NCBI GenBank assembly: GCA_028279875.1
Contig: JANQMU010000015.1
Location: 120,158-184,157, forward strand
DNA from: Rhizobiaceae bacterium
Lineage (GTDB): Bacteria > Pseudomonadota > Alphaproteobacteria > Rhizobiales > Rhizobiaceae
Direction: 5' to 3'
DNA length: 64,000 nt
The stretch's first letter is position 1. Each line of letters starts with the position of its first letter. The position numbers and the translations under genes were made by a program. A model generated the notes under the pieces. The model was not told the origin of the DNA, ran no database searches, and saw only the letters and a program-made list of their open reading frames with translations. Below, piece after piece: positions 1 through 64,000 of the stretch.

Positions 1-51
1 AAGACCATCTGGATTGACCTCAGCGATGATGACGACGAGGCCGTGGATTGA
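1..51 (+). CDS. C-terminal tail of an upstream gene (partial, ...KTIWIDLSDDDDEAVD*)
   Basis: Frame 1 is open from the window edge to TGA at 49-51. It overlaps the TTG start of the next gene (TTGA overlap). Confidence 0.45.
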   Translation, partial: KTIWIDLSDDDDEAVD

Positions 52-1394
52 CGCGTCTCTTCCGCGCCAGGCGATTGCCGGAGCAGCCAGGACCCGCCGC
101 GTGGAACGCGCTGCTGCCGCCCGCGCCGGCGGCTGGCCGCCTGGACCAGGACATTACCGTCGATATCGCGGTCATCGGGGCCGGGTTCGCCGGCCTGTCG
201 GCGGCCCGGCGCCTGGCGCAGATCGATCCCGCAGCGCGGGTGGCCGTCCTTGAGGCGGGCCGCGTGGCGGAGGGGCCGGCCGGACGCAATTCCGGTTTCA
301 TGATCGATCTGCCCCACGATCTTTCATCCAGCGATTATGCCGGGCAGGGCGCCGATGACGATGCCGCCCAGATTGCACTCAACCGGCACGCCATCGCCTT
401 CGCTGCGCAAGCCGCGCAGGAAAGCGGGCTTACACCCGACGAATTCGACCCTTGCGGCAAGATCAATGCGGCCGCGACAGAGGCCGGCCACCACCACAAT
501 CTCGCCTATGCGCGCCATCTTCAACGGCTGGACGAGACCTGTACACTGCTCGATGACGACCGGATGCGGGACCTGACGGGCACCGATTATTACCGGTCCG
601 GACTGTTCACACCGGGCACGGTGATGCTTCAGCCGGCCGCCTATATCCGCGGACTGTCCCAAGTGCTTGGTGCCAATGTTACGCTTTACGAGCAAAGCCC
701 GGTCGACGCCCTGACAGGCGGGTCGGATCACTGGATCCTGCAATGCGGCCCCGCAAAGGTGACGGCCGCCAAGGTCATCCTGGCCACCAACGGCCACGCC
801 GAGAGCTTCGGCTTCTTCGCCGGGCGGCTGATCCATGTGTTCACCTATGCCTCCATGACCGAACCGCTGGATGGGAACGCGATGGAAGCACTCGGCGGCG
901 CAGGCAAGTGGGCGCTGACGCCGGCCGATCCGATGGGATCGACCCTGCGCCGCATTTCGACGGCACAGGGAGACCGGATCCTCATTCGCTCCCGCTTCAC
1001 CTGCAACCCGTCGATGCGGGTCGGCCGCGGGCTGATGGCGTCGGCAGGCCGCAGCCACGATCGCGGATTTCGGGCGCGGTTTCCGATGCTGGACGGCGTG
1101 GCAATGCAATATCGGTGGGCCGGCCAGCTCTGCATGAGCTGGAACGGGGTGCCGGCATTCGGCGAAATCGAGGACGGACTTTACGCCGCCTGCTGCCAGA
1201 ACGGCCTTGGGGTCGCCAAGGGAACGCTGTCGGGCATCGCCGCTGCCGAACTCGCTCTGGGTGCCGATGGCATGGCTGTCGAAGGGATGTCGAATTGCGC
1301 TGCACCACGACGGCTGCCGCCGGCAGTCCTGACCTGGGCTGGTGCGAATCTTTTGATGCGCTGGAAAGAATGGCGGTCAGGCCGCGAATGCTGA
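48..1394 (+). CDS. FAD-dependent oxidoreductase (DAO family)
   Basis: N-terminal Rossmann motif DIAVIGAGFAGLSAARRLA; GRNSGFMIDLPHD; C-terminal FAD-contact-like region NGLGVAKGTLSG. Confidence 0.8.
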   Translation: MTRLFRARRLPEQPGPAAWNALLPPAPAAGRLDQDITVDIAVIGAGFAGLSAARRLAQIDPAARVAVLEAGRVAEGPAGRNSGFMIDLPHDLSSSDYAGQGADDDAAQIALNRHAIAFAAQAAQESGLTPDEFDPCGKINAAATEAGHHHNLAYARHLQRLDETCTLLDDDRMRDLTGTDYYRSGLFTPGTVMLQPAAYIRGLSQVLGANVTLYEQSPVDALTGGSDHWILQCGPAKVTAAKVILATNGHAESFGFFAGRLIHVFTYASMTEPLDGNAMEALGGAGKWALTPADPMGSTLRRISTAQGDRILIRSRFTCNPSMRVGRGLMASAGRSHDRGFRARFPMLDGVAMQYRWAGQLCMSWNGVPAFGEIEDGLYAACCQNGLGVAKGTLSGIAAAELALGADGMAVEGMSNCAAPRRLPPAVLTWAGANLLMRWKEWRSGREC

Positions 1395-1425
1395 ACCAGC
1401 GCTGCTGGAATTACCGTCTCGGCCT

Positions 1426-2964
1426 TCAGTAATCCTGATTGAGCGCGTCTTCAGCCGGAATTTCCCGCTCACGACGGGCCACATAGTCGCGCAGCGCCTC
1501 ATCCGTGGCCTCATCGAGCTTCGGTTCCTGATATTCGGCAAGCAGTTTTTTGGCCCTATCAAGCGCCCGCTCGGTGATCTCGACACTGCCTTCCGCCTGC
1601 CACTGCTCGATGGAGTTGTTGTCGAAAAGCTGCGGCATGAAATAGGCGCGTTCGAAATTGGCCTGCGTATGAGCATGGCCAAGATAGTGCCCGCCCGGTC
1701 CGATGTCGCGGACCGCCGCAAGGCCCTCCTCGAAATCGTCCCAGCGGATGCCCTCAGCCATCCGGTAACCCATCGCGCATTGTTCCGCGTCGACCACGAA
1801 TTTGGCGACGGAACAGTGCATCCCGGCCTCGTTCCATCCCGCCGAGTGCCAGATGTAATTGGCGCCGGCATGTAGAACGGCCGACAGCGTGGTCGCGCTC
1901 TCATAGCCGGCCTGGGCGTCGAACGTCTTGGCGCCGCCAAGCGTGTTGGAGGTGCGCCAGGGCACATCGTAGTAACGGGCCATCTGGCCGATCATGAAAT
2001 TCATCAGGCTGATTTCCGGCGTGCCGGCCATCGGTGCACCCGACTGCATCGACACCGTCGACAGATAGTGGCCGTAGATCGCCGGCGCGCCCTTGCGGAT
2101 CACCTGGGTATAGGCGAGCGCCGACAGCGCCTCGGCATTGAGCTGGGCAACGGTCGGTGCGACGGAGGCCGGCGTGTTGGCGCCGCCAAGCACGAAGGGA
2201 GAGCACAGAACAGGCTGGTTGCGGCGGCAGAAGGCGCGCAGGGCACCCAGCATCGTCTCGTCCCACACCAGCGGTGAATTGCCGTTGCAATTGCCGGTCG
2301 TCACCGGATGGGTCTCGAGAAACGCCTCGCCGAACAGTATCGCGCACATTTCCATCACGTCTTCGGCGTTTTTCGGGCTCGTCGTCATGCCCATAAAAGT
2401 CTTGTCGGAATATTTCATCGACGAATAGGTGATCCGCAGGTGGCGATGGGCGACAACATGATCCATCGGCTCGACGATGTGGTGCGCCGAGGAATGCAGG
2501 GCAGGCGACATGTGGCTGAGCTTGTGGAGCATCGCCAGGTCCTCGAGCGTCGGCAGCCGGCGCTTGTCGTCCAGATCCCGAAGATACGGGGCTCCGGTCA
2601 TGGGAACGAAGATGGAATGTGGGCCGCCCAGCGCGACATTCTTTTCCGGGTTGCGCGCGTGATAGGTGAACGAGGCCGGAATGGTCCGGATCAGTTCGCG
2701 CACCAGGCCGCGATCGAGATGCACCCGCTCGCCGCGCACCTCGGCGCCGGCCTTTTGCCAGTCGTCCAGGGCAATGGGATCGCGGAAAACAACGCCGACA
2801 TCTTCAAGGATGCCCATCGAGGCATCGTCGATCCGCTCCACCTGTTCGGCGTCCATTGGCTCGCACAGCGGCAGCTTGCGCCGCAGTGCCGGCAGCATGT
2901 CGACTTTTGAAACCGTGCGTTCCGCCCGGCGCGCCGAACGTCCGCCTGCACGCCTGTCAGCCAT
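1426..2964 (-). CDS. Trimethylamine methyltransferase (MttB) family protein, non-pyrrolysine type
   Basis: 512-aa uninterrupted ORF with an MttB-superfamily-like sequence (ILEDVGVVF, TGNCNGNSPLVWDETMLGALRAF, GGPGH-like GPGGHYLGHAHT). No in-frame amber codon. Confidence 0.8.
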   Translation of the reverse strand: MADRRAGGRSARRAERTVSKVDMLPALRRKLPLCEPMDAEQVERIDDASMGILEDVGVVFRDPIALDDWQKAGAEVRGERVHLDRGLVRELIRTIPASFTYHARNPEKNVALGGPHSIFVPMTGAPYLRDLDDKRRLPTLEDLAMLHKLSHMSPALHSSAHHIVEPMDHVVAHRHLRITYSSMKYSDKTFMGMTTSPKNAEDVMEMCAILFGEAFLETHPVTTGNCNGNSPLVWDETMLGALRAFCRRNQPVLCSPFVLGGANTPASVAPTVAQLNAEALSALAYTQVIRKGAPAIYGHYLSTVSMQSGAPMAGTPEISLMNFMIGQMARYYDVPWRTSNTLGGAKTFDAQAGYESATTLSAVLHAGANYIWHSAGWNEAGMHCSVAKFVVDAEQCAMGYRMAEGIRWDDFEEGLAAVRDIGPGGHYLGHAHTQANFERAYFMPQLFDNNSIEQWQAEGSVEITERALDRAKKLLAEYQEPKLDEATDEALRDYVARREREIPAEDALNQDY

Positions 2965-3095
2965 GGCGCCTGCTCCCTGTCATTGCCCATCGGCCCAGTC
3001 TTAGCGGAGCCGCGATGAGCGACGATCATCTTAGCGACATCCCCGCGCAAAAAGCGACTCGCGGCACATGCTGACAGATCGAACGGGTAAAATAA

Positions 3096-3141
3096 TTGAC
3101 CATGTTAACTATCGGCGGTACAGTTAACACTGATAACTATC
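3096..3141 (+). promoter_or_regulatory. Candidate promoter plus MarR operator upstream of marR-rdhA
   Basis: TTGACC (3096-3101), N17, TACAGT (3119-3124). Inverted repeat TGTTAACT (3103-3110) / AGTTAACA (3122-3129). Direct repeat TAACTATC at 3106-3113 and 3134-3141. Confidence 0.55.
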
Positions 3142-3168
3142 TCCGTTGCCCGGCCCGGATGGGAGTTC

Positions 3169-3624
3169 ATGTCGTCAACAGACGAATACAGCCTGCACAA
3201 AAGGCTTGGATACAAGGTCTCGCGGCTGGCGCGGCTGATGGAGGCGCGGCTCGAAGCCATGATGGGCGATCTCGGCATCACCCGGATGATGTGGTGTGTC
3301 CTGAGCGGCGTCGGCCTTGAGGATGTGACGACGCCATCCGACCTGGCGCGTTACATCGGCATCGCGCGCCCGACCGTCTCACGAGTCCTGCGGGAGATGG
3401 AAAGCAAGGGCCTGATCCGCAGGATCGGTGCCGAGGGCGACGGGCGATGCGTGAAGATACGACTGACCGACAGGGGCATGTCGATGCTGCAGAAATGCCG
3501 GCCGCTCGTCGATCAGCTGAACGCGCATTTCGGCAGCAAACTGAACCCCGGTGACCTCGAGGCAATCCTGGCGCAACTCGATGCGCTCGCCGAAGGCGAG
3601 ACGCGGGAATTGACCTCCATTTAG
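3169..3624 (+). CDS. MarR family transcriptional regulator
   Basis: wHTH pattern TTPSDLARYIGIARPTVSRVLREMESKGLIRRIGAEGDGRCVKIRLTDRG. GGGAG Shine-Dalgarno upstream of ATG. Confidence 0.85.
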   Translation: MSSTDEYSLHKRLGYKVSRLARLMEARLEAMMGDLGITRMMWCVLSGVGLEDVTTPSDLARYIGIARPTVSRVLREMESKGLIRRIGAEGDGRCVKIRLTDRGMSMLQKCRPLVDQLNAHFGSKLNPGDLEAILAQLDALAEGETRELTSI

Positions 3625-3635
3625 GACCGATTGCG

Positions 3636-6600
3636 ATGAAGATGTTTTCCTACAAGAACCGGCCGGTGCATCTGGGGCCTTTCCCGCTCGAGACGCTCAG
3701 GCGGTCCAGGAGCAGTGTCGATCTGCAGTCCATCGAGCCGATGCGTCCGCTGACATGCGATCATCAGCCGCCGGAGTCGCTGGCCCATGCCATCGCCCGC
3801 TTCATGGGGATGATGGACACGGTCCGCGACGGCAAGATCGTCTATGGCGAGGCGGAAATCCCCGCCGATCCGAGCCTTCGCGCCGAACATCTGAAAGCCG
3901 CGGGCTACTATTTCGATGCATCGATGGTCGGCATAACGCGGCTGGAAAAAGACCATTTCCTGGAAACACCGTTACGCAATCCGGTGATCGACGACATCAA
4001 GGCGGAGTTGGAACGCAGTCAGCCGAAGAGCTTCGCATCGGGTGTCGATGCCACTTACGCCGACGTTCTGGAATCGGCGCGCATCAAGCTCGACCCGGTC
4101 GATCATCATACCCACGCCCTCGTCTTTCTCGTCGAATATACGCGGGACCCGAGGCCCGACGAAGCCGGAACGGACTGGTTTCACGACACACAGGCCGATC
4201 GAGCGGCCCTGCTGACATCGAATGTTTCCGCCGTTCTGGCAAGCTATATCCGCATGCTCGGCCATGAGGCCAGGTCCCATACGGCCACCACATCCGATGT
4301 CGATCTGAACCGGCTGGCCGTGTCGGCCGGCCTGTGTGCGGCAGAGCGGATCGAAGGACGTCAGCAGCTTGTCAATCCCTATGTCGGCCCACGCTTTGGA
4401 CTGGCGGCGATCACCACGACACTGGAACTTGAACCCGACCTGCCGCTTGGGCCGAATGCCGGGCGCGCGGGGTGGCATTCGCACGGCCCGTCCTGGTGGC
4501 TCGGCAAGGGAACCGCCCGCCGGGCCGGAACGGCGACACCCTACGCGGATCGCGAGTTCCATAAGGGGGCCCACCCGTTCGAAACCATCAAGCGGCGAGA
4601 CACGCCGACCACCATGATCGATGAGGAACGCGTTCCACGGTTTCCCAAGCGAGCGGATTTCTTCGCCCGCGCCCTGTTCGGCGACATGGGAAAGAACGTT
4701 CAGGACTGTGCCAAGGGCGGCGCGTATGTCATGAAAAGCCCGATCGGCGCCTGCGCCCGTCGGGCATTGGGCGCGCTCCTGCTCCTGCAGTTCGGCGATG
4801 CGCGGGGCCCGGTTTCAAAAAGCACGCAGGATCCGGCGCGCAACGCCAAGAACCTGAAGGCGGCCGCCTATTATCTCTCCGCCGACGCCGTCGGGCTTAG
4901 CCGGGTACCGGAATGGGCCTATTATTCCCATGACGCGGGCGGCAATCCGATGCAGCCCTATCACACCAACGGCGTGTCGCTGCTTCTCGATCAGGGCCAT
5001 GAAACCATGGAAGGCGCCAGCGGCGACGACTGGATTTCCGTCGCCCAGTCGATGCGCGCCTATTTGCGGTTTTCGCTGCTGGGCGGGGTCATCGGCGAAC
5101 AGATCCGCCGGCTTGGCTATTCGGCGCGTGTGCATTCCGTGCTGGACGGCGATGTGCTGCAGCCGCCGCTTCTGCTGCTGTCGGGACTCGGCGAGGTCAG
5201 CCGCATCGGCGAGGTCATTCTCAACCCGTTCCTGGGCCCGCGACTGAAATCCGGTGTGGTCACCACCTCGATGCCGATGGAACATGACAGGCCGATCGAT
5301 TTCGGCCTGCAGAATTTCTGCAACAATTGCAACAAATGCGCGCGCGAATGCCCGTCCGGGGCCATAACGGCCGGTCCCAAGCTGATGTATAACGGCTATG
5401 AGATTTGGAAGTCCGACGCGGAAAAATGCGCCCGCTACCGCCTGACCAATACGGCGGGCGGCATGTGCGGCCGGTGCATGAAAACCTGCCCCTGGAACCT
5501 GGAAGGCCTGTTTTCGGACGAAGCGTTCCGCTGGCTGGCGATCAACGCCCCGGCATCGGCCAAGACCTTGGCACGGCTTGACGACACGCTCGGGCGCGGA
5601 AAGATCAATCCGGTCAAGGCGTGGTGGTGGGACATCGAACTCGACACCGCACAGGGACGGTATGTCCAGGCGGAGGCGACCAACCGGCGCGGCCTGTCGC
5701 GGGATCTCGACCTGAAATATGAGGATCAGACGCTGGCGGTCTATCCGGCCGATGTCATGCCGCCGCCCTTGCCGGTGACCCATCCGCTCAACCGCGAGGA
5801 GGGCATCGAGCGCTACCGGGCCATGCTGACGCCCGAGCAATATCGCGCCAGGATCGCCGCCGGCGACGTGGCCGATCTGGCACCCGCTGCAAAACCGCTG
5901 GAGGGAACGCCTCCGGTGTTCCCGGTGATCGTCTCGAAGCGGGACGATCTCGCCGACGATGTCGTGCGGTTCGAATTGACCGCTGAAAACGGCAGCGCGC
6001 TTCCACCCTTTGAGGCCGGGGCCCATATCGATGTCGTTGTTGCGCCGGAGTATCAGCGGCAATACTCGCTCGCCGGCGACCCGGCGGACCAGAGCAAATA
6101 TGTGCTCGGCGTATTGAAGGAGGCCGAAGGGCGTGGCGGTTCGCTGCTGATGTACCGGATTTTCAAGGAGGGTCGCCGGATTTTTGTCTCCGAACCGCGA
6201 AACCATTTCCCGCTGGACGAGGATGCGGCATTCACGGTGCTGATGGCCGGCGGGATCGGTGTTACGCCGCTGATCACCATGGCCCATCGTCTGCACGCGC
6301 TGGGTCGCGATTTCGTGCTCCACTACAGCGCGAAATCCGAGTCGCAATGCGGCTTTGCCGCCGAGTTGCAGTCCGTTCCCTGGGCCGACCACGTGTTCTT
6401 TCATTATTCGGCCGACGGAACGCGGGCCAAGTTGAGCGAGTTGATCCCGTCCCACAGGGACGGCTTCCGGCTCTACACCTGCGGCAGCGATCGCTACATG
6501 GATGCGGTTTTTGAGATGGCCGAGCAGAAGAGCTGGCCGTCCGAGAGCCTGTCGAAAGAGTATTTTTCCGTGCCCGAACCGCCGGATTTCATCAATCATC

Positions 6601-6863
6601 CGTTCCATCTGGAGCTCCAGAAGACCGGAAAGACGATCCATGTCGGTGCCGACCAGAGTGCCACCGATGCGCTCGCGGAGGCCGGCGTGCCGGTTCTTGT
6701 CAAATGCACCGATGGCCTGTGCGGCGTCTGCGCTGCGACATACAGTTCCGGCGACATCGAGCATCGCGACTATGTTCTGTCGCAAAAGGAGCGTGAGTCG
6801 AAAGTCATTCTGTGCTGCTCGCGCGCCAGCGAGCCGGAAGGCACCATCAAAATCGACTTGTGA
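3636..6863 (+). CDS. rdhA: Self-sufficient (aerobic/catabolic type) reductive dehalogenase fused to a flavin/ferredoxin reductase
   Basis: Duplicated dehalogenase/B12-type units; CNNCNKCARECP and CGRCMKTCPW iron-sulfur motifs; RQYSLAG and AGGIGVTPLI flavin/NAD motifs; C-terminal CTDGLCGVC [2Fe-2S] motif. No Tat signal. Architecture matches BhbA-type enzymes. Confidence 0.9.
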   Translation: MKMFSYKNRPVHLGPFPLETLRRSRSSVDLQSIEPMRPLTCDHQPPESLAHAIARFMGMMDTVRDGKIVYGEAEIPADPSLRAEHLKAAGYYFDASMVGITRLEKDHFLETPLRNPVIDDIKAELERSQPKSFASGVDATYADVLESARIKLDPVDHHTHALVFLVEYTRDPRPDEAGTDWFHDTQADRAALLTSNVSAVLASYIRMLGHEARSHTATTSDVDLNRLAVSAGLCAAERIEGRQQLVNPYVGPRFGLAAITTTLELEPDLPLGPNAGRAGWHSHGPSWWLGKGTARRAGTATPYADREFHKGAHPFETIKRRDTPTTMIDEERVPRFPKRADFFARALFGDMGKNVQDCAKGGAYVMKSPIGACARRALGALLLLQFGDARGPVSKSTQDPARNAKNLKAAAYYLSADAVGLSRVPEWAYYSHDAGGNPMQPYHTNGVSLLLDQGHETMEGASGDDWISVAQSMRAYLRFSLLGGVIGEQIRRLGYSARVHSVLDGDVLQPPLLLLSGLGEVSRIGEVILNPFLGPRLKSGVVTTSMPMEHDRPIDFGLQNFCNNCNKCARECPSGAITAGPKLMYNGYEIWKSDAEKCARYRLTNTAGGMCGRCMKTCPWNLEGLFSDEAFRWLAINAPASAKTLARLDDTLGRGKINPVKAWWWDIELDTAQGRYVQAEATNRRGLSRDLDLKYEDQTLAVYPADVMPPPLPVTHPLNREEGIERYRAMLTPEQYRARIAAGDVADLAPAAKPLEGTPPVFPVIVSKRDDLADDVVRFELTAENGSALPPFEAGAHIDVVVAPEYQRQYSLAGDPADQSKYVLGVLKEAEGRGGSLLMYRIFKEGRRIFVSEPRNHFPLDEDAAFTVLMAGGIGVTPLITMAHRLHALGRDFVLHYSAKSESQCGFAAELQSVPWADHVFFHYSADGTRAKLSELIPSHRDGFRLYTCGSDRYMDAVFEMAEQKSWPSESLSKEYFSVPEPPDFINHPFHLELQKTGKTIHVGADQSATDALAEAGVPVLVKCTDGLCGVCAATYSSGDIEHRDYVLSQKERESKVILCCSRASEPEGTIKIDL

Positions 6864-6954
6864 GACGGGATCGCCTCCATTGCGCCGGACATCCGGGAGA
6901 TTTGCCGCTGGCTGATCCTTTTGCTAACGTCGCTGTCAGAGGAGCGCTTGGCGC

Positions 6955-8382
6955 TTGAGCAGACAAGGGTTGCGTGTGCCATTTAACGAGATGGAAGATA
7001 CATCCGGGCCGCGACCGCCCTATCGGCGCATCGCGGACTGGATTGCAGAGACCGGCACAGAACTTCTAGGCCAGCGCCGCGCCGAGGCGGAGGCCATTTT
7101 CCGCAAAATCGGAATCACATTTGCCGTTTACGGGGAGGGGGGCGATCCCGAACGGCTCATACCGTTTGACCTGATACCGCGGGCATTTTCAGCATCCGAG
7201 TGGTCCGTGCTGCAGCGCGGCATCCGCCAGCGGGCGCGCGCGCTCAATGCGTTTTTGTATGACATCTATCACCGCGGCGAGATCATCAAGGCGGGGATTG
7301 TGCCTGCCGACCTTGTTTACCGCAACACCGCCTATCTGCCGCAGATGGTCGGATTCGAACCGCCTGGCCGTGTCTACAGCCACATTGTCGGCATCGACAT
7401 CGTCCGAACCGGGCCGGACAGTTTTCAGGTTCTGGAAGACAATTGCCGCACCCCGTCGGGTGTCAGCTATATGCTGGAAAACCGCGAGATCATGGCGCGC
7501 ATGTTTCCGGAAGTCTTTTCCGGCGGCCCGGTCGAACCGGTCGACCACTATCCCGACGAACTGCTCAGGACGCTCAAGGAAGTGGCGCCTGCGGCGTGCC
7601 GGGGCGAGCCGACAGTGGTCGTGCTGACGCCCGGCTCGCTCAACTCGGCCTATTACGAACACTCGTTTCTGGCCGACCTGATGGGTGTCGAACTGGTCGA
7701 GCCGCAGGACCTGTTTGTCGATGACGCGCAGGTCTGGATGCGCACGACGCGCGGCCCCCAGCGGGTCGATGTCATTTATCGGCGCATCGACGATGCTTAT
7801 ATCGATCCGCTGACTTTCCGGCCGGACAGCCTGCTGGGCATTCCGGGCCTTTTCGATGCCTACCGCGCCGGCGCGGTGAACATCTGTTCGGCGCCCGGCG
7901 CCGGCGTCGCCGACGACAAGGCGATCTATATCTATGTGCCGGAGATGATCCGCTTTTATCTCGGCGAAGAACCGGTGCTCGAGAACATCCCGACCTATCA
8001 GTGCGGACGGCCCGACGAACGCGACCATGTGCTTGAAAATCTCCATGAGCTCGTGGTCAAGGAAGTTCACGGTTCGGGCGGCTACGGCATGCTGATCGGC
8101 CCGAAGAGCAGCGAGGCGGAGATTGCCGCCTATCGCAAACGCATTCTCGCTGACCCGGCCGATTTCATCGCCCAGCCCACACTGGATCTGTCGACGGCGC
8201 CGACGCTCGACGGAAACGAACTGTGCGGACGCCATGTCGACTTCCGGCCTTTTTGCCTTGTCGGCAAAACCATCCGCCTGGTGCCGGGCGGCCTGACGCG
8301 CGTTGCGCTGAAGGAGGGTTCGCTGGTGGTCAATTCCAGCCAGGGCGGCGGCGTCAAGGACACCTGGGTGCTGCGGGAATGA
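6955..8382 (+). CDS. Circularly permuted type 2 ATP-grasp protein (DUF404/DUF407)
   Basis: Recognisable family sequence (GITFAVYGEGGDPERLIPFDLIPR, VHGSGGYGMLIGP, NSSQGGGVKDTWVL); genomic context with alpha-E, transglutaminase and Anbu. Confidence 0.9.
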   Translation: MSRQGLRVPFNEMEDTSGPRPPYRRIADWIAETGTELLGQRRAEAEAIFRKIGITFAVYGEGGDPERLIPFDLIPRAFSASEWSVLQRGIRQRARALNAFLYDIYHRGEIIKAGIVPADLVYRNTAYLPQMVGFEPPGRVYSHIVGIDIVRTGPDSFQVLEDNCRTPSGVSYMLENREIMARMFPEVFSGGPVEPVDHYPDELLRTLKEVAPAACRGEPTVVVLTPGSLNSAYYEHSFLADLMGVELVEPQDLFVDDAQVWMRTTRGPQRVDVIYRRIDDAYIDPLTFRPDSLLGIPGLFDAYRAGAVNICSAPGAGVADDKAIYIYVPEMIRFYLGEEPVLENIPTYQCGRPDERDHVLENLHELVVKEVHGSGGYGMLIGPKSSEAEIAAYRKRILADPADFIAQPTLDLSTAPTLDGNELCGRHVDFRPFCLVGKTIRLVPGGLTRVALKEGSLVVNSSQGGGVKDTWVLRE

Positions 8383-8386
8383 GACC

Positions 8387-9310
8387 ATGCTGAGCCGTGC
8401 CGCCGAAAACCTGTTCTGGCTGGGCCGCTACATGGAGCGGGCCGAAGCCACGGCACGCATGATCTCCATGGGGCAGCGCATGTCGATGCTGCCCGGTGCG
8501 CCGGATCGCTCGGAATGGACCTCCGTCATGCAGGCCACCCACGTCACCTTGGCAACGGACCGGCCCGTATCGGAAACCGACATCGTCACCGATCTGATCC
8601 TGGATACCGTGAGCCCGTCGGCGATCCAGGCCTGCCTTGCCAAGGCGCGGGAAAACGGCCGCGCCGTACGCACCGCGCTGACCCAGGAAATGTGGGAGAG
8701 CCTCAATGACGACTGGCGCTATCTGGAGGGCATGGACCCGAAGACCGCGCGCCAGCAACTGAGCCGCATTCTGGAATGGGTCCGCAGCCGCGCCGCTGTG
8801 TTCCGCGGCGCCGTCGAAACGGCGATGCTGCGCAATGACGGTTATGATTTCCTGCGGCTTGGCGGCAGTATCGAACGGGCCGATATGACCCTGCGCCTGC
8901 TCAACGTCAAATATTTTCTGCTGCTGCCGGAAACGGAGGTTGTCGGCGGCGGCCGGGACCATCACCAGTGGATGTCGATGCTGCATGCGGTGTCGGGCCT
9001 CAGGGCCTATCATCATCACTATCTCGGTGACTATGCACCCTGGAATATTGCCGATTTCCTGCTGCTCAATCAGGCCTTCCCGCGATCCGTGGCCTACAGC
9101 TACAGCCAGATCAACGCTTGTCTGGAGCGCCTGGAAAAGAGCCATGGCGGCGCCCATGCCTGTCAGAGGACGGCACGCGGCGAATGCGACCTCCTGGGCC
9201 GCATCGACATCAACACCATTTTCAATGACGGGCTGCACGAGTTCCTCAACGAGCAGATCGCCAGGACCGCGCGGATCAGTCAGGAGGTGTCCGATGCCTA
9301 TCATTTTTGA
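8387..9310 (+). CDS. Alpha-E domain-containing protein (DUF403)
   Basis: MLSRAAENLFWLGRYMERAEATARMI N-terminus typical of the family; operon context. Confidence 0.9.
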   Translation: MLSRAAENLFWLGRYMERAEATARMISMGQRMSMLPGAPDRSEWTSVMQATHVTLATDRPVSETDIVTDLILDTVSPSAIQACLAKARENGRAVRTALTQEMWESLNDDWRYLEGMDPKTARQQLSRILEWVRSRAAVFRGAVETAMLRNDGYDFLRLGGSIERADMTLRLLNVKYFLLLPETEVVGGGRDHHQWMSMLHAVSGLRAYHHHYLGDYAPWNIADFLLLNQAFPRSVAYSYSQINACLERLEKSHGGAHACQRTARGECDLLGRIDINTIFNDGLHEFLNEQIARTARISQEVSDAYHF

Positions 9311-9322
9311 CGGTATGCGCCG

Positions 9323-10132
9323 ATGCAGCTGAACGTGTCCCACCGCTCGACTTATGCCTACACGCCGGCCGCCGCGCGGGTGTCGCTTCGCCTGAAGCTG
9401 TTCCCGTCGGTGTTTGACGGGCAGAGCGTTGAGTCCTGGCAGGTCACGGTCAATAGCGATCCGGTGACGCCGATCTACATGACCGGCTATGGCGACGAGG
9501 TGGCCCTGTGGCTCAGCCGCGATCCGGTCGAGAATGTCGAGGTGATCGCCGAAGGTGTTGTCGTCACCGAAGACAAGACCGGGGTCATCCGCGATCTGCC
9601 GCGCAAGCCGCCTTCCGCCCTCTTTACACGGGTGACGGAACTCACCTGTCCGGATGAGGCGATTGTGCAACTGGCGAAGGAATCCGAAAAGGCCGATCCG
9701 CTGGAAACCGCACACGCTCTGTCGCTGGCGATCAAGGACACGGTGGCCTACCGCGCCAAGGTGACGAACAGCGAGACTACCGCCGCCGAGGCGCTGGCTG
9801 CCGGAGCAGGGGTCTGCCAGGACCATGCCCACATTTTCATTGCCGGCTGCCGGTCGCTCGGTATTCCGGCTCGCTATGTGACCGGATATCTGCAGGCGGC
9901 GGAGGACGAGGCGGACCTGTTGGAAACCCACGCATGGGCCGAGGCGCATATCCGCGATTTCGGCTGGATCGGCATCGATCCGTCGAACGGGATTTCACCC
10001 ACCGACCACTATATCCGGATCGCCTGTGGGCTGGACGCTGACGACGCGACTCCGATAAAAGGCCACGTGGTCGGCGGTTCACAAATATCGCTGACCGCAG
10101 AGGTTGCCGTGGCCGACGGCCAGCAGCAATAA
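9323..10132 (+). CDS. Transglutaminase-like cysteine protease family protein
   Basis: AGAGVCQDHAHIFIAGCRSLGIPARYVTGY (Cys), ETHAWAEAHI (His), GIDPSNG (Asp). Confidence 0.9.
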   Translation: MQLNVSHRSTYAYTPAAARVSLRLKLFPSVFDGQSVESWQVTVNSDPVTPIYMTGYGDEVALWLSRDPVENVEVIAEGVVVTEDKTGVIRDLPRKPPSALFTRVTELTCPDEAIVQLAKESEKADPLETAHALSLAIKDTVAYRAKVTNSETTAAEALAAGAGVCQDHAHIFIAGCRSLGIPARYVTGYLQAAEDEADLLETHAWAEAHIRDFGWIGIDPSNGISPTDHYIRIACGLDADDATPIKGHVVGGSQISLTAEVAVADGQQQ

Positions 10133-10160
10133 GCCGCAAAAACGGAGAAGGGCGCTTCGG

Positions 10161-10895
10161 TTGACATATTGCGTTGCGATCAAGCTCGATGCGGGACTTG
10201 TGCTCCTGTCGGACACCCGGACCAATGCCGGGCTGGACAATATTTCCCGCTACGGAAAGATGCATTGCTGGGAAACCCCCGGCGAGCGCGCCGTGGCGCT
10301 GATGACCGCGGGAAACTTGTCGATCACCCAAGGTGTGATCACCCGGCTCGAAAAGCAGATCGAGATGGCGGCGGTCGATCCGGACACGGAAACGATCCTC
10401 AATGCCGACAGCATGTTCCGCATCGCCCAGATCGTCGGTGAAACCATGCGCGATGTACAGGAGCGCCACCGCGACGGGATGGAAGCACAGGGCGCCACAT
10501 TCAGTTCGACGATCCTGGTTGGCGGTCAGCGCAAGGGTGGCTCGCTTCGCCTGTTTTTGGTCTATTCGGCCGGCAATTTCATCGAGGCGACCCGAGACAC
10601 GCCGTTTTTCCAGATCGGTGAACATAAATACGGCAAGCCCATCCTCGATCGCGTGATCACCTCTTCCACGCCGCTCGAGAAAGCCAAGCTGGCAGCATGC
10701 GTGTCGATGGATTCAACCTTGCGGAGCAACCTGTCCGTCGGCATGCCGCTGGACCTGGCAATCATCGAAACGGACAAGTTGAGGTTTTCCGAACGCCGCC
10801 GCATCGAAGCCGACGACGGCGATTTCAACGCCCTGTCGGAATCCTGGTCGCGGGCGTTGAATTCGGCTTTCCACGACCTGCCGCAACTGCTGTGA
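10161..10895 (+). CDS. Anbu / proteasome-type protease
   Basis: TTG start at 10161 (in frame with the 10104 ORF) gives MTYCVAIKLDAGLVLLSDTRTNAG with Thr2. Preceded by GGAGAAGGG. Operon context. Confidence 0.88.
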   Translation: MTYCVAIKLDAGLVLLSDTRTNAGLDNISRYGKMHCWETPGERAVALMTAGNLSITQGVITRLEKQIEMAAVDPDTETILNADSMFRIAQIVGETMRDVQERHRDGMEAQGATFSSTILVGGQRKGGSLRLFLVYSAGNFIEATRDTPFFQIGEHKYGKPILDRVITSSTPLEKAKLAACVSMDSTLRSNLSVGMPLDLAIIETDKLRFSERRRIEADDGDFNALSESWSRALNSAFHDLPQLL

Positions 10896-11203
10896 GCCGC
10901 ATTTGGCACTGTTGACGGGCAGCAGGTGAAATGTTCTCCGACCATCACCAGAATGGGTGATGCCGGCTGTTCGAATATCGGATTTTATCAAGACAGGCTG
11001 GGGGCGACCACCTCCTGGCCAACTTTGCGAGGCGCATGATGGGTGGCCTTGCGGAGACTGCGAAGACGCCTGCGGCCCCAATGCACTAAACTGCAGGCGG
11101 CTCCACTTTCGCAGCGGACAGCCATTTCGCGTGCCGACGTTTCGTCGTGCCGTGAAATGTGCCGTCCGGGGCGGTTCCGCCACCAGGTGATTCAGTGAAG
11201 GGT

Positions 11204-12592
11204 CTAAGCCGTGTGCGTTGCGCGCCCGAGTGCGCCGTCGATCGCTTCGATGATTTCATCGAGGTCGTCTTTTGTGCTGATCAGCGCCGGGCTCAGGCAA
11301 AGCGTATTGTTGTAGGCGTCGAGGCTGCGGTTGGTGGCGCCGATCAAAACGCCGTTCGACAGACAGTCCGCGACGATTCCCTGCACCAGGCTCTCGGCCA
11401 CGGGTTCCCTGGTGCTTCGATCCCGCACCAGTTCGGCGCCGCAGAACAGCCCCTTGCCGCGGACATCGCCGATGATCGCGTGTTTGTCCTTCAGTTCGTT
11501 CAGCCGCTCGAGGAGATAAGCGCCCATATCCGTTGTGTTTTCGAGCAGATTTTCGTCTTCGATGATGCGCATGTTCTCAAGCGCGGCAGCCGGCCCGGCC
11601 GCGCACCCGCCGAAGGTGGAAATGTCACGGAAATAGCTCATGGGGTCGGAGGGATCGCTCTTGAAATGATCAAACACCTCTTCCGTCGTTACCGTACACG
11701 AAATGGCCGCGTAGCCCGATGCCACGCCCTTGGCCATGGTGACGATGTCGGGCTTGATGCCGTAATGCTGGTAGCCGAACCATTTGCCTGTGCGTCCGAC
11801 ACCGCAGACGACTTCGTCGATATGCAGCAGGATGTCGTATGTCCGGCAGATCTCCTGGACGGTTTCCCAATAGCCTTCGGGGGGCGTGATCACCCCGCCG
11901 CCGGCGGTGATTGGCTCCAGAACCATCGCACCGATCGTATCGGGTCCTTCCCGTAAAATGACCTCTTCGATGGCCTTGGCGGCCTTGACGCCGTAATCGG
12001 CGCATTCGCCATATTGGGAGCGGTATTCAAGGCAGTGCGGCACTTCGACGAAACCCGGCGTGAACGGACCGTATTGATCCTTCCGCTGGTTCTGGCCGCT
12101 TGAACTCAGGGCGGTGATCGTGGTGCCGTGGTAATCGCGCTCCCGGTAGAGAATCTTGTGCTTCTTGCCACCATATTTGTTGTGGGCGATCTGCCGGACG
12201 ATCTTGTAGCCCTTTTCGTTCGCCTCGGATCCCGAATTGGAAAAATACACGCGGCTCATGCCCGGCATTTTTTCGATCAGCTTTTTGGCAAACAGCGCGC
12301 CGGGGACATTGCCGGCCGAATTGGCGAAATAGTTGAGGCGCACCAATTGCTCGCGCACAGCGTCGGCAATGCTCTCCCGGCCATAGCCGACATTGACCGT
12401 CCACACGCCGCCGGAAACGGCATCGAGATATTCTGTGCCCTTGGCGTCCCACACGCGCATGCCCTTGCCTTCGATAACGACCATGGGATCGGCGGTTTCG
12501 TATCGCTTGTGCTGACTGAGGTGGTGCCAGACATGCGCGCGGTCGCTTGAGACCGCGTCACCGAAATCATTCGTGCCAGGTAACAGGTTCAT
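11204..12592 (-). CDS. Class III pyridoxal-phosphate aminotransferase, taurine:pyruvate aminotransferase-like
   Basis: MNLLPGTND start at 12592; NSGSEANEKGYKIVRQ, HIDEVVCGVGRTGKWFG, MAKGVASGY; DAVSGGVWTVNVGYGRESIA resembles Tpa proteins. Confidence 0.75.
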   Translation of the reverse strand: MNLLPGTNDFGDAVSSDRAHVWHHLSQHKRYETADPMVVIEGKGMRVWDAKGTEYLDAVSGGVWTVNVGYGRESIADAVREQLVRLNYFANSAGNVPGALFAKKLIEKMPGMSRVYFSNSGSEANEKGYKIVRQIAHNKYGGKKHKILYRERDYHGTTITALSSSGQNQRKDQYGPFTPGFVEVPHCLEYRSQYGECADYGVKAAKAIEEVILREGPDTIGAMVLEPITAGGGVITPPEGYWETVQEICRTYDILLHIDEVVCGVGRTGKWFGYQHYGIKPDIVTMAKGVASGYAAISCTVTTEEVFDHFKSDPSDPMSYFRDISTFGGCAAGPAAALENMRIIEDENLLENTTDMGAYLLERLNELKDKHAIIGDVRGKGLFCGAELVRDRSTREPVAESLVQGIVADCLSNGVLIGATNRSLDAYNNTLCLSPALISTKDDLDEIIEAIDGALGRATHTA

Positions 12593-12883
12593 CGCTTTAA
12601 CCCTCGACGGGGCTGCGAGGCCGACTGGCCGCAGCCCTGCTTGCCAATTGTTGCATTTGACGCGGACAGTCCCATGCATTCGGTTGCGCCGATAGTCCCA
12701 GTTGCGGAAGCTCCATGACGCCAGAAGACGGGCGCCACGGGTTCGCGGATTTTGGGGCGCCGAACATTCCGTTCACCGCTGCCGATGACATGTCGCGCGT
12801 TACGTCCGATGGCCGATGAATCAACGCGAAATAGCAAAAATCAATGATCTGGATCAAAACGCCGATTTCCGGAATGATTCAAA

Positions 12884-13735
12884 ATGATCTATTATTGCGC
12901 CGTTGCAGTGGTGCCCAACGCAATGGTTCGGAGGCTGAACATGGTAGACAGCGACACCGCGGTGTCATCCCATCCGCCAAAGGTTCCCCAGATCAATGCC
13001 ATCACCTTTCGCGATATCCGCGAGGCGCTGGGGGCGGGATTCGCCGACTTCATGCGGGCGCCGTTGTTCGGGCTGTTCTTTGGTGGCATTTACTGGCTCG
13101 GCGGGCTTGCCATCCTGGCCTCGCTTTCCGTGCTCAACATGCCGTGGATGATCATACCGCTCGCCATCGGTTTTCCGCTCATCGGGCCGTTCGTAGCCGT
13201 CGGGCTCTATGAGGTCAGCCGTCGGCTGGCCAGCGGCAAGCCCCTGGCATGGCGTGACATCCTGCTCGTGGTGTTCCATCAGCGCGAGCGGCAACTCAGC
13301 TGGATGGCCTTTGTCGTCCTGTTCATATTCTGGCTGTGGATCTACCAGATCCGCCTGCTGCTGGCTTTGTTCCTGGGGTCCAAGAGCTTTTCCACAATTC
13401 CGCGTTTCATCGAGGTGGTCACCACCACGCCCGAAGGAATGACGTTCCTCGCCGTCGGCACCGTCATCGGCGCCGTTATCTCTCTCGTGCTGTTTTCGGC
13501 AACCGTGATTTCCATGCCTTTGCTTCTCGAGCGCGAACTTGATTTCATCACGGCGATGATCACCAGTTTCAAGACGGTCGTCAAAAACCCGGCACCGATG
13601 ATCGGCTGGGGCCTCATCGTTGCCGTGCTCGCCATCGTGGCGATGCTGCCATTGTTCCTGGGCATGCTGGTGGTTCTGCCGGTTCTCGGCCATGCGACCT
13701 GGCATCTTTACAAGCGGGCCATCGAGGACGAATGA
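12884..13735 (+). CDS. DUF2189-like multi-spanning membrane protein (probable start ATG at 12941)
   Basis: Several hydrophobic segments (LFGLFFGGIYWLGGLAILASL, MVVLPVLGHATWHLYKRAIED); recognised DUF2189 pattern. Confidence 0.7.
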   Translation: MIYYCAVAVVPNAMVRRLNMVDSDTAVSSHPPKVPQINAITFRDIREALGAGFADFMRAPLFGLFFGGIYWLGGLAILASLSVLNMPWMIIPLAIGFPLIGPFVAVGLYEVSRRLASGKPLAWRDILLVVFHQRERQLSWMAFVVLFIFWLWIYQIRLLLALFLGSKSFSTIPRFIEVVTTTPEGMTFLAVGTVIGAVISLVLFSATVISMPLLLERELDFITAMITSFKTVVKNPAPMIGWGLIVAVLAIVAMLPLFLGMLVVLPVLGHATWHLYKRAIEDE

Positions 13736-13947
13736 CGTCGTCTACATCCCGGTATTGCGGGCTCGATATCGCCGAACTTGAAATCGTCGCAATAATGTGA
13801 AAAGTGAGCCCATCGAGTTTTCGGCCTGAAGGCACGGCCCCAACGCGTGGATTCCATCCCGGCGTCGCCCCCCTAAAATCCAAGATTTCGATATGTTTGC
13901 CAGGCATTGGCGCCTGAACACCTGAATATTTCTTGAGAGGAAATACA

Positions 13948-14157
13948 ATGCAAAGTGGAACGGTGAAGTGGTTCAACTCCCAAAAAGGGTTTGGCTTCAT
14001 CCAGCCGGACGATGGCGGATCGGACGTATTTGTTCACATCAGTGCTGTGGAACGCGCCGGGCTTCGCCATCTCGACGAGGGTCAGAAGATCTCCTTTGAA
14101 ATCGTCGCAGACAAGCGCACGGGCCGCTCCTCGGCCGACAATCTGCAGGCCGGCTGA
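13948..14157 (+). CDS. Cold shock protein (CspA family)
   Basis: [47 protein letters not shown] Shine-Dalgarno upstream. Confidence 0.95.
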
Positions 14158-14175
14158 CCGGACTTGATTGGCAAA

Positions 14176-14197
14176 CCCGGCGCGGGTCCGCGCCGGG
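14176..14197. terminator. Strong stem-loop between cspA and the convergent sigma-factor operon
   Basis: CCCGGCGCG-GGTC-CGCGCCGGG perfect 9-bp stem; no long T tract. Confidence 0.6.
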
Positions 14198-14224
14198 CTT
14201 CACATTGCCCGGACTGGGCCGCAT

Positions 14225-14479
14225 TCACTCCGGTCCGGTTGCTTCCCCGGATTTCATGCCGGTCTGCGGTGCGCCATATTCGGCGATGAAATCGCGAAAG
14301 GCATCGTCCAGTTTTGCGGCATCCGCATAATCGGCAAGCCGTTCCAGCAGCACAACGAGCAGGTAGTTGTTGCCAAGACCCCATTGGCTGTTGAGGTCGC
14401 GCAGCCGGGCATAGGCCTCGTCAGTGAGGGCCGCTCGAAAGCGCTTCGGCAGCGGCAGTCTTTTCGGTTTCATCGTCAT
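14225..14479 (-). CDS. Small 84-aa protein overlapping the 3' end of the sigma-factor gene
   Basis: MTMKPKRLPLPKRFRAALTDEAYARLRDLNSQWGLGNNYLLVVLLERLADYADAAKLDDAFRDFIAEYG...; protein-like composition with amphipathic helices. Overlaps the upstream gene by 59 bp. Confidence 0.55.
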   Translation of the reverse strand: MTMKPKRLPLPKRFRAALTDEAYARLRDLNSQWGLGNNYLLVVLLERLADYADAAKLDDAFRDFIAEYGAPQTGMKSGEATGPE

Positions 14480-15293
14480 CATCGATCCCGCACAGGCTTT
14501 CGGCTTCGGTCGAACCCAGGCCCTGTTCCTCGATCTCCTTTGTCCGCCGCCAGAATATATCATGCAGCGCTTCCATCGAAGTCGATTCGCTGGTGCGCAC
14601 GATCGCACAGCGGTCGGCAAAGCTCTGGATATCGGGGAAGGGGCCGCCCTTTTTGTTGTCCGCCGCGACCATCTGCAACCCCTTGCATTGATGGCAGATC
14701 CCGGTTTTGGAGACGAGGGCGCAAAGGCCCTCGAATTGTTCCTGCATGGACGCGCGGGCGGTGGCGAGGCGGTGACGCATGACCGACTCCGAAAGTCCCA
14801 GAGCGTTGGATGTCTCCCGCGCCGACATGCCGACAATGTCCCGCAATATGAGAACCGCGATCTCATCGGGCGGCAGGGACCGGCCGACACATGAGAAACA
14901 GTAGGAGACATGTTCGCGAACCTCGTAGGAAAAGTCGGGCGACGCGCATTGCGAAACCACTTCGCCGCTCAGTTCCTCCGACTGTGCGCACAGATTGGCA
15001 TAGGCCACCTGCGCCTCCCCGCGCCACCGTTTCTGGCGGCGCAGGAAGTCGATGGCGGTTCGCGCGGCGATCGATATCAGCCAGGTCGAAAAGCGACTGT
15101 TCTGCTTGAAGCCGCCGATGCCGTTCCATGCTTTCAGCATGGCATCCTGGATGATGTCCTCCGTGTCCTCCGGATGGCCGACCATGCGTTTGACCACCCC
15201 GCGAACCTGCGGGCGCAGCGGCGCGACAAGGCTCTCGAAGGCCCGTTCGTCGCCCGCCACCGCCCGCTTTATCAGATCGTGGTCATTGGTCAT
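14421..15293 (-). CDS. ECF-type sigma-70 family RNA polymerase sigma factor with Cys-rich motifs
   Basis: Region 2 DTEDIIQDAMLKAWNGIGGFKQNSRFSTWLISIAARTAIDFLRR; region 4 DEIAVLILRDIVGMSARETSNALGLSESVMRHRLATARASM; CFSC and CHQC motifs. Confidence 0.85.
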   Translation of the reverse strand: MTNDHDLIKRAVAGDERAFESLVAPLRPQVRGVVKRMVGHPEDTEDIIQDAMLKAWNGIGGFKQNSRFSTWLISIAARTAIDFLRRQKRWRGEAQVAYANLCAQSEELSGEVVSQCASPDFSYEVREHVSYCFSCVGRSLPPDEIAVLILRDIVGMSARETSNALGLSESVMRHRLATARASMQEQFEGLCALVSKTGICHQCKGLQMVAADNKKGGPFPDIQSFADRCAIVRTSESTSMEALHDIFWRRTKEIEEQGLGSTEAESLCGIDDDDETEKTAAAEALSSGPH

Positions 15294-15886
15294 TCCGACT
15301 GGCTTTCCCTGTACGCGGCAATCACCGCCGGCTGTTTTTGCACGTCGCGATACCAGCGTGTGACGCCGGGCCTGCCCTCCAGATGCTTTTCACCGCCCGG
15401 GATCGTTTTGAGATAATGGGTGAGCATCGGTTCGAAAACAAGGTCGGCCAGGCTCAGCCGGTCGCCCGTCAGACAGGCGCCGCTTTTCACCAAGGTTTCG
15501 ATCGCGGCCAGGCAGCGGTCCGCCGGCTCGGTATCGATTTGCGACGTGTCGTCGGCAAAGGTCGCCTTGACAAGGGCCGGATAGGCATAGTCGATGCAGA
15601 TCGAGATGAGCTGCCACATCCGCGCCCGTGCGAGCGGTTCGGTCGGGATCAGCGGCGCACCCTCCGCCAGATCATTGAGATAGGACAGGATGGCCGCCGT
15701 CTCGTAAAGGTCCACCGATCCGTGCTGCAGCGCCGGCATTTTTCCGAACGGATGCAGCGCCAGATGGCTGGCCTGGCCGAACTCCAGGGGTTTGAGGTCC
15801 CAGTCGAGCCCAAGTTGCTCGCAGGCGATCATCGCGCTGCGCACATAGGTGCTGCCGGCAAATCCGTAAAGGTGAATGGTTGTCAT
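15290..15886 (-). CDS. Glutathione S-transferase family protein
   Basis: MTTIHLYGFAGSTYVRSAMIACEQLGLDWDLKPLEF...GKMPALQHGSVDLYETAAILSYL; AGGAG Shine-Dalgarno before ATG at 15886. Confidence 0.88.
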   Translation of the reverse strand: MTTIHLYGFAGSTYVRSAMIACEQLGLDWDLKPLEFGQASHLALHPFGKMPALQHGSVDLYETAAILSYLNDLAEGAPLIPTEPLARARMWQLISICIDYAYPALVKATFADDTSQIDTEPADRCLAAIETLVKSGACLTGDRLSLADLVFEPMLTHYLKTIPGGEKHLEGRPGVTRWYRDVQKQPAVIAAYRESQSE

Positions 15887-16200
15887 GGTTTTCTCCTGTA
15901 TTGAACGGTTTGAACGAATGTTCGACTGGTTAGACGACCGTCGATCGGATTTCCGCCAAAGTATTGAAATATATGGTTTTATTTGAAAGGTAGCGCTGCC
16001 GGCGCGGGTGACGGAATGATGGCGCGCGAGGTCAGCTGCAGCCACCGCCGGCTTGCCGGCCCCGTCTCGGCCGGAGTGCGAAAATGCCGCTCACCCCGCT
16101 GTTGATTGTCCGCCGGCATTGGTGTTCTATGCGGCTTCCACAGACCGCGGCGGCGGGGTCCCGGGTGTCTATCCGGACGGCAAAATTCCAATGAGGAGAT

Positions 16201-16869
16201 ATGAGCATGTCAAATTTGAGAATTGGCGATGAAGCGCCCGACTTCGAAGCACAAACCACCCAGGGAAAGATCAATTTCCACGAATGGCTCGGCGACTCCT
16301 GGGGCGTGCTGTTTTCCCATCCGAAGGACTTCACGCCGGTCTGCACGACGGAACTGGGCTACATGGCGCGCATCAACCCGGAATTCCAGAAGCGGAACGT
16401 GAAGATCATCGGGCTCAGCGTCGATCCGGTGGAGAACCACGCCAAATGGGCGGACGATATCGAAGAAACGCAGGGTTTCATGCCCAACTATCCGATGATC
16501 GGAGACACCGATCTGAAGGTGGCGAAGCTTTACGGCATGTTGCCGGCCGGCGCCGGCGAAACGTCCGAAGGGCGCACGGCGGTGGACAACCAGACCGTGC
16601 GCACGGTTTTTGTGATCGGTCCCGACAAGAAGATCAAACTGTCGATCTCCTATCCGATGAGCACCGGCCGGAATTTCGACGAAATCCTGCGGGTGATCGA
16701 CTCCATGCAACTGACGGCCGAGCACAAGGTTGCAACACCGGTGAACTGGGTGGACGGTGACGATGTCATCATCGTGCCGGCCGTCTCCAATGAAGAAGCC
16801 GAAAAGCAGTATCCGGATGGGTGGAAGACCCTGAAACCCTATCTTCGGATTGTGCCGCAGCCCAAATAG
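16201..16869 (+). CDS. Peroxiredoxin, 1-Cys (Prx6-like)
   Basis: HPKDFTPVCTTELGYMARINPEFQKRNVKIIGLSVD. Confidence 0.93.
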   Translation: MSMSNLRIGDEAPDFEAQTTQGKINFHEWLGDSWGVLFSHPKDFTPVCTTELGYMARINPEFQKRNVKIIGLSVDPVENHAKWADDIEETQGFMPNYPMIGDTDLKVAKLYGMLPAGAGETSEGRTAVDNQTVRTVFVIGPDKKIKLSISYPMSTGRNFDEILRVIDSMQLTAEHKVATPVNWVDGDDVIIVPAVSNEEAEKQYPDGWKTLKPYLRIVPQPK

Positions 16870-16901
16870 GCTTCGCTGCCGGCACACCGCTGAGATTTGC
16901 A

Positions 16902-16933
16902 AGGGGCGGCTCCGTCAGGGGCCGCCCTTCTTC
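16902..16933 (+). terminator. Probable intrinsic terminator after peroxiredoxin
   Basis: GGGCGGC (16904-16910), 10-nt loop, GCCGCCC (16921-16927), then TTCTTC. Confidence 0.5.
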
Positions 16934-16979
16934 GCTTGGGCAGGCAATGGCGTGTCATCTTCGTCTGCTGCGGTCGAGA

Positions 16980-17456
16980 TCACTGTCCGGATTGAACGAC
17001 ATGGTCGGCGATCAGGTCTGCGACCGCCGGGCCCGGGCCGACCAGTTCAAGGACATTGCGGTCCGGATCCCGTATGAAAATGGTGTCGGTGCCCCGAAAC
17101 GAACGTCGTCCCGTGATCTCGATGCCGTTGGCCGTGACGAAGGCTTCCGTTGCTTCCGCCGAACCCATCTTGATCGCGACATGCGTGATGCCCGGATATT
17201 TGCGGTCTTCGTCCATCAGGACATTTTCACCCTGGCGCGCCGTCGCCGGTCCGAGAAGATTGAAATTGATGCCGGACGGGTGGACCATGACCAGAGGGTG
17301 CCCCTGGTCGAAACCACCATCGGCGATCAGTTCGAAACCCAGCAATTCGTAAAAGGCAACCGAGCGGGCGCGGTCGCTGACGCGAATGCCCACATGGTCG
17401 ATGTTCTTCATATCCAGCATTCCGATCTCCACAACGTATTTCGTCAGCGGCGGCAT
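16980..17456 (-). CDS. VOC (glyoxalase/bleomycin-resistance) family protein
   Basis: MKNIDHVGIRVSDRARSVAFYELLGFE ... TDTIFIRDPDRNVLELVGPG. Confidence 0.85.
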   Translation of the reverse strand: MPPLTKYVVEIGMLDMKNIDHVGIRVSDRARSVAFYELLGFELIADGGFDQGHPLVMVHPSGINFNLLGPATARQGENVLMDEDRKYPGITHVAIKMGSAEATEAFVTANGIEITGRRSFRGTDTIFIRDPDRNVLELVGPGPAVADLIADHVVQSGQ

Positions 17457-17536
17457 GTCTTGTCATTCGCCTGTCGGGCAATATAGATTGTTTCCAAGGA
17501 AAATTAATCGGTCAATCAGAAGGTAATTTATTCCAA

Positions 17537-18433
17537 ATGGATAATAATAAAAGCCTGTTTGATGGCATGACCATCTTTTGCGAAGTTATTGAAGCCAATG
17601 GCTTTTCAGCCGCGGCCGCCCGCCTCGGTCACTCCGCCTCGCATGTCAGCAAGGCGGTGGCCCGCCTGGAAGCACGACTGGGCACCAGACTGCTGAACCG
17701 CACGACCCGAAAGCTGAGCCTGACCGAGGCCGGATGGACCTATTTCGAACAGTCGCGCCGCATCATCGATGACGCAAAGGCAGTGCAGGACCAAATTCTG
17801 AGCGTTGGCGACAGGCCGATGGGGCTGCTGCGGGTCAGCGCGCCGGTCAGCTTCAGCCGAAACCATATCGACCATTGGCTACCGGAGTTTTTGCAGGCCT
17901 GCCCCGAGGTGCGCCTGGAGATCGATGTCAGCGACCGGATGGTGGATATCGTGGCGGAGGGCTTCGACGTGGTGGTTCGCGCCGGCCGGCTGGATGACAC
18001 CGGCATGATTGCACGCCGGTTGAAAACATCGCGCCTCCTGACACTGGCATCGCCGGATTATCTTCAGCGTTTTGGCGAACCGGAAAGCCCTCACGACCTG
18101 GGCGATCATACGCTGATCGATTTTTCCTACCGCAAGATGGCCAGCAGTTGGGAATACCGGACCGGCAAGGGGCGTTCGATATCCGTCGCCGTTGCGCCAC
18201 GCCTGATCTGCAACAGCGCCGAAACCGAACTGGCCGCCGCCCTGGCCGGAACCGGCATTACCCGTTTGCCAAGCATGGCCTGCGAGGCTGAGATCGCATC
18301 GGGCCGCCTGGTACCGATCCTGGCGGATTACGAGGAGCCGCCGATAGGCATCTATGCGCTGTATCCCAGCCGCGCGCATCTGGCCGCCAAGGTTCGGGCA
18401 TTCGTCGACTTCCTGGTGACCAAATGCGCCTGA
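17537..18433 (+). CDS. LysR family transcriptional regulator
   Basis: N-terminal HTH MTIFCEVIEANGFSAAAARLGHSASHVSKAVARLEARLGTRLLNRTTRKLSLTEAG. Confidence 0.93.
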   Translation: MDNNKSLFDGMTIFCEVIEANGFSAAAARLGHSASHVSKAVARLEARLGTRLLNRTTRKLSLTEAGWTYFEQSRRIIDDAKAVQDQILSVGDRPMGLLRVSAPVSFSRNHIDHWLPEFLQACPEVRLEIDVSDRMVDIVAEGFDVVVRAGRLDDTGMIARRLKTSRLLTLASPDYLQRFGEPESPHDLGDHTLIDFSYRKMASSWEYRTGKGRSISVAVAPRLICNSAETELAAALAGTGITRLPSMACEAEIASGRLVPILADYEEPPIGIYALYPSRAHLAAKVRAFVDFLVTKCA

Positions 18434-18444
18434 TCGACTCGAGA

Positions 18445-19710
18445 TTATGACCCAACGAACAGCCGGATGATCAGCGCGTTGGCAAGATCGACAAAGAAGG
18501 CCGATACCATCGGCAGCACGATGAAGGCGAGCGGGGCGGGGCCGTAGCGTTTTGTCACCGACGACATATTGGCGATGGCCGTCGGTGTCGCGCCCAGGGT
18601 AAACCCTGCAAATCCGGCGCTCAGGACCGCCGCCGTATAGTCCTTTCCCATCAGGCGAAAAAACAGAAAGACGATGAAGAGAGCCGTGCCGACGACCTGA
18701 AACGCCAGAACGCCCAGAAGCGGGCCGCCCAGCCCCTGAAGTGTCCAGAGCTGCATGCTCATCAGCGACATGGCCAGGAAGATGGACAGACAATAGTCGG
18801 AGATGATCGCCATGGCCCGGGTTCGCGACGGCCACGGCAGTCCCGGAAAGATCACCGGGATGGTGTTGGACATCACGATCGCGACCAGCAGGCAGGAGAC
18901 GAACAGCGGCAGTTTCAGTCCGCTGGCCAAAATCGCTTCATTGGCGGCGTAACCCAGAATAATCGCGATATTGATCGTCAGAAGCGAGCGCATGATGCTG
19001 ATATGATTGACCTTCGTCTCCTCAGCGCCTTCCTTCTTGAAGGGTACCCCGACGATCGGCCCTTCGGACGGCGCGCTTTCAAGCCGGTGGCGGTCAATCA
19101 GATATTTGGCGATCGGCCCGCCCATCAGGGCGGCGCATACAAGGCCAAGCGTTGCCGCGGCGATACCGATTTCATCGGCGGACCCGAAGCCCGTCATGGT
19201 CTCGATCGTCGGTCCCCAGGCGATGGCCGTGCCGTGTCCGCCGATGAGCGACGCCGAACCGAGCAGGACGCTGACCTGCTCGGGCAGGCCGAAGAGCCGG
19301 GTTCCCAGCAGCCCGATCAGGTTCTGAAAGACAATGAAGGCAACCGTGATCGCCAGCAGTATGGCCAGCATCCGGCCGCCGGCAACAAGATCCCTGAGCC
19401 GTGCATTCAGCCCGATGGTCGTGAAGAAAATCACCAGCAGTCGATCGCGTGTCGACAGGTCAAAGGTGATTTCAAGATCAAGCCAGGAATAGAGCGCCCA
19501 TGTGATGAGCGCTGCGGCGAGGCCGCCGGAAACGGGCTCGGGAATATTGTAGTTCTGCAGCAGCGCGAGGTTTCTGGTCAAAAACGCACCGAGGAAAAAG
19601 ACGATGATCCCGATGGTGACGGCGATGAAATCCGAAACCATCAGCGTTTGTGCAGCATCGGTGTCCACGTCGGGTTTTCCTGCGGTGACTTCGCGTGTCG
19701 GTCGAAACAA
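18445..19710 (-). CDS. gltS: Sodium/glutamate symporter (GltS family)
   Basis: IPEPVSGGLAAALITWALY, GGHGTAIAWGP, GFAGFTLGATPTAIANM motifs; multi-TM. Confidence 0.88.
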   Translation of the reverse strand: MFRPTREVTAGKPDVDTDAAQTLMVSDFIAVTIGIIVFFLGAFLTRNLALLQNYNIPEPVSGGLAAALITWALYSWLDLEITFDLSTRDRLLVIFFTTIGLNARLRDLVAGGRMLAILLAITVAFIVFQNLIGLLGTRLFGLPEQVSVLLGSASLIGGHGTAIAWGPTIETMTGFGSADEIGIAAATLGLVCAALMGGPIAKYLIDRHRLESAPSEGPIVGVPFKKEGAEETKVNHISIMRSLLTINIAIILGYAANEAILASGLKLPLFVSCLLVAIVMSNTIPVIFPGLPWPSRTRAMAIISDYCLSIFLAMSLMSMQLWTLQGLGGPLLGVLAFQVVGTALFIVFLFFRLMGKDYTAAVLSAGFAGFTLGATPTAIANMSSVTKRYGPAPLAFIVLPMVSAFFVDLANALIIRLFVGS

Positions 19711-19803
19711 GCAGATATGATAATCCGTGGCAAGCAGTGAACCGTACGGCTTTGTCGCCCGATGCGCATCCGGTCATCGCCGGGCCCTTCGGGCTGGTCC
19801 GTT

Positions 19804-21054
19804 TCAGCTCCGATGCCCGGCTTCGAGGGCTGTTGCGGACCGCCGCATCAGCGCGGCCAGCCAGACGATCGCCGCCAGGCCAAAAACCGCAGCACATCCG
19901 GCGGCAGCGATCGATGTGGTGTAACCGCCCAATTGCCAGAGCGCGGCGCCGAGGAACGGGGCAATCGCAAATGCCGCCAGACCGGGCATGGCGAGCAGCC
20001 CCGAAATGCCGCCGAAACCGGTTCGTCCCAAGGACTCGGCGATGATGACGGGTTTGAGGATGTTGGTGACACCATAGGTGGCGCCCTGCATTGCGGCGAA
20101 GGCAAAAGCCAGCAGCGGCGAGGCGCCGGCCACAAACAGCACAGCGGCGGCCAGGCTGAGACCGGCAAAGGCGACAACACTCAAAGTGGCGGCACTGACC
20201 CGATGATCAAAACGCATCATCACCAGCCGTCCGGCGACCTGTGACGGGCCGATCAGTGACGCGACCGAAACGGCAGCGGTTTGGGTCAATCCGCGATCGA
20301 CGAGAATTGGCACGATGTGATTGAGCAACATCCCGTGATTCAATGCGATCAGGGCAAAGGCAATCGCCACCAGCCAGAACTCCCGGCGGCGGATGGCGGC
20401 GCTGACCGCCGCGCGATGGGTCGCGCGGGCAGGGGCGATATGCGCCGTTTCGCCGCTTCGCTGCAGCAGGCTCGCCCCGGCGATGAGCAACGGTGCGCCG
20501 AGACAGGCGACGCCGATGGCGAACACGATCACGGCCCCCCGCCATCCGAGGGTCGCTGAAAGCCAGGCGCCGAGGGGAAAGGCAATCGTTGAGGCAAAAC
20601 CGGCGCAAAGCGTGATGCGGGTGATTGCGGCGCGGGCGGACGGGCCCATGGTACGCGTCACAAATGCGAAACAGGGTTCGTAGAGACTGCCGGCATGGGC
20701 AAGGCCGATCAGCGCCCAGAGCGCCAGGAACACCCATTGGTTTTCAACTGTGGCCAAGAGCGCCAGGGCCGCCGCGCCGAACAGCGCGCTGCCGCCCAGC
20801 AGGGCGCGGCCGCCGCCGGCATCGACAATCCTGCCGGCAAGCGGTGATGCGACCGCCGCCACCAGCAACGCAATAGTGAAGCCGAACGCCAGATCCGTCT
20901 TGCTCCAGCCGAGATCCGTCTCCCAACTCAAAAGCAATGCGGCAAAGCTGTAAAACAGCCCTGCCCAGACGATCATCTGACCGGCCGCCAGAAGCCATAC
21001 CGCATGGCGCTGACGCCTGTGGTCCGTCGCGGCCGAAACCGGTGGTGAATTCAT
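19804..21054 (-). CDS. MFS transporter
   Basis: Multi-TM ORF; start ATG at 21054 (MNSPPVSAATDHRR...VWLLAAGQMIVWAGLFYSFAALLL). Confidence 0.85.
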   Translation of the reverse strand: MNSPPVSAATDHRRQRHAVWLLAAGQMIVWAGLFYSFAALLLSWETDLGWSKTDLAFGFTIALLVAAVASPLAGRIVDAGGGRALLGGSALFGAAALALLATVENQWVFLALWALIGLAHAGSLYEPCFAFVTRTMGPSARAAITRITLCAGFASTIAFPLGAWLSATLGWRGAVIVFAIGVACLGAPLLIAGASLLQRSGETAHIAPARATHRAAVSAAIRRREFWLVAIAFALIALNHGMLLNHIVPILVDRGLTQTAAVSVASLIGPSQVAGRLVMMRFDHRVSAATLSVVAFAGLSLAAAVLFVAGASPLLAFAFAAMQGATYGVTNILKPVIIAESLGRTGFGGISGLLAMPGLAAFAIAPFLGAALWQLGGYTTSIAAAGCAAVFGLAAIVWLAALMRRSATALEAGHRS

Positions 21055-21064
21055 GCGCGCATGT

Positions 21065-22096
21065 TTACCACAAAAGCTGAAACGCGATACCGGCAAGCAC
21101 GGCGCCGCAGAAGCCGAGGCTGAGATAAGCGGCAAACACACCACCGCGCACCAGCGACCAGACGGCAGTCATCGCTGGGATGGAGCTGACGGCGCCCGCC
21201 GTCATGAAGGCCATGGCGGCGCCCGGCGTCATGCCTTGCGAGACGAGACCGGCAAGCAGGGGCGGCGCGACATAGCCGTTCAGATAGGCGGGCATGCCAA
21301 TCGCCGCCGCCAAGGCAATCGGCCCGACCCCTTCGCCGCCGACGATGGAGGCGATCAGCGAGGCCGGAACATAGGTGACCAGGACCGCCTCCAGAACATA
21401 GGCAAGCGCCAGCCATTTGATCAGGAACAGCGCGTTCTCCGAAAAGGCGGTCCGGAAGGTCTCCCGGCGGTCCGTCTCCCCCCAGAAGCGCCAGACCGGC
21501 CGGCCATCAAACGGTGACGGGCCGCATCCGCATCGGCTGGTCCCGGACTGCCGGAGCGGATCTGAAAACAGGCCCATGGCCAGCAGCGTCTTGATGGCGA
21601 AGCCTCCCAAAAGCCCCAGCGAGACGGCGGCAACGGCTTTTCCGATCGCGAAAGACCAGCCCAGAGCGCCGGCGGTGATGAATAGTGTCGGCGGGTCGAT
21701 CAGCGGCGAGGACAGCCAGAAGGCCATAACCGCCGACAGCGGTGCGCCAAGCGCCAGAAGCCCGGCGATAAAGGGAATCACTTCACAGGAGCAAAACGGC
21801 GCCAGGCCTCCGAGCAGCGCCGCCAGGACGATCATACGCCTTTCGCGACCTTGAAAGGCAGCGGCGACATAGGCCTCCGCGCCGGCGGCCTTCAGCCAAG
21901 CGATCATGATCACGGCGATTGCGATATAGGGCAGGGTGCCGATAAAGGCTCTGAGCGCGAATTCAATGAAATCGGCAGCGTTTTGCGGGTCGACAATCGC
22001 GACAGCCAGAGGAACCGCAACGACAATGGTCCAGGGCGTTGTCAGCCACGGTCGAATTGGCCTTGACGGCCAGGCGGATTGCGAGAAATCAGACAT
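21065..22096 (-). CDS. Permease (ArsP/DUF318-like), CSC-motif
   Basis: GGLAPFCSCEVIPFIAGLLALGAPLSAVMAFWLSSPLIDPPTL; start MSDFSQS at 22096. Confidence 0.8.
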   Translation of the reverse strand: MSDFSQSAWPSRPIRPWLTTPWTIVVAVPLAVAIVDPQNAADFIEFALRAFIGTLPYIAIAVIMIAWLKAAGAEAYVAAAFQGRERRMIVLAALLGGLAPFCSCEVIPFIAGLLALGAPLSAVMAFWLSSPLIDPPTLFITAGALGWSFAIGKAVAAVSLGLLGGFAIKTLLAMGLFSDPLRQSGTSRCGCGPSPFDGRPVWRFWGETDRRETFRTAFSENALFLIKWLALAYVLEAVLVTYVPASLIASIVGGEGVGPIALAAAIGMPAYLNGYVAPPLLAGLVSQGMTPGAAMAFMTAGAVSSIPAMTAVWSLVRGGVFAAYLSLGFCGAVLAGIAFQLLW

Positions 22097-22154
22097 GAAA
22101 CATCCAATCGCGTTAGCGCCAGACGACGGCACGGGCATTCTTATAAAACCATAA

Positions 22155-22170
22155 ATCTAGTTATATAGAT
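22155..22170. promoter_or_regulatory. Candidate operator upstream of the permease gene
   Basis: ATCTA-GTTATA-TAGAT inverted repeat in an AT-rich intergenic patch. Confidence 0.35.
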
Positions 22171-22182
22171 GTAATGGATGTG

Positions 22183-23460
22183 TCAATGCGCGTTTTCCAC
22201 GGGGCGCGGGCGTGTTTCCGGCAGGCGCAGCACGGCCAGCAGCGAAATCACCGCGAAAACCAGGATCAGGTAGACGGGCGAGAAATCATTGCCTGTCCGC
22301 TCGACGAGATAGGTGGCGGTGAGCGGCGTCATGCCGCCAAAAATCCCGTAGGCGATGCCGTTTCCGATTGACAGAACGCTGCATCGTAGCCGTGTCGGCA
22401 GCGCTTCCGCCATCATCAGACTGTAAACGGGGTAGCCGCACGCCAGGATCACGCCGAACAGACACTGGCCGATCAGGATCATGGCGAAATCATCATGGTG
22501 CATCATCCACCACAGCGGCCAACTGAACACGATCAGTCCCATGGCCGCCATGATCGCCAGCGGTTTGCGGCCGATCCTGTCCGCCATGTATCCGGCCAGC
22601 GGAAACAGCGCAATAGTCACCAACTGTCCGGCGGTATTGATATCGAGCGCCTTTGCGATTGACAAATTCATGTGTAACTCCAGATCGGACGCCGAATAGA
22701 TAAAAGCGACATAGAACGCGACGCCGCCAACCAGAATGAGGGAAATATAACAGACGAGGGCGCGCCAGCCGCTTTGCAGCGCTTCCAGTAACGGCAATAG
22801 CGGTTCCGGCCCGGCTTCAGCCATGGACGGGCTTTCGTCGAGGCCATGCCGCAGCCAGTAGCCCAACACGGTGATGACCGCACTGAGAAGGAAGGGGATG
22901 CGCCAACCCCAATCCTGCATCTGGGTTTCGGTCAGAAACGTCGCTGCAAGGGCGCCGATGGCGGAACCGGTCACGATACCGGAAAGCTCACCCACCATGG
23001 ACCAGCTGGAGATGAAACCGCGACGGTGTCTGGGCGCGTGTTCCAGGAGAAAGACCGTCGATATCGTATATTCGCCGGCGACGCTGAATCCCTGCAGGAG
23101 GCGCAGGGCAATAAGGATCACCGGAGCCGCGACACCGATGGTATGATAACTCGGCAATAGGCCGATGCAGAAAGTGGCGCCCCCCATGACCGCCACGGAA
23201 AACAGCATGACCGGCCTGCGCCCGTATGCGTCGGCCAGGCGTCCGAGGATCAGACCGCCGAGAGGACGCGCGCCATATCCGACCGCGAAGACGCCGAAGG
23301 CGGACAGCAGCGACGCCAGAGGATCGTCGGACGGGAAGAACTGTTTGCCGATGGCCGCCGCGAAGAATCCGTAAACGGCAAAATCGTACCATTCAAGAAA
23401 ATTGCCCGCGCCTGCGGCAAGGATCTTGGCTCTGATCGACTGTGTTGGCGCTCGCGTCAA
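22183..23460 (-). CDS. MFS transporter, metabolite:H+ symporter (MHS) type
   Basis: GNFLEWYDFAVYGFFAAAIGKQFFPSDDPLASLLSAFGVFAVGYGARPLGGLILGRLADAYGRRPVM. Confidence 0.88.
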   Translation of the reverse strand: MTRAPTQSIRAKILAAGAGNFLEWYDFAVYGFFAAAIGKQFFPSDDPLASLLSAFGVFAVGYGARPLGGLILGRLADAYGRRPVMLFSVAVMGGATFCIGLLPSYHTIGVAAPVILIALRLLQGFSVAGEYTISTVFLLEHAPRHRRGFISSWSMVGELSGIVTGSAIGALAATFLTETQMQDWGWRIPFLLSAVITVLGYWLRHGLDESPSMAEAGPEPLLPLLEALQSGWRALVCYISLILVGGVAFYVAFIYSASDLELHMNLSIAKALDINTAGQLVTIALFPLAGYMADRIGRKPLAIMAAMGLIVFSWPLWWMMHHDDFAMILIGQCLFGVILACGYPVYSLMMAEALPTRLRCSVLSIGNGIAYGIFGGMTPLTATYLVERTGNDFSPVYLILVFAVISLLAVLRLPETRPRPVENAH

Positions 23461-23554
23461 ACCCAGATCCCATCACCGCCGAAACGTGAATGCGAGTCAG
23501 TTGATTCTCGCCCATGCTACAGGTTGCAGTCGGCAATTTCACCCGGTGCATAAG

Positions 23555-24247
23555 TTAAAGGGTCACCACAGCCTTGCCATTCGCACGATCATAATGCGCC
23601 ATGAAGTCATTGAATTTTTCGCCCTGCACAGCGATATGCCCCTGCAGTTCGGCTTGCGCCCGGGCGGCGTCGCCGCGCTCCAGAGCGGCAAGGATTCTGC
23701 GATGTTCCGCCATCGACTGGGCCATGCGTCCCCGCACGCGCAACTGCATGCGGCGGAACGGCTGAAGCCGCTTTTGCAACCGCCGGGCCTCGGAGGCCAG
23801 AAAACCGTTGCCGCTGGCGACATAGAGCAGGGTGTGAAACCGCTCGTTTTCCCGGTAATAGCTGTCGGCATCGCCGGTCTCAAGCGCCGCCTCACAGGCC
23901 GCGGCGGCGTTCTTCAAGGCCGTGAGATCGTCGTCGGTGAGGCGCCGGGCGGCAAGCCGGCCGCACATGCCTTCCAGTTCGGCCATGACCTCGAACATCT
24001 GCACCAGTTCGACGATGCCCGGGTGGCGCACATAGGCGCCGCGCCGCGGAATCAGTTCGAGCAGGCCGGATGCGGCGAGCATCTGCAGGGCTTCGCGCAA
24101 GGGCGTGCGCGACACGGCAAATCGCCGGGAAAGTCGCGTTTCGTCCAGCCGGTCGCCGTCGGAGAATTCACCGGTGATGATCAGGTGCTCCAGGGTCTCG
24201 CGAATATGGTCCGCGCGGCGCTGGACTTTCGGCGCGTCATCGTCCAT
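23555..24247 (-). CDS. GntR family (FCD subfamily) transcriptional regulator
   Basis: HIRETLEHLIITGEFSDGDRLDETRLSRRFAVSRTPLREALQMLAASGLLELIPRRGAYV. Confidence 0.9.
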   Translation of the reverse strand: MDDDAPKVQRRADHIRETLEHLIITGEFSDGDRLDETRLSRRFAVSRTPLREALQMLAASGLLELIPRRGAYVRHPGIVELVQMFEVMAELEGMCGRLAARRLTDDDLTALKNAAAACEAALETGDADSYYRENERFHTLLYVASGNGFLASEARRLQKRLQPFRRMQLRVRGRMAQSMAEHRRILAALERGDAARAQAELQGHIAVQGEKFNDFMAHYDRANGKAVVTL

Positions 24248-24273
24248 CGGCCAACAATATCCAAAGCCGAGAA

Positions 24274-24287
24274 TTTTGTATACAAAA
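24274..24287. promoter_or_regulatory. GntR operator between gntR and malonyl-CoA decarboxylase
   Basis: Perfect 14-bp palindrome TTTTGTATACAAAA; TTGACA at 24291-24296 immediately after. Confidence 0.7.
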
Positions 24288-24379
24288 GAGTTGACATCGC
24301 ATGCAAACAGACGGACCTATTGTCAACAATCAACGTCGAAGCCGGGCGACGCGCCCGGCGGGCCTGAAACAGGCAGGTT

Positions 24380-25741
24380 TTGGTGCAAAGGAGCAAGACG
24401 GTGACCCGGTCGCGATTTCTGACCGACATACTGGGGACGATTTTCGAGCGCCGATATTCGGCAATGGCCGCGTCAGACAAACGGCCCATCGAGGAAATGT
24501 GCGGAGCGCTTCTGACCAGCACGGGAGAGGTGTCCGGCCTCAAGCTCGCATCCGCGATTCTGGCGCGATACGGTCGCCTGGCGGAGGATCAAAAACAGTC
24601 ATTCTTCCGCTACCTCACCGAGGAACTGGATGTCGATACGGAGGCGATCGAGGCGTGCGCCCGGGCCTATGGCGAGACCAGAACGCCCGAGCATCTGGAA
24701 CAACTGACCCGGGCTTCGGAACCGCGCCGGCAGGAACTCTTGCGGCGGCTCAATCAGGTGCCGGGCGCCACGCCGCAACTGGTCGCCATGCGTCTCGATC
24801 TGCTGGAGTGCCTGCCGCAGCATCCGGCCTTCGGACGCACCGATCTGGATTTTGTCCACCTCTTTTCATCCTGGTTCAACCGGGGTTTTCTGGTGCTGCG
24901 CCGCATCGACTGGGACACACCGGCCAACATTCTCGAAAAAATCATCCAGTATGAGGCGGTGCATGCCATCGATGACTGGGATGATCTGCGGCGGCGGATC
25001 GAACCGGATGATCGTCATTGCTTTGCCTATTTCCATCCGGTGATGCCCGATGAGCCGCTGATATTCGTCGAGGTCGCCCTCTCCAAAGGCGTGCCGCAAT
25101 CCGTGCAGCAGGTGCTTGCCGAGGATCGCGAACATCTGGCAGAGACGCAGGCCGATACCGCCGTTTTCTATTCCATATCGAATTGCCAGCGCGGATTGAG
25201 CGGAATCTCGTTCGGCAATTCGCTGATCAAGCAGGTGGTCGAGGACCTCTCCCGCGATCTGCCGCATCTCAAATCCTTCGTGACCCTGTCGCCCGTGCCG
25301 GGTTTCGCTCGCTGGCTGGGGATGCTCCGTAACAAACAAGGCGATGAGGACGCTGGCGACATCCTGGATGCGGCCGTGCTGGCGGCGAAGACCGGTGAAC
25401 TGGCCGCGCTTGACGATTTCGGTGCCGAACTGCGGTATCGGGCGGCCCATTATCTCGTCGACGAAAAACGGCAGGATGGTCTGCCGTTCGATCCGGTTGC
25501 CCGGTTCCACCTTGGCAATGGTGCACTGGTTCACGACGTCCATGCGAAGGCCGATATCTCAGTGAACGGCCTCGAACAATCCTGCGGTGTCATGGTCAAC
25601 TACCTCTACGATCTCGCCCGGGTCGAGCAGAACCACGAGGAGTTCACCGACAACCGGACCGTCGTCCAGTCGCGCGGCATTCAGTCCCTGCTGCGCGGCG
25701 GATTGCCGGAGCGAAAGCCGCGCAAGGCCGTCACCGGCTGA
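24380..25741 (+). CDS. Malonyl-CoA decarboxylase
   Basis: MCD family pattern: LHRRIDWDTPA-type region VLRRIDWDTPANILEKIIQYEAVHAIDDWDDLRRRI; CFAYFHPVMPDEPLIFVEVAL; FYSISNCQRGLSGISFGNSLIKQVVE. Confidence 0.95.
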   Translation: MVQRSKTVTRSRFLTDILGTIFERRYSAMAASDKRPIEEMCGALLTSTGEVSGLKLASAILARYGRLAEDQKQSFFRYLTEELDVDTEAIEACARAYGETRTPEHLEQLTRASEPRRQELLRRLNQVPGATPQLVAMRLDLLECLPQHPAFGRTDLDFVHLFSSWFNRGFLVLRRIDWDTPANILEKIIQYEAVHAIDDWDDLRRRIEPDDRHCFAYFHPVMPDEPLIFVEVALSKGVPQSVQQVLAEDREHLAETQADTAVFYSISNCQRGLSGISFGNSLIKQVVEDLSRDLPHLKSFVTLSPVPGFARWLGMLRNKQGDEDAGDILDAAVLAAKTGELAALDDFGAELRYRAAHYLVDEKRQDGLPFDPVARFHLGNGALVHDVHAKADISVNGLEQSCGVMVNYLYDLARVEQNHEEFTDNRTVVQSRGIQSLLRGGLPERKPRKAVTG

Positions 25742-25773
25742 CACCGTTGCCAAAAGCGAGAATGAAAGCAAAG

Positions 25774-26436
25774 CTACGGCCCGGTCTTGCGATAGGCCTG
25801 CCAGGGTTCGATCCGGTAGGTCCAGGGCAGGTTTTCATGCCGCCAGCCTTCGATGGTGCGGTGCCCGCTGGCATCGGTGCCGCCTTCGAATCCGTCCACC
25901 ACGTTCCAGACCCGCGTGAAGCCCGCTGCCGCCAGGAGATCGACCGAGCGTTTCGACCGGCTGCCGGACCGGCAGATCAGGATGATGGTCGACGCTTTCG
26001 TGCCGCCGGCCTCCGTCACGAATTCCTCGACCTGTGAAACAAATTGTTGGTTTCGCACGAAGCCGTATTGTCCGAAATTGGCATTCAAGACGTCGCCGAG
26101 CCGGGCGAAGGGAATGTTGCGGTCGATGGCCACAGGATGACCGACCAGCCCGAACTCCGCCGTGGTTCGCACATCGATGAACAGGATCGAGGGATCCTGT
26201 GTGACGGCCCGGTGGGCCTCGATTGAGGTCAGGTACAGGCCGAGTATGGTTTGCCGGTGCTTTGCCAGGCCCGCCGGGTCGACGGAGGAAACAAGGTCTG
26301 ATGCCCGTGTCTGTGCTGCGGCAGCAAGCATTGCCAGGCCAAAGGCGATGACAATCCGGTGAACATGGCCGAAACCGGTCCTTGTCGAACGTCTCCGCAT
26401 TGACTTCCGTCCCTCCCGGATCAGATTGATGCACAC
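25774..26436 (-). CDS. Exported rhodanese-like domain protein
   Basis: Signal-peptide-like N-terminus; FIDVRTTAEFGLVGHPV; active loop ICRSGSRS; GFTRVWNVVDGFEGG. Confidence 0.85.
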   Translation of the reverse strand: MCINLIREGRKSMRRRSTRTGFGHVHRIVIAFGLAMLAAAAQTRASDLVSSVDPAGLAKHRQTILGLYLTSIEAHRAVTQDPSILFIDVRTTAEFGLVGHPVAIDRNIPFARLGDVLNANFGQYGFVRNQQFVSQVEEFVTEAGGTKASTIILICRSGSRSKRSVDLLAAAGFTRVWNVVDGFEGGTDASGHRTIEGWRHENLPWTYRIEPWQAYRKTGP

Positions 26437-26543
26437 AGCCTAAGGCCGCCGCGCCCGGCTGCGAAGTCACATTGATGCGAGCGGAATACGGAAACCGACA
26501 GACGCACGCATCAGGTTTGAATGGAACCCAGGGGAGTTTTAAG

Positions 26544-27053
26544 ATGATCGACACGGCAATTGGATCACGGGCGATCCCGGCAATCGTCGTAGCATTTCTG
26601 CTGTCCATGGTGTTGATGCCTCAGCCCGCGACAGCGGAGGTAACCGCACGCCAGGGTTGGGTGATCATTCCGACCGGGCATGATTATCCGACGCTTGCCG
26701 ATCGGGTTCTGGCGGCCGCGAAGCAGCACAAGATCGGCGTCGTCAGCCAGGCCTCGGCAACCGTCGGCGCCAAGGCGGTCCTCGACAAGACCATACCCGG
26801 CAACATGGTGATCGGGCTCTATCACCCGCGCTTCGCGGTGCCGATGCTTGAGGCCAGCGTCGCGGCGGGCATCGAGGCGCCTATCCGGGTCTATGTGACG
26901 GAAAACACGGACGGCTCGGCCACCCTGTCGTACAAAGTCCCGAGCTACGTCTTTGCGCCCTATATGAACGAGGGTGGTGAGGCGCTGGCGGCACTGGCGG
27001 CCGAACTGGATATCTTGTTTGCCGCGCTCGCGGCGGATGCCGCGGCGCAGTAG
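26544..27053 (+). CDS. Exported DUF302-like protein
   Basis: ATG at 26544 after GGGGAG; signal peptide; DUF302-like core (DYPTLADRVLAAAKQHKIGVV, VIGLYHPRFAVPMLEAS). Confidence 0.75.
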   Translation: MIDTAIGSRAIPAIVVAFLLSMVLMPQPATAEVTARQGWVIIPTGHDYPTLADRVLAAAKQHKIGVVSQASATVGAKAVLDKTIPGNMVIGLYHPRFAVPMLEASVAAGIEAPIRVYVTENTDGSATLSYKVPSYVFAPYMNEGGEALAALAAELDILFAALAADAAAQ

Positions 27054-27061
27054 CGCACACA

Positions 27062-28339
27062 TCATTTGACGCGGACCGTTGCGCCATCCGCGATGGTCTG
27101 CGGCAGCGCGTTCAGCGCCTCAATCGAAAAGCCGGCGATTGTCTTGTATTTCGCCGCATGGTCGGCCAGTTCGCCTGGCCGGGTCACATCGTCGATGTGT
27201 TCGAACGATCCGCCGCAACGATCCTCGATCATCTGCAGGACGGCATCCGGGCCGCTGCCGCGATTGGTCAGCACAATCCGCGTCGTTACCGGTCGCATCT
27301 CGTCCTCATAGGCCTCCAGGGCCGGCGGCGCGATGCCGTGTTCGATCAGGCTTGCGCCGAGCTTTCTGGCATCGACAATCGCCTGGCTGGCGCCGTTGGA
27401 TCCCACCGGATAGGTGGGATGCGCGGCATCACCGATGAGCGTCGCCCGGCCATCGGTCCATCGGTCGATTGGATCGCGATCAACCATTGGATATTCATAG
27501 ACCTTGTCGGCACCGGTGATCAGGGCCGGGGCGTCGATCCAGTCGAATTGCCAGTCTTTGAATGCCGGCAGGAAATCGTTCCAGTCGGCCTCTCTGTTCC
27601 AATCCTCCTTGTTCCAGCCCGCATGCGGATCGTAGGTCAGTTCGGCGATCCAGTTGATCGTGGCAAGGCCGGTCTCCGGATCCGGCGCCGAGATCGGATA
27701 AGCAACCAGCCGCTGGGTCGCATGGCCGATGAGCGCCATCGATGCCCCTGTTCTGAAAGGCGGCGCCTGGGTGGTGGCGCGCCACAGAACCGCGCCGCCC
27801 CAGACCGGCGGCCCCTCACCAGGGACGATTTGCGCGCGAATGGCCGAATGAATGCCGTCGGCACCAACAAGAAGGCGCCCCGTTTCCGTTCGCTTTTTGC
27901 CATCTGTGGTCGATACGAGATTAAGGCGAACCGCATCCCCGTCGTTTTCGAAACCCAACACGCGCCATCCGGGCAGGACGCAGTGCGCGCCGGCACGGTC
28001 GATCAGGGTCCGGTGCAGGAGCATCTGCAGAGCGCCGCGATGGATGGAATATTGCGGCCAACGGTAGCCCGCCAAGCGGCCGCGCGGCTCGGTCCAGATC
28101 TCCAGTCCCTTCTTGCTGAACATGCCATATTCGCGGGTCTCGACACCGATCTTCGCCAAGTCATCGGCAAGACCGAGATCGAACAGCTCGCGCACCGCAT
28201 TGGGCTGCAGATTGATCCCGACGCCGAGCGGCTTGAGAGCCTTCACGGATTCGAAGACCCTGAAGGGAACACCGATCTGGTGGCACGTCAGCGCAAGACT
28301 GAGCCCGGCAATGCCGGCACCGGCGATAAGAACTGTCAT
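27062..28339 (-). CDS. FAD-dependent monooxygenase (PHBH/PhzS-like flavoprotein hydroxylase)
   Basis: MTVLIAGAGIAGLSLALTCHQIG; VGADGIHSAIRAQ; GRATLIGDAAHPTYPVGSNGASQAI. Confidence 0.9.
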   Translation of the reverse strand: MTVLIAGAGIAGLSLALTCHQIGVPFRVFESVKALKPLGVGINLQPNAVRELFDLGLADDLAKIGVETREYGMFSKKGLEIWTEPRGRLAGYRWPQYSIHRGALQMLLHRTLIDRAGAHCVLPGWRVLGFENDGDAVRLNLVSTTDGKKRTETGRLLVGADGIHSAIRAQIVPGEGPPVWGGAVLWRATTQAPPFRTGASMALIGHATQRLVAYPISAPDPETGLATINWIAELTYDPHAGWNKEDWNREADWNDFLPAFKDWQFDWIDAPALITGADKVYEYPMVDRDPIDRWTDGRATLIGDAAHPTYPVGSNGASQAIVDARKLGASLIEHGIAPPALEAYEDEMRPVTTRIVLTNRGSGPDAVLQMIEDRCGGSFEHIDDVTRPGELADHAAKYKTIAGFSIEALNALPQTIADGATVRVK

Positions 28340-28360
28340 GACGGCACTCCCGGGCTGTTT

Positions 28361-28399
28361 CCTTTGATATTCGTTTATGTCATAAACGAATATCAAAGG
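28361..28399. promoter_or_regulatory. 39-bp palindrome (putative MarR operator)
   Basis: CCTTTGATATTCGTTTATG-T-CATAAACGAATATCAAAGG: 19-bp perfect arms around a single central T. Confidence 0.85.
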
Positions 28400-28443
28400 C
28401 CGACAGCGAAGTAAACTGCGGTCGCGCTACCGGGGAGCCCAAC

Positions 28444-28929
28444 GTGCCGGACAAGACACGAAGCGAAACAACGGACACACTCGACCACGGAATGCTGCAC
28501 GATCTGCTTGGGCACCTTCTGCGGCACGCCTTCAACAGGGGGCAGGTGGTGTTCTCCGAGGTCTTTGCCGACCAAGCCGTCACACCGCTGCAGTTCATGA
28601 TGGTTGAACTGATCGCGAAAAACCCGGATGTGACCCATTCGCAGATCGGACGCTCGATGGGAACATCGGCCTCGGTGGTCACCATGACCCTGAAACCGCT
28701 GATCGCGGCGGGCCAGATTGCCGGAACCGCCTCGCGCAGCGACCGGCGCAGAATGTGCTATCGTCTGACGCCGTCCGGTGAACGCTGGTATGCAGGGCTG
28801 CGCCCGAAAATCCGGCAATGCGAGGACCGGTTTGCACAGGCGCTGACACCGACCCAGCGGACTGAACTGGCTGCCATGTTGCGGCTGCTTTCGGGGCTTG
28901 ATCAAACAGGTCCAGCCGGGAGCACATAG
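28444..28929 (+). CDS. MarR family transcriptional regulator (GTG start)
   Basis: TPLQFMMVELIAKNPDVTHSQIGRSMGTSASVVTMTLKPLIAAGQIAGTASRSDRRRMCYRLTPSGE. Confidence 0.88.
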   Translation: MPDKTRSETTDTLDHGMLHDLLGHLLRHAFNRGQVVFSEVFADQAVTPLQFMMVELIAKNPDVTHSQIGRSMGTSASVVTMTLKPLIAAGQIAGTASRSDRRRMCYRLTPSGERWYAGLRPKIRQCEDRFAQALTPTQRTELAAMLRLLSGLDQTGPAGST

Positions 28930-29175
28930 TGGCGGCTTTCATTCAGGTGCCGTTCATAATGGCGGTGCGATAAGGCTGAGGCGATCGCATTTGCAAACCC
29001 GAAACCGGGCCTTGCGGAAGGCACAACGAAACCGGATCCACCTGCGGTGTCCGGCGGCGTTGTCCGCAGGCTTCAGTCCCGTGATTGCACCATGCGATTG
29101 GAGAGCTGGCATGGCCACCGCCCGGCCATGCCTGTTGGGGGACCGGGCGCTTCTGCTGGAAGTGCCCGGTTTCGC

Positions 29176-30336
29176 TCAGCGCGCTTTCGCCATTGCGACG
29201 ATTCCGAATGCCGGACCCAGGGCCAGACCGGCCAGAACGAGCGGCCATCCGAAATGGTCAGCCAGCAGCGGTGTAACCTGCACCGTGCCGAATGTCAGCG
29301 CAAATCCCAGGGCCGTCTGGAACGTCATCAGGCTGCCGGCCATATCGGGCGGCGAATAGTCGGCGACCAGCGCCGAAAACTGTGCCGAGTCGGGAATGAT
29401 AGTGGCGCCCCAGACAATGATCAGTGCGAATGTCAGCCAGACCGGGCCGCCAAATGTCAGCGCCGTGGCGAGCGCTGACGCGCCGCTCAACACCATGGCG
29501 ATCAAGGCGATATTCGCCTTGCCGATGCGGTCGGCCGCGAACCCGGCTAGGACACAGGTCACGGCGCCGGCCGCGATGGCCACAAAGGCGGTTGCCGTCC
29601 CGAACATCCGGGCCTCCCCGGCCGCCAGTGTGGCACTGTACGACACGGTTGCGGCAACGCCGATCCAGGCCCACATGGCGTAGAGCTCCCACATATGGCC
29701 GAGATAACCGGCATAGGCGAGACGGACTCGCCGGTTGGTCCAGGCGGTGGTGATGGTGCGCGGGTCGAAGCGCGCCGCAACGGCATGGTCCGGACCAAGG
29801 GCAATCCAAAGACACAGCAATCCGGCGACGACAGCGGCCAGCGAGGTCACACCGATGGTCACGCGCCAGTCCGCGCCGCCAAGCAGCGCAACAAGATGAG
29901 GCGATGCCGATCCAAGGGTCAGCGCCCCGACCAGCGTGCCGACCAGAAGACCGCGGTCGCTGCGGCCCCAGCCGACCGCAATCTTCATACCGACCGGATA
30001 GACGCCGGCCAGCAGGGCACCGGTCATCAGCCGGGCGCCGATTGCAGCGAGCCCGCCCGGATCGACGACGAGAAGCGAGGCGTTGATCACACCGGCGGCC
30101 AGCGCCGACAGCGCGAAAACACGGCGCGGGTCGAAGCGGTCGGCAAGACCGAAAAAAGCCGACACCAGCGCGCCGATCACAAATCCGGCCTGGACACCGC
30201 TCGACAAAGCCGCCTGCCGAAATTCGGAAATGTCGAACTCCGCCGCCATTTCCGGAAGGATGGCAGCCGAGACGAACCAGAGCGACATCGCCAGAACTTC
30301 GGCGACCATCAACAATGCGAGAGATCTGATTTTCAT
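29176..30336 (-). CDS. MFS transporter
   Basis: Multi-TM; ALLMVAEVLAMSLWFVSAAILPEM; GLADRFDPRRVFALSALAAG. Confidence 0.87.
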   Translation of the reverse strand: MKIRSLALLMVAEVLAMSLWFVSAAILPEMAAEFDISEFRQAALSSGVQAGFVIGALVSAFFGLADRFDPRRVFALSALAAGVINASLLVVDPGGLAAIGARLMTGALLAGVYPVGMKIAVGWGRSDRGLLVGTLVGALTLGSASPHLVALLGGADWRVTIGVTSLAAVVAGLLCLWIALGPDHAVAARFDPRTITTAWTNRRVRLAYAGYLGHMWELYAMWAWIGVAATVSYSATLAAGEARMFGTATAFVAIAAGAVTCVLAGFAADRIGKANIALIAMVLSGASALATALTFGGPVWLTFALIIVWGATIIPDSAQFSALVADYSPPDMAGSLMTFQTALGFALTFGTVQVTPLLADHFGWPLVLAGLALGPAFGIVAMAKAR

Positions 30337-30599
30337 CGTTGGCTGCCCGCCATTCCCCTCTGCGCCTTCAGTATCCCGATCCGAAAGCCGACAGGATGCA
30401 CAAGCAGCATTGATTGAAGCGACCCGTCAACCAAAAACGGTTCCATTGCCGATATTGTCCAGGGTGTGACGGGTTTGAAACCCGGCTGCGCGGCGGGGTG
30501 GTTTCACCCCGTCCGGTTGTGGCTCTCCGGTGCATCAATCCGGCAGAATCCGGGGTGAATGAATCCGTGCGTTAACTTATTGCTTGTGCAGTTTTATTG

Positions 30600-30722
30600 T
30601 GCTAACTTCTAAGTTGCGGCACGGCATACCGTTCGGCAACCCCGACTGTTGATGTGGTTTTGTGTCCGCGTGTATCTTCCTATCGGATTCCAATTACCGC
30701 CGCTTTTGCGGCGGTTTTTTTT
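30600..30722 (+). ncRNA. Candidate small RNA ending in an intrinsic terminator (5' end uncertain)
   Basis: Non-coding stretch with TTGCTT-N17-TAACTT (30580-30608) about 100 nt upstream of a textbook terminator; no convincing CDS. Confidence 0.5.
30696..30722 (+). terminator. Intrinsic terminator
   Basis: ACCGCCGC-TTTT-GCGGCGGT followed by TTTTTTT. Confidence 0.85.
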
Positions 30723-30892
30723 ATCAACAGGCGCGTCCGGCCTCCCATGCCATCAGACTTCATTTACCATAGGGGCCGGATCCCGCCGTGCCGGTCCCGG
30801 CGCCGGCCTGTTCCTTAACCTGTTCCATGTAGCAATCATTGCAAATCGCGGCCCGCACCGGGTCGCGGTCAAGACGGGTAGGGCGCTTGTGA

Positions 30893-31993
30893 ATGCTTTG
30901 GGCTGCGCGTTTGGCACTGCAATTTGAAACCGTATCATCCTTCGATTTTCACGGTGACGAGTATGCGGCATTGTGTGCCGGGTCGGATATACACGGCTTT
31001 CAGCACCCGATCTGGCTGGATGCGTTTTACCGGCACCTTGCGCCCAATCGCGGCGCCAGGCCTTATTTCCTGACGGCCCGGCGGCAGGATACCGGCGCGC
31101 TCGAACTGGTTCTGCCGCTGATATTGCGACGCAAATGGGGATTCAGGCTGCTTGAAACGGCCGATCTGGGCGTGTCGGATTATGTTTGCCCGGTGGGTTC
31201 AAAGGCCGCCTGGTCGACCCTCGAACAGATGCCCGGCGTCAGCAGGGACGTGCTGGCGGCTTTGCCCGGATTCGACCTGTTTCGCATTCGCCCGGTCCGC
31301 CAGGAAGACTGTTACCGCTTCCAGTTGCTTTTTGCCGCCGATCCGGTGCCGTTGGGCTTTTCATCCCATGCGATCGACCTGGAGCCGCCATTCGAGGATT
31401 GGCGCAAATCGGCTCTGAATGCGTCGCTGCGCAAGATGATCGACCGCAAGGCCCGCAAGCTGCGCCGCGAACACGACATACATATCGAGGAACTCAAGGA
31501 CCCCGACGCCATTGCCGCGGCGATTGACGCTCTGGCCACCTTGCGTGCCGGACGTTTTGACGGCGACATGATCCGGCAGGACTTTGCCCTCGACTTTTAT
31601 CGCGACGTCGCCATCCGGGGTGCTTCTGAAGGCCTTGCCGGCACCTGGCGCATGCGCGCCGGCGACGACACCGTCGCAATCGTCTTCGGACTGACCCATG
31701 GTGGGCGGTATTATTACCTTCTCATCGGATGCGACTATGAGCGGTTTGGCCGCTATTCGCCGGGACTTCAGATGTATGATGCCGTGATCAAGGGCTGGAT
31801 GGAGAAGGGCGGCACCTGCTTCGATTTCACCATCGGGGATGAGGATTTCAAGATGAAATTCGGCACGACTGCGACGCCGATCCATGCCTTTTTGATTGCC
31901 CACGGTCTGGCCGGACGGCTCGCGAAGGCCGTTCTCTCGAGGAGATATCGCCGCGCGGCGACGCCCGATGCGGGGGTGAAAGATGACGCCTGA
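30893..31993 (+). CDS. GNAT/CelD (BcsL-like) acetyltransferase family protein
   Basis: HPIWLDAFYRHLAP; YYYLLIGCDYERFGRYSPGLQMYDAVIKGWMEKGGTCFDFTIGDEDFKMKFG. Confidence 0.8.
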   Translation: MLWAARLALQFETVSSFDFHGDEYAALCAGSDIHGFQHPIWLDAFYRHLAPNRGARPYFLTARRQDTGALELVLPLILRRKWGFRLLETADLGVSDYVCPVGSKAAWSTLEQMPGVSRDVLAALPGFDLFRIRPVRQEDCYRFQLLFAADPVPLGFSSHAIDLEPPFEDWRKSALNASLRKMIDRKARKLRREHDIHIEELKDPDAIAAAIDALATLRAGRFDGDMIRQDFALDFYRDVAIRGASEGLAGTWRMRAGDDTVAIVFGLTHGGRYYYLLIGCDYERFGRYSPGLQMYDAVIKGWMEKGGTCFDFTIGDEDFKMKFGTTATPIHAFLIAHGLAGRLAKAVLSRRYRRAATPDAGVKDDA

Positions 31994-32774
31994 CGAAATG
32001 CTCGAAAACTCAGTGATCATCGCCGCGCATCCCGATGACGAACTGCTCTGGTTTGGCGCCATCCTCAAGAAAGTCGATCGCGTGGTGATGGTCTATCAGG
32101 ATTACTGGCCGGACCCGAAGGTCGGCACCGCCCGCGCCGCGGTGCTCAAGGACTATCCGCGCGACGACGTCATGTCGCTCGAAATTCCAGAGGCTGCGAC
32201 CCATAGCTGTGCCGATTGGCGAAACCCGCGTCTTGATGAATTCGGCATTGAACTGGGCGTCGAGGCGCGGCTTCGCGACATAAAGCAGCAGATCAAGCGG
32301 CTGGTCGGCCGGAGCGCAGCGCCGCGCGGTGGCATCAGCGCCAACTACAAGGCCAATTTCCACACGCTCTATGACAGGCTGAAGGACCTGTTGACCCCCC
32401 AGATGAATGTGTTCACCCACAATCCCTGGGGCGAATATGGACATGAAGACCATATTCAGGTCTACCGTGCGGTCGACCGGCTGCGGCGGGAAATCGGATT
32501 TCGGCAATGGATGAGCAACTATTGCACCGAGCGGTCATTACCGCTCGCCATGCGCTACTTCGACAACAGGCCAAGGGACTATGTCCAACTGCCGGTCGAT
32601 ACGGAATTTGCCGATCAGGTCGCCGACGTGTTCCGACGCAACGGATGCTGGACCTGGGCCGATAACTGGCAATGGTTCCCGTTCGAACTCTATTGCGAGG
32701 CGCCGACGGAGGAAAGCCGGGCCGACGGCCAGCCGCACATGCTGCCGCTCAACATGTTCCGGTTTGGCCATTGA
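31983..32774 (+). CDS. PIG-L/LmbE family deacetylase
   Basis: IIAAHPDDELLWFGAIL; VFTHNPWGEYGHEDHIQVYRAV. Overlaps the upstream gene. Confidence 0.88.
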   Translation: MTPDEMLENSVIIAAHPDDELLWFGAILKKVDRVVMVYQDYWPDPKVGTARAAVLKDYPRDDVMSLEIPEAATHSCADWRNPRLDEFGIELGVEARLRDIKQQIKRLVGRSAAPRGGISANYKANFHTLYDRLKDLLTPQMNVFTHNPWGEYGHEDHIQVYRAVDRLRREIGFRQWMSNYCTERSLPLAMRYFDNRPRDYVQLPVDTEFADQVADVFRRNGCWTWADNWQWFPFELYCEAPTEESRADGQPHMLPLNMFRFGH

Positions 32775-32834
32775 CGCACTTCCGGAACGGCCGGCACGCC
32801 CCGAAACCGTTTGGCGAGGCGTCCCGGCTGCCGT

Positions 32835-33446
32835 TCAGGTCAATTCCGAGGCCTTCGTGATGATGTGGGTCGCCAGGCCATATTCGATCGCCTCGCTGGC
32901 CGACAGCCAGAAGTCACGGTCGGTGTCCTGTTCGATTTTGGCCAGATCCTGACCGGTGGCTTCGGCAAACAGCCGGTTCAGCCGGTCTTTCATCAGCGTG
33001 ATTTCCCGTGCCTGGATTTCGATATCCGTCGCCTTGCCGCCGATCCCGCCGCTCGGTGCGTGCAGCAGGAACCGGGTGTTCGGCAGCGTGTACCGGTCCT
33101 CCTTGTCCGCCGCGATATAGATAAGGGCACCGGCGCTGGCGACCCATCCGGAGCCCAGAACACGAACCCGCGGTTCGATGAATTTGATGGTGTCATGCAC
33201 CATGTCGCCGGATTCGACATGCCCGCCCGGCGAGGAGATGATGACCGTAATCGGGTCATTGCTGGCATTGGCGAGCGCCAGGAGGTTGACGCAGACCTTT
33301 TCGGCAAGGTTGTGGTTGATTTCGCCGGTCACCATGACAATGCGCGATTCGAAATAATGTTTCTCAACCAGCCAGGAACCGCCGGCCTTTTCCTTCGGCC
33401 GTTCGTCATCATCGTCCAGGCGGATGTATTTTCCGTATTGCGTCAT
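32835..33446 (-). CDS. ClpP-like serine protease (ATP-dependent Clp protease proteolytic subunit family)
   Basis: INSPGG-type IISSPGGHVESGDMVHDTI; catalytic-like GWVASAGAL, RFLLHAPSGG, TDRDFWLSASEA. Start MTQYGKYI at 33446. Confidence 0.87.
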   Translation of the reverse strand: MTQYGKYIRLDDDDERPKEKAGGSWLVEKHYFESRIVMVTGEINHNLAEKVCVNLLALANASNDPITVIISSPGGHVESGDMVHDTIKFIEPRVRVLGSGWVASAGALIYIAADKEDRYTLPNTRFLLHAPSGGIGGKATDIEIQAREITLMKDRLNRLFAEATGQDLAKIEQDTDRDFWLSASEAIEYGLATHIITKASELT

Positions 33447-33675
33447 TTGATACCTCACCACAACTGAAGGGACGTCCACATTCGGCGGCAGACAGCCGCC
33501 ACGGACCGTGCAAACCCGTTTTACGTCAACGGATCGGCACACCATAGTCCCATTAGTCAGATTCGGTTATGGATTGTACAGTCTGATGCGTGCAAAGCCG
33601 GCAAGAGCGGCGCGTCCGGGCGGGAATACCGGCCGCGCGGTCCTCGACGGCCATGAACCAGCAACGGAGACAACA

Positions 33676-33990
33676 ATGTCCTGGATCATCCTTTTTCTCG
33701 CCGGTCTCACGGAAATCGGCTGGGCCGTCGGATTGAAATACACCGACGGGTTTCGCCTGTTCTGGCCGACTGTCGCGACGGTTGCGGCCATGGCGGTCAG
33801 CATCTGGCTGCTCGCCGTGGCGATGCGGACATTGCCGCTCGGCACGGCCTATGCCGTTTGGACCGGTATCGGCACCGTCGGAACGGTCATCTTCGGGATC
33901 ATGGTGCTCGGCGAGCCCGCAAGCCTCGCCCGCGTCGGCTGTATCGTGCTCATCGTTTGCGGGATCGCCGGCCTCAAACTGATCACCTGA
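33676..33990 (+). CDS. gdx: SMR family transporter, SugE/Gdx (guanidinium exporter) subtype
   Basis: [27 protein letters not shown]10, E13, W16, S42, Y59, W62 all present at Gdx positions. Confidence 0.88.
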
Positions 33991-34245
33991 TCCAAGGCGC
34001 CAGGTGCGGCGGCGGCGTCAGAAGTTCTGATTTTCACCGCCGCCCCCGATCCCTTCCCGGATTGATGCCGATGCCACCCGTAGGCGTTGCCGCGGCCTGA
34101 ATTATTTATCAAAGAATCCGCTACATAGACGCGATATTGCACCGAAAATCTCAACTTGAATGTGCTGGATTTCGGACAGGCTTCGTGCCTATACTCGCGC
34201 CAATCCCTGGAAACGGTCGGGACCGGGTAAAACAAAGGGAAGAGC

Positions 34246-35844
34246 GTGTTGATTCCGATATACAAGTGCCTCGCCGGCGCCATACTGGTTGTCAGCCTGG
34301 CGGTCGAACCGGCCTTTGCCGACCATACGTTCAGATATGCGTTTCAGGGGGGATTGCATTCCCTCGATCCCTATTCCCGCAATGAAACCTTCAGTTTCGG
34401 TACGCTCGGCAATGTCTATGAGGGGTTGACGCGGCGCGGTGCGGATCTCGCGATCCTGCCGGGGCTGGCGGTAAAATGGGAACTGCTGGAGCCGACCCGC
34501 TGGCGGTTTCACCTGCGCGAGGGCGTCAAGTTTCACAATGGCAACGATTTCACCGCAGAGGATGTGGTGTTCTCGGCGAACCGGGTCCGTTCGGAGGGGT
34601 CAGATCTCAAAACGCGGATTCCGGCAGACGCCAAATTCGAGATCGTCGATGATCACACCGTCGATGTGGTGCTGTCATCGCCCAATCCGATCCTGCATTA
34701 TGAATGGGACAGCTGGGCGATGCTCGACAAGGAGTGGGTCGAAGCCACCGATTCTGTTCCCGTAACATCGGCGTCCGAAGATGTTTTGTCGACGATCTCG
34801 CTCGAGACCAACGGTACCGGACCGTTCCGGATAACGGAGCACGATCCCGGCCTGAAGACGGTCTTTGAGGCGAATTCGGACTGGTGGGACACGGCGAACA
34901 AGCAGTTCAACATCTCTCGGGCGGAGCTGACGACGATCGCATCGGATTCCACCCGCGTCGCCGCTCTGCTATCAGGCGATATGGACATGGTCTATCCGAT
35001 ACCGGTTCAGGACATCAAGCGGATCGAAGCCGACCCCGCGACGCGGGCGCTGACGGGACCGGAATTGCGGACGATCTTCCTGGGGATGGATCAGAAGCGC
35101 GATCAGTTGCTGTATTCCGACGTCAAGGGCAAGAACCCGTTCCAGGACAAACGCGTTCGCCAGGCATTCTACCAGGCGATCAATGTGGACGCGATCAGGC
35201 ACAAGATCATGCGCGATCTGTCGACGCCGGCATCGCTCCTGATTTCGCCCTTCATGTTTGCCAACGCTTCGCAATTCGAACGGCTGGAATATGATCCCGA
35301 AGCGGCCAAGCGCCTGCTGGCAGAGGCCGGTTACCCCGACGGATTCGAGATCGGCATGGATTGCCCGGTCGACCGCTATGTCAATGATGAGGCGATCTGC
35401 CAGGCCGTGGCAGCGATGCTGGCCCGCATAGGCATCAAGGTCAATCTCGACATCCAGCCGGCGGCGCAGTATTTCGGCCGAATCCTCTCATCCGGCGGCT
35501 TCGACACCTCGTTCTATCTTTTGGGCTGGACGCCCAGTTCTTACGATTCCTGGAATGTGCTGGCCAATCTGTATGGCTGCCGCGACGAAGCGGGAAATGG
35601 CGGCATGTTCAATATTGGCGGTTACTGCAATGGCGCTGTCGATGATCTGCTGCCCCGAATTCTGGTTGAAAACGATCCCGACGAACGTCTCGACCTGATT
35701 ACCCGGGCCTATGAAACGGCGGCCGACGATGTCGCCTATATTCCGCTCCATCAGCAGGGCCTTGCGTGGGGCGTTGCCGAGGGAACAGAGGTGGTCCAGC
35801 GTGCCGACAATGTGGTGATGCTGCACCATGTCACCAAGGATTGA
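34246..35844 (+). CDS. ABC transporter substrate-binding protein, family 5 (peptide/nickel type), GTG start
   Basis: Signal peptide; SLDPYSRNETFSFGTLGNVYEGL; WRFHLREGVKFHNGNDFTAEDVVFSANR; DKRVRQAFYQAINVDAI. Confidence 0.92.
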   Translation: MLIPIYKCLAGAILVVSLAVEPAFADHTFRYAFQGGLHSLDPYSRNETFSFGTLGNVYEGLTRRGADLAILPGLAVKWELLEPTRWRFHLREGVKFHNGNDFTAEDVVFSANRVRSEGSDLKTRIPADAKFEIVDDHTVDVVLSSPNPILHYEWDSWAMLDKEWVEATDSVPVTSASEDVLSTISLETNGTGPFRITEHDPGLKTVFEANSDWWDTANKQFNISRAELTTIASDSTRVAALLSGDMDMVYPIPVQDIKRIEADPATRALTGPELRTIFLGMDQKRDQLLYSDVKGKNPFQDKRVRQAFYQAINVDAIRHKIMRDLSTPASLLISPFMFANASQFERLEYDPEAAKRLLAEAGYPDGFEIGMDCPVDRYVNDEAICQAVAAMLARIGIKVNLDIQPAAQYFGRILSSGGFDTSFYLLGWTPSSYDSWNVLANLYGCRDEAGNGGMFNIGGYCNGAVDDLLPRILVENDPDERLDLITRAYETAADDVAYIPLHQQGLAWGVAEGTEVVQRADNVVMLHHVTKD

Positions 35845-35897
35845 CGGTTTCCGATCAACCGGTATGAGTGCTTTGTAGCCCCCGTTAACAACGCGCT

Positions 35898-36812
35898 TCA
35901 GCGGTTCAGGGGCTGTTTTCCCACCGCAAGACCGTCCCGCTTGCTTTCCTCATGCGGTTCGACATGGATTGTGATGTGGGCGCCTGCCATCGCCCTGCCC
36001 AGCGCCGCTTCGATGCGGTTGCAGATGGCATGCGAGTCCGCAACGCTCATGGTGCCGTCCACCACCAGGTGGAATTCGATGAAGGATGTGTGTCCGGCGC
36101 TGCGGGTCTTGATATCATGCACCTCCATGGCGCCCTCTGCATTGGCCAGAATGATTTCGCGGATCCGGGCGGCCTCGGCATCATCGACGGCGCTGTCCAT
36201 CAGCCCGTCGACCGACGATGAGATGACCTTCCATCCCTCTCGCAGGACATTGATACCGACAGCGATGGCAACGACCGAATCGATGAATTGCCAGCCCGTC
36301 GCCAATACCAGCACCAGCCCGACAAGGACGCCGGCCGACGTCATGACGTCCACCAGGATATGGCGGCCGTCGGCGAGCAGAGCGGGCGACCGCGCCTGCC
36401 TGCCGGCCGATATCAGCACCCAGGCCCAAGCGCCGTTGATCGCCGCCGAGACAAAGTTGACCGCCATGCCGAGAGCCGGCATCTGTAGGTCATACGGGCG
36501 GCGGAGGGCGGAGATCGCCTCGTTGAAAATCAACAGCGCGGCAAGGACGATAAGAACCCCCTCGATCACGGCGGAAAAATACTCGGCCTTGGAATGACCG
36601 AACGGATGTCCCTTGTCCGCCGGCCTGTGACTGATGCGAATGGCAAACCACGCGAGCAGGGCAGTCACAACATTGACGGCCGATTCCAGCGCGTCGGAAT
36701 AAAGCGCCACCGATCCGGTGATCCGCCACGCCAGCACCTTGAGGCCGAGAACCACGGTCGCAACGAGGATCGACCAGCCCGCAAGGCGGGCGATGTTGTT
36801 GCGGATGGCCAT
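35898..36812 (-). CDS. Cation diffusion facilitator (CDF) family transporter
   Basis: GSVALYSDALESAVNVVTALLAWFAIRISHRPADKGHPFGHSKAEYFSAVIEG. Start MAIRNN at 36812. Confidence 0.93.
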   Translation of the reverse strand: MAIRNNIARLAGWSILVATVVLGLKVLAWRITGSVALYSDALESAVNVVTALLAWFAIRISHRPADKGHPFGHSKAEYFSAVIEGVLIVLAALLIFNEAISALRRPYDLQMPALGMAVNFVSAAINGAWAWVLISAGRQARSPALLADGRHILVDVMTSAGVLVGLVLVLATGWQFIDSVVAIAVGINVLREGWKVISSSVDGLMDSAVDDAEAARIREIILANAEGAMEVHDIKTRSAGHTSFIEFHLVVDGTMSVADSHAICNRIEAALGRAMAGAHITIHVEPHEESKRDGLAVGKQPLNR

Positions 36813-36854
36813 GGGCGGTGACAATCGCCTCCGATATTCTTCCCTGTCTGATAA

Positions 36855-37970
<1,116 letters not shown>

Positions 37971-38085
37971 TCGGGCAAGCGCACCGCGTGCCCGTTCGTC
38001 AGCGCACCGCGTTGATTCCCTGTAAAAACGTCGATCGCTGCCGATCGCACGCCATCATCCATTCTGACATCGAGGAGACCGTTCC

Positions 38086-39114
38086 ATGCATTACACACCC
38101 GATCCGGATCGCTACACAAAGATGGTCTACAACCGTTGCGGCAGGAGCGGCCTGAAACTGCCGGTGGTCTCGCTCGGGCTCTGGCACAATTTCGGCGACG
38201 ATACGCCGTTCGACACCGGCCGCGCCATCTGTCGCACCGCTTTCGACCAGGGCATCACCCATTTCGACCTCGCCAACAATTACGGACCGCCGGCCGGCAG
38301 CGCCGAACGGGCCTTCGGTGAGATCTTGCGCACCGATTTCGCCGCCCACCGCGATGAACTCGTCATCTCCTCGAAGGCCGGGTATTTCATGTGGAACGGT
38401 CCCTATGGCGAATGGGGTAGCCGAAAATACATGATCGCGTCCTGCGACCAGAGCCTGAAGCGCATGGGTCTCGACTATGTCGACATCTTCTATTCGCACC
38501 GGTTCGATCCTGAAACACCATTGGAAGAGACCATGGGCGCGCTCGATCATCTCGTACGCTCCGGCAAGGCGCTCTATGCCGGAATATCGTCCTACAGCGC
38601 CGAGCGGACGCGGGAGGCGGTCGCCATTTTGAAGGACCTTGGAACACCGTGCCTCATCCACCAGCCGAGCTACAACATGATCAATCGCTGGGTGGAGCGG
38701 GACGGCCTGAAGGACACCCTGGCCGAACTCGGCGTCGGATCGATCGCCTTCACGCCGCTCGCCCAGGGCATGCTGACCAATAAATATCTGAAGGGAATCC
38801 CCGAGGGCAGCCGCGCCACCCAGCAAAAATCGCTGAACCCGAAACTCCTGTCGGAGCGCACGATTGCCAATCTGCGGCAGCTCGATGCCATCGCCAAGCG
38901 TCGTGGCCAGACCCTGGCGCAGATGGCGATTGCCTGGGTTCTGCGCGGCGGCGGCATCACATCGGCCCTGATCGGCGCGTCAAACCCGCAGCAGGTGGTC
39001 GACAGCGCTGAAGCGGTGCGGAATCTGGATTTCACGCCCGAGGAACTGGCCGAGATTGATGAATATGCCGACGAGGAGAGCGTCAATCTCTGGGCCAAAT
39101 CCTCTGAGAATTGA
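38086..39114 (+). CDS. Aldo/keto reductase (YghZ / L-glyceraldehyde-3-phosphate reductase-like)
   Basis: MHYTPDPDRYTKMVYNRCGRSGLKLPVVSLGLWHNFGDDTP; FDLANNYGPPAGSAERAFGEIL; FYSHRFDPETPLEETMGAL. Confidence 0.92.
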   Translation: MHYTPDPDRYTKMVYNRCGRSGLKLPVVSLGLWHNFGDDTPFDTGRAICRTAFDQGITHFDLANNYGPPAGSAERAFGEILRTDFAAHRDELVISSKAGYFMWNGPYGEWGSRKYMIASCDQSLKRMGLDYVDIFYSHRFDPETPLEETMGALDHLVRSGKALYAGISSYSAERTREAVAILKDLGTPCLIHQPSYNMINRWVERDGLKDTLAELGVGSIAFTPLAQGMLTNKYLKGIPEGSRATQQKSLNPKLLSERTIANLRQLDAIAKRRGQTLAQMAIAWVLRGGGITSALIGASNPQQVVDSAEAVRNLDFTPEELAEIDEYADEESVNLWAKSSEN

Positions 39115-39150
39115 GCCGGACCAATCACCGCCCATGCCAATAGACACCCG

Positions 39151-40158
39151 TCAGTGCGGCGCCTGCCGGGACTGCGAGAATTGTGTCGGCGACAGGCCGG
39201 TCTGCCGCTTGAAGACATTGGAAAAATACTGGCTCGAGGAGAACCCGCAGGCCATCGCGACATCGGTAATGGACGCGCTGTCCCGGGCGCCCAGAAGCGA
39301 CTTGGCGGCCTGAAGCCGGCACTCCTTGAGATAACGAAGCGGTGTCATATTGGTGAGGTCCTTGCAGTGGGACGCAAATTGCGTTCGTCCCAGCCCGCAG
39401 GCCATCGCCATGCTGTCAAGCGTCCAGTCTTCGTCAAGCCGATCCTTCAGCCGCTCCAGAAACAGGGCGACGCCGCGCCGCGTGGAGGTCTGCGTACCAT
39501 CGATCATGGTGGGGTTCTGCTCCAGCAATTCGAGCAGGTCGAGCAGCAGGCGGTTGATGAGCAGTGCGAGCGATGAGATCCGGGTGCGGCAATCGCGGTC
39601 GCTGACCTTGGCGGCGATATCCTCGAACGTCTGGCAGAAATTGCCGGCGGCCTCCCAGACGGGATGCTCGTTGCCCTGCAGCAGACGGGTGAGTCGTCCG
39701 ATTTCATCCTCGGACAGCATGATCCAGTCGGGCCAGATCCATTTCTGTCCCGGTTGCCTGACATCGACGTCCAGTATCAGCCAATGCAGCAGACACGCCT
39801 TGACATGCGGCCTTCCGACGCGGTGTTCCTGCCAGGGGCGAGTGACGGTCAGGCTGCCCCGGTTGAGGTCGAAATCCAGGTCGTCGACGGAAAAGCCGAC
39901 CTGGCCGCGGGTCAGGCAGGTGATTTCGACACCCTCGTTCCGATGCCAGTCCAGGCCCCAGTTCAGATCCCGGGGCGCATCCCAGAAACCCACGGATTTC
40001 AGCCCCGGCAGCGCATCCGGCGGCAGCCTCTCGCCGGGGTAGGTTTCACGGGCCAGTGCGTGAAAGTCCAATTCGCCACGCCTTGCCGATGCACGCAGCG
40101 CCTTGCACGTATCCGCCTGATAGTAATGATTCCCATCCAGAAATGCGGCGACCATCAT
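39151..40158 (-). CDS. AraC family transcriptional regulator
   Basis: C-terminal double HTH DSMAMACGLGRTQFASHCKDLTNMTPLRYLKECRLQAAKSLL...SITDVAMACGFSSSQYFSNVFKRQTGLSPTQF. ATG at 40158. Confidence 0.9.
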   Translation of the reverse strand: MMVAAFLDGNHYYQADTCKALRASARRGELDFHALARETYPGERLPPDALPGLKSVGFWDAPRDLNWGLDWHRNEGVEITCLTRGQVGFSVDDLDFDLNRGSLTVTRPWQEHRVGRPHVKACLLHWLILDVDVRQPGQKWIWPDWIMLSEDEIGRLTRLLQGNEHPVWEAAGNFCQTFEDIAAKVSDRDCRTRISSLALLINRLLLDLLELLEQNPTMIDGTQTSTRRGVALFLERLKDRLDEDWTLDSMAMACGLGRTQFASHCKDLTNMTPLRYLKECRLQAAKSLLGARDSASITDVAMACGFSSSQYFSNVFKRQTGLSPTQFSQSRQAPH

Positions 40159-40260
40159 ATCCTCCGCTGTTGTAATTTTTACCACTGCAATATGGCGCAA
40201 GATTTCCATCCGGCAAAATTGTAAGTCGTGGCGAGGGCGAAACAAGCGGGAGGAATACCG

Positions 40261-41112
40261 GTGGCGACCTACTCGATTTCGTTGAATATGGAGTTCGTCC
40301 GCAGCGCGGATCTGGATTTTGCCGCCGGCGTCGCCAAGGCCGCCGCGCTTGGCTACAGTCAAATCGAGCCGATGGTTCACACCGGCTGGGGACTGTTGAG
40401 TGAAGTGGGCTATTTCCATTCCTTTTCGATGGAGGAAGACCCGCTGCTCATGAAGGAGATCTGCGACCGCAACGGGCTGCGTGTCTCCAGCCTCAGCGGC
40501 CACAGCCCGCTGATGAAACCGGAGGCGGCCGTCGCGCGGCTGACCAGAGCCATCATCTTTGCCGACATGCTCGATGCGCCCTTTGTCAATACCGACGAGA
40601 TGCTCAAGCCTGACTGGATGGATGATGACGAGGCGCACGATGCGATGCGCTACAGTCTGAGGAAGGCATCCATGGTGGCGGCGCGCCACAAGGTGTTCCT
40701 GTGCGTCGAGCCTCACGGCATCTACACCAAGACCAGCGAGGGTCTGCTGAAGATCGTCGATCTGGTGAAATCCGACTGGATCGGCGTAAACTGGGACACG
40801 GGCAATGCCTATCTCGCCGCTGCCGAAGACCCCTATGAAGCGCTGGAACGCGTACGGGATCGCGTGCTGCATGTGCACGCCAAGGATATCAGCTATGAAC
40901 ATGCCGACCGTGAACGCGGCCTGGTGACCGGGACTCCGGTGGGCTGTGCCTGCGGGGAGGGCGTTGTGGATTGGGAGCGTGTTCTCGGTATACTCGACCC
41001 TCTCGATCGCGAAATCACGCTGTCCGTCGAATGCGGAACCATTGAACAGGCCGAGCGAAGCCTGCCCTTTCTCAAGAAGGTGATCGGCAACCGGCTGGCC
41101 GAGGCCGGGTAG
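40261..41112 (+). CDS. Sugar phosphate isomerase/epimerase (xylose isomerase-like TIM barrel; GTG start at 40261 or ORF start at 40228)
   Basis: AAALGYSQIEPM; VFLCVEPHGIYTKTSEGLLKIVDLVKSDWIGVNWDTGNAYLA; VLHVHAKDI. Confidence 0.85.
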   Translation: MATYSISLNMEFVRSADLDFAAGVAKAAALGYSQIEPMVHTGWGLLSEVGYFHSFSMEEDPLLMKEICDRNGLRVSSLSGHSPLMKPEAAVARLTRAIIFADMLDAPFVNTDEMLKPDWMDDDEAHDAMRYSLRKASMVAARHKVFLCVEPHGIYTKTSEGLLKIVDLVKSDWIGVNWDTGNAYLAAAEDPYEALERVRDRVLHVHAKDISYEHADRERGLVTGTPVGCACGEGVVDWERVLGILDPLDREITLSVECGTIEQAERSLPFLKKVIGNRLAEAG

Positions 41113-41161
41113 GCTCGTCCCCGCGCGGTTCCGGACAGGTGTTGCATGAAAGGCGCTGCAC

Positions 41162-42085
41162 ATGAATGCCAAAGCCGTTTTCCGCCGGGACCGCACCCCG
41201 ATCCTGTCACGAAAGACGCGCGAATGGATCACGGCATATTTGTTTCTCCTTCCGAACATCATCAGCATCGGCGGCTTCGTCGTGATCCCGCTTGTCGCGG
41301 GTCTGGTCATCAGCTTCACGGATTGGGATCTGCTGAGCCCGCCCAACTGGGTCGGATCGGAGAACTACCAGAGCCTGTGGACCGATCGGGTTTTCTGGCA
41401 GAGCCTCAAGGTGACATTTCTGTATTCGCTGATGGTCATACCCGGCGGCCTGGTGGTTTCCCTGGCCATCGCGGCCGCCCTGAACAACAGGATTCGCGGC
41501 CTGCGCATCTATCAGATGCTGTTCTTTCTGCCCTACGTTTCTTCGACGGTGGCCGTGGCCCTGGTGTGGAAGTGGGTTCTCAACCCCGATTACGGTGTCG
41601 TCAATTCCTTTCTGGGCCTGGTCGGGTTGCCGCAGCCCTACTGGCTGACGGACCCGTCCACCGCGATCATTTCGGTGGCGGTCGTATCGGTCTGGCAGAC
41701 CGCCGGCTACAACGCCATTCTCCTTTTGGCCGCGATGCGCTCCATTCCCGCCCACTATTACGAGGCCGCCCGCCTCGACGGCGCCAATTCCCGGCAGCTC
41801 TTCTTTCGCGTCACGATTCCCCTGATCATGCCCGCCATATTCTTCGTGACGATCACCTCGTTGCTGAACTCCTTCATTCAGTCCTTCAACCTCATCTACG
41901 TCATGACAGAGGGCGGGCCCGGAAACGCCACCAAGGTCATCATGTTCTACGTGTGGGAGAACGCATTTCAGTTCTTCAAGATGGGTTATGCCTCGGCCGT
42001 TTCCTATGTCCTGTGCGCCATTCTCATCGTCATCGCACTGGCCCAGGCCTGGCTGATCGGCCGAAACAACGAACAGCTTCGGTAG
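41162..42085 (+). CDS. ABC transporter permease, carbohydrate (MalF type)
   Basis: YLFLLPNIISIGGFVVIPLVAGLVISFTDWDLL; EAARLDGANSRQLFFRVTIPLIMPAIFF. Confidence 0.95.
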   Translation: MNAKAVFRRDRTPILSRKTREWITAYLFLLPNIISIGGFVVIPLVAGLVISFTDWDLLSPPNWVGSENYQSLWTDRVFWQSLKVTFLYSLMVIPGGLVVSLAIAAALNNRIRGLRIYQMLFFLPYVSSTVAVALVWKWVLNPDYGVVNSFLGLVGLPQPYWLTDPSTAIISVAVVSVWQTAGYNAILLLAAMRSIPAHYYEAARLDGANSRQLFFRVTIPLIMPAIFFVTITSLLNSFIQSFNLIYVMTEGGPGNATKVIMFYVWENAFQFFKMGYASAVSYVLCAILIVIALAQAWLIGRNNEQLR

Positions 42086-42094
42086 GGACCCGGT

Positions 42095-42922
42095 ATGAAA
42101 AACAGGACAGCAAAATCCATACTGGTTCACGGCATCCTGATACTGGGTGCGTTTTCAGCGCTGATGCCGCTGATGTGGATGATCTCCACATCCTTCAAGC
42201 CGGCCGAGGACATCTTTTCCCTGCCTCCGCAGTGGATTCCCGACCCGCCGACACTCGCCAATTACGAACGGCTATTCACGTCGATTCCGTTCGCCCGGCA
42301 ATTTCTCAACACCTTCATCGTTTCGACGTCGATTGTCATCGGCCAGCTGCTTTTCAGCTCGATGGCGGCCTATGCCTTCGCCCGCCTGCGGTTTCCGGGG
42401 CGAAACGTCCTCTTTTTCGCCTTCCTGAGCACGCTTATGGTGCCCAATGTCGCAACCCTGGTTCCGTCATTTATCGTGGTTCGCGAACTCGGCTGGATCA
42501 ACAATTATCTCGGATTGATCGGGCCCTATCTGCTGGGCAGCGCCATCGCGACCTTCCTGATCCGACAGTTCATGCTGACGATACCCGCGGAACTGGAAGA
42601 TGCGGCCCGCATGGACGGCGCCGGCCACATCAAGATCTTCTTCCTGGTCATTCTGCCGCTGACAAGGCCGGCGCTCGCCGTGGTCGGGCTCTTCGCCTTC
42701 GTGTTCTTCTGGAACGATTTTCTGTGGCCGCTGATCATCATCAATTCGGAATCCATGAAAACGCTCACCGTATCGATCGCCAGCCTTTCGGCCAGTGTCT
42801 ACGGAACCGACTGGGGCGTGCTCATGGCCGGCGCCACGATGACCATACTTCCGCTCATCGCGGTGTTCCTTCTGACCCAGAAATATTTCCTCGAGGGCAT
42901 CCAGATTACCGGCCTGAAATGA
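42095..42922 (+). CDS. ABC transporter permease, carbohydrate (MalG type)
   Basis: MWMISTSFKPAEDIFSLPPQWIP; EDAARMDGAGHIKIFFLVILPLTRPALAVVGLFAFVFFWNDFLWPL. Confidence 0.95.
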   Translation: MKNRTAKSILVHGILILGAFSALMPLMWMISTSFKPAEDIFSLPPQWIPDPPTLANYERLFTSIPFARQFLNTFIVSTSIVIGQLLFSSMAAYAFARLRFPGRNVLFFAFLSTLMVPNVATLVPSFIVVRELGWINNYLGLIGPYLLGSAIATFLIRQFMLTIPAELEDAARMDGAGHIKIFFLVILPLTRPALAVVGLFAFVFFWNDFLWPLIIINSESMKTLTVSIASLSASVYGTDWGVLMAGATMTILPLIAVFLLTQKYFLEGIQITGLK

Positions 42923-42960
42923 CGTGAAGAAAAATGAGATCCAAAGGGAGGATATTCCAA

Positions 42961-44270
42961 TGAGAAGCAATCGTTTTTTCTGCACACGCGCCGTTGCCGC
43001 GCTGGCGACCGCAGCCGCTCTTGCGGTCTTCGGCGGCGTTTCGGCGACCGCCCAGGAGACGGGCAAACTGACCATTGCCTCGTTTTACCCGGTCGACAAG
43101 GTGGCCGGCTGGGAGGGAATGCTGAAATCATTCCGGGAAAAACACGGAGATGTCGAGATCGAGGTGCAGGTGACGCCCTTCGCCCAATATCTTCCCAAAC
43201 TGCTCAGCCAGATCGCCGGAGGCGATGCTCCGGATGTCGTCGCGGTGGAGAACACCCCGTTTCCCCAATTCGTCAGGCGGAACATCCTGGAAGACCTGAC
43301 GCCCCTGATGGAGGCCACCGACGGGTTTACCCGCGACGACTTCTTCGAGCATCTTCTCGACCGCTATACGGTGGATGGCAAGGTGCACGGCATACCGTAT
43401 GACGCCCAGCCTTTTGCGATCCTCTACTACAACCCTTCCATGTTCGAGCAGGCCGGAGTCGAGGAGCCGACCGGTGATTGGAGCTGGGACCAGTTGCGGA
43501 GTGCGGCGCTGGCGCTGACCGACCAGGATACACAGACTTACGGCCTTTGCCTGAGCGCCAACACGAGAAGCAACTGGCGGTATTTCCTGTTTTCAGGGGG
43601 CGGATCCTATGTCGATGACGGGCGCATGCCGACCCGGTCCACCGTTGCCGACGCGGCTTCGGTCGACGCGACCAAGTTCTACATTGCCCTGATGAACGAG
43701 GACAAATCCGTGCCGACGGTGCGGACCCTGGAGGCCATGGGCGGCGCTTCGCAGAATTGCACCAACCTGTTCCTCAACGGCAAGTCGGCAATGATGATCG
43801 GCGGTTTCTGGAAGGCCGTGGAAAATCCGGAAGCCTTCAAGAAAATGGGCGTGAAGATCGCGATGGCCCCGGTCAAGGACCCGCAGGACCGGGTGTATCC
43901 GACCGGTGGTACGGCCTATTCCATTCTGAGAACATCCGACAACAAGGAACTGGCCTGGTCGTTCCTGCAGGAGTTTCTCGGGGAGGCGGGCTTCAAGGCC
44001 GCCTATGGCGAAGCCGATCTTGGGGCGATCTATCCGCCGGCACACCGGCCTGCCTTCAATTGGTATTCATCGCAACCCATCGAATTCCTCGACGGCCTGC
44101 AGCCGAACTCCGATGCGCTCGCCTTCATCCGCTTCGCACCGTTCCGCACCGATTGGACCGAAATCAGGACCCGGTGTGTCGATCCGGATCTGGACGCCAT
44201 GTTGAACGGCACCGCCAATGCCGACGAAACCCTCAAGGCCATGGCATCCTGTATCGACGGTTCGCTGTAG
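42961..44270 (+). CDS. ABC transporter substrate-binding protein, carbohydrate (family 1)
   Basis: Signal peptide; LLSQIAGGDAPDVVAVENTPFPQFVRRNILEDLTPLM; GIPYDAQPFAILYYNPSMFEQAG. Confidence 0.93.
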
Positions 44271-44282
44271 AAAAGGTCAGTC

Positions 44283-44311
44283 GCGGATGGGATGAAGAGC
44301 ATCCCATCCGC
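44283..44311 (+). promoter_or_regulatory. Intercistronic stem-loop between the SBP and Gfo/Idh/MocA genes
   Basis: GCGGATGGGATG-AAGAG-CATCCCATCCGC: perfect 12-bp stem, 5-nt loop, no T tract. Confidence 0.8.
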
Positions 44312-44331
44312 CTTGGAGGATTATCTGACAC

Positions 44332-45384
44332 ATGACCAACCGGAAATACAGGGTCGGACTCGTCGGAACCGGTCCGCCCACCCGCACCGTCGAACGCGGA
44401 GGCGGTTTTGCAATCGGCCGCGTGCATGCAAATGCGTGGACGGCGATCGAGCAGGCCGAACTGGTGGCCGCCTGCGACATCAATCCCGACAATCTGGACG
44501 CGTTTTGCCACGATTACGGGGTCGATCAGGGATTTCTGAGCTATCAGGACATGCTGCAACGGGCCGACCTTGACGTCGTCAGCATATGCACATGGCCGGG
44601 ACTGCATTGCGAGATGGCTGTCGCCGCCGCCGAAGCGGGCGTGCGCGGCATATATTGCGAAAAACCCATGTGCCTCAGCCTGGAGGAAGCCGACCGCATG
44701 ATTGCAGCCTGCCGGGTCAACGGGGCGAGACTTTCGGTCAGTCATCAAAGGCGTTTCGAGCGGCTCTATGTGCAGGCCAAATCCTGGATCGACTCCGGCC
44801 GGCTTGGGAAAATCACCGAGATGTATGGCAGAATATCCAAATCCGATGCCGACCTCCTGAGCTGGGGAACACACTGGTTCGATCTTTTCGGATTTTTCCA
44901 GAATGATATTCGGCCAATATCGGTCCTGGCGCAGGCCGATTGCTCGATGGCCCTTACCCGCTACGGCCATCCGGTGGAAAACCATTCCGTCGTTCAACTG
45001 ACCTATGATGGCGGTGTGACGTGCCTTCTCGAAGGTGGTGACGATCTGCCGGCACCCTGTTTTCGGATTCATGGCGAGCAGGGCTGCCTGACCCTTGCCG
45101 GAACGCTTTCGGGCTGGCTGAATGAGGGGAAGGGCGCAGTCAGGGTTGATATCGAACCCGGCGCGTCCGACTTTACGGACAGCTACGTGCCGGCGATGCG
45201 CGATCTGATCGAAGCTGTCGAGCAGGATCGCCCGTCGGCGCTGGACGGAGCGCGTGCGCGCACCGCCATGGAGATCATTATGGCCGCCTATGAATCGGCA
45301 AATACCGGGCGGCGGGTCACACTGCCAATGACCAGGAAAACGTTTCCGCTTCTTGAGCGTTCGGAATTTACAGGAGCCGGTTGA
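44332..45384 (+). CDS. Gfo/Idh/MocA family NAD(P)-dependent oxidoreductase
   Basis: YRVGLVGTGPPTRTVERGGGFAIGRVHANAWTAIEQAELVAACDIN; GVRGIYCEKPMCLSLEEADRMI. Confidence 0.92.
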   Translation: MTNRKYRVGLVGTGPPTRTVERGGGFAIGRVHANAWTAIEQAELVAACDINPDNLDAFCHDYGVDQGFLSYQDMLQRADLDVVSICTWPGLHCEMAVAAAEAGVRGIYCEKPMCLSLEEADRMIAACRVNGARLSVSHQRRFERLYVQAKSWIDSGRLGKITEMYGRISKSDADLLSWGTHWFDLFGFFQNDIRPISVLAQADCSMALTRYGHPVENHSVVQLTYDGGVTCLLEGGDDLPAPCFRIHGEQGCLTLAGTLSGWLNEGKGAVRVDIEPGASDFTDSYVPAMRDLIEAVEQDRPSALDGARARTAMEIIMAAYESANTGRRVTLPMTRKTFPLLERSEFTGAG

Positions 45385-46241
45385 TGCATCTGGGGGCAAC
45401 CATTCCGTTGGAGGACCTCGTCGATCTCGGACTTACAGCGGGGCATCTGAGCAATATCGGTGCCATGAGCGATGAGGAATTGGCGGCGGAAGGCCGGCGC
45501 TACAGCGAGGCCGGCATCATTGCCGTGCAGACCGGCGGCTATTGCAACCTGATCAGCACGGACGAAAACCACCGCCGCGACTGCATCGCCAATCTGAGAT
45601 CCCTGCTGACAAGGGCCGAGCGCGCCGGTTGCCGATGGGTCGTTGTCGGGGGCGGCCATCGCGACCCCGCCAAACCGACGGACATCTTTTCCGCGCATCC
45701 GGACAACTGGACAGCGGAGGCGCGGGCGCTTCTGGCGGAAAGCTGTGCGGCGGTCCTCGACGGGTGGTCGTCGGCTACGACCGGGCTGGTGGTGGAAACC
45801 TGGGTCATGACCCCACTGGACTCACCGGCTGCCGCACGCCAGCTTGCAGACACCGTCAATCACCGGAATTTTGGAATTCTGTTCGATCCGGTGAACATGA
45901 TGAACTTGGATCGTCACTTCCGGTCGGGCGCTTTCATCGGGACGTGTTTCGACACGTTCGGCGACCAGATTCGGCTGGTGCACCTCAAGGACACGCTGAT
46001 CAAAGCTGAAAGCTTCACCTATCACATGGCGGAAGTGCCGATCGGCGACGGCAATCTCGACATCGGTCAACTTCTCCGGGAGGCCGACGGGCTTGACGAG
46101 GGCATCCCCCTTGTCATCGAGCACCTGGCCGGGTTTGACGCCTATGCTCAGGCAGTCTCGCGCATGCGCGAGATTGCCGCGAAAAACAGTCTTTCCTTTG
46201 TGTCGCCCCGACAGTCCGGCACTTTGAGGGAGGAATCGTGA
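45381..46241 (+). CDS. Sugar phosphate isomerase/epimerase (second TIM-barrel paralogue in the operon)
   Basis: LVVETWVMTPLDSPAAARQLADTVNHRNFGILFDPVNMMNLDRH; IRLVHLKDTLI; overlapping start with the preceding gene. Confidence 0.8.
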   Translation: MMHLGATIPLEDLVDLGLTAGHLSNIGAMSDEELAAEGRRYSEAGIIAVQTGGYCNLISTDENHRRDCIANLRSLLTRAERAGCRWVVVGGGHRDPAKPTDIFSAHPDNWTAEARALLAESCAAVLDGWSSATTGLVVETWVMTPLDSPAAARQLADTVNHRNFGILFDPVNMMNLDRHFRSGAFIGTCFDTFGDQIRLVHLKDTLIKAESFTYHMAEVPIGDGNLDIGQLLREADGLDEGIPLVIEHLAGFDAYAQAVSRMREIAAKNSLSFVSPRQSGTLREES

Positions 46242-47305
46242 GCGATTTTTCCCAGCGTTTGAAATCCTCCGGCCTGTCGATCAGGAACCTGAACAAATTT
46301 TTCGCCTCGGTGCAGGTGCTGCACGACATAAACCTCGATGTGGGGGAAGGCGAATTCGTGGCCCTGGTTGGCCCTTCCGGATGCGGGAAATCGACGCTTC
46401 TGCGAACGATTGCCGGGCTTGAAGACATTTCCGACGGCGAGGTTCTCGTTGACGGCCGGGTGGTCAACAATGTCGAACCCAAGGACCGTGACATGGCCAT
46501 GGTGTTCCAGAACTACGCCCTGTATCCGCACCTGTCGGTGCGCAAGAATATGGGCTTTTCCCTGAGCCTGCGCTCGGTGCCGAGGGACGAAACCAACAGA
46601 CTGGTCGAACAGGCTGCCGAAATCCTCGGGCTGGAAGGCGTCCTGGATCGCCGGCCGTCCCAGCTTTCCGGCGGGCAAAGACAGCGTGTCGCCATGGGAC
46701 GCGCAATTGTCAGGCAGCCCCGGATCTTTCTGTTTGACGAACCGCTTTCCAATCTCGATGCAAAGCTTCGTGTCAAAATGCGCGGTGAGATAAAGCAGCT
46801 TCATCAGCGGTTCCAGACAACGACCCTTTATGTCACGCACGACCAGGTGGAAGCGATGACCATGGCCGACAAGGTGGTGGTGATGAAGGACGGCCGCGTC
46901 GAGCAGGTCGGCCGGCCGCTTGATCTTTATGACTGGCCGGCCAATCTGTTCGTGGCGCAATTCATCGGCAACCCGTCCATGAGCATCCTGCCCGGTGAGA
47001 TGACGGATGACGGCTTCATACTGTCGGACGGGCAGCGCCTGACGGCGGACCGTTCGAAAAAGGCCGCTCGATATCTTGGGATCAGGCCCGACAGGGTGCG
47101 TCTGTCCGATAGCGGTATTTCGCTGCAGGTGGATCTTGTCGAGCCGGGCGGCTCCGACACATTCATTGCCGGAAAGGTCGGCACGGAAGAATTCGCCGCC
47201 ATATTGCCGGAGCGGCTGACCATGGATGTTGGCGAAGTCCTCACGCTGGCACCCGAGGCGGACCATCTTCACTATTTCGATCAGGAGGGCAAAAGACTGC
47301 GGTGA
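46238..47305 (+). CDS. ABC transporter ATP-binding protein, carbohydrate (UgpC/MsmK type)
   Basis: Walker [10 protein letters not shown]; signature [15 protein letters not shown]; Walker [18 protein letters not shown]-terminal TOBE-like region. Confidence 0.96.
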
Positions 47306-47357
47306 CAGGCCGTCTCCTGCGACGGCCTGCCGGCGGAGGCGGGTGTGTCGGCAGGTG

Positions 47358-47951
47358 TCAGTCCGGCATCGCCGGGAAGATATGCAAGGCGGCGTATTGC
47401 AGCAGCATGATGGTCTTTCCGTCCTGGATGCGCCCGTCGCTGGCCATGGTCATGGCGGTGTCGAAATCGAGCTCAATGGTTTCGATATCCTCGCCTTCCT
47501 CAAGCAAGCCGCCGCCCTCCGAGACACGATCTTGCGGACTGTATTCGCCGACAAAGAAGGTGATCTTCTGGGTGAAGGCGCCCGGCGACATGAACGCCTC
47601 GAAGACCTTTCTGGCATTGCGCACCCGGTAGCCGGTTTCCTCCTCTGCTTCCGCGACAATACGGTCTTCCGGCAACGCACCGTCAAGCATGCCGGCCGGG
47701 GTCTCGATCAGGAACTGGTCGCATCCTTCCAGAGAGGCCGCGCAACGAAACTGACGGGTCAGGATGACGGTGCGTCTTTGTTGGTCGCAGGGCAGGATGG
47801 TCACACCATGACCACAATGGAAGATTTCGCGCGACTGTCTTTGCCAGGCGCCGTCACTGCGCCGATAATCGTAGGTCACCGTCTTGCAGTTGGACCAGCC
47901 ATCATGGTGAACCCTGGTGTCGACGATGGAAATGCGTTCATTGCGTGTCAT
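47358..47951 (-). CDS. NUDIX hydrolase
   Basis: ETPAGMLDGALPEDRIVAEAEEETGYR NUDIX box (with Arg replaced by Ala). Confidence 0.85.
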   Translation of the reverse strand: MTRNERISIVDTRVHHDGWSNCKTVTYDYRRSDGAWQRQSREIFHCGHGVTILPCDQQRRTVILTRQFRCAASLEGCDQFLIETPAGMLDGALPEDRIVAEAEEETGYRVRNARKVFEAFMSPGAFTQKITFFVGEYSPQDRVSEGGGLLEEGEDIETIELDFDTAMTMASDGRIQDGKTIMLLQYAALHIFPAMPD

Positions 47952-48093
47952 ATCTGGCGGTCTTCCATGGGATTGCGGCCGCGAAAAGGCGTGTTGAGAA
48001 AGCGAGGGAGCGGCGTTGGATCATGCAGGCGCCTGTATACCGCGACTGACCGGCACCGCAAGTCGTGCCGCCCGGGGCGGGTTATCCCCTGAA

Positions 48094-48102
48094 TTATCCA
48101 CA
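48094..48102 (+). other. Single DnaA-box-like sequence TTATCCACA
   Basis: Exact 9-mer in a non-coding region; only one clear copy seen locally. Confidence 0.3.
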
Positions 48103-48470
48103 GCGGAATCTTCGGTCTCGACTCATCGGCCCGATCGGGGCATCATTTCCGCGTTGGGTCCGGGACATTCCCAAACGCCAAATGGGAGACAATGGACCGG
48201 GGGCTCAACATCCTGCAGCGGCCCGGAGCCGGTTTGTCTTTGATGAACCGAACCGGAAACCGCGAGGCGAGCAGGGCGTCTCGAAAGCGAATGCATGCGC
48301 GGACGAGGCAACGCGAACAACGCACCCTCGGGTGGGGCGGTCGCACAGGTCGGAGCTTCATCATCCGATGGAACACACGGCCGAACCAGACGCAGGTGCT
48401 GCTGTCGGTATTGCGTGTTGCCCAAGGGCAGGCGCTCTAAATCTGATACGCACCTCCGGCTGAACAGGGA

Positions 48471-48501
48471 GGCGCTGGCTTTGGCCGGCGTCTTTCTTTT
48501 T
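48471..48501 (+). terminator. Intrinsic terminator on + strand with no upstream + strand CDS
   Basis: GGCGCTGGC-TTTG-GCCGGCGTC (9 bp including G-U pairs) followed by TTTCTTTTT. Confidence 0.6.
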
Positions 48502-48506
48502 GTGCA

Positions 48507-49511
48507 CTACCCGCTTCTGCGATCCCGCATGATGACAAAATCCGTTCCGGTCCTCGTGTCGGGATGGGCCGGAAGGTCCGTCAGCATGAAGGCCGATCCG
48601 GGATGCAGGTTCCGGGCGATCTGTGCGTAGGCGTCGGGTGGAATCGTCAGTCGGGTCGTCGCCGCCAGTTCCTGCTGTTGCAGGACATCGCTCTCGTTGC
48701 CGCTGCCCATGCCGACGGCCAGCCAGTCGAATTCCTTCCGGTCCGCGTCGAAGGTCTGCAGGATATAGACATGGTTGCCGAGCGGCCTGTTCGGCTGTGC
48801 GATGCCGATCTGCGACTGCAGGATAATCTCACCGTCCTTGAGACCATAAACCCGCCGGTCGGCGCCGCTGGCCAGCAGGCTGAAAGAGCCTTGGCCCGTG
48901 CCTTCACGGTCGATCGGCAGTGATTTTCCCGCGACATGACCGGTCAGGGTTTCGATCTGTTTGAGATCGGCGTGGGACATGACGAGGCCGGTATGGGAGA
49001 GGCTGCCGACGCCCGAGCGCTCATTGGTGACGATGACCGGCGTTCCATCATGTGTGACTTCGAACAGCGCCGCGGCGAAGGGTGACGGCAGGTGCACGCA
49101 TCCATGGGAACTTGGATAGCCCGGCAGGCCGCCGGCATGCAGCGCCGCGCCGCCGAAGAAGAACTGGCTGTCGGGCATCGGCGCATTGTCGTATTTTCTG
49201 GAGTGGTGCATCTTCTCCTTGCTCAGGATGGTGAAGACACCTGTCGGCGTTTCATATCCGGGGCGGCCGCTGGAGATGGTTGTCGCGCCGATGCGCACGC
49301 CGTTGCGGTAGACAAAGGCCAATTGATCCGACAGCGAGACGATGACGGCGACGGGCCCGTAGAGTGAGCGCTCGGGATACCATACCCATTCTCCGGCCTT
49401 CAGGACGTCGTCAGGCTGTGCCCCTTGCGCGAAGGCGCCCGTCGCAGTTGCGGACAGGATGGCGGTTGCGGCGATTGCCAGGAATGTGCGTCGGGATTGC
49501 CGTGTGATCAT
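48507..49511 (-). CDS. L,D-transpeptidase (YkuD) family protein
   Basis: Signal peptide MITRQSRRTFLAIAATAILSATATGAFAQG; GLPGYPSSHGCVHLPSPFAAALF active-site motif. Confidence 0.9.
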   Translation of the reverse strand: MITRQSRRTFLAIAATAILSATATGAFAQGAQPDDVLKAGEWVWYPERSLYGPVAVIVSLSDQLAFVYRNGVRIGATTISSGRPGYETPTGVFTILSKEKMHHSRKYDNAPMPDSQFFFGGAALHAGGLPGYPSSHGCVHLPSPFAAALFEVTHDGTPVIVTNERSGVGSLSHTGLVMSHADLKQIETLTGHVAGKSLPIDREGTGQGSFSLLASGADRRVYGLKDGEIILQSQIGIAQPNRPLGNHVYILQTFDADRKEFDWLAVGMGSGNESDVLQQQELAATTRLTIPPDAYAQIARNLHPGSAFMLTDLPAHPDTRTGTDFVIMRDRRSG

Positions 49512-49615
49512 TTTTGTACCTTCTTCGGGTCGCGCCGATGCGGCGCGACCGTGATTTGATTCACTGCCCGATATGGGATCTTCCATGTCCGCGGCAAGCG
49601 CCGAACACGCGACCG

Positions 49616-51046
49616 TTACTTTGACGCCAGAAGTCTTGCGATTTCGTTGCGAAGGTCGGTGAGGGCACCGGCTGCCTCCACGGGGAGTTCACCCGAGGCA
49701 AGCAGGTCGTTTTGCTCATAGGGATCGGCCGCAAGGTCGAACAATTCTTCGCCGCCGCCGACGGTGTTCATGTATTTCCACCGCCCGTCCCGAATGGTAT
49801 GCCCTTCCAGTTGGCGCGCCCGCCCGCTGTTGCCGCCGCCGGGCGAACCGAACAGTTCGGAATAGGCATATTGCCGATGCGGTCCGGCACTGCCCGCCAG
49901 AAGGGGGGCAAAGCTGACGCTGTCCTCCGGCCAGGAAACCGCGTCCCGGGTCTGGATGCCGGCGATATTCGCGATGGTGGCGAACAGATCCGTCGAATTG
50001 ACCAGTGCCTGCTCGCGTACCCCATGGCGGGTGACACCCTTACCGGCAACGATCAGTGGAGCATGAATTCCGCCTTCATAGAGGCTGCCCTTGGCGCGCC
50101 GCCGCTCATAGGGCGGCTGAACGGTTCTGTTGGGTGTTCCATTATCGCCGATGAAAATGATGACGGTATTGTCGAGAACCGGCTGAGGGATGGACTGCAA
50201 CAAACGGCCCAATTCCGTATCGAGCGCCTCAAGAGAAGCGAAGTAATAGTCGCGCGGGCGTTGCCGCATGCTGTCCGGACTGCCGTCCAGCCCACGGTCG
50301 GAGATCAGACCGCCAGGAGGCAGGTGCAGCGGCAGATGCGGTGCAATATGCGCCAGCCAGAGGAACCACGGCCGTTCGCCCTGTGCGTCGATCCAGGCGA
50401 TTGCTTCATCCGTGAGGACGGATGTCACATAGCCTTCGACCATGGCCGTTTCACCGTCCCGGGTTCGCGGCCAGTAATCGTAGTCGTCAACATTGCCGCT
50501 CACGATGCCGACATAGGTGCCGGCACCGGCCAGCCGCGGGTGATCGACATCACCATTGTCGGCCGTTGCAAGATGCCATTTACCGATGACCGCGTGAGCG
50601 TATTGTGGCGCGTATCGATCAAGGAACTGAAACAGCGTTGTCTCCGACAGGGGCAGGCCGTTGGAGGAATTGCGGCCCACGGCGGCGCCGACACCGGTTC
50701 GAAAGCCGTACCGGCCCGTCAGGATCGTCGCACGGGTCGATGAGCACACCGGCGTCGCATAGAAATTGTCGAAGACGACGCCCTCCCGGCACAGCCGTTC
50801 CAGAGTCGGCATGGCTGGTTTTTCAATGCCCTCCGGATAACACGGACTGGCATCGAGCCCCATATCATCAGCAATGATCAGCAGGATGTTCGGCGACGCC
50901 GAAGCCGGCAGTGCCGCGCCCAGAAGGCAGGCCACAGCCAGAACGGCTTGTGTCAGAAACAGTCGAAACAGCACGGGTCCGCCTCCCGAAATCAGCGTCG
51001 CAAACCGGGTTCTGTGCCAAGGACTAACAGGCCCGGCACGCGACAT
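49616..51046 (-). CDS. Sulfatase-family hydrolase (exported; start uncertain)
   Basis: NILLIIADDMGLDASPCY; TPVCSSTRATILTGRYGFRTGVG; IGKWHLA; TVIIFIGDNGTPN. Confidence 0.9.
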   Translation of the reverse strand: MSRAGPVSPWHRTRFATLISGGGPVLFRLFLTQAVLAVACLLGAALPASASPNILLIIADDMGLDASPCYPEGIEKPAMPTLERLCREGVVFDNFYATPVCSSTRATILTGRYGFRTGVGAAVGRNSSNGLPLSETTLFQFLDRYAPQYAHAVIGKWHLATADNGDVDHPRLAGAGTYVGIVSGNVDDYDYWPRTRDGETAMVEGYVTSVLTDEAIAWIDAQGERPWFLWLAHIAPHLPLHLPPGGLISDRGLDGSPDSMRQRPRDYYFASLEALDTELGRLLQSIPQPVLDNTVIIFIGDNGTPNRTVQPPYERRRAKGSLYEGGIHAPLIVAGKGVTRHGVREQALVNSTDLFATIANIAGIQTRDAVSWPEDSVSFAPLLAGSAGPHRQYAYSELFGSPGGGNSGRARQLEGHTIRDGRWKYMNTVGGGEELFDLAADPYEQNDLLASGELPVEAAGALTDLRNEIARLLASK

Positions 51047-51079
51047 CCAGTGAACAAAAGCTTAGAATTCAATGGTCGC

Positions 51080-52081
51080 CTATTGCACGACGAATCCGTG
51101 AGCAAACGGATCGTCGTCGTCGATATAGATCGTGTTGTCGCCCGTGATCCGCGCCCAGCCGCCGATCGACGGGACGATCGCCTCATAGTCGCCGACCCTG
51201 GTCGTGTCCTCGATCCGGCCGTGAAACAGCGATCCGATGATGCTCTCATGGACGAAATCGTCGCCACGTTCTAGATCGCCCCGGGCAAACCACTGGGCCA
51301 TGCGGGCCGACGTGCCGGTACCGCAGGGCGAGCGGTCGATCGCCTTGTCCCCGTAGAACACGGCGTTGCGCGCCGTCGCTTCGGGATGCCGTGCGGCTCC
51401 CGTCCACAGGATATGGGAGAGGCCGCGAATATCGGGATTGTCCGGATGGACAAAGGCGTAGGCCCCGTTCAGTGCGGACCGCAAGGTGCGGCTCATGCCG
51501 ACCAGATCGCCGACGGAATAGTCGGCCATGTCCCTGAAGGTCTCCTGCCGATCGACGATCGCATAGAAATTGCCGCCATAGGCGACATCGACCACCACCT
51601 CGCCGAGGCCGGGGCAGGTCGCGGGAAGTTCTCTGGAATGCAAAAAGGATGGAACATTGGTCAGTCGCACTTCAGCCACACGTTGACCGTCCATTCGATA
51701 GGTGACTGCCACTGGCCCGGCCGGTGTGTCGAGCCGCAGGAGCCCCGGCGTTTCGGGTTGCACGAGACCGCGTTCGACGGCGATGGTCACCGTTCCGATG
51801 GTGCCGTGGCCGCACATGGGCAGGCATCCCGACGTTTCGATAAACAACACGCCGATGTCGCAGTCCTCGCGGGTCGAGGAGTAGAGAATGGAGCCCGACA
51901 TCTGGTCGTGGCCGCGGGGTTCGAACATCAGACCGGTGCGAATCCAGTCGTACTCGGCAAGGAAATGCTCCCTTCTTTCAAGCATGGTGCTGCCTTCCAG
52001 CGGCGGGCCGCCGCCGGTGACCAGCCGAACCGGATTGCCGCAGGTATGGGCATCGATGCAAGTGAATGTATGGCGCGCCAA
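51080..52081 (-). CDS. Proline racemase family, probable 4-hydroxyproline 2-epimerase
   Basis: CIDAHTCGNPVRLV; LPMCGHGTIGTVT and DRSPCGTGTSARMA, so both active-site Cys are present. Confidence 0.9.
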   Translation of the reverse strand: MARHTFTCIDAHTCGNPVRLVTGGGPPLEGSTMLERREHFLAEYDWIRTGLMFEPRGHDQMSGSILYSSTREDCDIGVLFIETSGCLPMCGHGTIGTVTIAVERGLVQPETPGLLRLDTPAGPVAVTYRMDGQRVAEVRLTNVPSFLHSRELPATCPGLGEVVVDVAYGGNFYAIVDRQETFRDMADYSVGDLVGMSRTLRSALNGAYAFVHPDNPDIRGLSHILWTGAARHPEATARNAVFYGDKAIDRSPCGTGTSARMAQWFARGDLERGDDFVHESIIGSLFHGRIEDTTRVGDYEAIVPSIGGWARITGDNTIYIDDDDPFAHGFVVQ

Positions 52082-52123
52082 AGGATCCTCCGATGATGCT
52101 ATATTGCCGCGAAATCCCGCCTA

Positions 52124-53395
52124 TTAGAACCGGTCCGCGCGAAAAGGTTCAAGATCGATCGACGGCGGTTCGCCGCTGACCAGTTCGGCAACAAGCTCCG
52201 CCGTACCGGCGGATTGGGTCAGGCCGAGATGGCCGTGCCCGAACGCATAGATGACCCGTTCGCTCGTCGGCGAGCGGCCGATGACCGGCAGCGAGTCCGG
52301 CAGGGACGGGCGAAAGCCCATCCATGGGGTGCCGCCCTCGGTGTCGAGATCGGGCAGGAAGAGCCTGGCCTTGGCGAGCAGCGCGCCGGCGCGCGCGAAG
52401 TTGGGCGGCGCATTCAATCCGCCGAGTTCCACCGCGCCGCCGACCCGGATGCCGGAGCCGATATTGGTGACGACGAAGCCGTGGCCGCCGAAAGTCAGCT
52501 GCGTGCGCAGATCGAACGCCGCAGAGGGCAGCGTGGTGTTGTATCCGCGTTCGGTCTCGAGCGGGATGCGGTCGCCGACGGTCCTTGCAAGATCGTGCGA
52601 CCAGGCGCCGGCGCTCACCACCACCCGATCCGCCGCGAAACTGCGGTCGCCGGCGCACCGCACCGTCACATTCCGTCGTGTGGCAGACAGGGACATGGCA
52701 TCCGCAATCTCGATCTGCCCGCCGCGATTGCGGAAAATGTCGGCGATCGTCAGCGCATATTCATGCGGATCGGAGATCGAGTACCATTCGGGCGTGAATG
52801 TGCCTGATACGAACCGCTTGTCGAGCCCCGGCTGGATTTCAGACAGGGCATAGGCGCCGCGTATGTGTTCAAACGGGATGCCGAGCTGCCTGCGCGCCTC
52901 CCAATAGGGGCGTGTGGCCTCGAATTCCGCAGCGCTCTCATAGAGCTCGAGATTGCCGTCGCGCCGCAGCATGCTGCCCGTCGCCGTCTGCTTGAGAAAA
53001 GGCAGAAGCGCGTGTTTTGAGTGATCCATCAGAGTCGACTGGGCGCGGATGCCATGCTCGACCTGCGCAGGGCGCGCGGCACGCCAGAAACGCAACATCC
53101 AGGGCGCAAGTCTGAGAGCGTATCGCGGCGGGATGGAGAGCGGGCCGTGCGGATCGACGAGCCATTTCGGTGCTTTTCTGAGGGTGCCCGGCGTGGCGAG
53201 CGGGATGACCTCGGAAAAGGCAAAAGCGCCGGCATTGCCGCGCGATGCCTCGGCGGCCGGTCCCTTGCGGTCGAGAAGGAGAACCCGAAGCTTGTTTCGC
53301 TGAAGTAAGAAAGCTGTGGAAAGTCCGATTATGCCTGCGCCGACCACGATTACATCCGGCCGATTGCCCTGCTGGTAAGCCATTTTCGCCATCAA
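52124..53395 (-). CDS. FAD-dependent D-amino-acid oxidase/dehydrogenase, probable D-hydroxyproline dehydrogenase
   Basis: DVIVVGAGIIGLSTAFLLQRNKLRVLLLDRKG; YAFGHGHLGLTQSAGTAELVAELVSG; next to the epimerase. Confidence 0.85.
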   Translation of the reverse strand: MMAKMAYQQGNRPDVIVVGAGIIGLSTAFLLQRNKLRVLLLDRKGPAAEASRGNAGAFAFSEVIPLATPGTLRKAPKWLVDPHGPLSIPPRYALRLAPWMLRFWRAARPAQVEHGIRAQSTLMDHSKHALLPFLKQTATGSMLRRDGNLELYESAAEFEATRPYWEARRQLGIPFEHIRGAYALSEIQPGLDKRFVSGTFTPEWYSISDPHEYALTIADIFRNRGGQIEIADAMSLSATRRNVTVRCAGDRSFAADRVVVSAGAWSHDLARTVGDRIPLETERGYNTTLPSAAFDLRTQLTFGGHGFVVTNIGSGIRVGGAVELGGLNAPPNFARAGALLAKARLFLPDLDTEGGTPWMGFRPSLPDSLPVIGRSPTSERVIYAFGHGHLGLTQSAGTAELVAELVSGEPPSIDLEPFRADRF

Positions 53396-53453
53396 TTAAC
53401 CATCGGCTCCCGCCCGACAGGGCTGGAACTGGTGCAAATCTGGCCCTTCCCGG

Positions 53454-54368
53454 CTAAAACTGCGGTATTTGCGGGCGACTGGCAACTGCGACATTTAACA
53501 CATGTTCAACCCGGCGGCGGTGATCGCCGCTCAGGGGCTGGCGCGGCCCACGCACCCGGTCGGTGGAGCCGATTTCGATAACCTCCGCAAGCTTGATCTG
53601 CTGCACCAGAAAGGTCGAAACATCCAGGTCGAGAAGCGGGCGGAACCAGCGATAGATCGCCAGCGCCTCGCTGAAACGCTCCTGCCTGATCAATTCGTAG
53701 ATCGCCACACTCTCGTGCGGGAAAGCGACCGCAAGCCCGGCGATCCAACCCACGGCGCCGACGCTCAGTGCCTCGAAGGCCAGATTATCGACCCCGGTGA
53801 GCACCGCGTAGCGGTCGCCCAGCCGGTTGTAGATCTCGGTGGTGCGCCGGATATCGTCGGAGCTTTCCTTGATGGCGACAAACCGGCCATCGTCTGCCAG
53901 TTCGGCCATCATGTCGGGTGTCACATCCACCCGATAGCCGACCCGGTTGGAGTAGATCATGACCGGCAGATCCGCAGCGGCAGCGATCTCCCGCAGATTA
54001 TCGACCGTCTCACGGGGGCTGGTGTGATAGATGGGTGAGGGAACGACCATGATGCCATCCGCGCCGGCCCCGGCGGCCTGTTTTGCCAACGCACAGGCTT
54101 CCCGGGTCCCGGCCTCCGAAATGGTCAGCAGGGCCGGCTTCGCGCCGGTGGCCGCCTTGCACAATCGCAGGACGTCGAGACGCTCGTCATGCGAGAGCAT
54201 ATTTCCCTCGCCAAGCGTTCCACAAGCAACGAGACCGTGACAGCCGGCGTCCATCTGAAAGTCGAAGCAGCGTTCCATTTCGGCGTGATCGAGGCTGCCG
54301 TCCTCCTCGAATTTTGTCGTGACCGCTGGAATGACTCCCTGCCACATCGCATTGCTCTCCCTTTTCAT
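53454..54368 (-). CDS. Dihydrodipicolinate synthase family, possible pyrroline-4-hydroxy-2-carboxylate deaminase
   Basis: GVIPAVTTKFEEDGSLDHAEMERCFDFQMDAGCHGLVACGTLGEGNMLS; MIYSNRVGYRVDVTPDMM; FVAIKESSDDIRR. Confidence 0.87.
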   Translation of the reverse strand: MKRESNAMWQGVIPAVTTKFEEDGSLDHAEMERCFDFQMDAGCHGLVACGTLGEGNMLSHDERLDVLRLCKAATGAKPALLTISEAGTREACALAKQAAGAGADGIMVVPSPIYHTSPRETVDNLREIAAAADLPVMIYSNRVGYRVDVTPDMMAELADDGRFVAIKESSDDIRRTTEIYNRLGDRYAVLTGVDNLAFEALSVGAVGWIAGLAVAFPHESVAIYELIRQERFSEALAIYRWFRPLLDLDVSTFLVQQIKLAEVIEIGSTDRVRGPRQPLSGDHRRRVEHVLNVAVASRPQIPQF

Positions 54369-54388
54369 GTCGACCTGTTGATATCAGG

Positions 54389-54400
54389 ATTGGATCCAAT
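54389..54400. promoter_or_regulatory. Candidate GntR operator
   Basis: Perfect 12-bp palindrome ATTGGATCCAAT between the divergent DapA-family and GntR genes. Confidence 0.55.
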
Positions 54401-54510
54401 ATACAATTTGAGTCTACCTGGTGCCGACCATTATCGAAACCCGGTGACGGCGAGGCCAGATGTGCTTTAAACATGTCCGGCTACGGACAGGATGCGATAC
54501 GGGAGGTGTT

Positions 54511-55179
54511 GTGAAACTGAAGGCAACGGATATCGGCAGATCGGCTTCGGCGGCCTCGATCATTTTCGACTCCCTGCGCCAGGCCATTATCGACGGCGAG
54601 TTGGCCGACGGTGCACCTCTGCGCCAGGACGAAATCGCCTCTGCATTCAATACGAGCCGCATCCCGGTGCGCGAGGCGCTGACGCGGCTGGAACAGCACG
54701 GGCTGATCGAAAACCGCCGCTACCGCGGCGCCTTCGTGGCGGAGATATCAGCCAGGGAGGTAGCCGAGATTTTCGACTTCCGATGTCTTCTGGAAGGGGA
54801 GGTCATGGCGGTCTCGGTCCCGCAAATGACCGCACAATCATTGAAGGCAGCCCGGGAATACGGCCAAGCATTCGTCGACTGCCGGGAGCCGATGCAGTGG
54901 GGTGAACTCAACCGGAAATTCCACTATGCGCTCTACCGGGACAGCAAGCTGTCCTACCACCTGAAGATCATCGACAATGCGCTGGATCGCGTTGAACGCT
55001 ATCTGCGTGCCCAGTTGCTGATGACCGACGGACGCGGTCAAGCCCAGCGGGAGCACGCAAAAATCCTCGCAGCCTGCGAACAGGGTGACGTAGCCACGGC
55101 CGCGCGCCTGACCAGGGAGCACATATCCGGTGCCAAGACGGCGCTACTCGCCTATCTGCAATCACGCCGGGCCGGTTAG
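54511..55179 (+). CDS. GntR family (FCD) transcriptional regulator (GTG start)
   Basis: SIIFDSLRQAIIDGELADGAPLRQDEIASAFNTSRIPVREALTRLEQHGLIENRRYRGAFV. Confidence 0.9.
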   Translation: MKLKATDIGRSASAASIIFDSLRQAIIDGELADGAPLRQDEIASAFNTSRIPVREALTRLEQHGLIENRRYRGAFVAEISAREVAEIFDFRCLLEGEVMAVSVPQMTAQSLKAAREYGQAFVDCREPMQWGELNRKFHYALYRDSKLSYHLKIIDNALDRVERYLRAQLLMTDGRGQAQREHAKILAACEQGDVATAARLTREHISGAKTALLAYLQSRRAG

Positions 55180-55231
55180 AGGACCCTGCTTGACCACAGA
55201 GGCTACCGCACCAGCAGGCGGTTGAACCCCG

Positions 55232-55873
55232 TCAGAATATTTCGCCGGCCTCCAGCAGCGCATTGCGGCAGGTGCTGTCCAGCTTCGGACCATGCACTTT
55301 CAGGCAAAACAGCACATTGCCGTGACCGACGGGCAGGTTCGGGCAAAACCGCCTGAAGTCGCGGGCGCAGGCCTCGGCGGCCAGGCGCATTTCGCCGCGA
55401 AACGACAGTTGCGGCGCGCCGCTGGCCGTAACGGCCTTCTCGGTCATCTCCGTCGGCTTGGATTCAGGGACCGGAACGGTGGATGATTTGTCTTCGGGTG
55501 ACGTCGCCTCCGTCGTTGCGGCAGCGGCTTTGGTTTTTTTGTCGGCGGAAGCCGATGTCGAATCGACGGTTTCTTTACCGGCGGAAGCCGGTTTTGAGTC
55601 GACAGCTTTTTTGCTGGCGGAAGCCGGTGTTGAACCGATGGCTTCGACCGCCGATTTACAGCCCGACGACAGCTTGCTCTCATGTTGTTCAAGGCAGACC
55701 AGCGCCTGCATTCCGTGAGGCGGGACACCTGAACAATTGGCGCGGTAATCGGCGACGCAGTTTGACCGAATGGCCTGCTGTTGCGCGGCTGTGGGCGTCT
55801 GGGCAAAGGCGGTCGCCGACAAGACCGCCGATGCCGCAAGGGACAGGAAAATGATGAAACGTGGTGCACGCAT
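55232..55873 (-). CDS. Exported protein with two Cys-rich (GLG1-like) repeats (start taken as MRAPRF)
   Basis: Signal peptide; two units with identical spacing C-x7-C-x12-C-x11-C flanking a Ser/Ala/Lys-rich linker. Confidence 0.75.
   Translation of the reverse strand: MRAPRFIIFLSLAASAVLSATAFAQTPTAAQQQAIRSNCVADYRANCSGVPPHGMQALVCLEQHESKLSSGCKSAVEAIGSTPASASKKAVDSKPASAGKETVDSTSASADKKTKAAAATTEATSPEDKSSTVPVPESKPTEMTEKAVTASGAPQLSFRGEMRLAAEACARDFRRFCPNLPVGHGNVLFCLKVHGPKLDSTCRNALLEAGEIF
55539..55646. repeat. Three imperfect 36-bp tandem repeats inside the linker-coding region
   Basis: TTGTCGGCGGAAGCCGATGTCGAATCGACGGTTTCT / TTACCGGCGGAAGCCGGTTTTGAGTCGACAGCTTTT / TTGCTGGCGGAAGCCGGTGTTGAACCGATGGCTTCG. 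Confidence 0.85.
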
Positions 55874-55981
55874 GGGCAGCTCCTTTGGATCGGCGGATGA
55901 CGGGTGCCTTCCGCCTGCCCAAGGGAGTGTTCCGTTGCTTTGCGGCGTTACTGGGGCGCTCTGCATGCCACGGCCGTTTTT

Positions 55982-56200
55982 TCACATATCATTACCGGTC
56001 ATCCGCTCCCAGATCTCGTGGAAACGGCGCACATAAAGGGCCCGGATTCGTGGATCGGGTTCATCGCAAATCAGCACTTCGAGCGCGTCGAGCCGGCGGC
56101 ATGCGTCGACGGTCCGATGATCAATCGTCGGAACGGAAAGGCGCATCGCGCATTCCGGCGAGGCGCGCAACCGGACCGCACCGCTCATCGGTAAAGGCAC
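55982..56200 (-). CDS. Small hypothetical protein (72 aa)
   Basis: ORF with plausible composition (RALYVRRFHEIWERMTGN); no family recognised. Confidence 0.35.
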   Translation of the reverse strand: MPLPMSGAVRLRASPECAMRLSVPTIDHRTVDACRRLDALEVLICDEPDPRIRALYVRRFHEIWERMTGNDM

Positions 56201-56244
56201 CGCGGCGTCGGTGTCTCATCATCATGAAACCCCATCACCGGTCC

Positions 56245-56562
56245 TCAGGCGGCGTTTTCCAGATGGTCCTGCAGGGCGCCGTAAAAGTGGTCATTTGCCG
56301 CCCTGTCGGCCTCTATGCATCCGGCTAGGCGCTCAAACAGGGCGGCGCTGAAAGGATCGTCGCTGCGCCCTGAAATCCGCACGGTCCGCTTGTCGCGATA
56401 ATCACCGATCCGATTTCCGTCCAGCGCGATGCCGGTCACCGTGAAGCCGTAATCATGCGGGCCGGCTTCGCCCTCCAGAAGCGCGGTGCCCGAACACACG
56501 GCGATTTCGCATGTACCGATCGTCAGTGCGATCTCCTCGAAGGAATACTCCGTGTCAAACAT
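56245..56562 (-). CDS. Hypothetical protein (105 aa)
   Basis: Coherent ORF between flanking genes, protein-like composition (GFTVTGIALDGNRIGDYRDKRTVRISG). Confidence 0.5.
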   Translation of the reverse strand: MFDTEYSFEEIALTIGTCEIAVCSGTALLEGEAGPHDYGFTVTGIALDGNRIGDYRDKRTVRISGRSDDPFSAALFERLAGCIEADRAANDHFYGALQDHLENAA

Positions 56563-56753
56563 CCGATAACCTCTCCGTGGATCGCTCTAGAAAAAGGGGC
56601 GCCGGGTCAACGACGGGAGAACCGTTGCCCGGCGGACCGATACCGCCTTGCGTCAGGCCGGGGAGTGCGGCGGTTTCGGCTGAATCGAGAAATACCGAAG
56701 CGGTATACCGCAATCAATACCATTTTGGTATTTCATGTGTTCTGAGTCGGGTA

Positions 56754-56791
56754 TTGACATTCCAGTTCCAAATGAGACAAAGATGTCTCAT
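56754..56791 (+). promoter_or_regulatory. TTGACA box and TetR operator overlapping the tetR start codon
   Basis: TTGACA 56754-56759; perfect inverted repeat ATGAGACA-AAGA-TGTCTCAT 56772-56791; ATG at 56790. Confidence 0.65.
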
Positions 56792-57350
56792 GGTTCATAA
56801 GGAACGTCTTTCAACACGCGCGGCCGTGATTGAGGCCGGATTCAGGGTTCTCGGGCGGGACCCGTCCGCGTCCCTTTCACAGGTCGCCATTGCCGCCGGT
56901 GTCGGGCGGGCGACTTTGCACCGGCATTTCCCCGGTCGGGGCGATCTGATCGAAGCGCTGGTTTCACAGGCTGCGGCAGAACTGGATGCTGCAGCGACAG
57001 CCGCCGCGAAGGGCGCCGGCTCCCACACGGAGGCGCTGAAGAGGATTATGGCCGCAGTGATCGCACTCGGTGATCGGCAATGGTTTCTCGCCACGGAGAA
57101 ACAGGCCGCCGATCTGCAGATGGTAAAGGATGTCGAGCGGCGGGACCAGGAGTTCAGGCGATTGATGAAGGCCGCCCAGTCCGAGGGCCTGTTTTCGCAA
57201 TCATGTCCCCTTGAATGGGCGATTGCGGCATTTGATCATCTCGTCTATGCCGCCTGGATTCTGGTCCGCGACGGCGAGGCGACGCCGAAACAGGCGTCCC
57301 GTCTTGCCTGGCAGACGCTGACGGCCGGAATCGGGAAGGCCCGGCTGTGA
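56790..57350 (+). CDS. TetR/AcrR family transcriptional regulator
   Basis: MVHKERLSTRAAVIEAGFRVLGRDPSASLSQVAIAAGVGRATLHRHFPGRGDLIEALV. Confidence 0.9.
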   Translation: MVHKERLSTRAAVIEAGFRVLGRDPSASLSQVAIAAGVGRATLHRHFPGRGDLIEALVSQAAAELDAAATAAAKGAGSHTEALKRIMAAVIALGDRQWFLATEKQAADLQMVKDVERRDQEFRRLMKAAQSEGLFSQSCPLEWAIAAFDHLVYAAWILVRDGEATPKQASRLAWQTLTAGIGKARL

Positions 57351-58405
57351 CGGGTGGCCGAGATCCTGTCCGGCAACGCCTGGCCGGCCTTGACCTTGCC
57401 CGTTACCTGGCGCTTGTCGGTATGGTCATCGTCAATTTCGATGTGGTGATGGTGGGTCCGGTGCCGGCGGGAGCCGGTGGCTTCGCGGAATGGCTGCAGG
57501 GCCGCGCCGCCGCGACTTTTGTGGTGCTGGCCGGTGTCGGTTTCGGACTGGGCGCCCGCGACAAGGAATGGTCGGTCACCTCGCGGGTGACCCTCAAACG
57601 AGTGGGTTTCCTGTTTGCGCTCGGCATGATCAATATGGCGATCTTCCCTGCGGATATCATTCACTATTATGCGTTCTACTTCCTGCTCTGCCTTCCATTC
57701 CTGGGCCTCGGCAATCGCCATCTGCTTGTTGCGATCCTTGCCGTGACGATCAGCTTTCCGCTCCTGTCATTGGTTCTTGATTACGACACCGGCTGGCAAT
57801 GGGAAACGGTCAGCTATGAGGGGCTTTGGACTGTCGACGGTTATCTCAGGAACCTCGTCTTCAATGGCTGGCATCCGGTCATTCCGTGGATCGCCTTCTT
57901 TCTTGGAGGCGTCCTGCTGAGCCGGGCGAGGCTGCACGACCGGAAGGTCCAATGCCGCCTGCTGGTCGCTGGCACAGCCGGTTTTACCGGCGCGCTGCTG
58001 GTTTCGGCGCTGCTGAGCGCATGGTCCGCAACCATCGATCCGGAGCTGCATTATCTGTTCAGCGCGGCGCCGATCCCGCCCATGCCTCTTTTCGTTATCG
58101 CCGGCAGTGCGATTGCCTGCGCCGTCATCGGTCTTTGCCTGTTGCTTGCGCCGTGGCTGAACTCGATCGGTATTCTGGAACTGTTGACACCGGCAGGCCG
58201 CCAGACTCTGACACTCTATATTGCTCATATTGTTATCGGAATGGGGATCCTCGAGGGCGTCGGTATGATCGGTGGGCAGACGGCGCGACAGGCCCTCATC
58301 GCCGCTTTGCTGTTCTGCGTGGTCGCCACTGTCTTTTCGTTCGCTTGGTTGCGCGCTTTCAAACGCGGACCGCTTGAGGGTCTGATGAGACGTGTGACCG
58401 GGTGA
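57347..58405 (+). CDS. DUF418-like integral membrane protein
   Basis: RLAGLDLARYLALVGMVIVNFDVVM; C-terminal GRQTLTLYIAHIVIGMGILEGVG. GTGA overlap with tetR. Confidence 0.8.
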   Translation: MTGGRDPVRQRLAGLDLARYLALVGMVIVNFDVVMVGPVPAGAGGFAEWLQGRAAATFVVLAGVGFGLGARDKEWSVTSRVTLKRVGFLFALGMINMAIFPADIIHYYAFYFLLCLPFLGLGNRHLLVAILAVTISFPLLSLVLDYDTGWQWETVSYEGLWTVDGYLRNLVFNGWHPVIPWIAFFLGGVLLSRARLHDRKVQCRLLVAGTAGFTGALLVSALLSAWSATIDPELHYLFSAAPIPPMPLFVIAGSAIACAVIGLCLLLAPWLNSIGILELLTPAGRQTLTLYIAHIVIGMGILEGVGMIGGQTARQALIAALLFCVVATVFSFAWLRAFKRGPLEGLMRRVTG

Positions 58406-58528
58406 ATGCCATGCCGATCCACCGTCGGCGGCAGCCTCGATATCGACCCGCTCATCCTGTAGCATATCGACAGGGGCGCGATGCCGAGAAGAGCGAACGA
58501 CGTGGCAACTTCGAATAGGTGACGGCCA

Positions 58529-59278
58529 ATGATCGAAAGACGGGTAGGAGAAGCGGGCAGATCAGCCTTGCCGCTGATCGTTGCGGGTGCGCTGATGATG
58601 ATGGCGCCTGTGTCCGACGTCGCCGGAAAGCAGAAACCACCGCGGCGCGGTTCCGAACTCAATGAGCGCGTGGTGAACGGCCAGGGCTCAATCAGGCTCG
58701 TCGGGGAGATCTGGGTCGACAATTGGTTCGCACTCCATGTCAATGGGGCAAAAATCATCGAAGACAGCGTGCCGATCACGACCGAGCGCTCCTTCAACGC
58801 GGAACGGGTCACCTTTTCCACCGATCTGCCGGCGGCCATCGCGTTCGAGTTCCGCGACTTCATGGAGAACGCCACCGGGCTGGAATATATCGGCACCGGA
58901 CGGCAACAGATGGGCGATGGCGGCGCCATCGCCCAGTTTCACGATGCCAATGGCGGCGATCTTGTCGCCGTGACCAATGCCGACTGGCGCTGTCTTGTCG
59001 TACAACACGCACCGAGAGACGCCGCCTGCGCGCGCCAACGCGATCCGCAGGTCGGTGCCGGCCCCTGTGCCGAAACGGTCAATCCGGTGCCCGCAGGTTG
59101 GACGTTGCCAACTTTTGACGATAGAAACTGGCCGAAAGCGACCATTCATTCTGCCGCTTCGGTCAGGCCAAAGGGTGGTTATGATCGTGTGCGCTGGAGC
59201 CCGGCGGCCAAAATCATATGGGGACCGGATCTGGAACGCGATAATGTTGTGCTGTGCCGGGTCACCCTCGGCAGGTAG
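58529..59278 (+). CDS. Hypothetical exported protein
   Basis: Hydrophobic N-terminal segment, then a globular sequence with conserved-looking Trp/Asp-rich segments; no family recognised. Confidence 0.6.
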   Translation: MIERRVGEAGRSALPLIVAGALMMMAPVSDVAGKQKPPRRGSELNERVVNGQGSIRLVGEIWVDNWFALHVNGAKIIEDSVPITTERSFNAERVTFSTDLPAAIAFEFRDFMENATGLEYIGTGRQQMGDGGAIAQFHDANGGDLVAVTNADWRCLVVQHAPRDAACARQRDPQVGAGPCAETVNPVPAGWTLPTFDDRNWPKATIHSAASVRPKGGYDRVRWSPAAKIIWGPDLERDNVVLCRVTLGR

Positions 59279-59311
59279 CGCTGTCGGCACACCAACAGGA
59301 AAGGAAGGCAA

Positions 59312-59869
59312 ATGCTGCTCGAAACGCCGCTTCATGATCTTGGCTGGAAGGCCAAGCCGTTTACGCTGAAGGATCCCGACGGAAATGTTTTCAGCTCCGG
59401 GGAGGAGGCCGGCGAACATGGCACCCTGATCGCCTTTATCTGCAATCACTGTCCTTATGTGAAAGCGATCGCCGACCGGCTGGCGGATGACGCCAGAACC
59501 CTGCAGGCCGCCGGTATCGGTGTCCTGGCGGTGATGTCGAACGATTATGAGAACTATGCCGCCGACCGACCGGAACTGATGAAGGAATTCGCAAAGCAGC
59601 ACAACTTCCCGTTTCCTTATCTGGTCGACGAAGATCAAAGCGTCGGAAAAACATATGGGGCGGTCTGCACCCCTGATTTCTTCGGTTTCAACAGGGATGG
59701 GGAACTGTGCTATCGTGGCAGGCTCGACGATGCCGCCATGGGCGATGCCACATCGAGGACCCCGGAACTGGTGAACGCCATGCTGTTGGTGGCCAAGACC
59801 GGCCAAGGTCCTGAACAGCAATATCCATCGATCGGCTGTTCGATCAAATGGCGGCAGAACGACGGCTGA
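59312..59869 (+). CDS. Thioredoxin/redoxin family protein
   Basis: FTLKDPDGNVFSS; IAFICNHCPYVKAIADRL; GAVCTPDFFGFNRDGELCYRGRLDD. Confidence 0.88.
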   Translation: MLLETPLHDLGWKAKPFTLKDPDGNVFSSGEEAGEHGTLIAFICNHCPYVKAIADRLADDARTLQAAGIGVLAVMSNDYENYAADRPELMKEFAKQHNFPFPYLVDEDQSVGKTYGAVCTPDFFGFNRDGELCYRGRLDDAAMGDATSRTPELVNAMLLVAKTGQGPEQQYPSIGCSIKWRQNDG

Positions 59870-60021
59870 GCAAGCCAGAGAGCCCGATCGGCGCTTTCGT
59901 CCCCGACCCATAAAAACGGCGGGCGGCCGATGCGGCCGCGTTCCCGGTTGCATTTGTTGAAATGTCGCCCGAATATGACCCGCGACGGGGTGGATTGCCT
60001 TGGACGAGGGGTCGGTGGAGG

Positions 60022-60882
60022 ATGAAGACGGTTGCCAAATGGGTCGCGCTGGCGGTTGTCCTGTCGCTGATCGCGGGCCTTGCGTTCATCCTTTCTCTGC
60101 CGAGTGGAGCGCATGGCGCGAGGGATGTGCGGCTGTTGACCAGCCTGCTCAATGAAATCGCTGCGATCGATGTGCCCCACAACAGTTTTCTGTCCGAGGA
60201 ACAAAGGGCGCGCAACGCCGACCTGCTGGCTTTGGTGGAAAGCGGAACCGCCCTGTCCCCGGAGCAGAGCCGGACCTACCGCGAACTCATTCAGGAGACG
60301 TTGCTTCATCACCAGCCGCGACTGGTCTGGCTCGACTCCAATCTCTCGGTGCTCCGCGATGTCGACATGGCGAATCCCAACAATGTCGGCGGCAAGGGAA
60401 TCGTCGGGAGCCACGACCACCATGACGTTTCGGCGCGCCGGAATTTTTCCGACCTGACCGCCGCGCTCGCGCGCCTGGAGACGGCCAATGGCCCGACCGC
60501 GCCGATTACCAGGGTCTTCAGCGCCAATCGCGCCTACAAGAACCTCACCGACATCATTCTCCACCTGGCCGTTGCCGCGCAGTCGGTCTCGGTCGAATAC
60601 AGGCCGCCGGAGCAGGATATCGAACCGGGATCCATGGCCGCGGATTTCGAGGCCATGCTCATGGCCTATAAGATCGCGCAGTTCGCCCCGGTCAACTCGC
60701 CGGTCTATGTGGAGCAGATCGGCAGGGGGATGGACGCCTATGACCGGCTCGTTCTGGCGACCCAGGCGCGGATCAACCAGCGCCTTTCGCCGCTTGAAAG
60801 GCGGCTGGCCGGCCGCTGGCTGGCTCTGCACACGATTGCCCCGCAGCCTGACAGAACGATGAAGGTGCGCTTTCCGCGCTGA
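60022..60882 (+). CDS. Hypothetical membrane-anchored protein
   Basis: MKTVAKWVALAVVLSLIAGLAFILSLPSG anchor; alpha-helical remainder; no family recognised. Confidence 0.6.
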   Translation: MKTVAKWVALAVVLSLIAGLAFILSLPSGAHGARDVRLLTSLLNEIAAIDVPHNSFLSEEQRARNADLLALVESGTALSPEQSRTYRELIQETLLHHQPRLVWLDSNLSVLRDVDMANPNNVGGKGIVGSHDHHDVSARRNFSDLTAALARLETANGPTAPITRVFSANRAYKNLTDIILHLAVAAQSVSVEYRPPEQDIEPGSMAADFEAMLMAYKIAQFAPVNSPVYVEQIGRGMDAYDRLVLATQARINQRLSPLERRLAGRWLALHTIAPQPDRTMKVRFPR

Positions 60883-61140
60883 CATGCACGCTACAATGTT
60901 GCGTGACCGTTCCAGCGAAGGGCTCACGGTTCTCTGTCCGCCGGGACAAGCGGCCGCCGGTCAACTCGACCGAGTGGCGGGAATGTGGTAAAATTGCATA
61001 TATTTATTCTCGGCGCGCAGGCAGAAATCCGGTGTGAATCCGAGCCGCCGATTGATGCCGATAAGATCGGACCGGCGCACAATGAACCCCACTCCGCGTG
61101 ATCTGCTGGCCCCATCCGTTGATGCCAGAAGGAGAACGGC

Positions 61141-61497
61141 ATGAAGCACTCCATCCTCGCGGCTGCGGCCGCATTTATCCTCACGCAGACCGCGTCAGTG
61201 CCGGCGCAGGATGTACCGCATTGTTCAGTCTTGTCACTCAAATCTGACAGGGTGTCGGAAATGAAGTTGGCCAGTCTGGAAGAGGGTGGCGGTATTGACG
61301 GTTCCGCCCTGTTGACACCCAGGCGGGGCGGTCAATTTGCACCCGTGATTGTCGACCGGCCGACCGGGCAACCGCCCATTCTGATTGCCGGACGGTGTGG
61401 CTCGTCCGACTATTACTGTGATGAAAAAGGCGCGACCTATTGCTGCGGCAATTCCACCGACGGCTTTTACTGCGCCAAGGACGTGAATAGCTGCTAG
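61141..61497 (+). CDS. Small secreted protein with C-terminal six-Cys (knottin-like) module
   Basis: Signal peptide MKHSILAAAAAFILTQTASVPAQ; C-terminus CGSSDYYCDEKGATYCCGNSTDGFYCAKDVNSC. Confidence 0.65.
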   Translation: MKHSILAAAAAFILTQTASVPAQDVPHCSVLSLKSDRVSEMKLASLEEGGGIDGSALLTPRRGGQFAPVIVDRPTGQPPILIAGRCGSSDYYCDEKGATYCCGNSTDGFYCAKDVNSC

Positions 61498-61510
61498 CCG
61501 GATAGGCGCC

Positions 61511-64000
61511 CTAACCGGCGAGAACCGCTTCCGAACGGAACGATTGCGCAAGGTTGTCGGACGTCTGTGGTTTTCCGAACAGATATCCCTGACCTTGATG
61601 ACAGCCGACAAGGCGCAGAAAGCGCAATTGATCCTCGTTTTCGACGCCTTCGCAGATCAGCGTCAGGTCGAGGCCATCGGCGAGTGCCTTGATCGACTGA
61701 ACAATCGCCTGAGAGACCCGGTCCGAGGTGATATTGCGCACAAACATCTGGTCGAGTTTGATTGCATCCAACGGGAACTTCGACAGATAGCCGAATGACG
61801 AGAACCCGGTTCCAAAATCGTCGAGCGCGAACGACACGCCGAGTTCTCGAAGTTCGTGCAGCGTGTCCAGAAGATCGTCGGGGGAGTTGATGAAGGCGGA
61901 CTCTGTGATTTCCAGATGAAGTCGCTGCGGCTTCAGGCCGGATGCGCGCAAGGCCGCTTTGACGTCACCGACAAATCCGCCGCGTGCAAATTGTATCGGC
62001 GACACATTGACCGACACCGTGATCTGATCCGGCCAGGCAAGCGCATCCTCACAGGCCCGGTGCAGGATCCAGCGTCCAAGCTTTTCCACAAATCCGTTCG
62101 CCTCGGCAATGTCGATGAAATCGGCTGGTGATATGGCGCCGAGCCTGGGATGGTTCCAGCGCACGAGCGCTTCGGCGCCGACGATTTTGCGGTCGGACAG
62201 CGTGACCTGCGGCTGGTAGACGATGTGAAATTCGCGCTTGTCCAGGGCCGACCACAGCTCCCGCTCGATCTCCCGCGCTTTTTCCTGATGCGCAAAGGAA
62301 TGCGGATCAAAGGTCACGGCGCCGCTTCCGCCAGTCCGCGTCGCGCTGTCGAGCGCAAGCTCCGCCTGCATAAGGCTTGTGGCGGCCGGGGAGGGGCTTT
62401 TTCCAGACACCGGAGAGATACCGATACGCACACCGATCTGGGCCCGGATTCCGTCCAGATCGAAGGGGGTCTCTAAAATCTCCGCCAGACGCCGGCTGAT
62501 CTGCTGCGCCGCCGCACCGGAAACGGCCTCAAGCGTATAAAGTGCGAAAATGTCTCCACCCAGGCGGGCCGATGCGGGCAGCCCCAGTTCGCACCGGTCG
62601 AGCCGGCTGACGATCGCCTTGAGCAGCGTGTCGCCGACCGTCCTGCCCAATGTTGCATTGATTGTCTTGAAGCGGTGGAGATTCAGGGCGAACACGACCT
62701 GGCTGCCGGCAGCATCCGGCTTTCGCCCGACAATGTCCTTTTCCAGCCGTTTCAGGAACTCGGAACGCCGCATGGCGCCGGTCAGATCGTCGAATCTGGA
62801 CATGTATTCCAGCCGGGCTTCCTGATGCCGCTTCTCGGTGACATCGCGTGCCGTGATGCAGGCCACATACCACTTTTTGTCGGCTCGTCCGCGACCGTGC
62901 CCACGGCCTGAAAGGCAGGACGGTGTTATCGTGTATTCGACCGAGCGCCCGGACGGCAACTCGGTAAGCCGTGGGACCTGATCCCCGGAGCGTTCCGCAG
63001 CGCCGGACTTCAATTCCAGAATGCTCGCCCGAGCGCCTGCAACCAGTTCTCCCGGCACCACCGAAGACAGTTTCGTCCCCGGCCGGACATTGGTATCGAA
63101 ATCGAAAATCTCGGGCGCCCTGCGGTTTGTTTCCAAGATCGTGCCCTCCTCATCGACCACCAGGATGGCATCCGAACTGTCTGCAATGATGTGTGTCAGC
63201 ATGTGACGCATATTGCTGGCCTCCATGCTCGACTGCAGGAACCGCCATCGGCGGATGGTCAGTTCATTGAGTGATCTGGACACCGCATACAGCCAGAACA
63301 GCAGTTGAACCGGCACCGTCGGAAGGATGATTGCATAGTGGGTCTGCAAGATCATCCCGACAACGGCGACGACGGCGGCGAGTGCGAAACAGACGATCAA
63401 CTGGTGAGACAGTTCCGACAGCCATTGAGGCCGCGACAGGCCGAACAGAAGGAGCGCGAAGGCAAGAATGAACGGGGTGGCGGGCAGAGACTGCAGGTTG
63501 CGATCCTGCAGCAAGGTCTCCGCGCCAAGAATCTGGATCAGCGATCCCGGCATCGAGCCCTGAGCCGTGACGAAATAGGAATCGCCCGGCCGTACGCCGT
63601 CCGTGCCGAGGAGGACGGTTTTTCCGCGCAATATCGCGGGATCGATCCGGTCACCGAGCAGATCGGCCGCCGAATAGGTCGGCACCGTTTCGGGCGATAT
63701 TGAATAGTCGATTGTGATCGCGGCGCCGCCGTGCCGTTGCAGGCCGCCCGCCAACGCGGCTGCGACGGACGGCACGAACCGGCCGTCGAACAGGCCTTCA
63801 TAGGGGAGCGTGCGAACCACACCGTCACGATCGACCGGAACCTCCGCCAGGGCCAGCCAAACGTGGTTCCGCAGGATCGGGATCGGCAGTTCCCTGCCGA
63901 CGACGGGTGGTTCCCGGGCGGTCCCGAAATTGCGTGTCCCGACCGGCAGGATGACCCCGCCATCGGCCGCTTCGAGCACCCTGGACAGTGCGAGATCGTC
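61511..64000 (-). CDS. CHASE2-PAS-GGDEF-EAL protein (5' end beyond the window)
   Basis: CHASE2-like N-terminus with TM segments; PAS-like; ARLGGDIFALY (degenerate GGDEF); VGAEALVRWNHP, DDFGTGFSSFGYL, EGVEN. Frame stays open to 64000. Confidence 0.9.
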   Translation of the reverse strand, partial: DDLALSRVLEAADGGVILPVGTRNFGTAREPPVVGRELPIPILRNHVWLALAEVPVDRDGVVRTLPYEGLFDGRFVPSVAAALAGGLQRHGGAAITIDYSISPETVPTYSAADLLGDRIDPAILRGKTVLLGTDGVRPGDSYFVTAQGSMPGSLIQILGAETLLQDRNLQSLPATPFILAFALLLFGLSRPQWLSELSHQLIVCFALAAVVAVVGMILQTHYAIILPTVPVQLLFWLYAVSRSLNELTIRRWRFLQSSMEASNMRHMLTHIIADSSDAILVVDEEGTILETNRRAPEIFDFDTNVRPGTKLSSVVPGELVAGARASILELKSGAAERSGDQVPRLTELPSGRSVEYTITPSCLSGRGHGRGRADKKWYVACITARDVTEKRHQEARLEYMSRFDDLTGAMRRSEFLKRLEKDIVGRKPDAAGSQVVFALNLHRFKTINATLGRTVGDTLLKAIVSRLDRCELGLPASARLGGDIFALYTLEAVSGAAAQQISRRLAEILETPFDLDGIRAQIGVRIGISPVSGKSPSPAATSLMQAELALDSATRTGGSGAVTFDPHSFAHQEKAREIERELWSALDKREFHIVYQPQVTLSDRKIVGAEALVRWNHPRLGAISPADFIDIAEANGFVEKLGRWILHRACEDALAWPDQITVSVNVSPIQFARGGFVGDVKAALRASGLKPQRLHLEITESAFINSPDDLLDTLHELRELGVSFALDDFGTGFSSFGYLSKFPLDAIKLDQMFVRNITSDRVSQAIVQSIKALADGLDLTLICEGVENEDQLRFLRLVGCHQGQGYLFGKPQTSDNLAQSFRSEAVLAG

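Follow-up and report, generated by a model that had tools for sequence, protein, structure and literature searches.

A reductive dehalogenase fused to its own reductase module in a Rhizobiaceae genome, with a putative control site shared with a TRAP transporter

The rdhA Locus and the Architecture of Its Product

The window (the whole stretch of DNA analysed here, 64,000 nucleotides) carries an rdhA gene that begins with ATG and encodes 1075 aa with no internal stop in the ORF translation. Its product joins a catabolic reductive dehalogenase (RdhA) to a phthalate-dioxygenase-reductase-like (PDOR) module and is organised as follows.

3636..6863, + strand: RdhA-PDOR fusion, self-sufficient catabolic reductive dehalogenase (ORF, NCBIfam, PDB, BhbA alignment, model)
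3636..4790, + strand: vestigial N-terminal copy of the cobalamin-binding domain (about aa 1-385, boundary approximate; aligns with NpRdhA 1-308)
4791..5861, + strand: catalytic cobalamin and 2x[4Fe-4S] domain (about aa 386-742; best TIGR02486 stretch aa 451-653; NpRdhA alignment)
5319..5354, + strand: first [4Fe-4S] motif, CNNCNKCARECP (aa 562-573; cysteines invariant)
5466..5495, + strand: second [4Fe-4S] motif, CGRCMKTCPW (aa 611-620; cysteines invariant)
5925..6845, + strand: phthalate-dioxygenase-reductase-like module with FMN, NAD(P)H and [2Fe-2S] parts (aa 764-1070)
6057..6077, + strand: flavin motif RQYSLAG (aa 808-814; R808 and S811 invariant)
6246..6275, + strand: NAD(P)-binding motif AGGIGVTPLI (aa 871-880; G873-I874-G875 invariant)
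6705..6815, + strand: [2Fe-2S] cysteines C1024, C1029, C1032 and C1060 (Fer2, PF00111, over cut-off; 4/4 invariant)

The duplication of the cobalamin domain, vestigial in one copy and functional in the other, is demonstrated by the alignment of both halves to NpRdhA, whose chain is spanned by the structure model. At the other end of the protein, the motif CTDGLCGVC occupies aa 1024-1032, with C1060 as the fourth cysteine, and residues 764-1070 matched phthalate dioxygenase reductase and the reductase parts of self-sufficient P450s in a PDB search (2pia at aa 766-1068, E 5.7e-56; 6kbh at aa 764-1070). An earlier, sequence-only reading had listed a 1075-aa ORF with two [4Fe-4S], flavin, NAD and [2Fe-2S] motifs and no Tat signal; the ORF is intact, all motifs are as it described them, and on inspection the sequence of the N-terminus (MKMFSYKNRPVHLGPFPLETLRRSRSS) showed no Tat motif with a hydrophobic stretch after it.

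No RdhB-like anchor gene lies beside rdhA, which is flanked by a MarR gene upstream and a CP_ATPgrasp gene downstream. A respiratory organohalide reductase, toward which a distant kinship to PceA might point, is hardly credible given a protein that lacks a Tat motif (by inspection) and an anchor-protein-like neighbour and has an NAD(P)H reductase module fused to it.

Family Assignment and Distribution

The fusion passed the NCBIfam profile for reductive dehalogenases (TIGR02486, RDH) with 192.1 bits against a cut-off of 160.35, its best PDB match by sequence was NpRdhA (4ras/6zxu, E ~4e-166), and BhbA aligned with it end to end at 51% identity; the catabolic BhbA/NpRdhA-type identity first proposed from the motifs is thereby well supported. 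In Pfam, PF13486 ("Dehalogenase") does not report the window protein and detects only a short RdhA on contig C86 of the source genome. An AlphaFold model of the fusion (31-row alignment; pLDDT 83.5, pTM 0.83) had NpRdhA as its best PDB match in Foldseek (TM 0.91 by chain length of the target), and self-sufficient P450s and 2pia were the next folds.

Whether the protein might belong among the epoxyqueuosine reductases (QueG) had also been asked. The cobalamin/[4Fe-4S] core is common to QueG and RdhA, and TIGR00276 (QueG) does give a weak match, but this amounts to 28 bits against a cut-off of 200, a separate, true QueG (428 bits) is encoded on contig C138, and NpRdhA is the closest structure both by sequence and by fold. 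Together with the tree these results exclude a QueG placement, and the probability of QueG or another non-dehalogenating class III cobalamin enzyme is negligible. In the catalytic-domain tree, a quick tree with long outgroup branches and an unsure deep order, the nearest to the window enzyme are four same-genus sequences, followed by Chelativorans, Rhizobiaceae, Paracoccaceae and Burkholderiales. The set of 27 containing it has 99% SH-aLRT; BhbA groups with a Nitratireductor plasmid enzyme outside this set and NpRdhA with another unfused enzyme.

In a scan of GTDB, relatives were confirmed at 209 stretches, of which the best 80 were kept; among named records an alphaproteobacterial MAG comes closest (L007, 89%). 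A full-length fusion was present in 7/7 same-genus genomes searched as well as in the window's own. Since BhbA was already described, a Jhaorihella fusion was characterised in 2023 and relatives occur at more than 200 GTDB loci and throughout these seven genomes, the window RdhA is not a novel class; it is a clear but ordinary addition to an already characterised one. Its occurrence in all eight genomes examined of one alphaproteobacterial genus, with a stable chromosomal place in several, makes a recent pollutant-driven acquisition unlikely there.

The source genome encodes two other RdhA proteins. One, on contig C81 (L087, G000:C81, 8275-11427), is again a full-length RdhA-PDOR fusion, with 52-54% identity to that of the window, and lies next to LysR, TctA/TctB transporter and GST-domain genes. 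The third is the short, unfused RdhA of 429 aa on C86 (L088, G000:C86, 9837-11126), whose Fe-S motifs, CDICTKCADACP and CAICMRVCP, are exactly those quoted for Ros_A3X954. The source assembly is a draft of 164 contigs with an estimated contamination of 5.65%, and C30 (the contig with the transporter cassette described below), C81 and C86 may come from more than one organism; the closest relative of C30 is a same-genus genome.

Genes Adjoining rdhA

The MarR, MttB-like and DAO genes that had been named as neighbours were all found. At 48-2964 of the window and in the upstream sequence of C125, ALDH and DAO genes have 4 bp in common and adjoin the MttB-like gene, which in the window has no in-frame stop. 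In two same-genus genomes (G006 and G007) the ALDH, MttB and DAO genes (72, 82 and 55% identical to the window's) form an operon on a contig other than that of MarR-RdhA, and the RdhA block still contains the CP_ATPgrasp gene, a class-III aminotransferase and upstream hydroxyacid-dehydrogenase and glutamate-synthase-like genes. ALDH-MttB-DAO is therefore a portable unit, probably for a methylated amine.

It has to be considered whether RdhA cooperates with the MttB-like methyltransferase and the DAO oxidase, for example by taking methyl groups off a methoxylated or N-methylated halogenated compound ahead of dehalogenation, all the more as 13/91 loci, many of them in Rhodobacteraceae, have an MttB-family gene no more than 2.5 kb from RdhA. 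The Rhodobacteraceae proteins, however, represent another paralogue, with 33-37% identity to the MttB of the window; MttBs that share 79-84% identity with the latter are encoded in other genomes, at a distance from RdhA; and in G006 and G007 the operon and MarR-RdhA are on different contigs. Such cooperation is accordingly very improbable, and MttB was set aside as a functional partner, being a separate module in sister genomes. MttB and DAO are best read as a separate module that adjoins MarR-RdhA by chance of position in the window and, for MttB, in G003, where it is also a neighbour. Of the gene context that had been read as one, the linkage to MarR stood and that to MttB/DAO did not.

In L066, L072, L076 and other Rhodobacteraceae loci, RdhA sits in a conserved neighbourhood with an HNOB protein, diguanylate cyclases, a HAD hydrolase and the other MttB paralogue. 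The HAD, haem-NO-binding and diguanylate cyclase genes were rejected as partners, as mere local chromosomal neighbours that are absent from the window. Downstream of rdhA, at 6955-10895, the window contains genes for CP_ATPgrasp, Alpha-E, transglutaminase and a 263-aa protein with no Pfam match, a run that we take to resemble a conserved cluster ending in a proteasome-like (Anbu) peptidase.

MarR, an Operator-Like Site and TRAP Transporters

The features upstream of rdhA are the following.

3169..3624, + strand: MarR-family regulator, 11 bp 5' of rdhA (PF12802 and PF01047 over cut-offs)
3123..3141, + strand: operator-like site GTTAACACTGATAACTATC (18/19 identical to a site beside a MarR-TRAP cassette on C30)
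3096..3124, + strand: sigma-70-like promoter TTGACC-17-TACAGT overlapping the operator-like site (weak consensus match)

The marR and rdhA genes are probably co-transcribed. MarR adjoins RdhA in 26/84 loci with enough upstream sequence; in tblastn searches G006 and G007 encode a MarR 62-64% identical to the window's directly 5' of rdhA, and G005 likewise has one next to rdhA. TRAP transporter genes lie within about 2.2 kb of RdhA in L133/L010 (near-identical), L035, L091 and L137, and the DctM proteins of these RdhA-linked TRAPs are 66-69% identical to that of L137; the plasmid locus L095 has a more distant TRAP transporter. RdhA has MarR as its stable partner, joined in several other lineages by a TRAP transporter whose genes are divergently oriented. 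At L007 (G003, 2016-4877) a TRAP lies about 5-7 kb from RdhA; it is not of the RdhA-linked type (DctP only 24-27% and DctM about 45% identical) and was discarded as a linked case.

The window rdhA locus has no TRAP cassette. Elsewhere in the source genome, on C30 (L226, G000:C30, 9020-13097), a MarR gene and TRAP DctPQM genes are followed by a GST gene and carry the operator-like site without RdhA, no remnant of which was found at this cassette. Its DctM and DctP are 86 and 78% identical to those of the RdhA locus of the same-genus genome G001, and its MarR is 75% identical to that of G001 and 53-54% to the window's. The C30 cassette resembles the transporter part of an RdhA cassette.

The region upstream of the window marR and the MarR-DctP intergenic region of C30 have in common GTTAACAC(T/A)GATAACTATC, at 18/19 positions; in 2000 dinucleotide shuffles of both regions the best score was 16 and none (0/2000) reached 17. 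When at most 2 mismatches were allowed, the only matches in the 2.53 Mb of sequence compared were upstream of MarR-RdhA (in the window and G005), between the MarR and DctP genes at the RdhA locus of G001 and at the C30 MarR-TRAP cassette. At the level of sequence the shared site is demonstrated. Most distant relatives gave no clear match in a scan of their upstream regions, and the exact site is therefore limited to the window's genus. The promoter has less weight, since a sigma-70-like match is weak evidence by itself (2 were counted in the region against 1.0 expected). Sister genomes have a sequence resembling TTGACCATGTTAA (3096-3108 of the window), and similar TTGAC...GTTAA repeats were read by eye at the promoter region of G005, G006, G007 and G014.

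These observations suggest, tentatively and somewhat short of probable, that MarR-RdhA and the unlinked MarR-TRAP (DctPQM) belong to one regulon acting through a GTTAAC-rich operator, in which import of a halogenated aromatic acid would be coupled to dehalogenation; the MarR-TRAP/RdhA cassette would then be joined in a same-genus genome and split over two places in the source genome. Carboxylates are the typical cargo of TRAP transporters. Such a MarR-controlled regulon of uptake and dehalogenation is the best new hypothesis to come from the sequence.

Catalytic Residues, Substrate and Proposed Mechanism

Residues were mapped with the numbering of NpRdhA (PMC7565698; PMC10463259), and three positions belong to the catalytic centre.

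5061..5063, + strand: Y476, equivalent to NpRdhA Y426, the proposed proton donor (alignment; role from PMC7565698)
5247..5249, + strand: K538, equivalent to NpRdhA K488 (alignment)
5439..5441, + strand: R602, equivalent to NpRdhA R552 (alignment)

A check of the Tyr/Lys/Arg equivalents against NpRdhA and BhbA had been proposed on first reading; all three are present and invariant across the fusion family. NpRdhA F291, S422 and M423 correspond to F343, S472 and M473, and all six residues are kept in the window protein, the C81 paralogue and BhbA. The lining of the pocket departs from NpRdhA at A359/K307, Y364/F310, V365/P311, V469/A419 and V502/N452 (window/NpRdhA), although near NpRdhA 307-311 the alignment contains a length difference and is uncertain. 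Positions F290, A419 and N452 of NpRdhA and the region of K307/F310/P311 are variable across the family.

Given these differences the substrate may differ from that of NpRdhA. A true RdhA-PDOR fusion acting outside the ortho-halophenol class, for example on a natural halometabolite of another scaffold, would agree with pocket-lining residues unlike those of NpRdhA and BhbA and with the absence of aromatic pathway genes beside the window rdhA, where BhbA and the OM-1 enzyme adjoin protocatechuate 4,5-dioxygenase-type genes. It is nonetheless unlikely: none of the residues for phenol binding and catalysis (F, S, M, Y, K and R) has been lost, JtRdhA, which has the same architecture, accepts many bromo- and iodophenols, and missing neighbours weigh little in a 6.9-Mb genome with PobA and many transporters elsewhere. 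The earlier suggestion of a perhaps new substrate, drawn from the apparent lack of an uptake system, is weak in view of the TRAP cassette on C30 under an apparently shared operator. As MttB/DAO/ALDH is an independent module and a TRAP uptake system exists elsewhere in the genome, nothing in the gene context points to a new substrate.

JtRdhA was reported to act with NADPH on many bromo- and iodophenols, also in air, and not to use chloro- or fluoro-compounds (PMC10463259). This preference and the retained phenol-binding residues make bromo- or iodophenolic acids the likeliest substrates of the window enzyme, by analogy. No ring-cleavage genes were seen adjoining the window rdhA. A cobalamin supply is plausible from the presence of CobN (1737 bits) in the source genome, and PobA (667 bits) offers a plausible route for 4-hydroxybenzoate products.

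As a whole, the locus is very probably explained by a cytoplasmic, NAD(P)H-driven ortho-halophenol dehalogenase that is most likely repressed by MarR and likely has a TRAP transporter in its regulon. Going by the homologues NpRdhA and JtRdhA (PMC7565698; PMC10463259) for cofactors and electron route, the C-terminal module would pass hydride from NAD(P)H to FMN, and single electrons would travel through the [2Fe-2S] and the two [4Fe-4S] clusters to a cobalamin bound base-off by the catalytic domain. Its cobalt would contact the halogen, most likely Br or I, at the ortho position of a phenolic substrate; a proton from Tyr476, with Lys538/Arg602, would yield the dehalogenated phenol and halide. 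The role would be release of a carbon source or detoxification, not respiration. The adjacent MarR most likely represses at 3096-3141, with relief by an aromatic ligand, and the TRAP transporter elsewhere in the genome, with its near-identical site, is likely under the same control.

The enzyme class is relevant to the natural bromine/iodine cycle and to aerobic clean-up of brominated phenols. What is new here is the DNA control site apparently linking RdhA to an uptake transporter elsewhere in the genome; if the regulon exists, the TRAP binding protein would reveal the natural substrate of the enzyme class.

Comparison With Known Systems

The C-terminal 300 residues of the window enzyme have the FMN/NAD/[2Fe-2S] order and motifs of phthalate dioxygenase reductase (2PIA), which, unlike the fused module, is a stand-alone partner protein of a Rieske dioxygenase. 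NpRdhA of Nitratireductor pacificus (4RAS, 6ZXU) shares the fold and catalytic residues, and its RdhA module is about 40-45% identical to the window's, but it has no fused reductase and several of its pocket-lining positions are different. The Roseobacter debrominase Ros_A3X954 (PMC13101508) is likewise a Tat-less, debrominating alphaproteobacterial RDase, although short, unfused and from a different branch. TarPQM of Rhodopseudomonas palustris, compared by description with the RdhA-linked TRAP, is a precedent for TRAP uptake of aromatic carboxylates, and its locus also holds a MarR regulator (PMC3610893).

BhbA of Comamonas sp. 7D-2 (WP_015585978) agrees with the window enzyme in domain order and catalytic residues. 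Its gene is part of a bromoxynil cluster on plasmid pBHB, with protocatechuate 4,5-dioxygenase and Tct/porin genes, whereas the window rdhA has a chromosome-like position, is linked to MarR and falls on another branch of the tree. JtRdhA of Jhaorihella thermophila (WP_104007082; PMC10463259), compared by description, has the duplicated cobalamin domain, 2x[4Fe-4S], fused PDOR and lack of a Tat signal of the window enzyme together with the same Y/K/R and F/S/M residues, and has been characterised biochemically.
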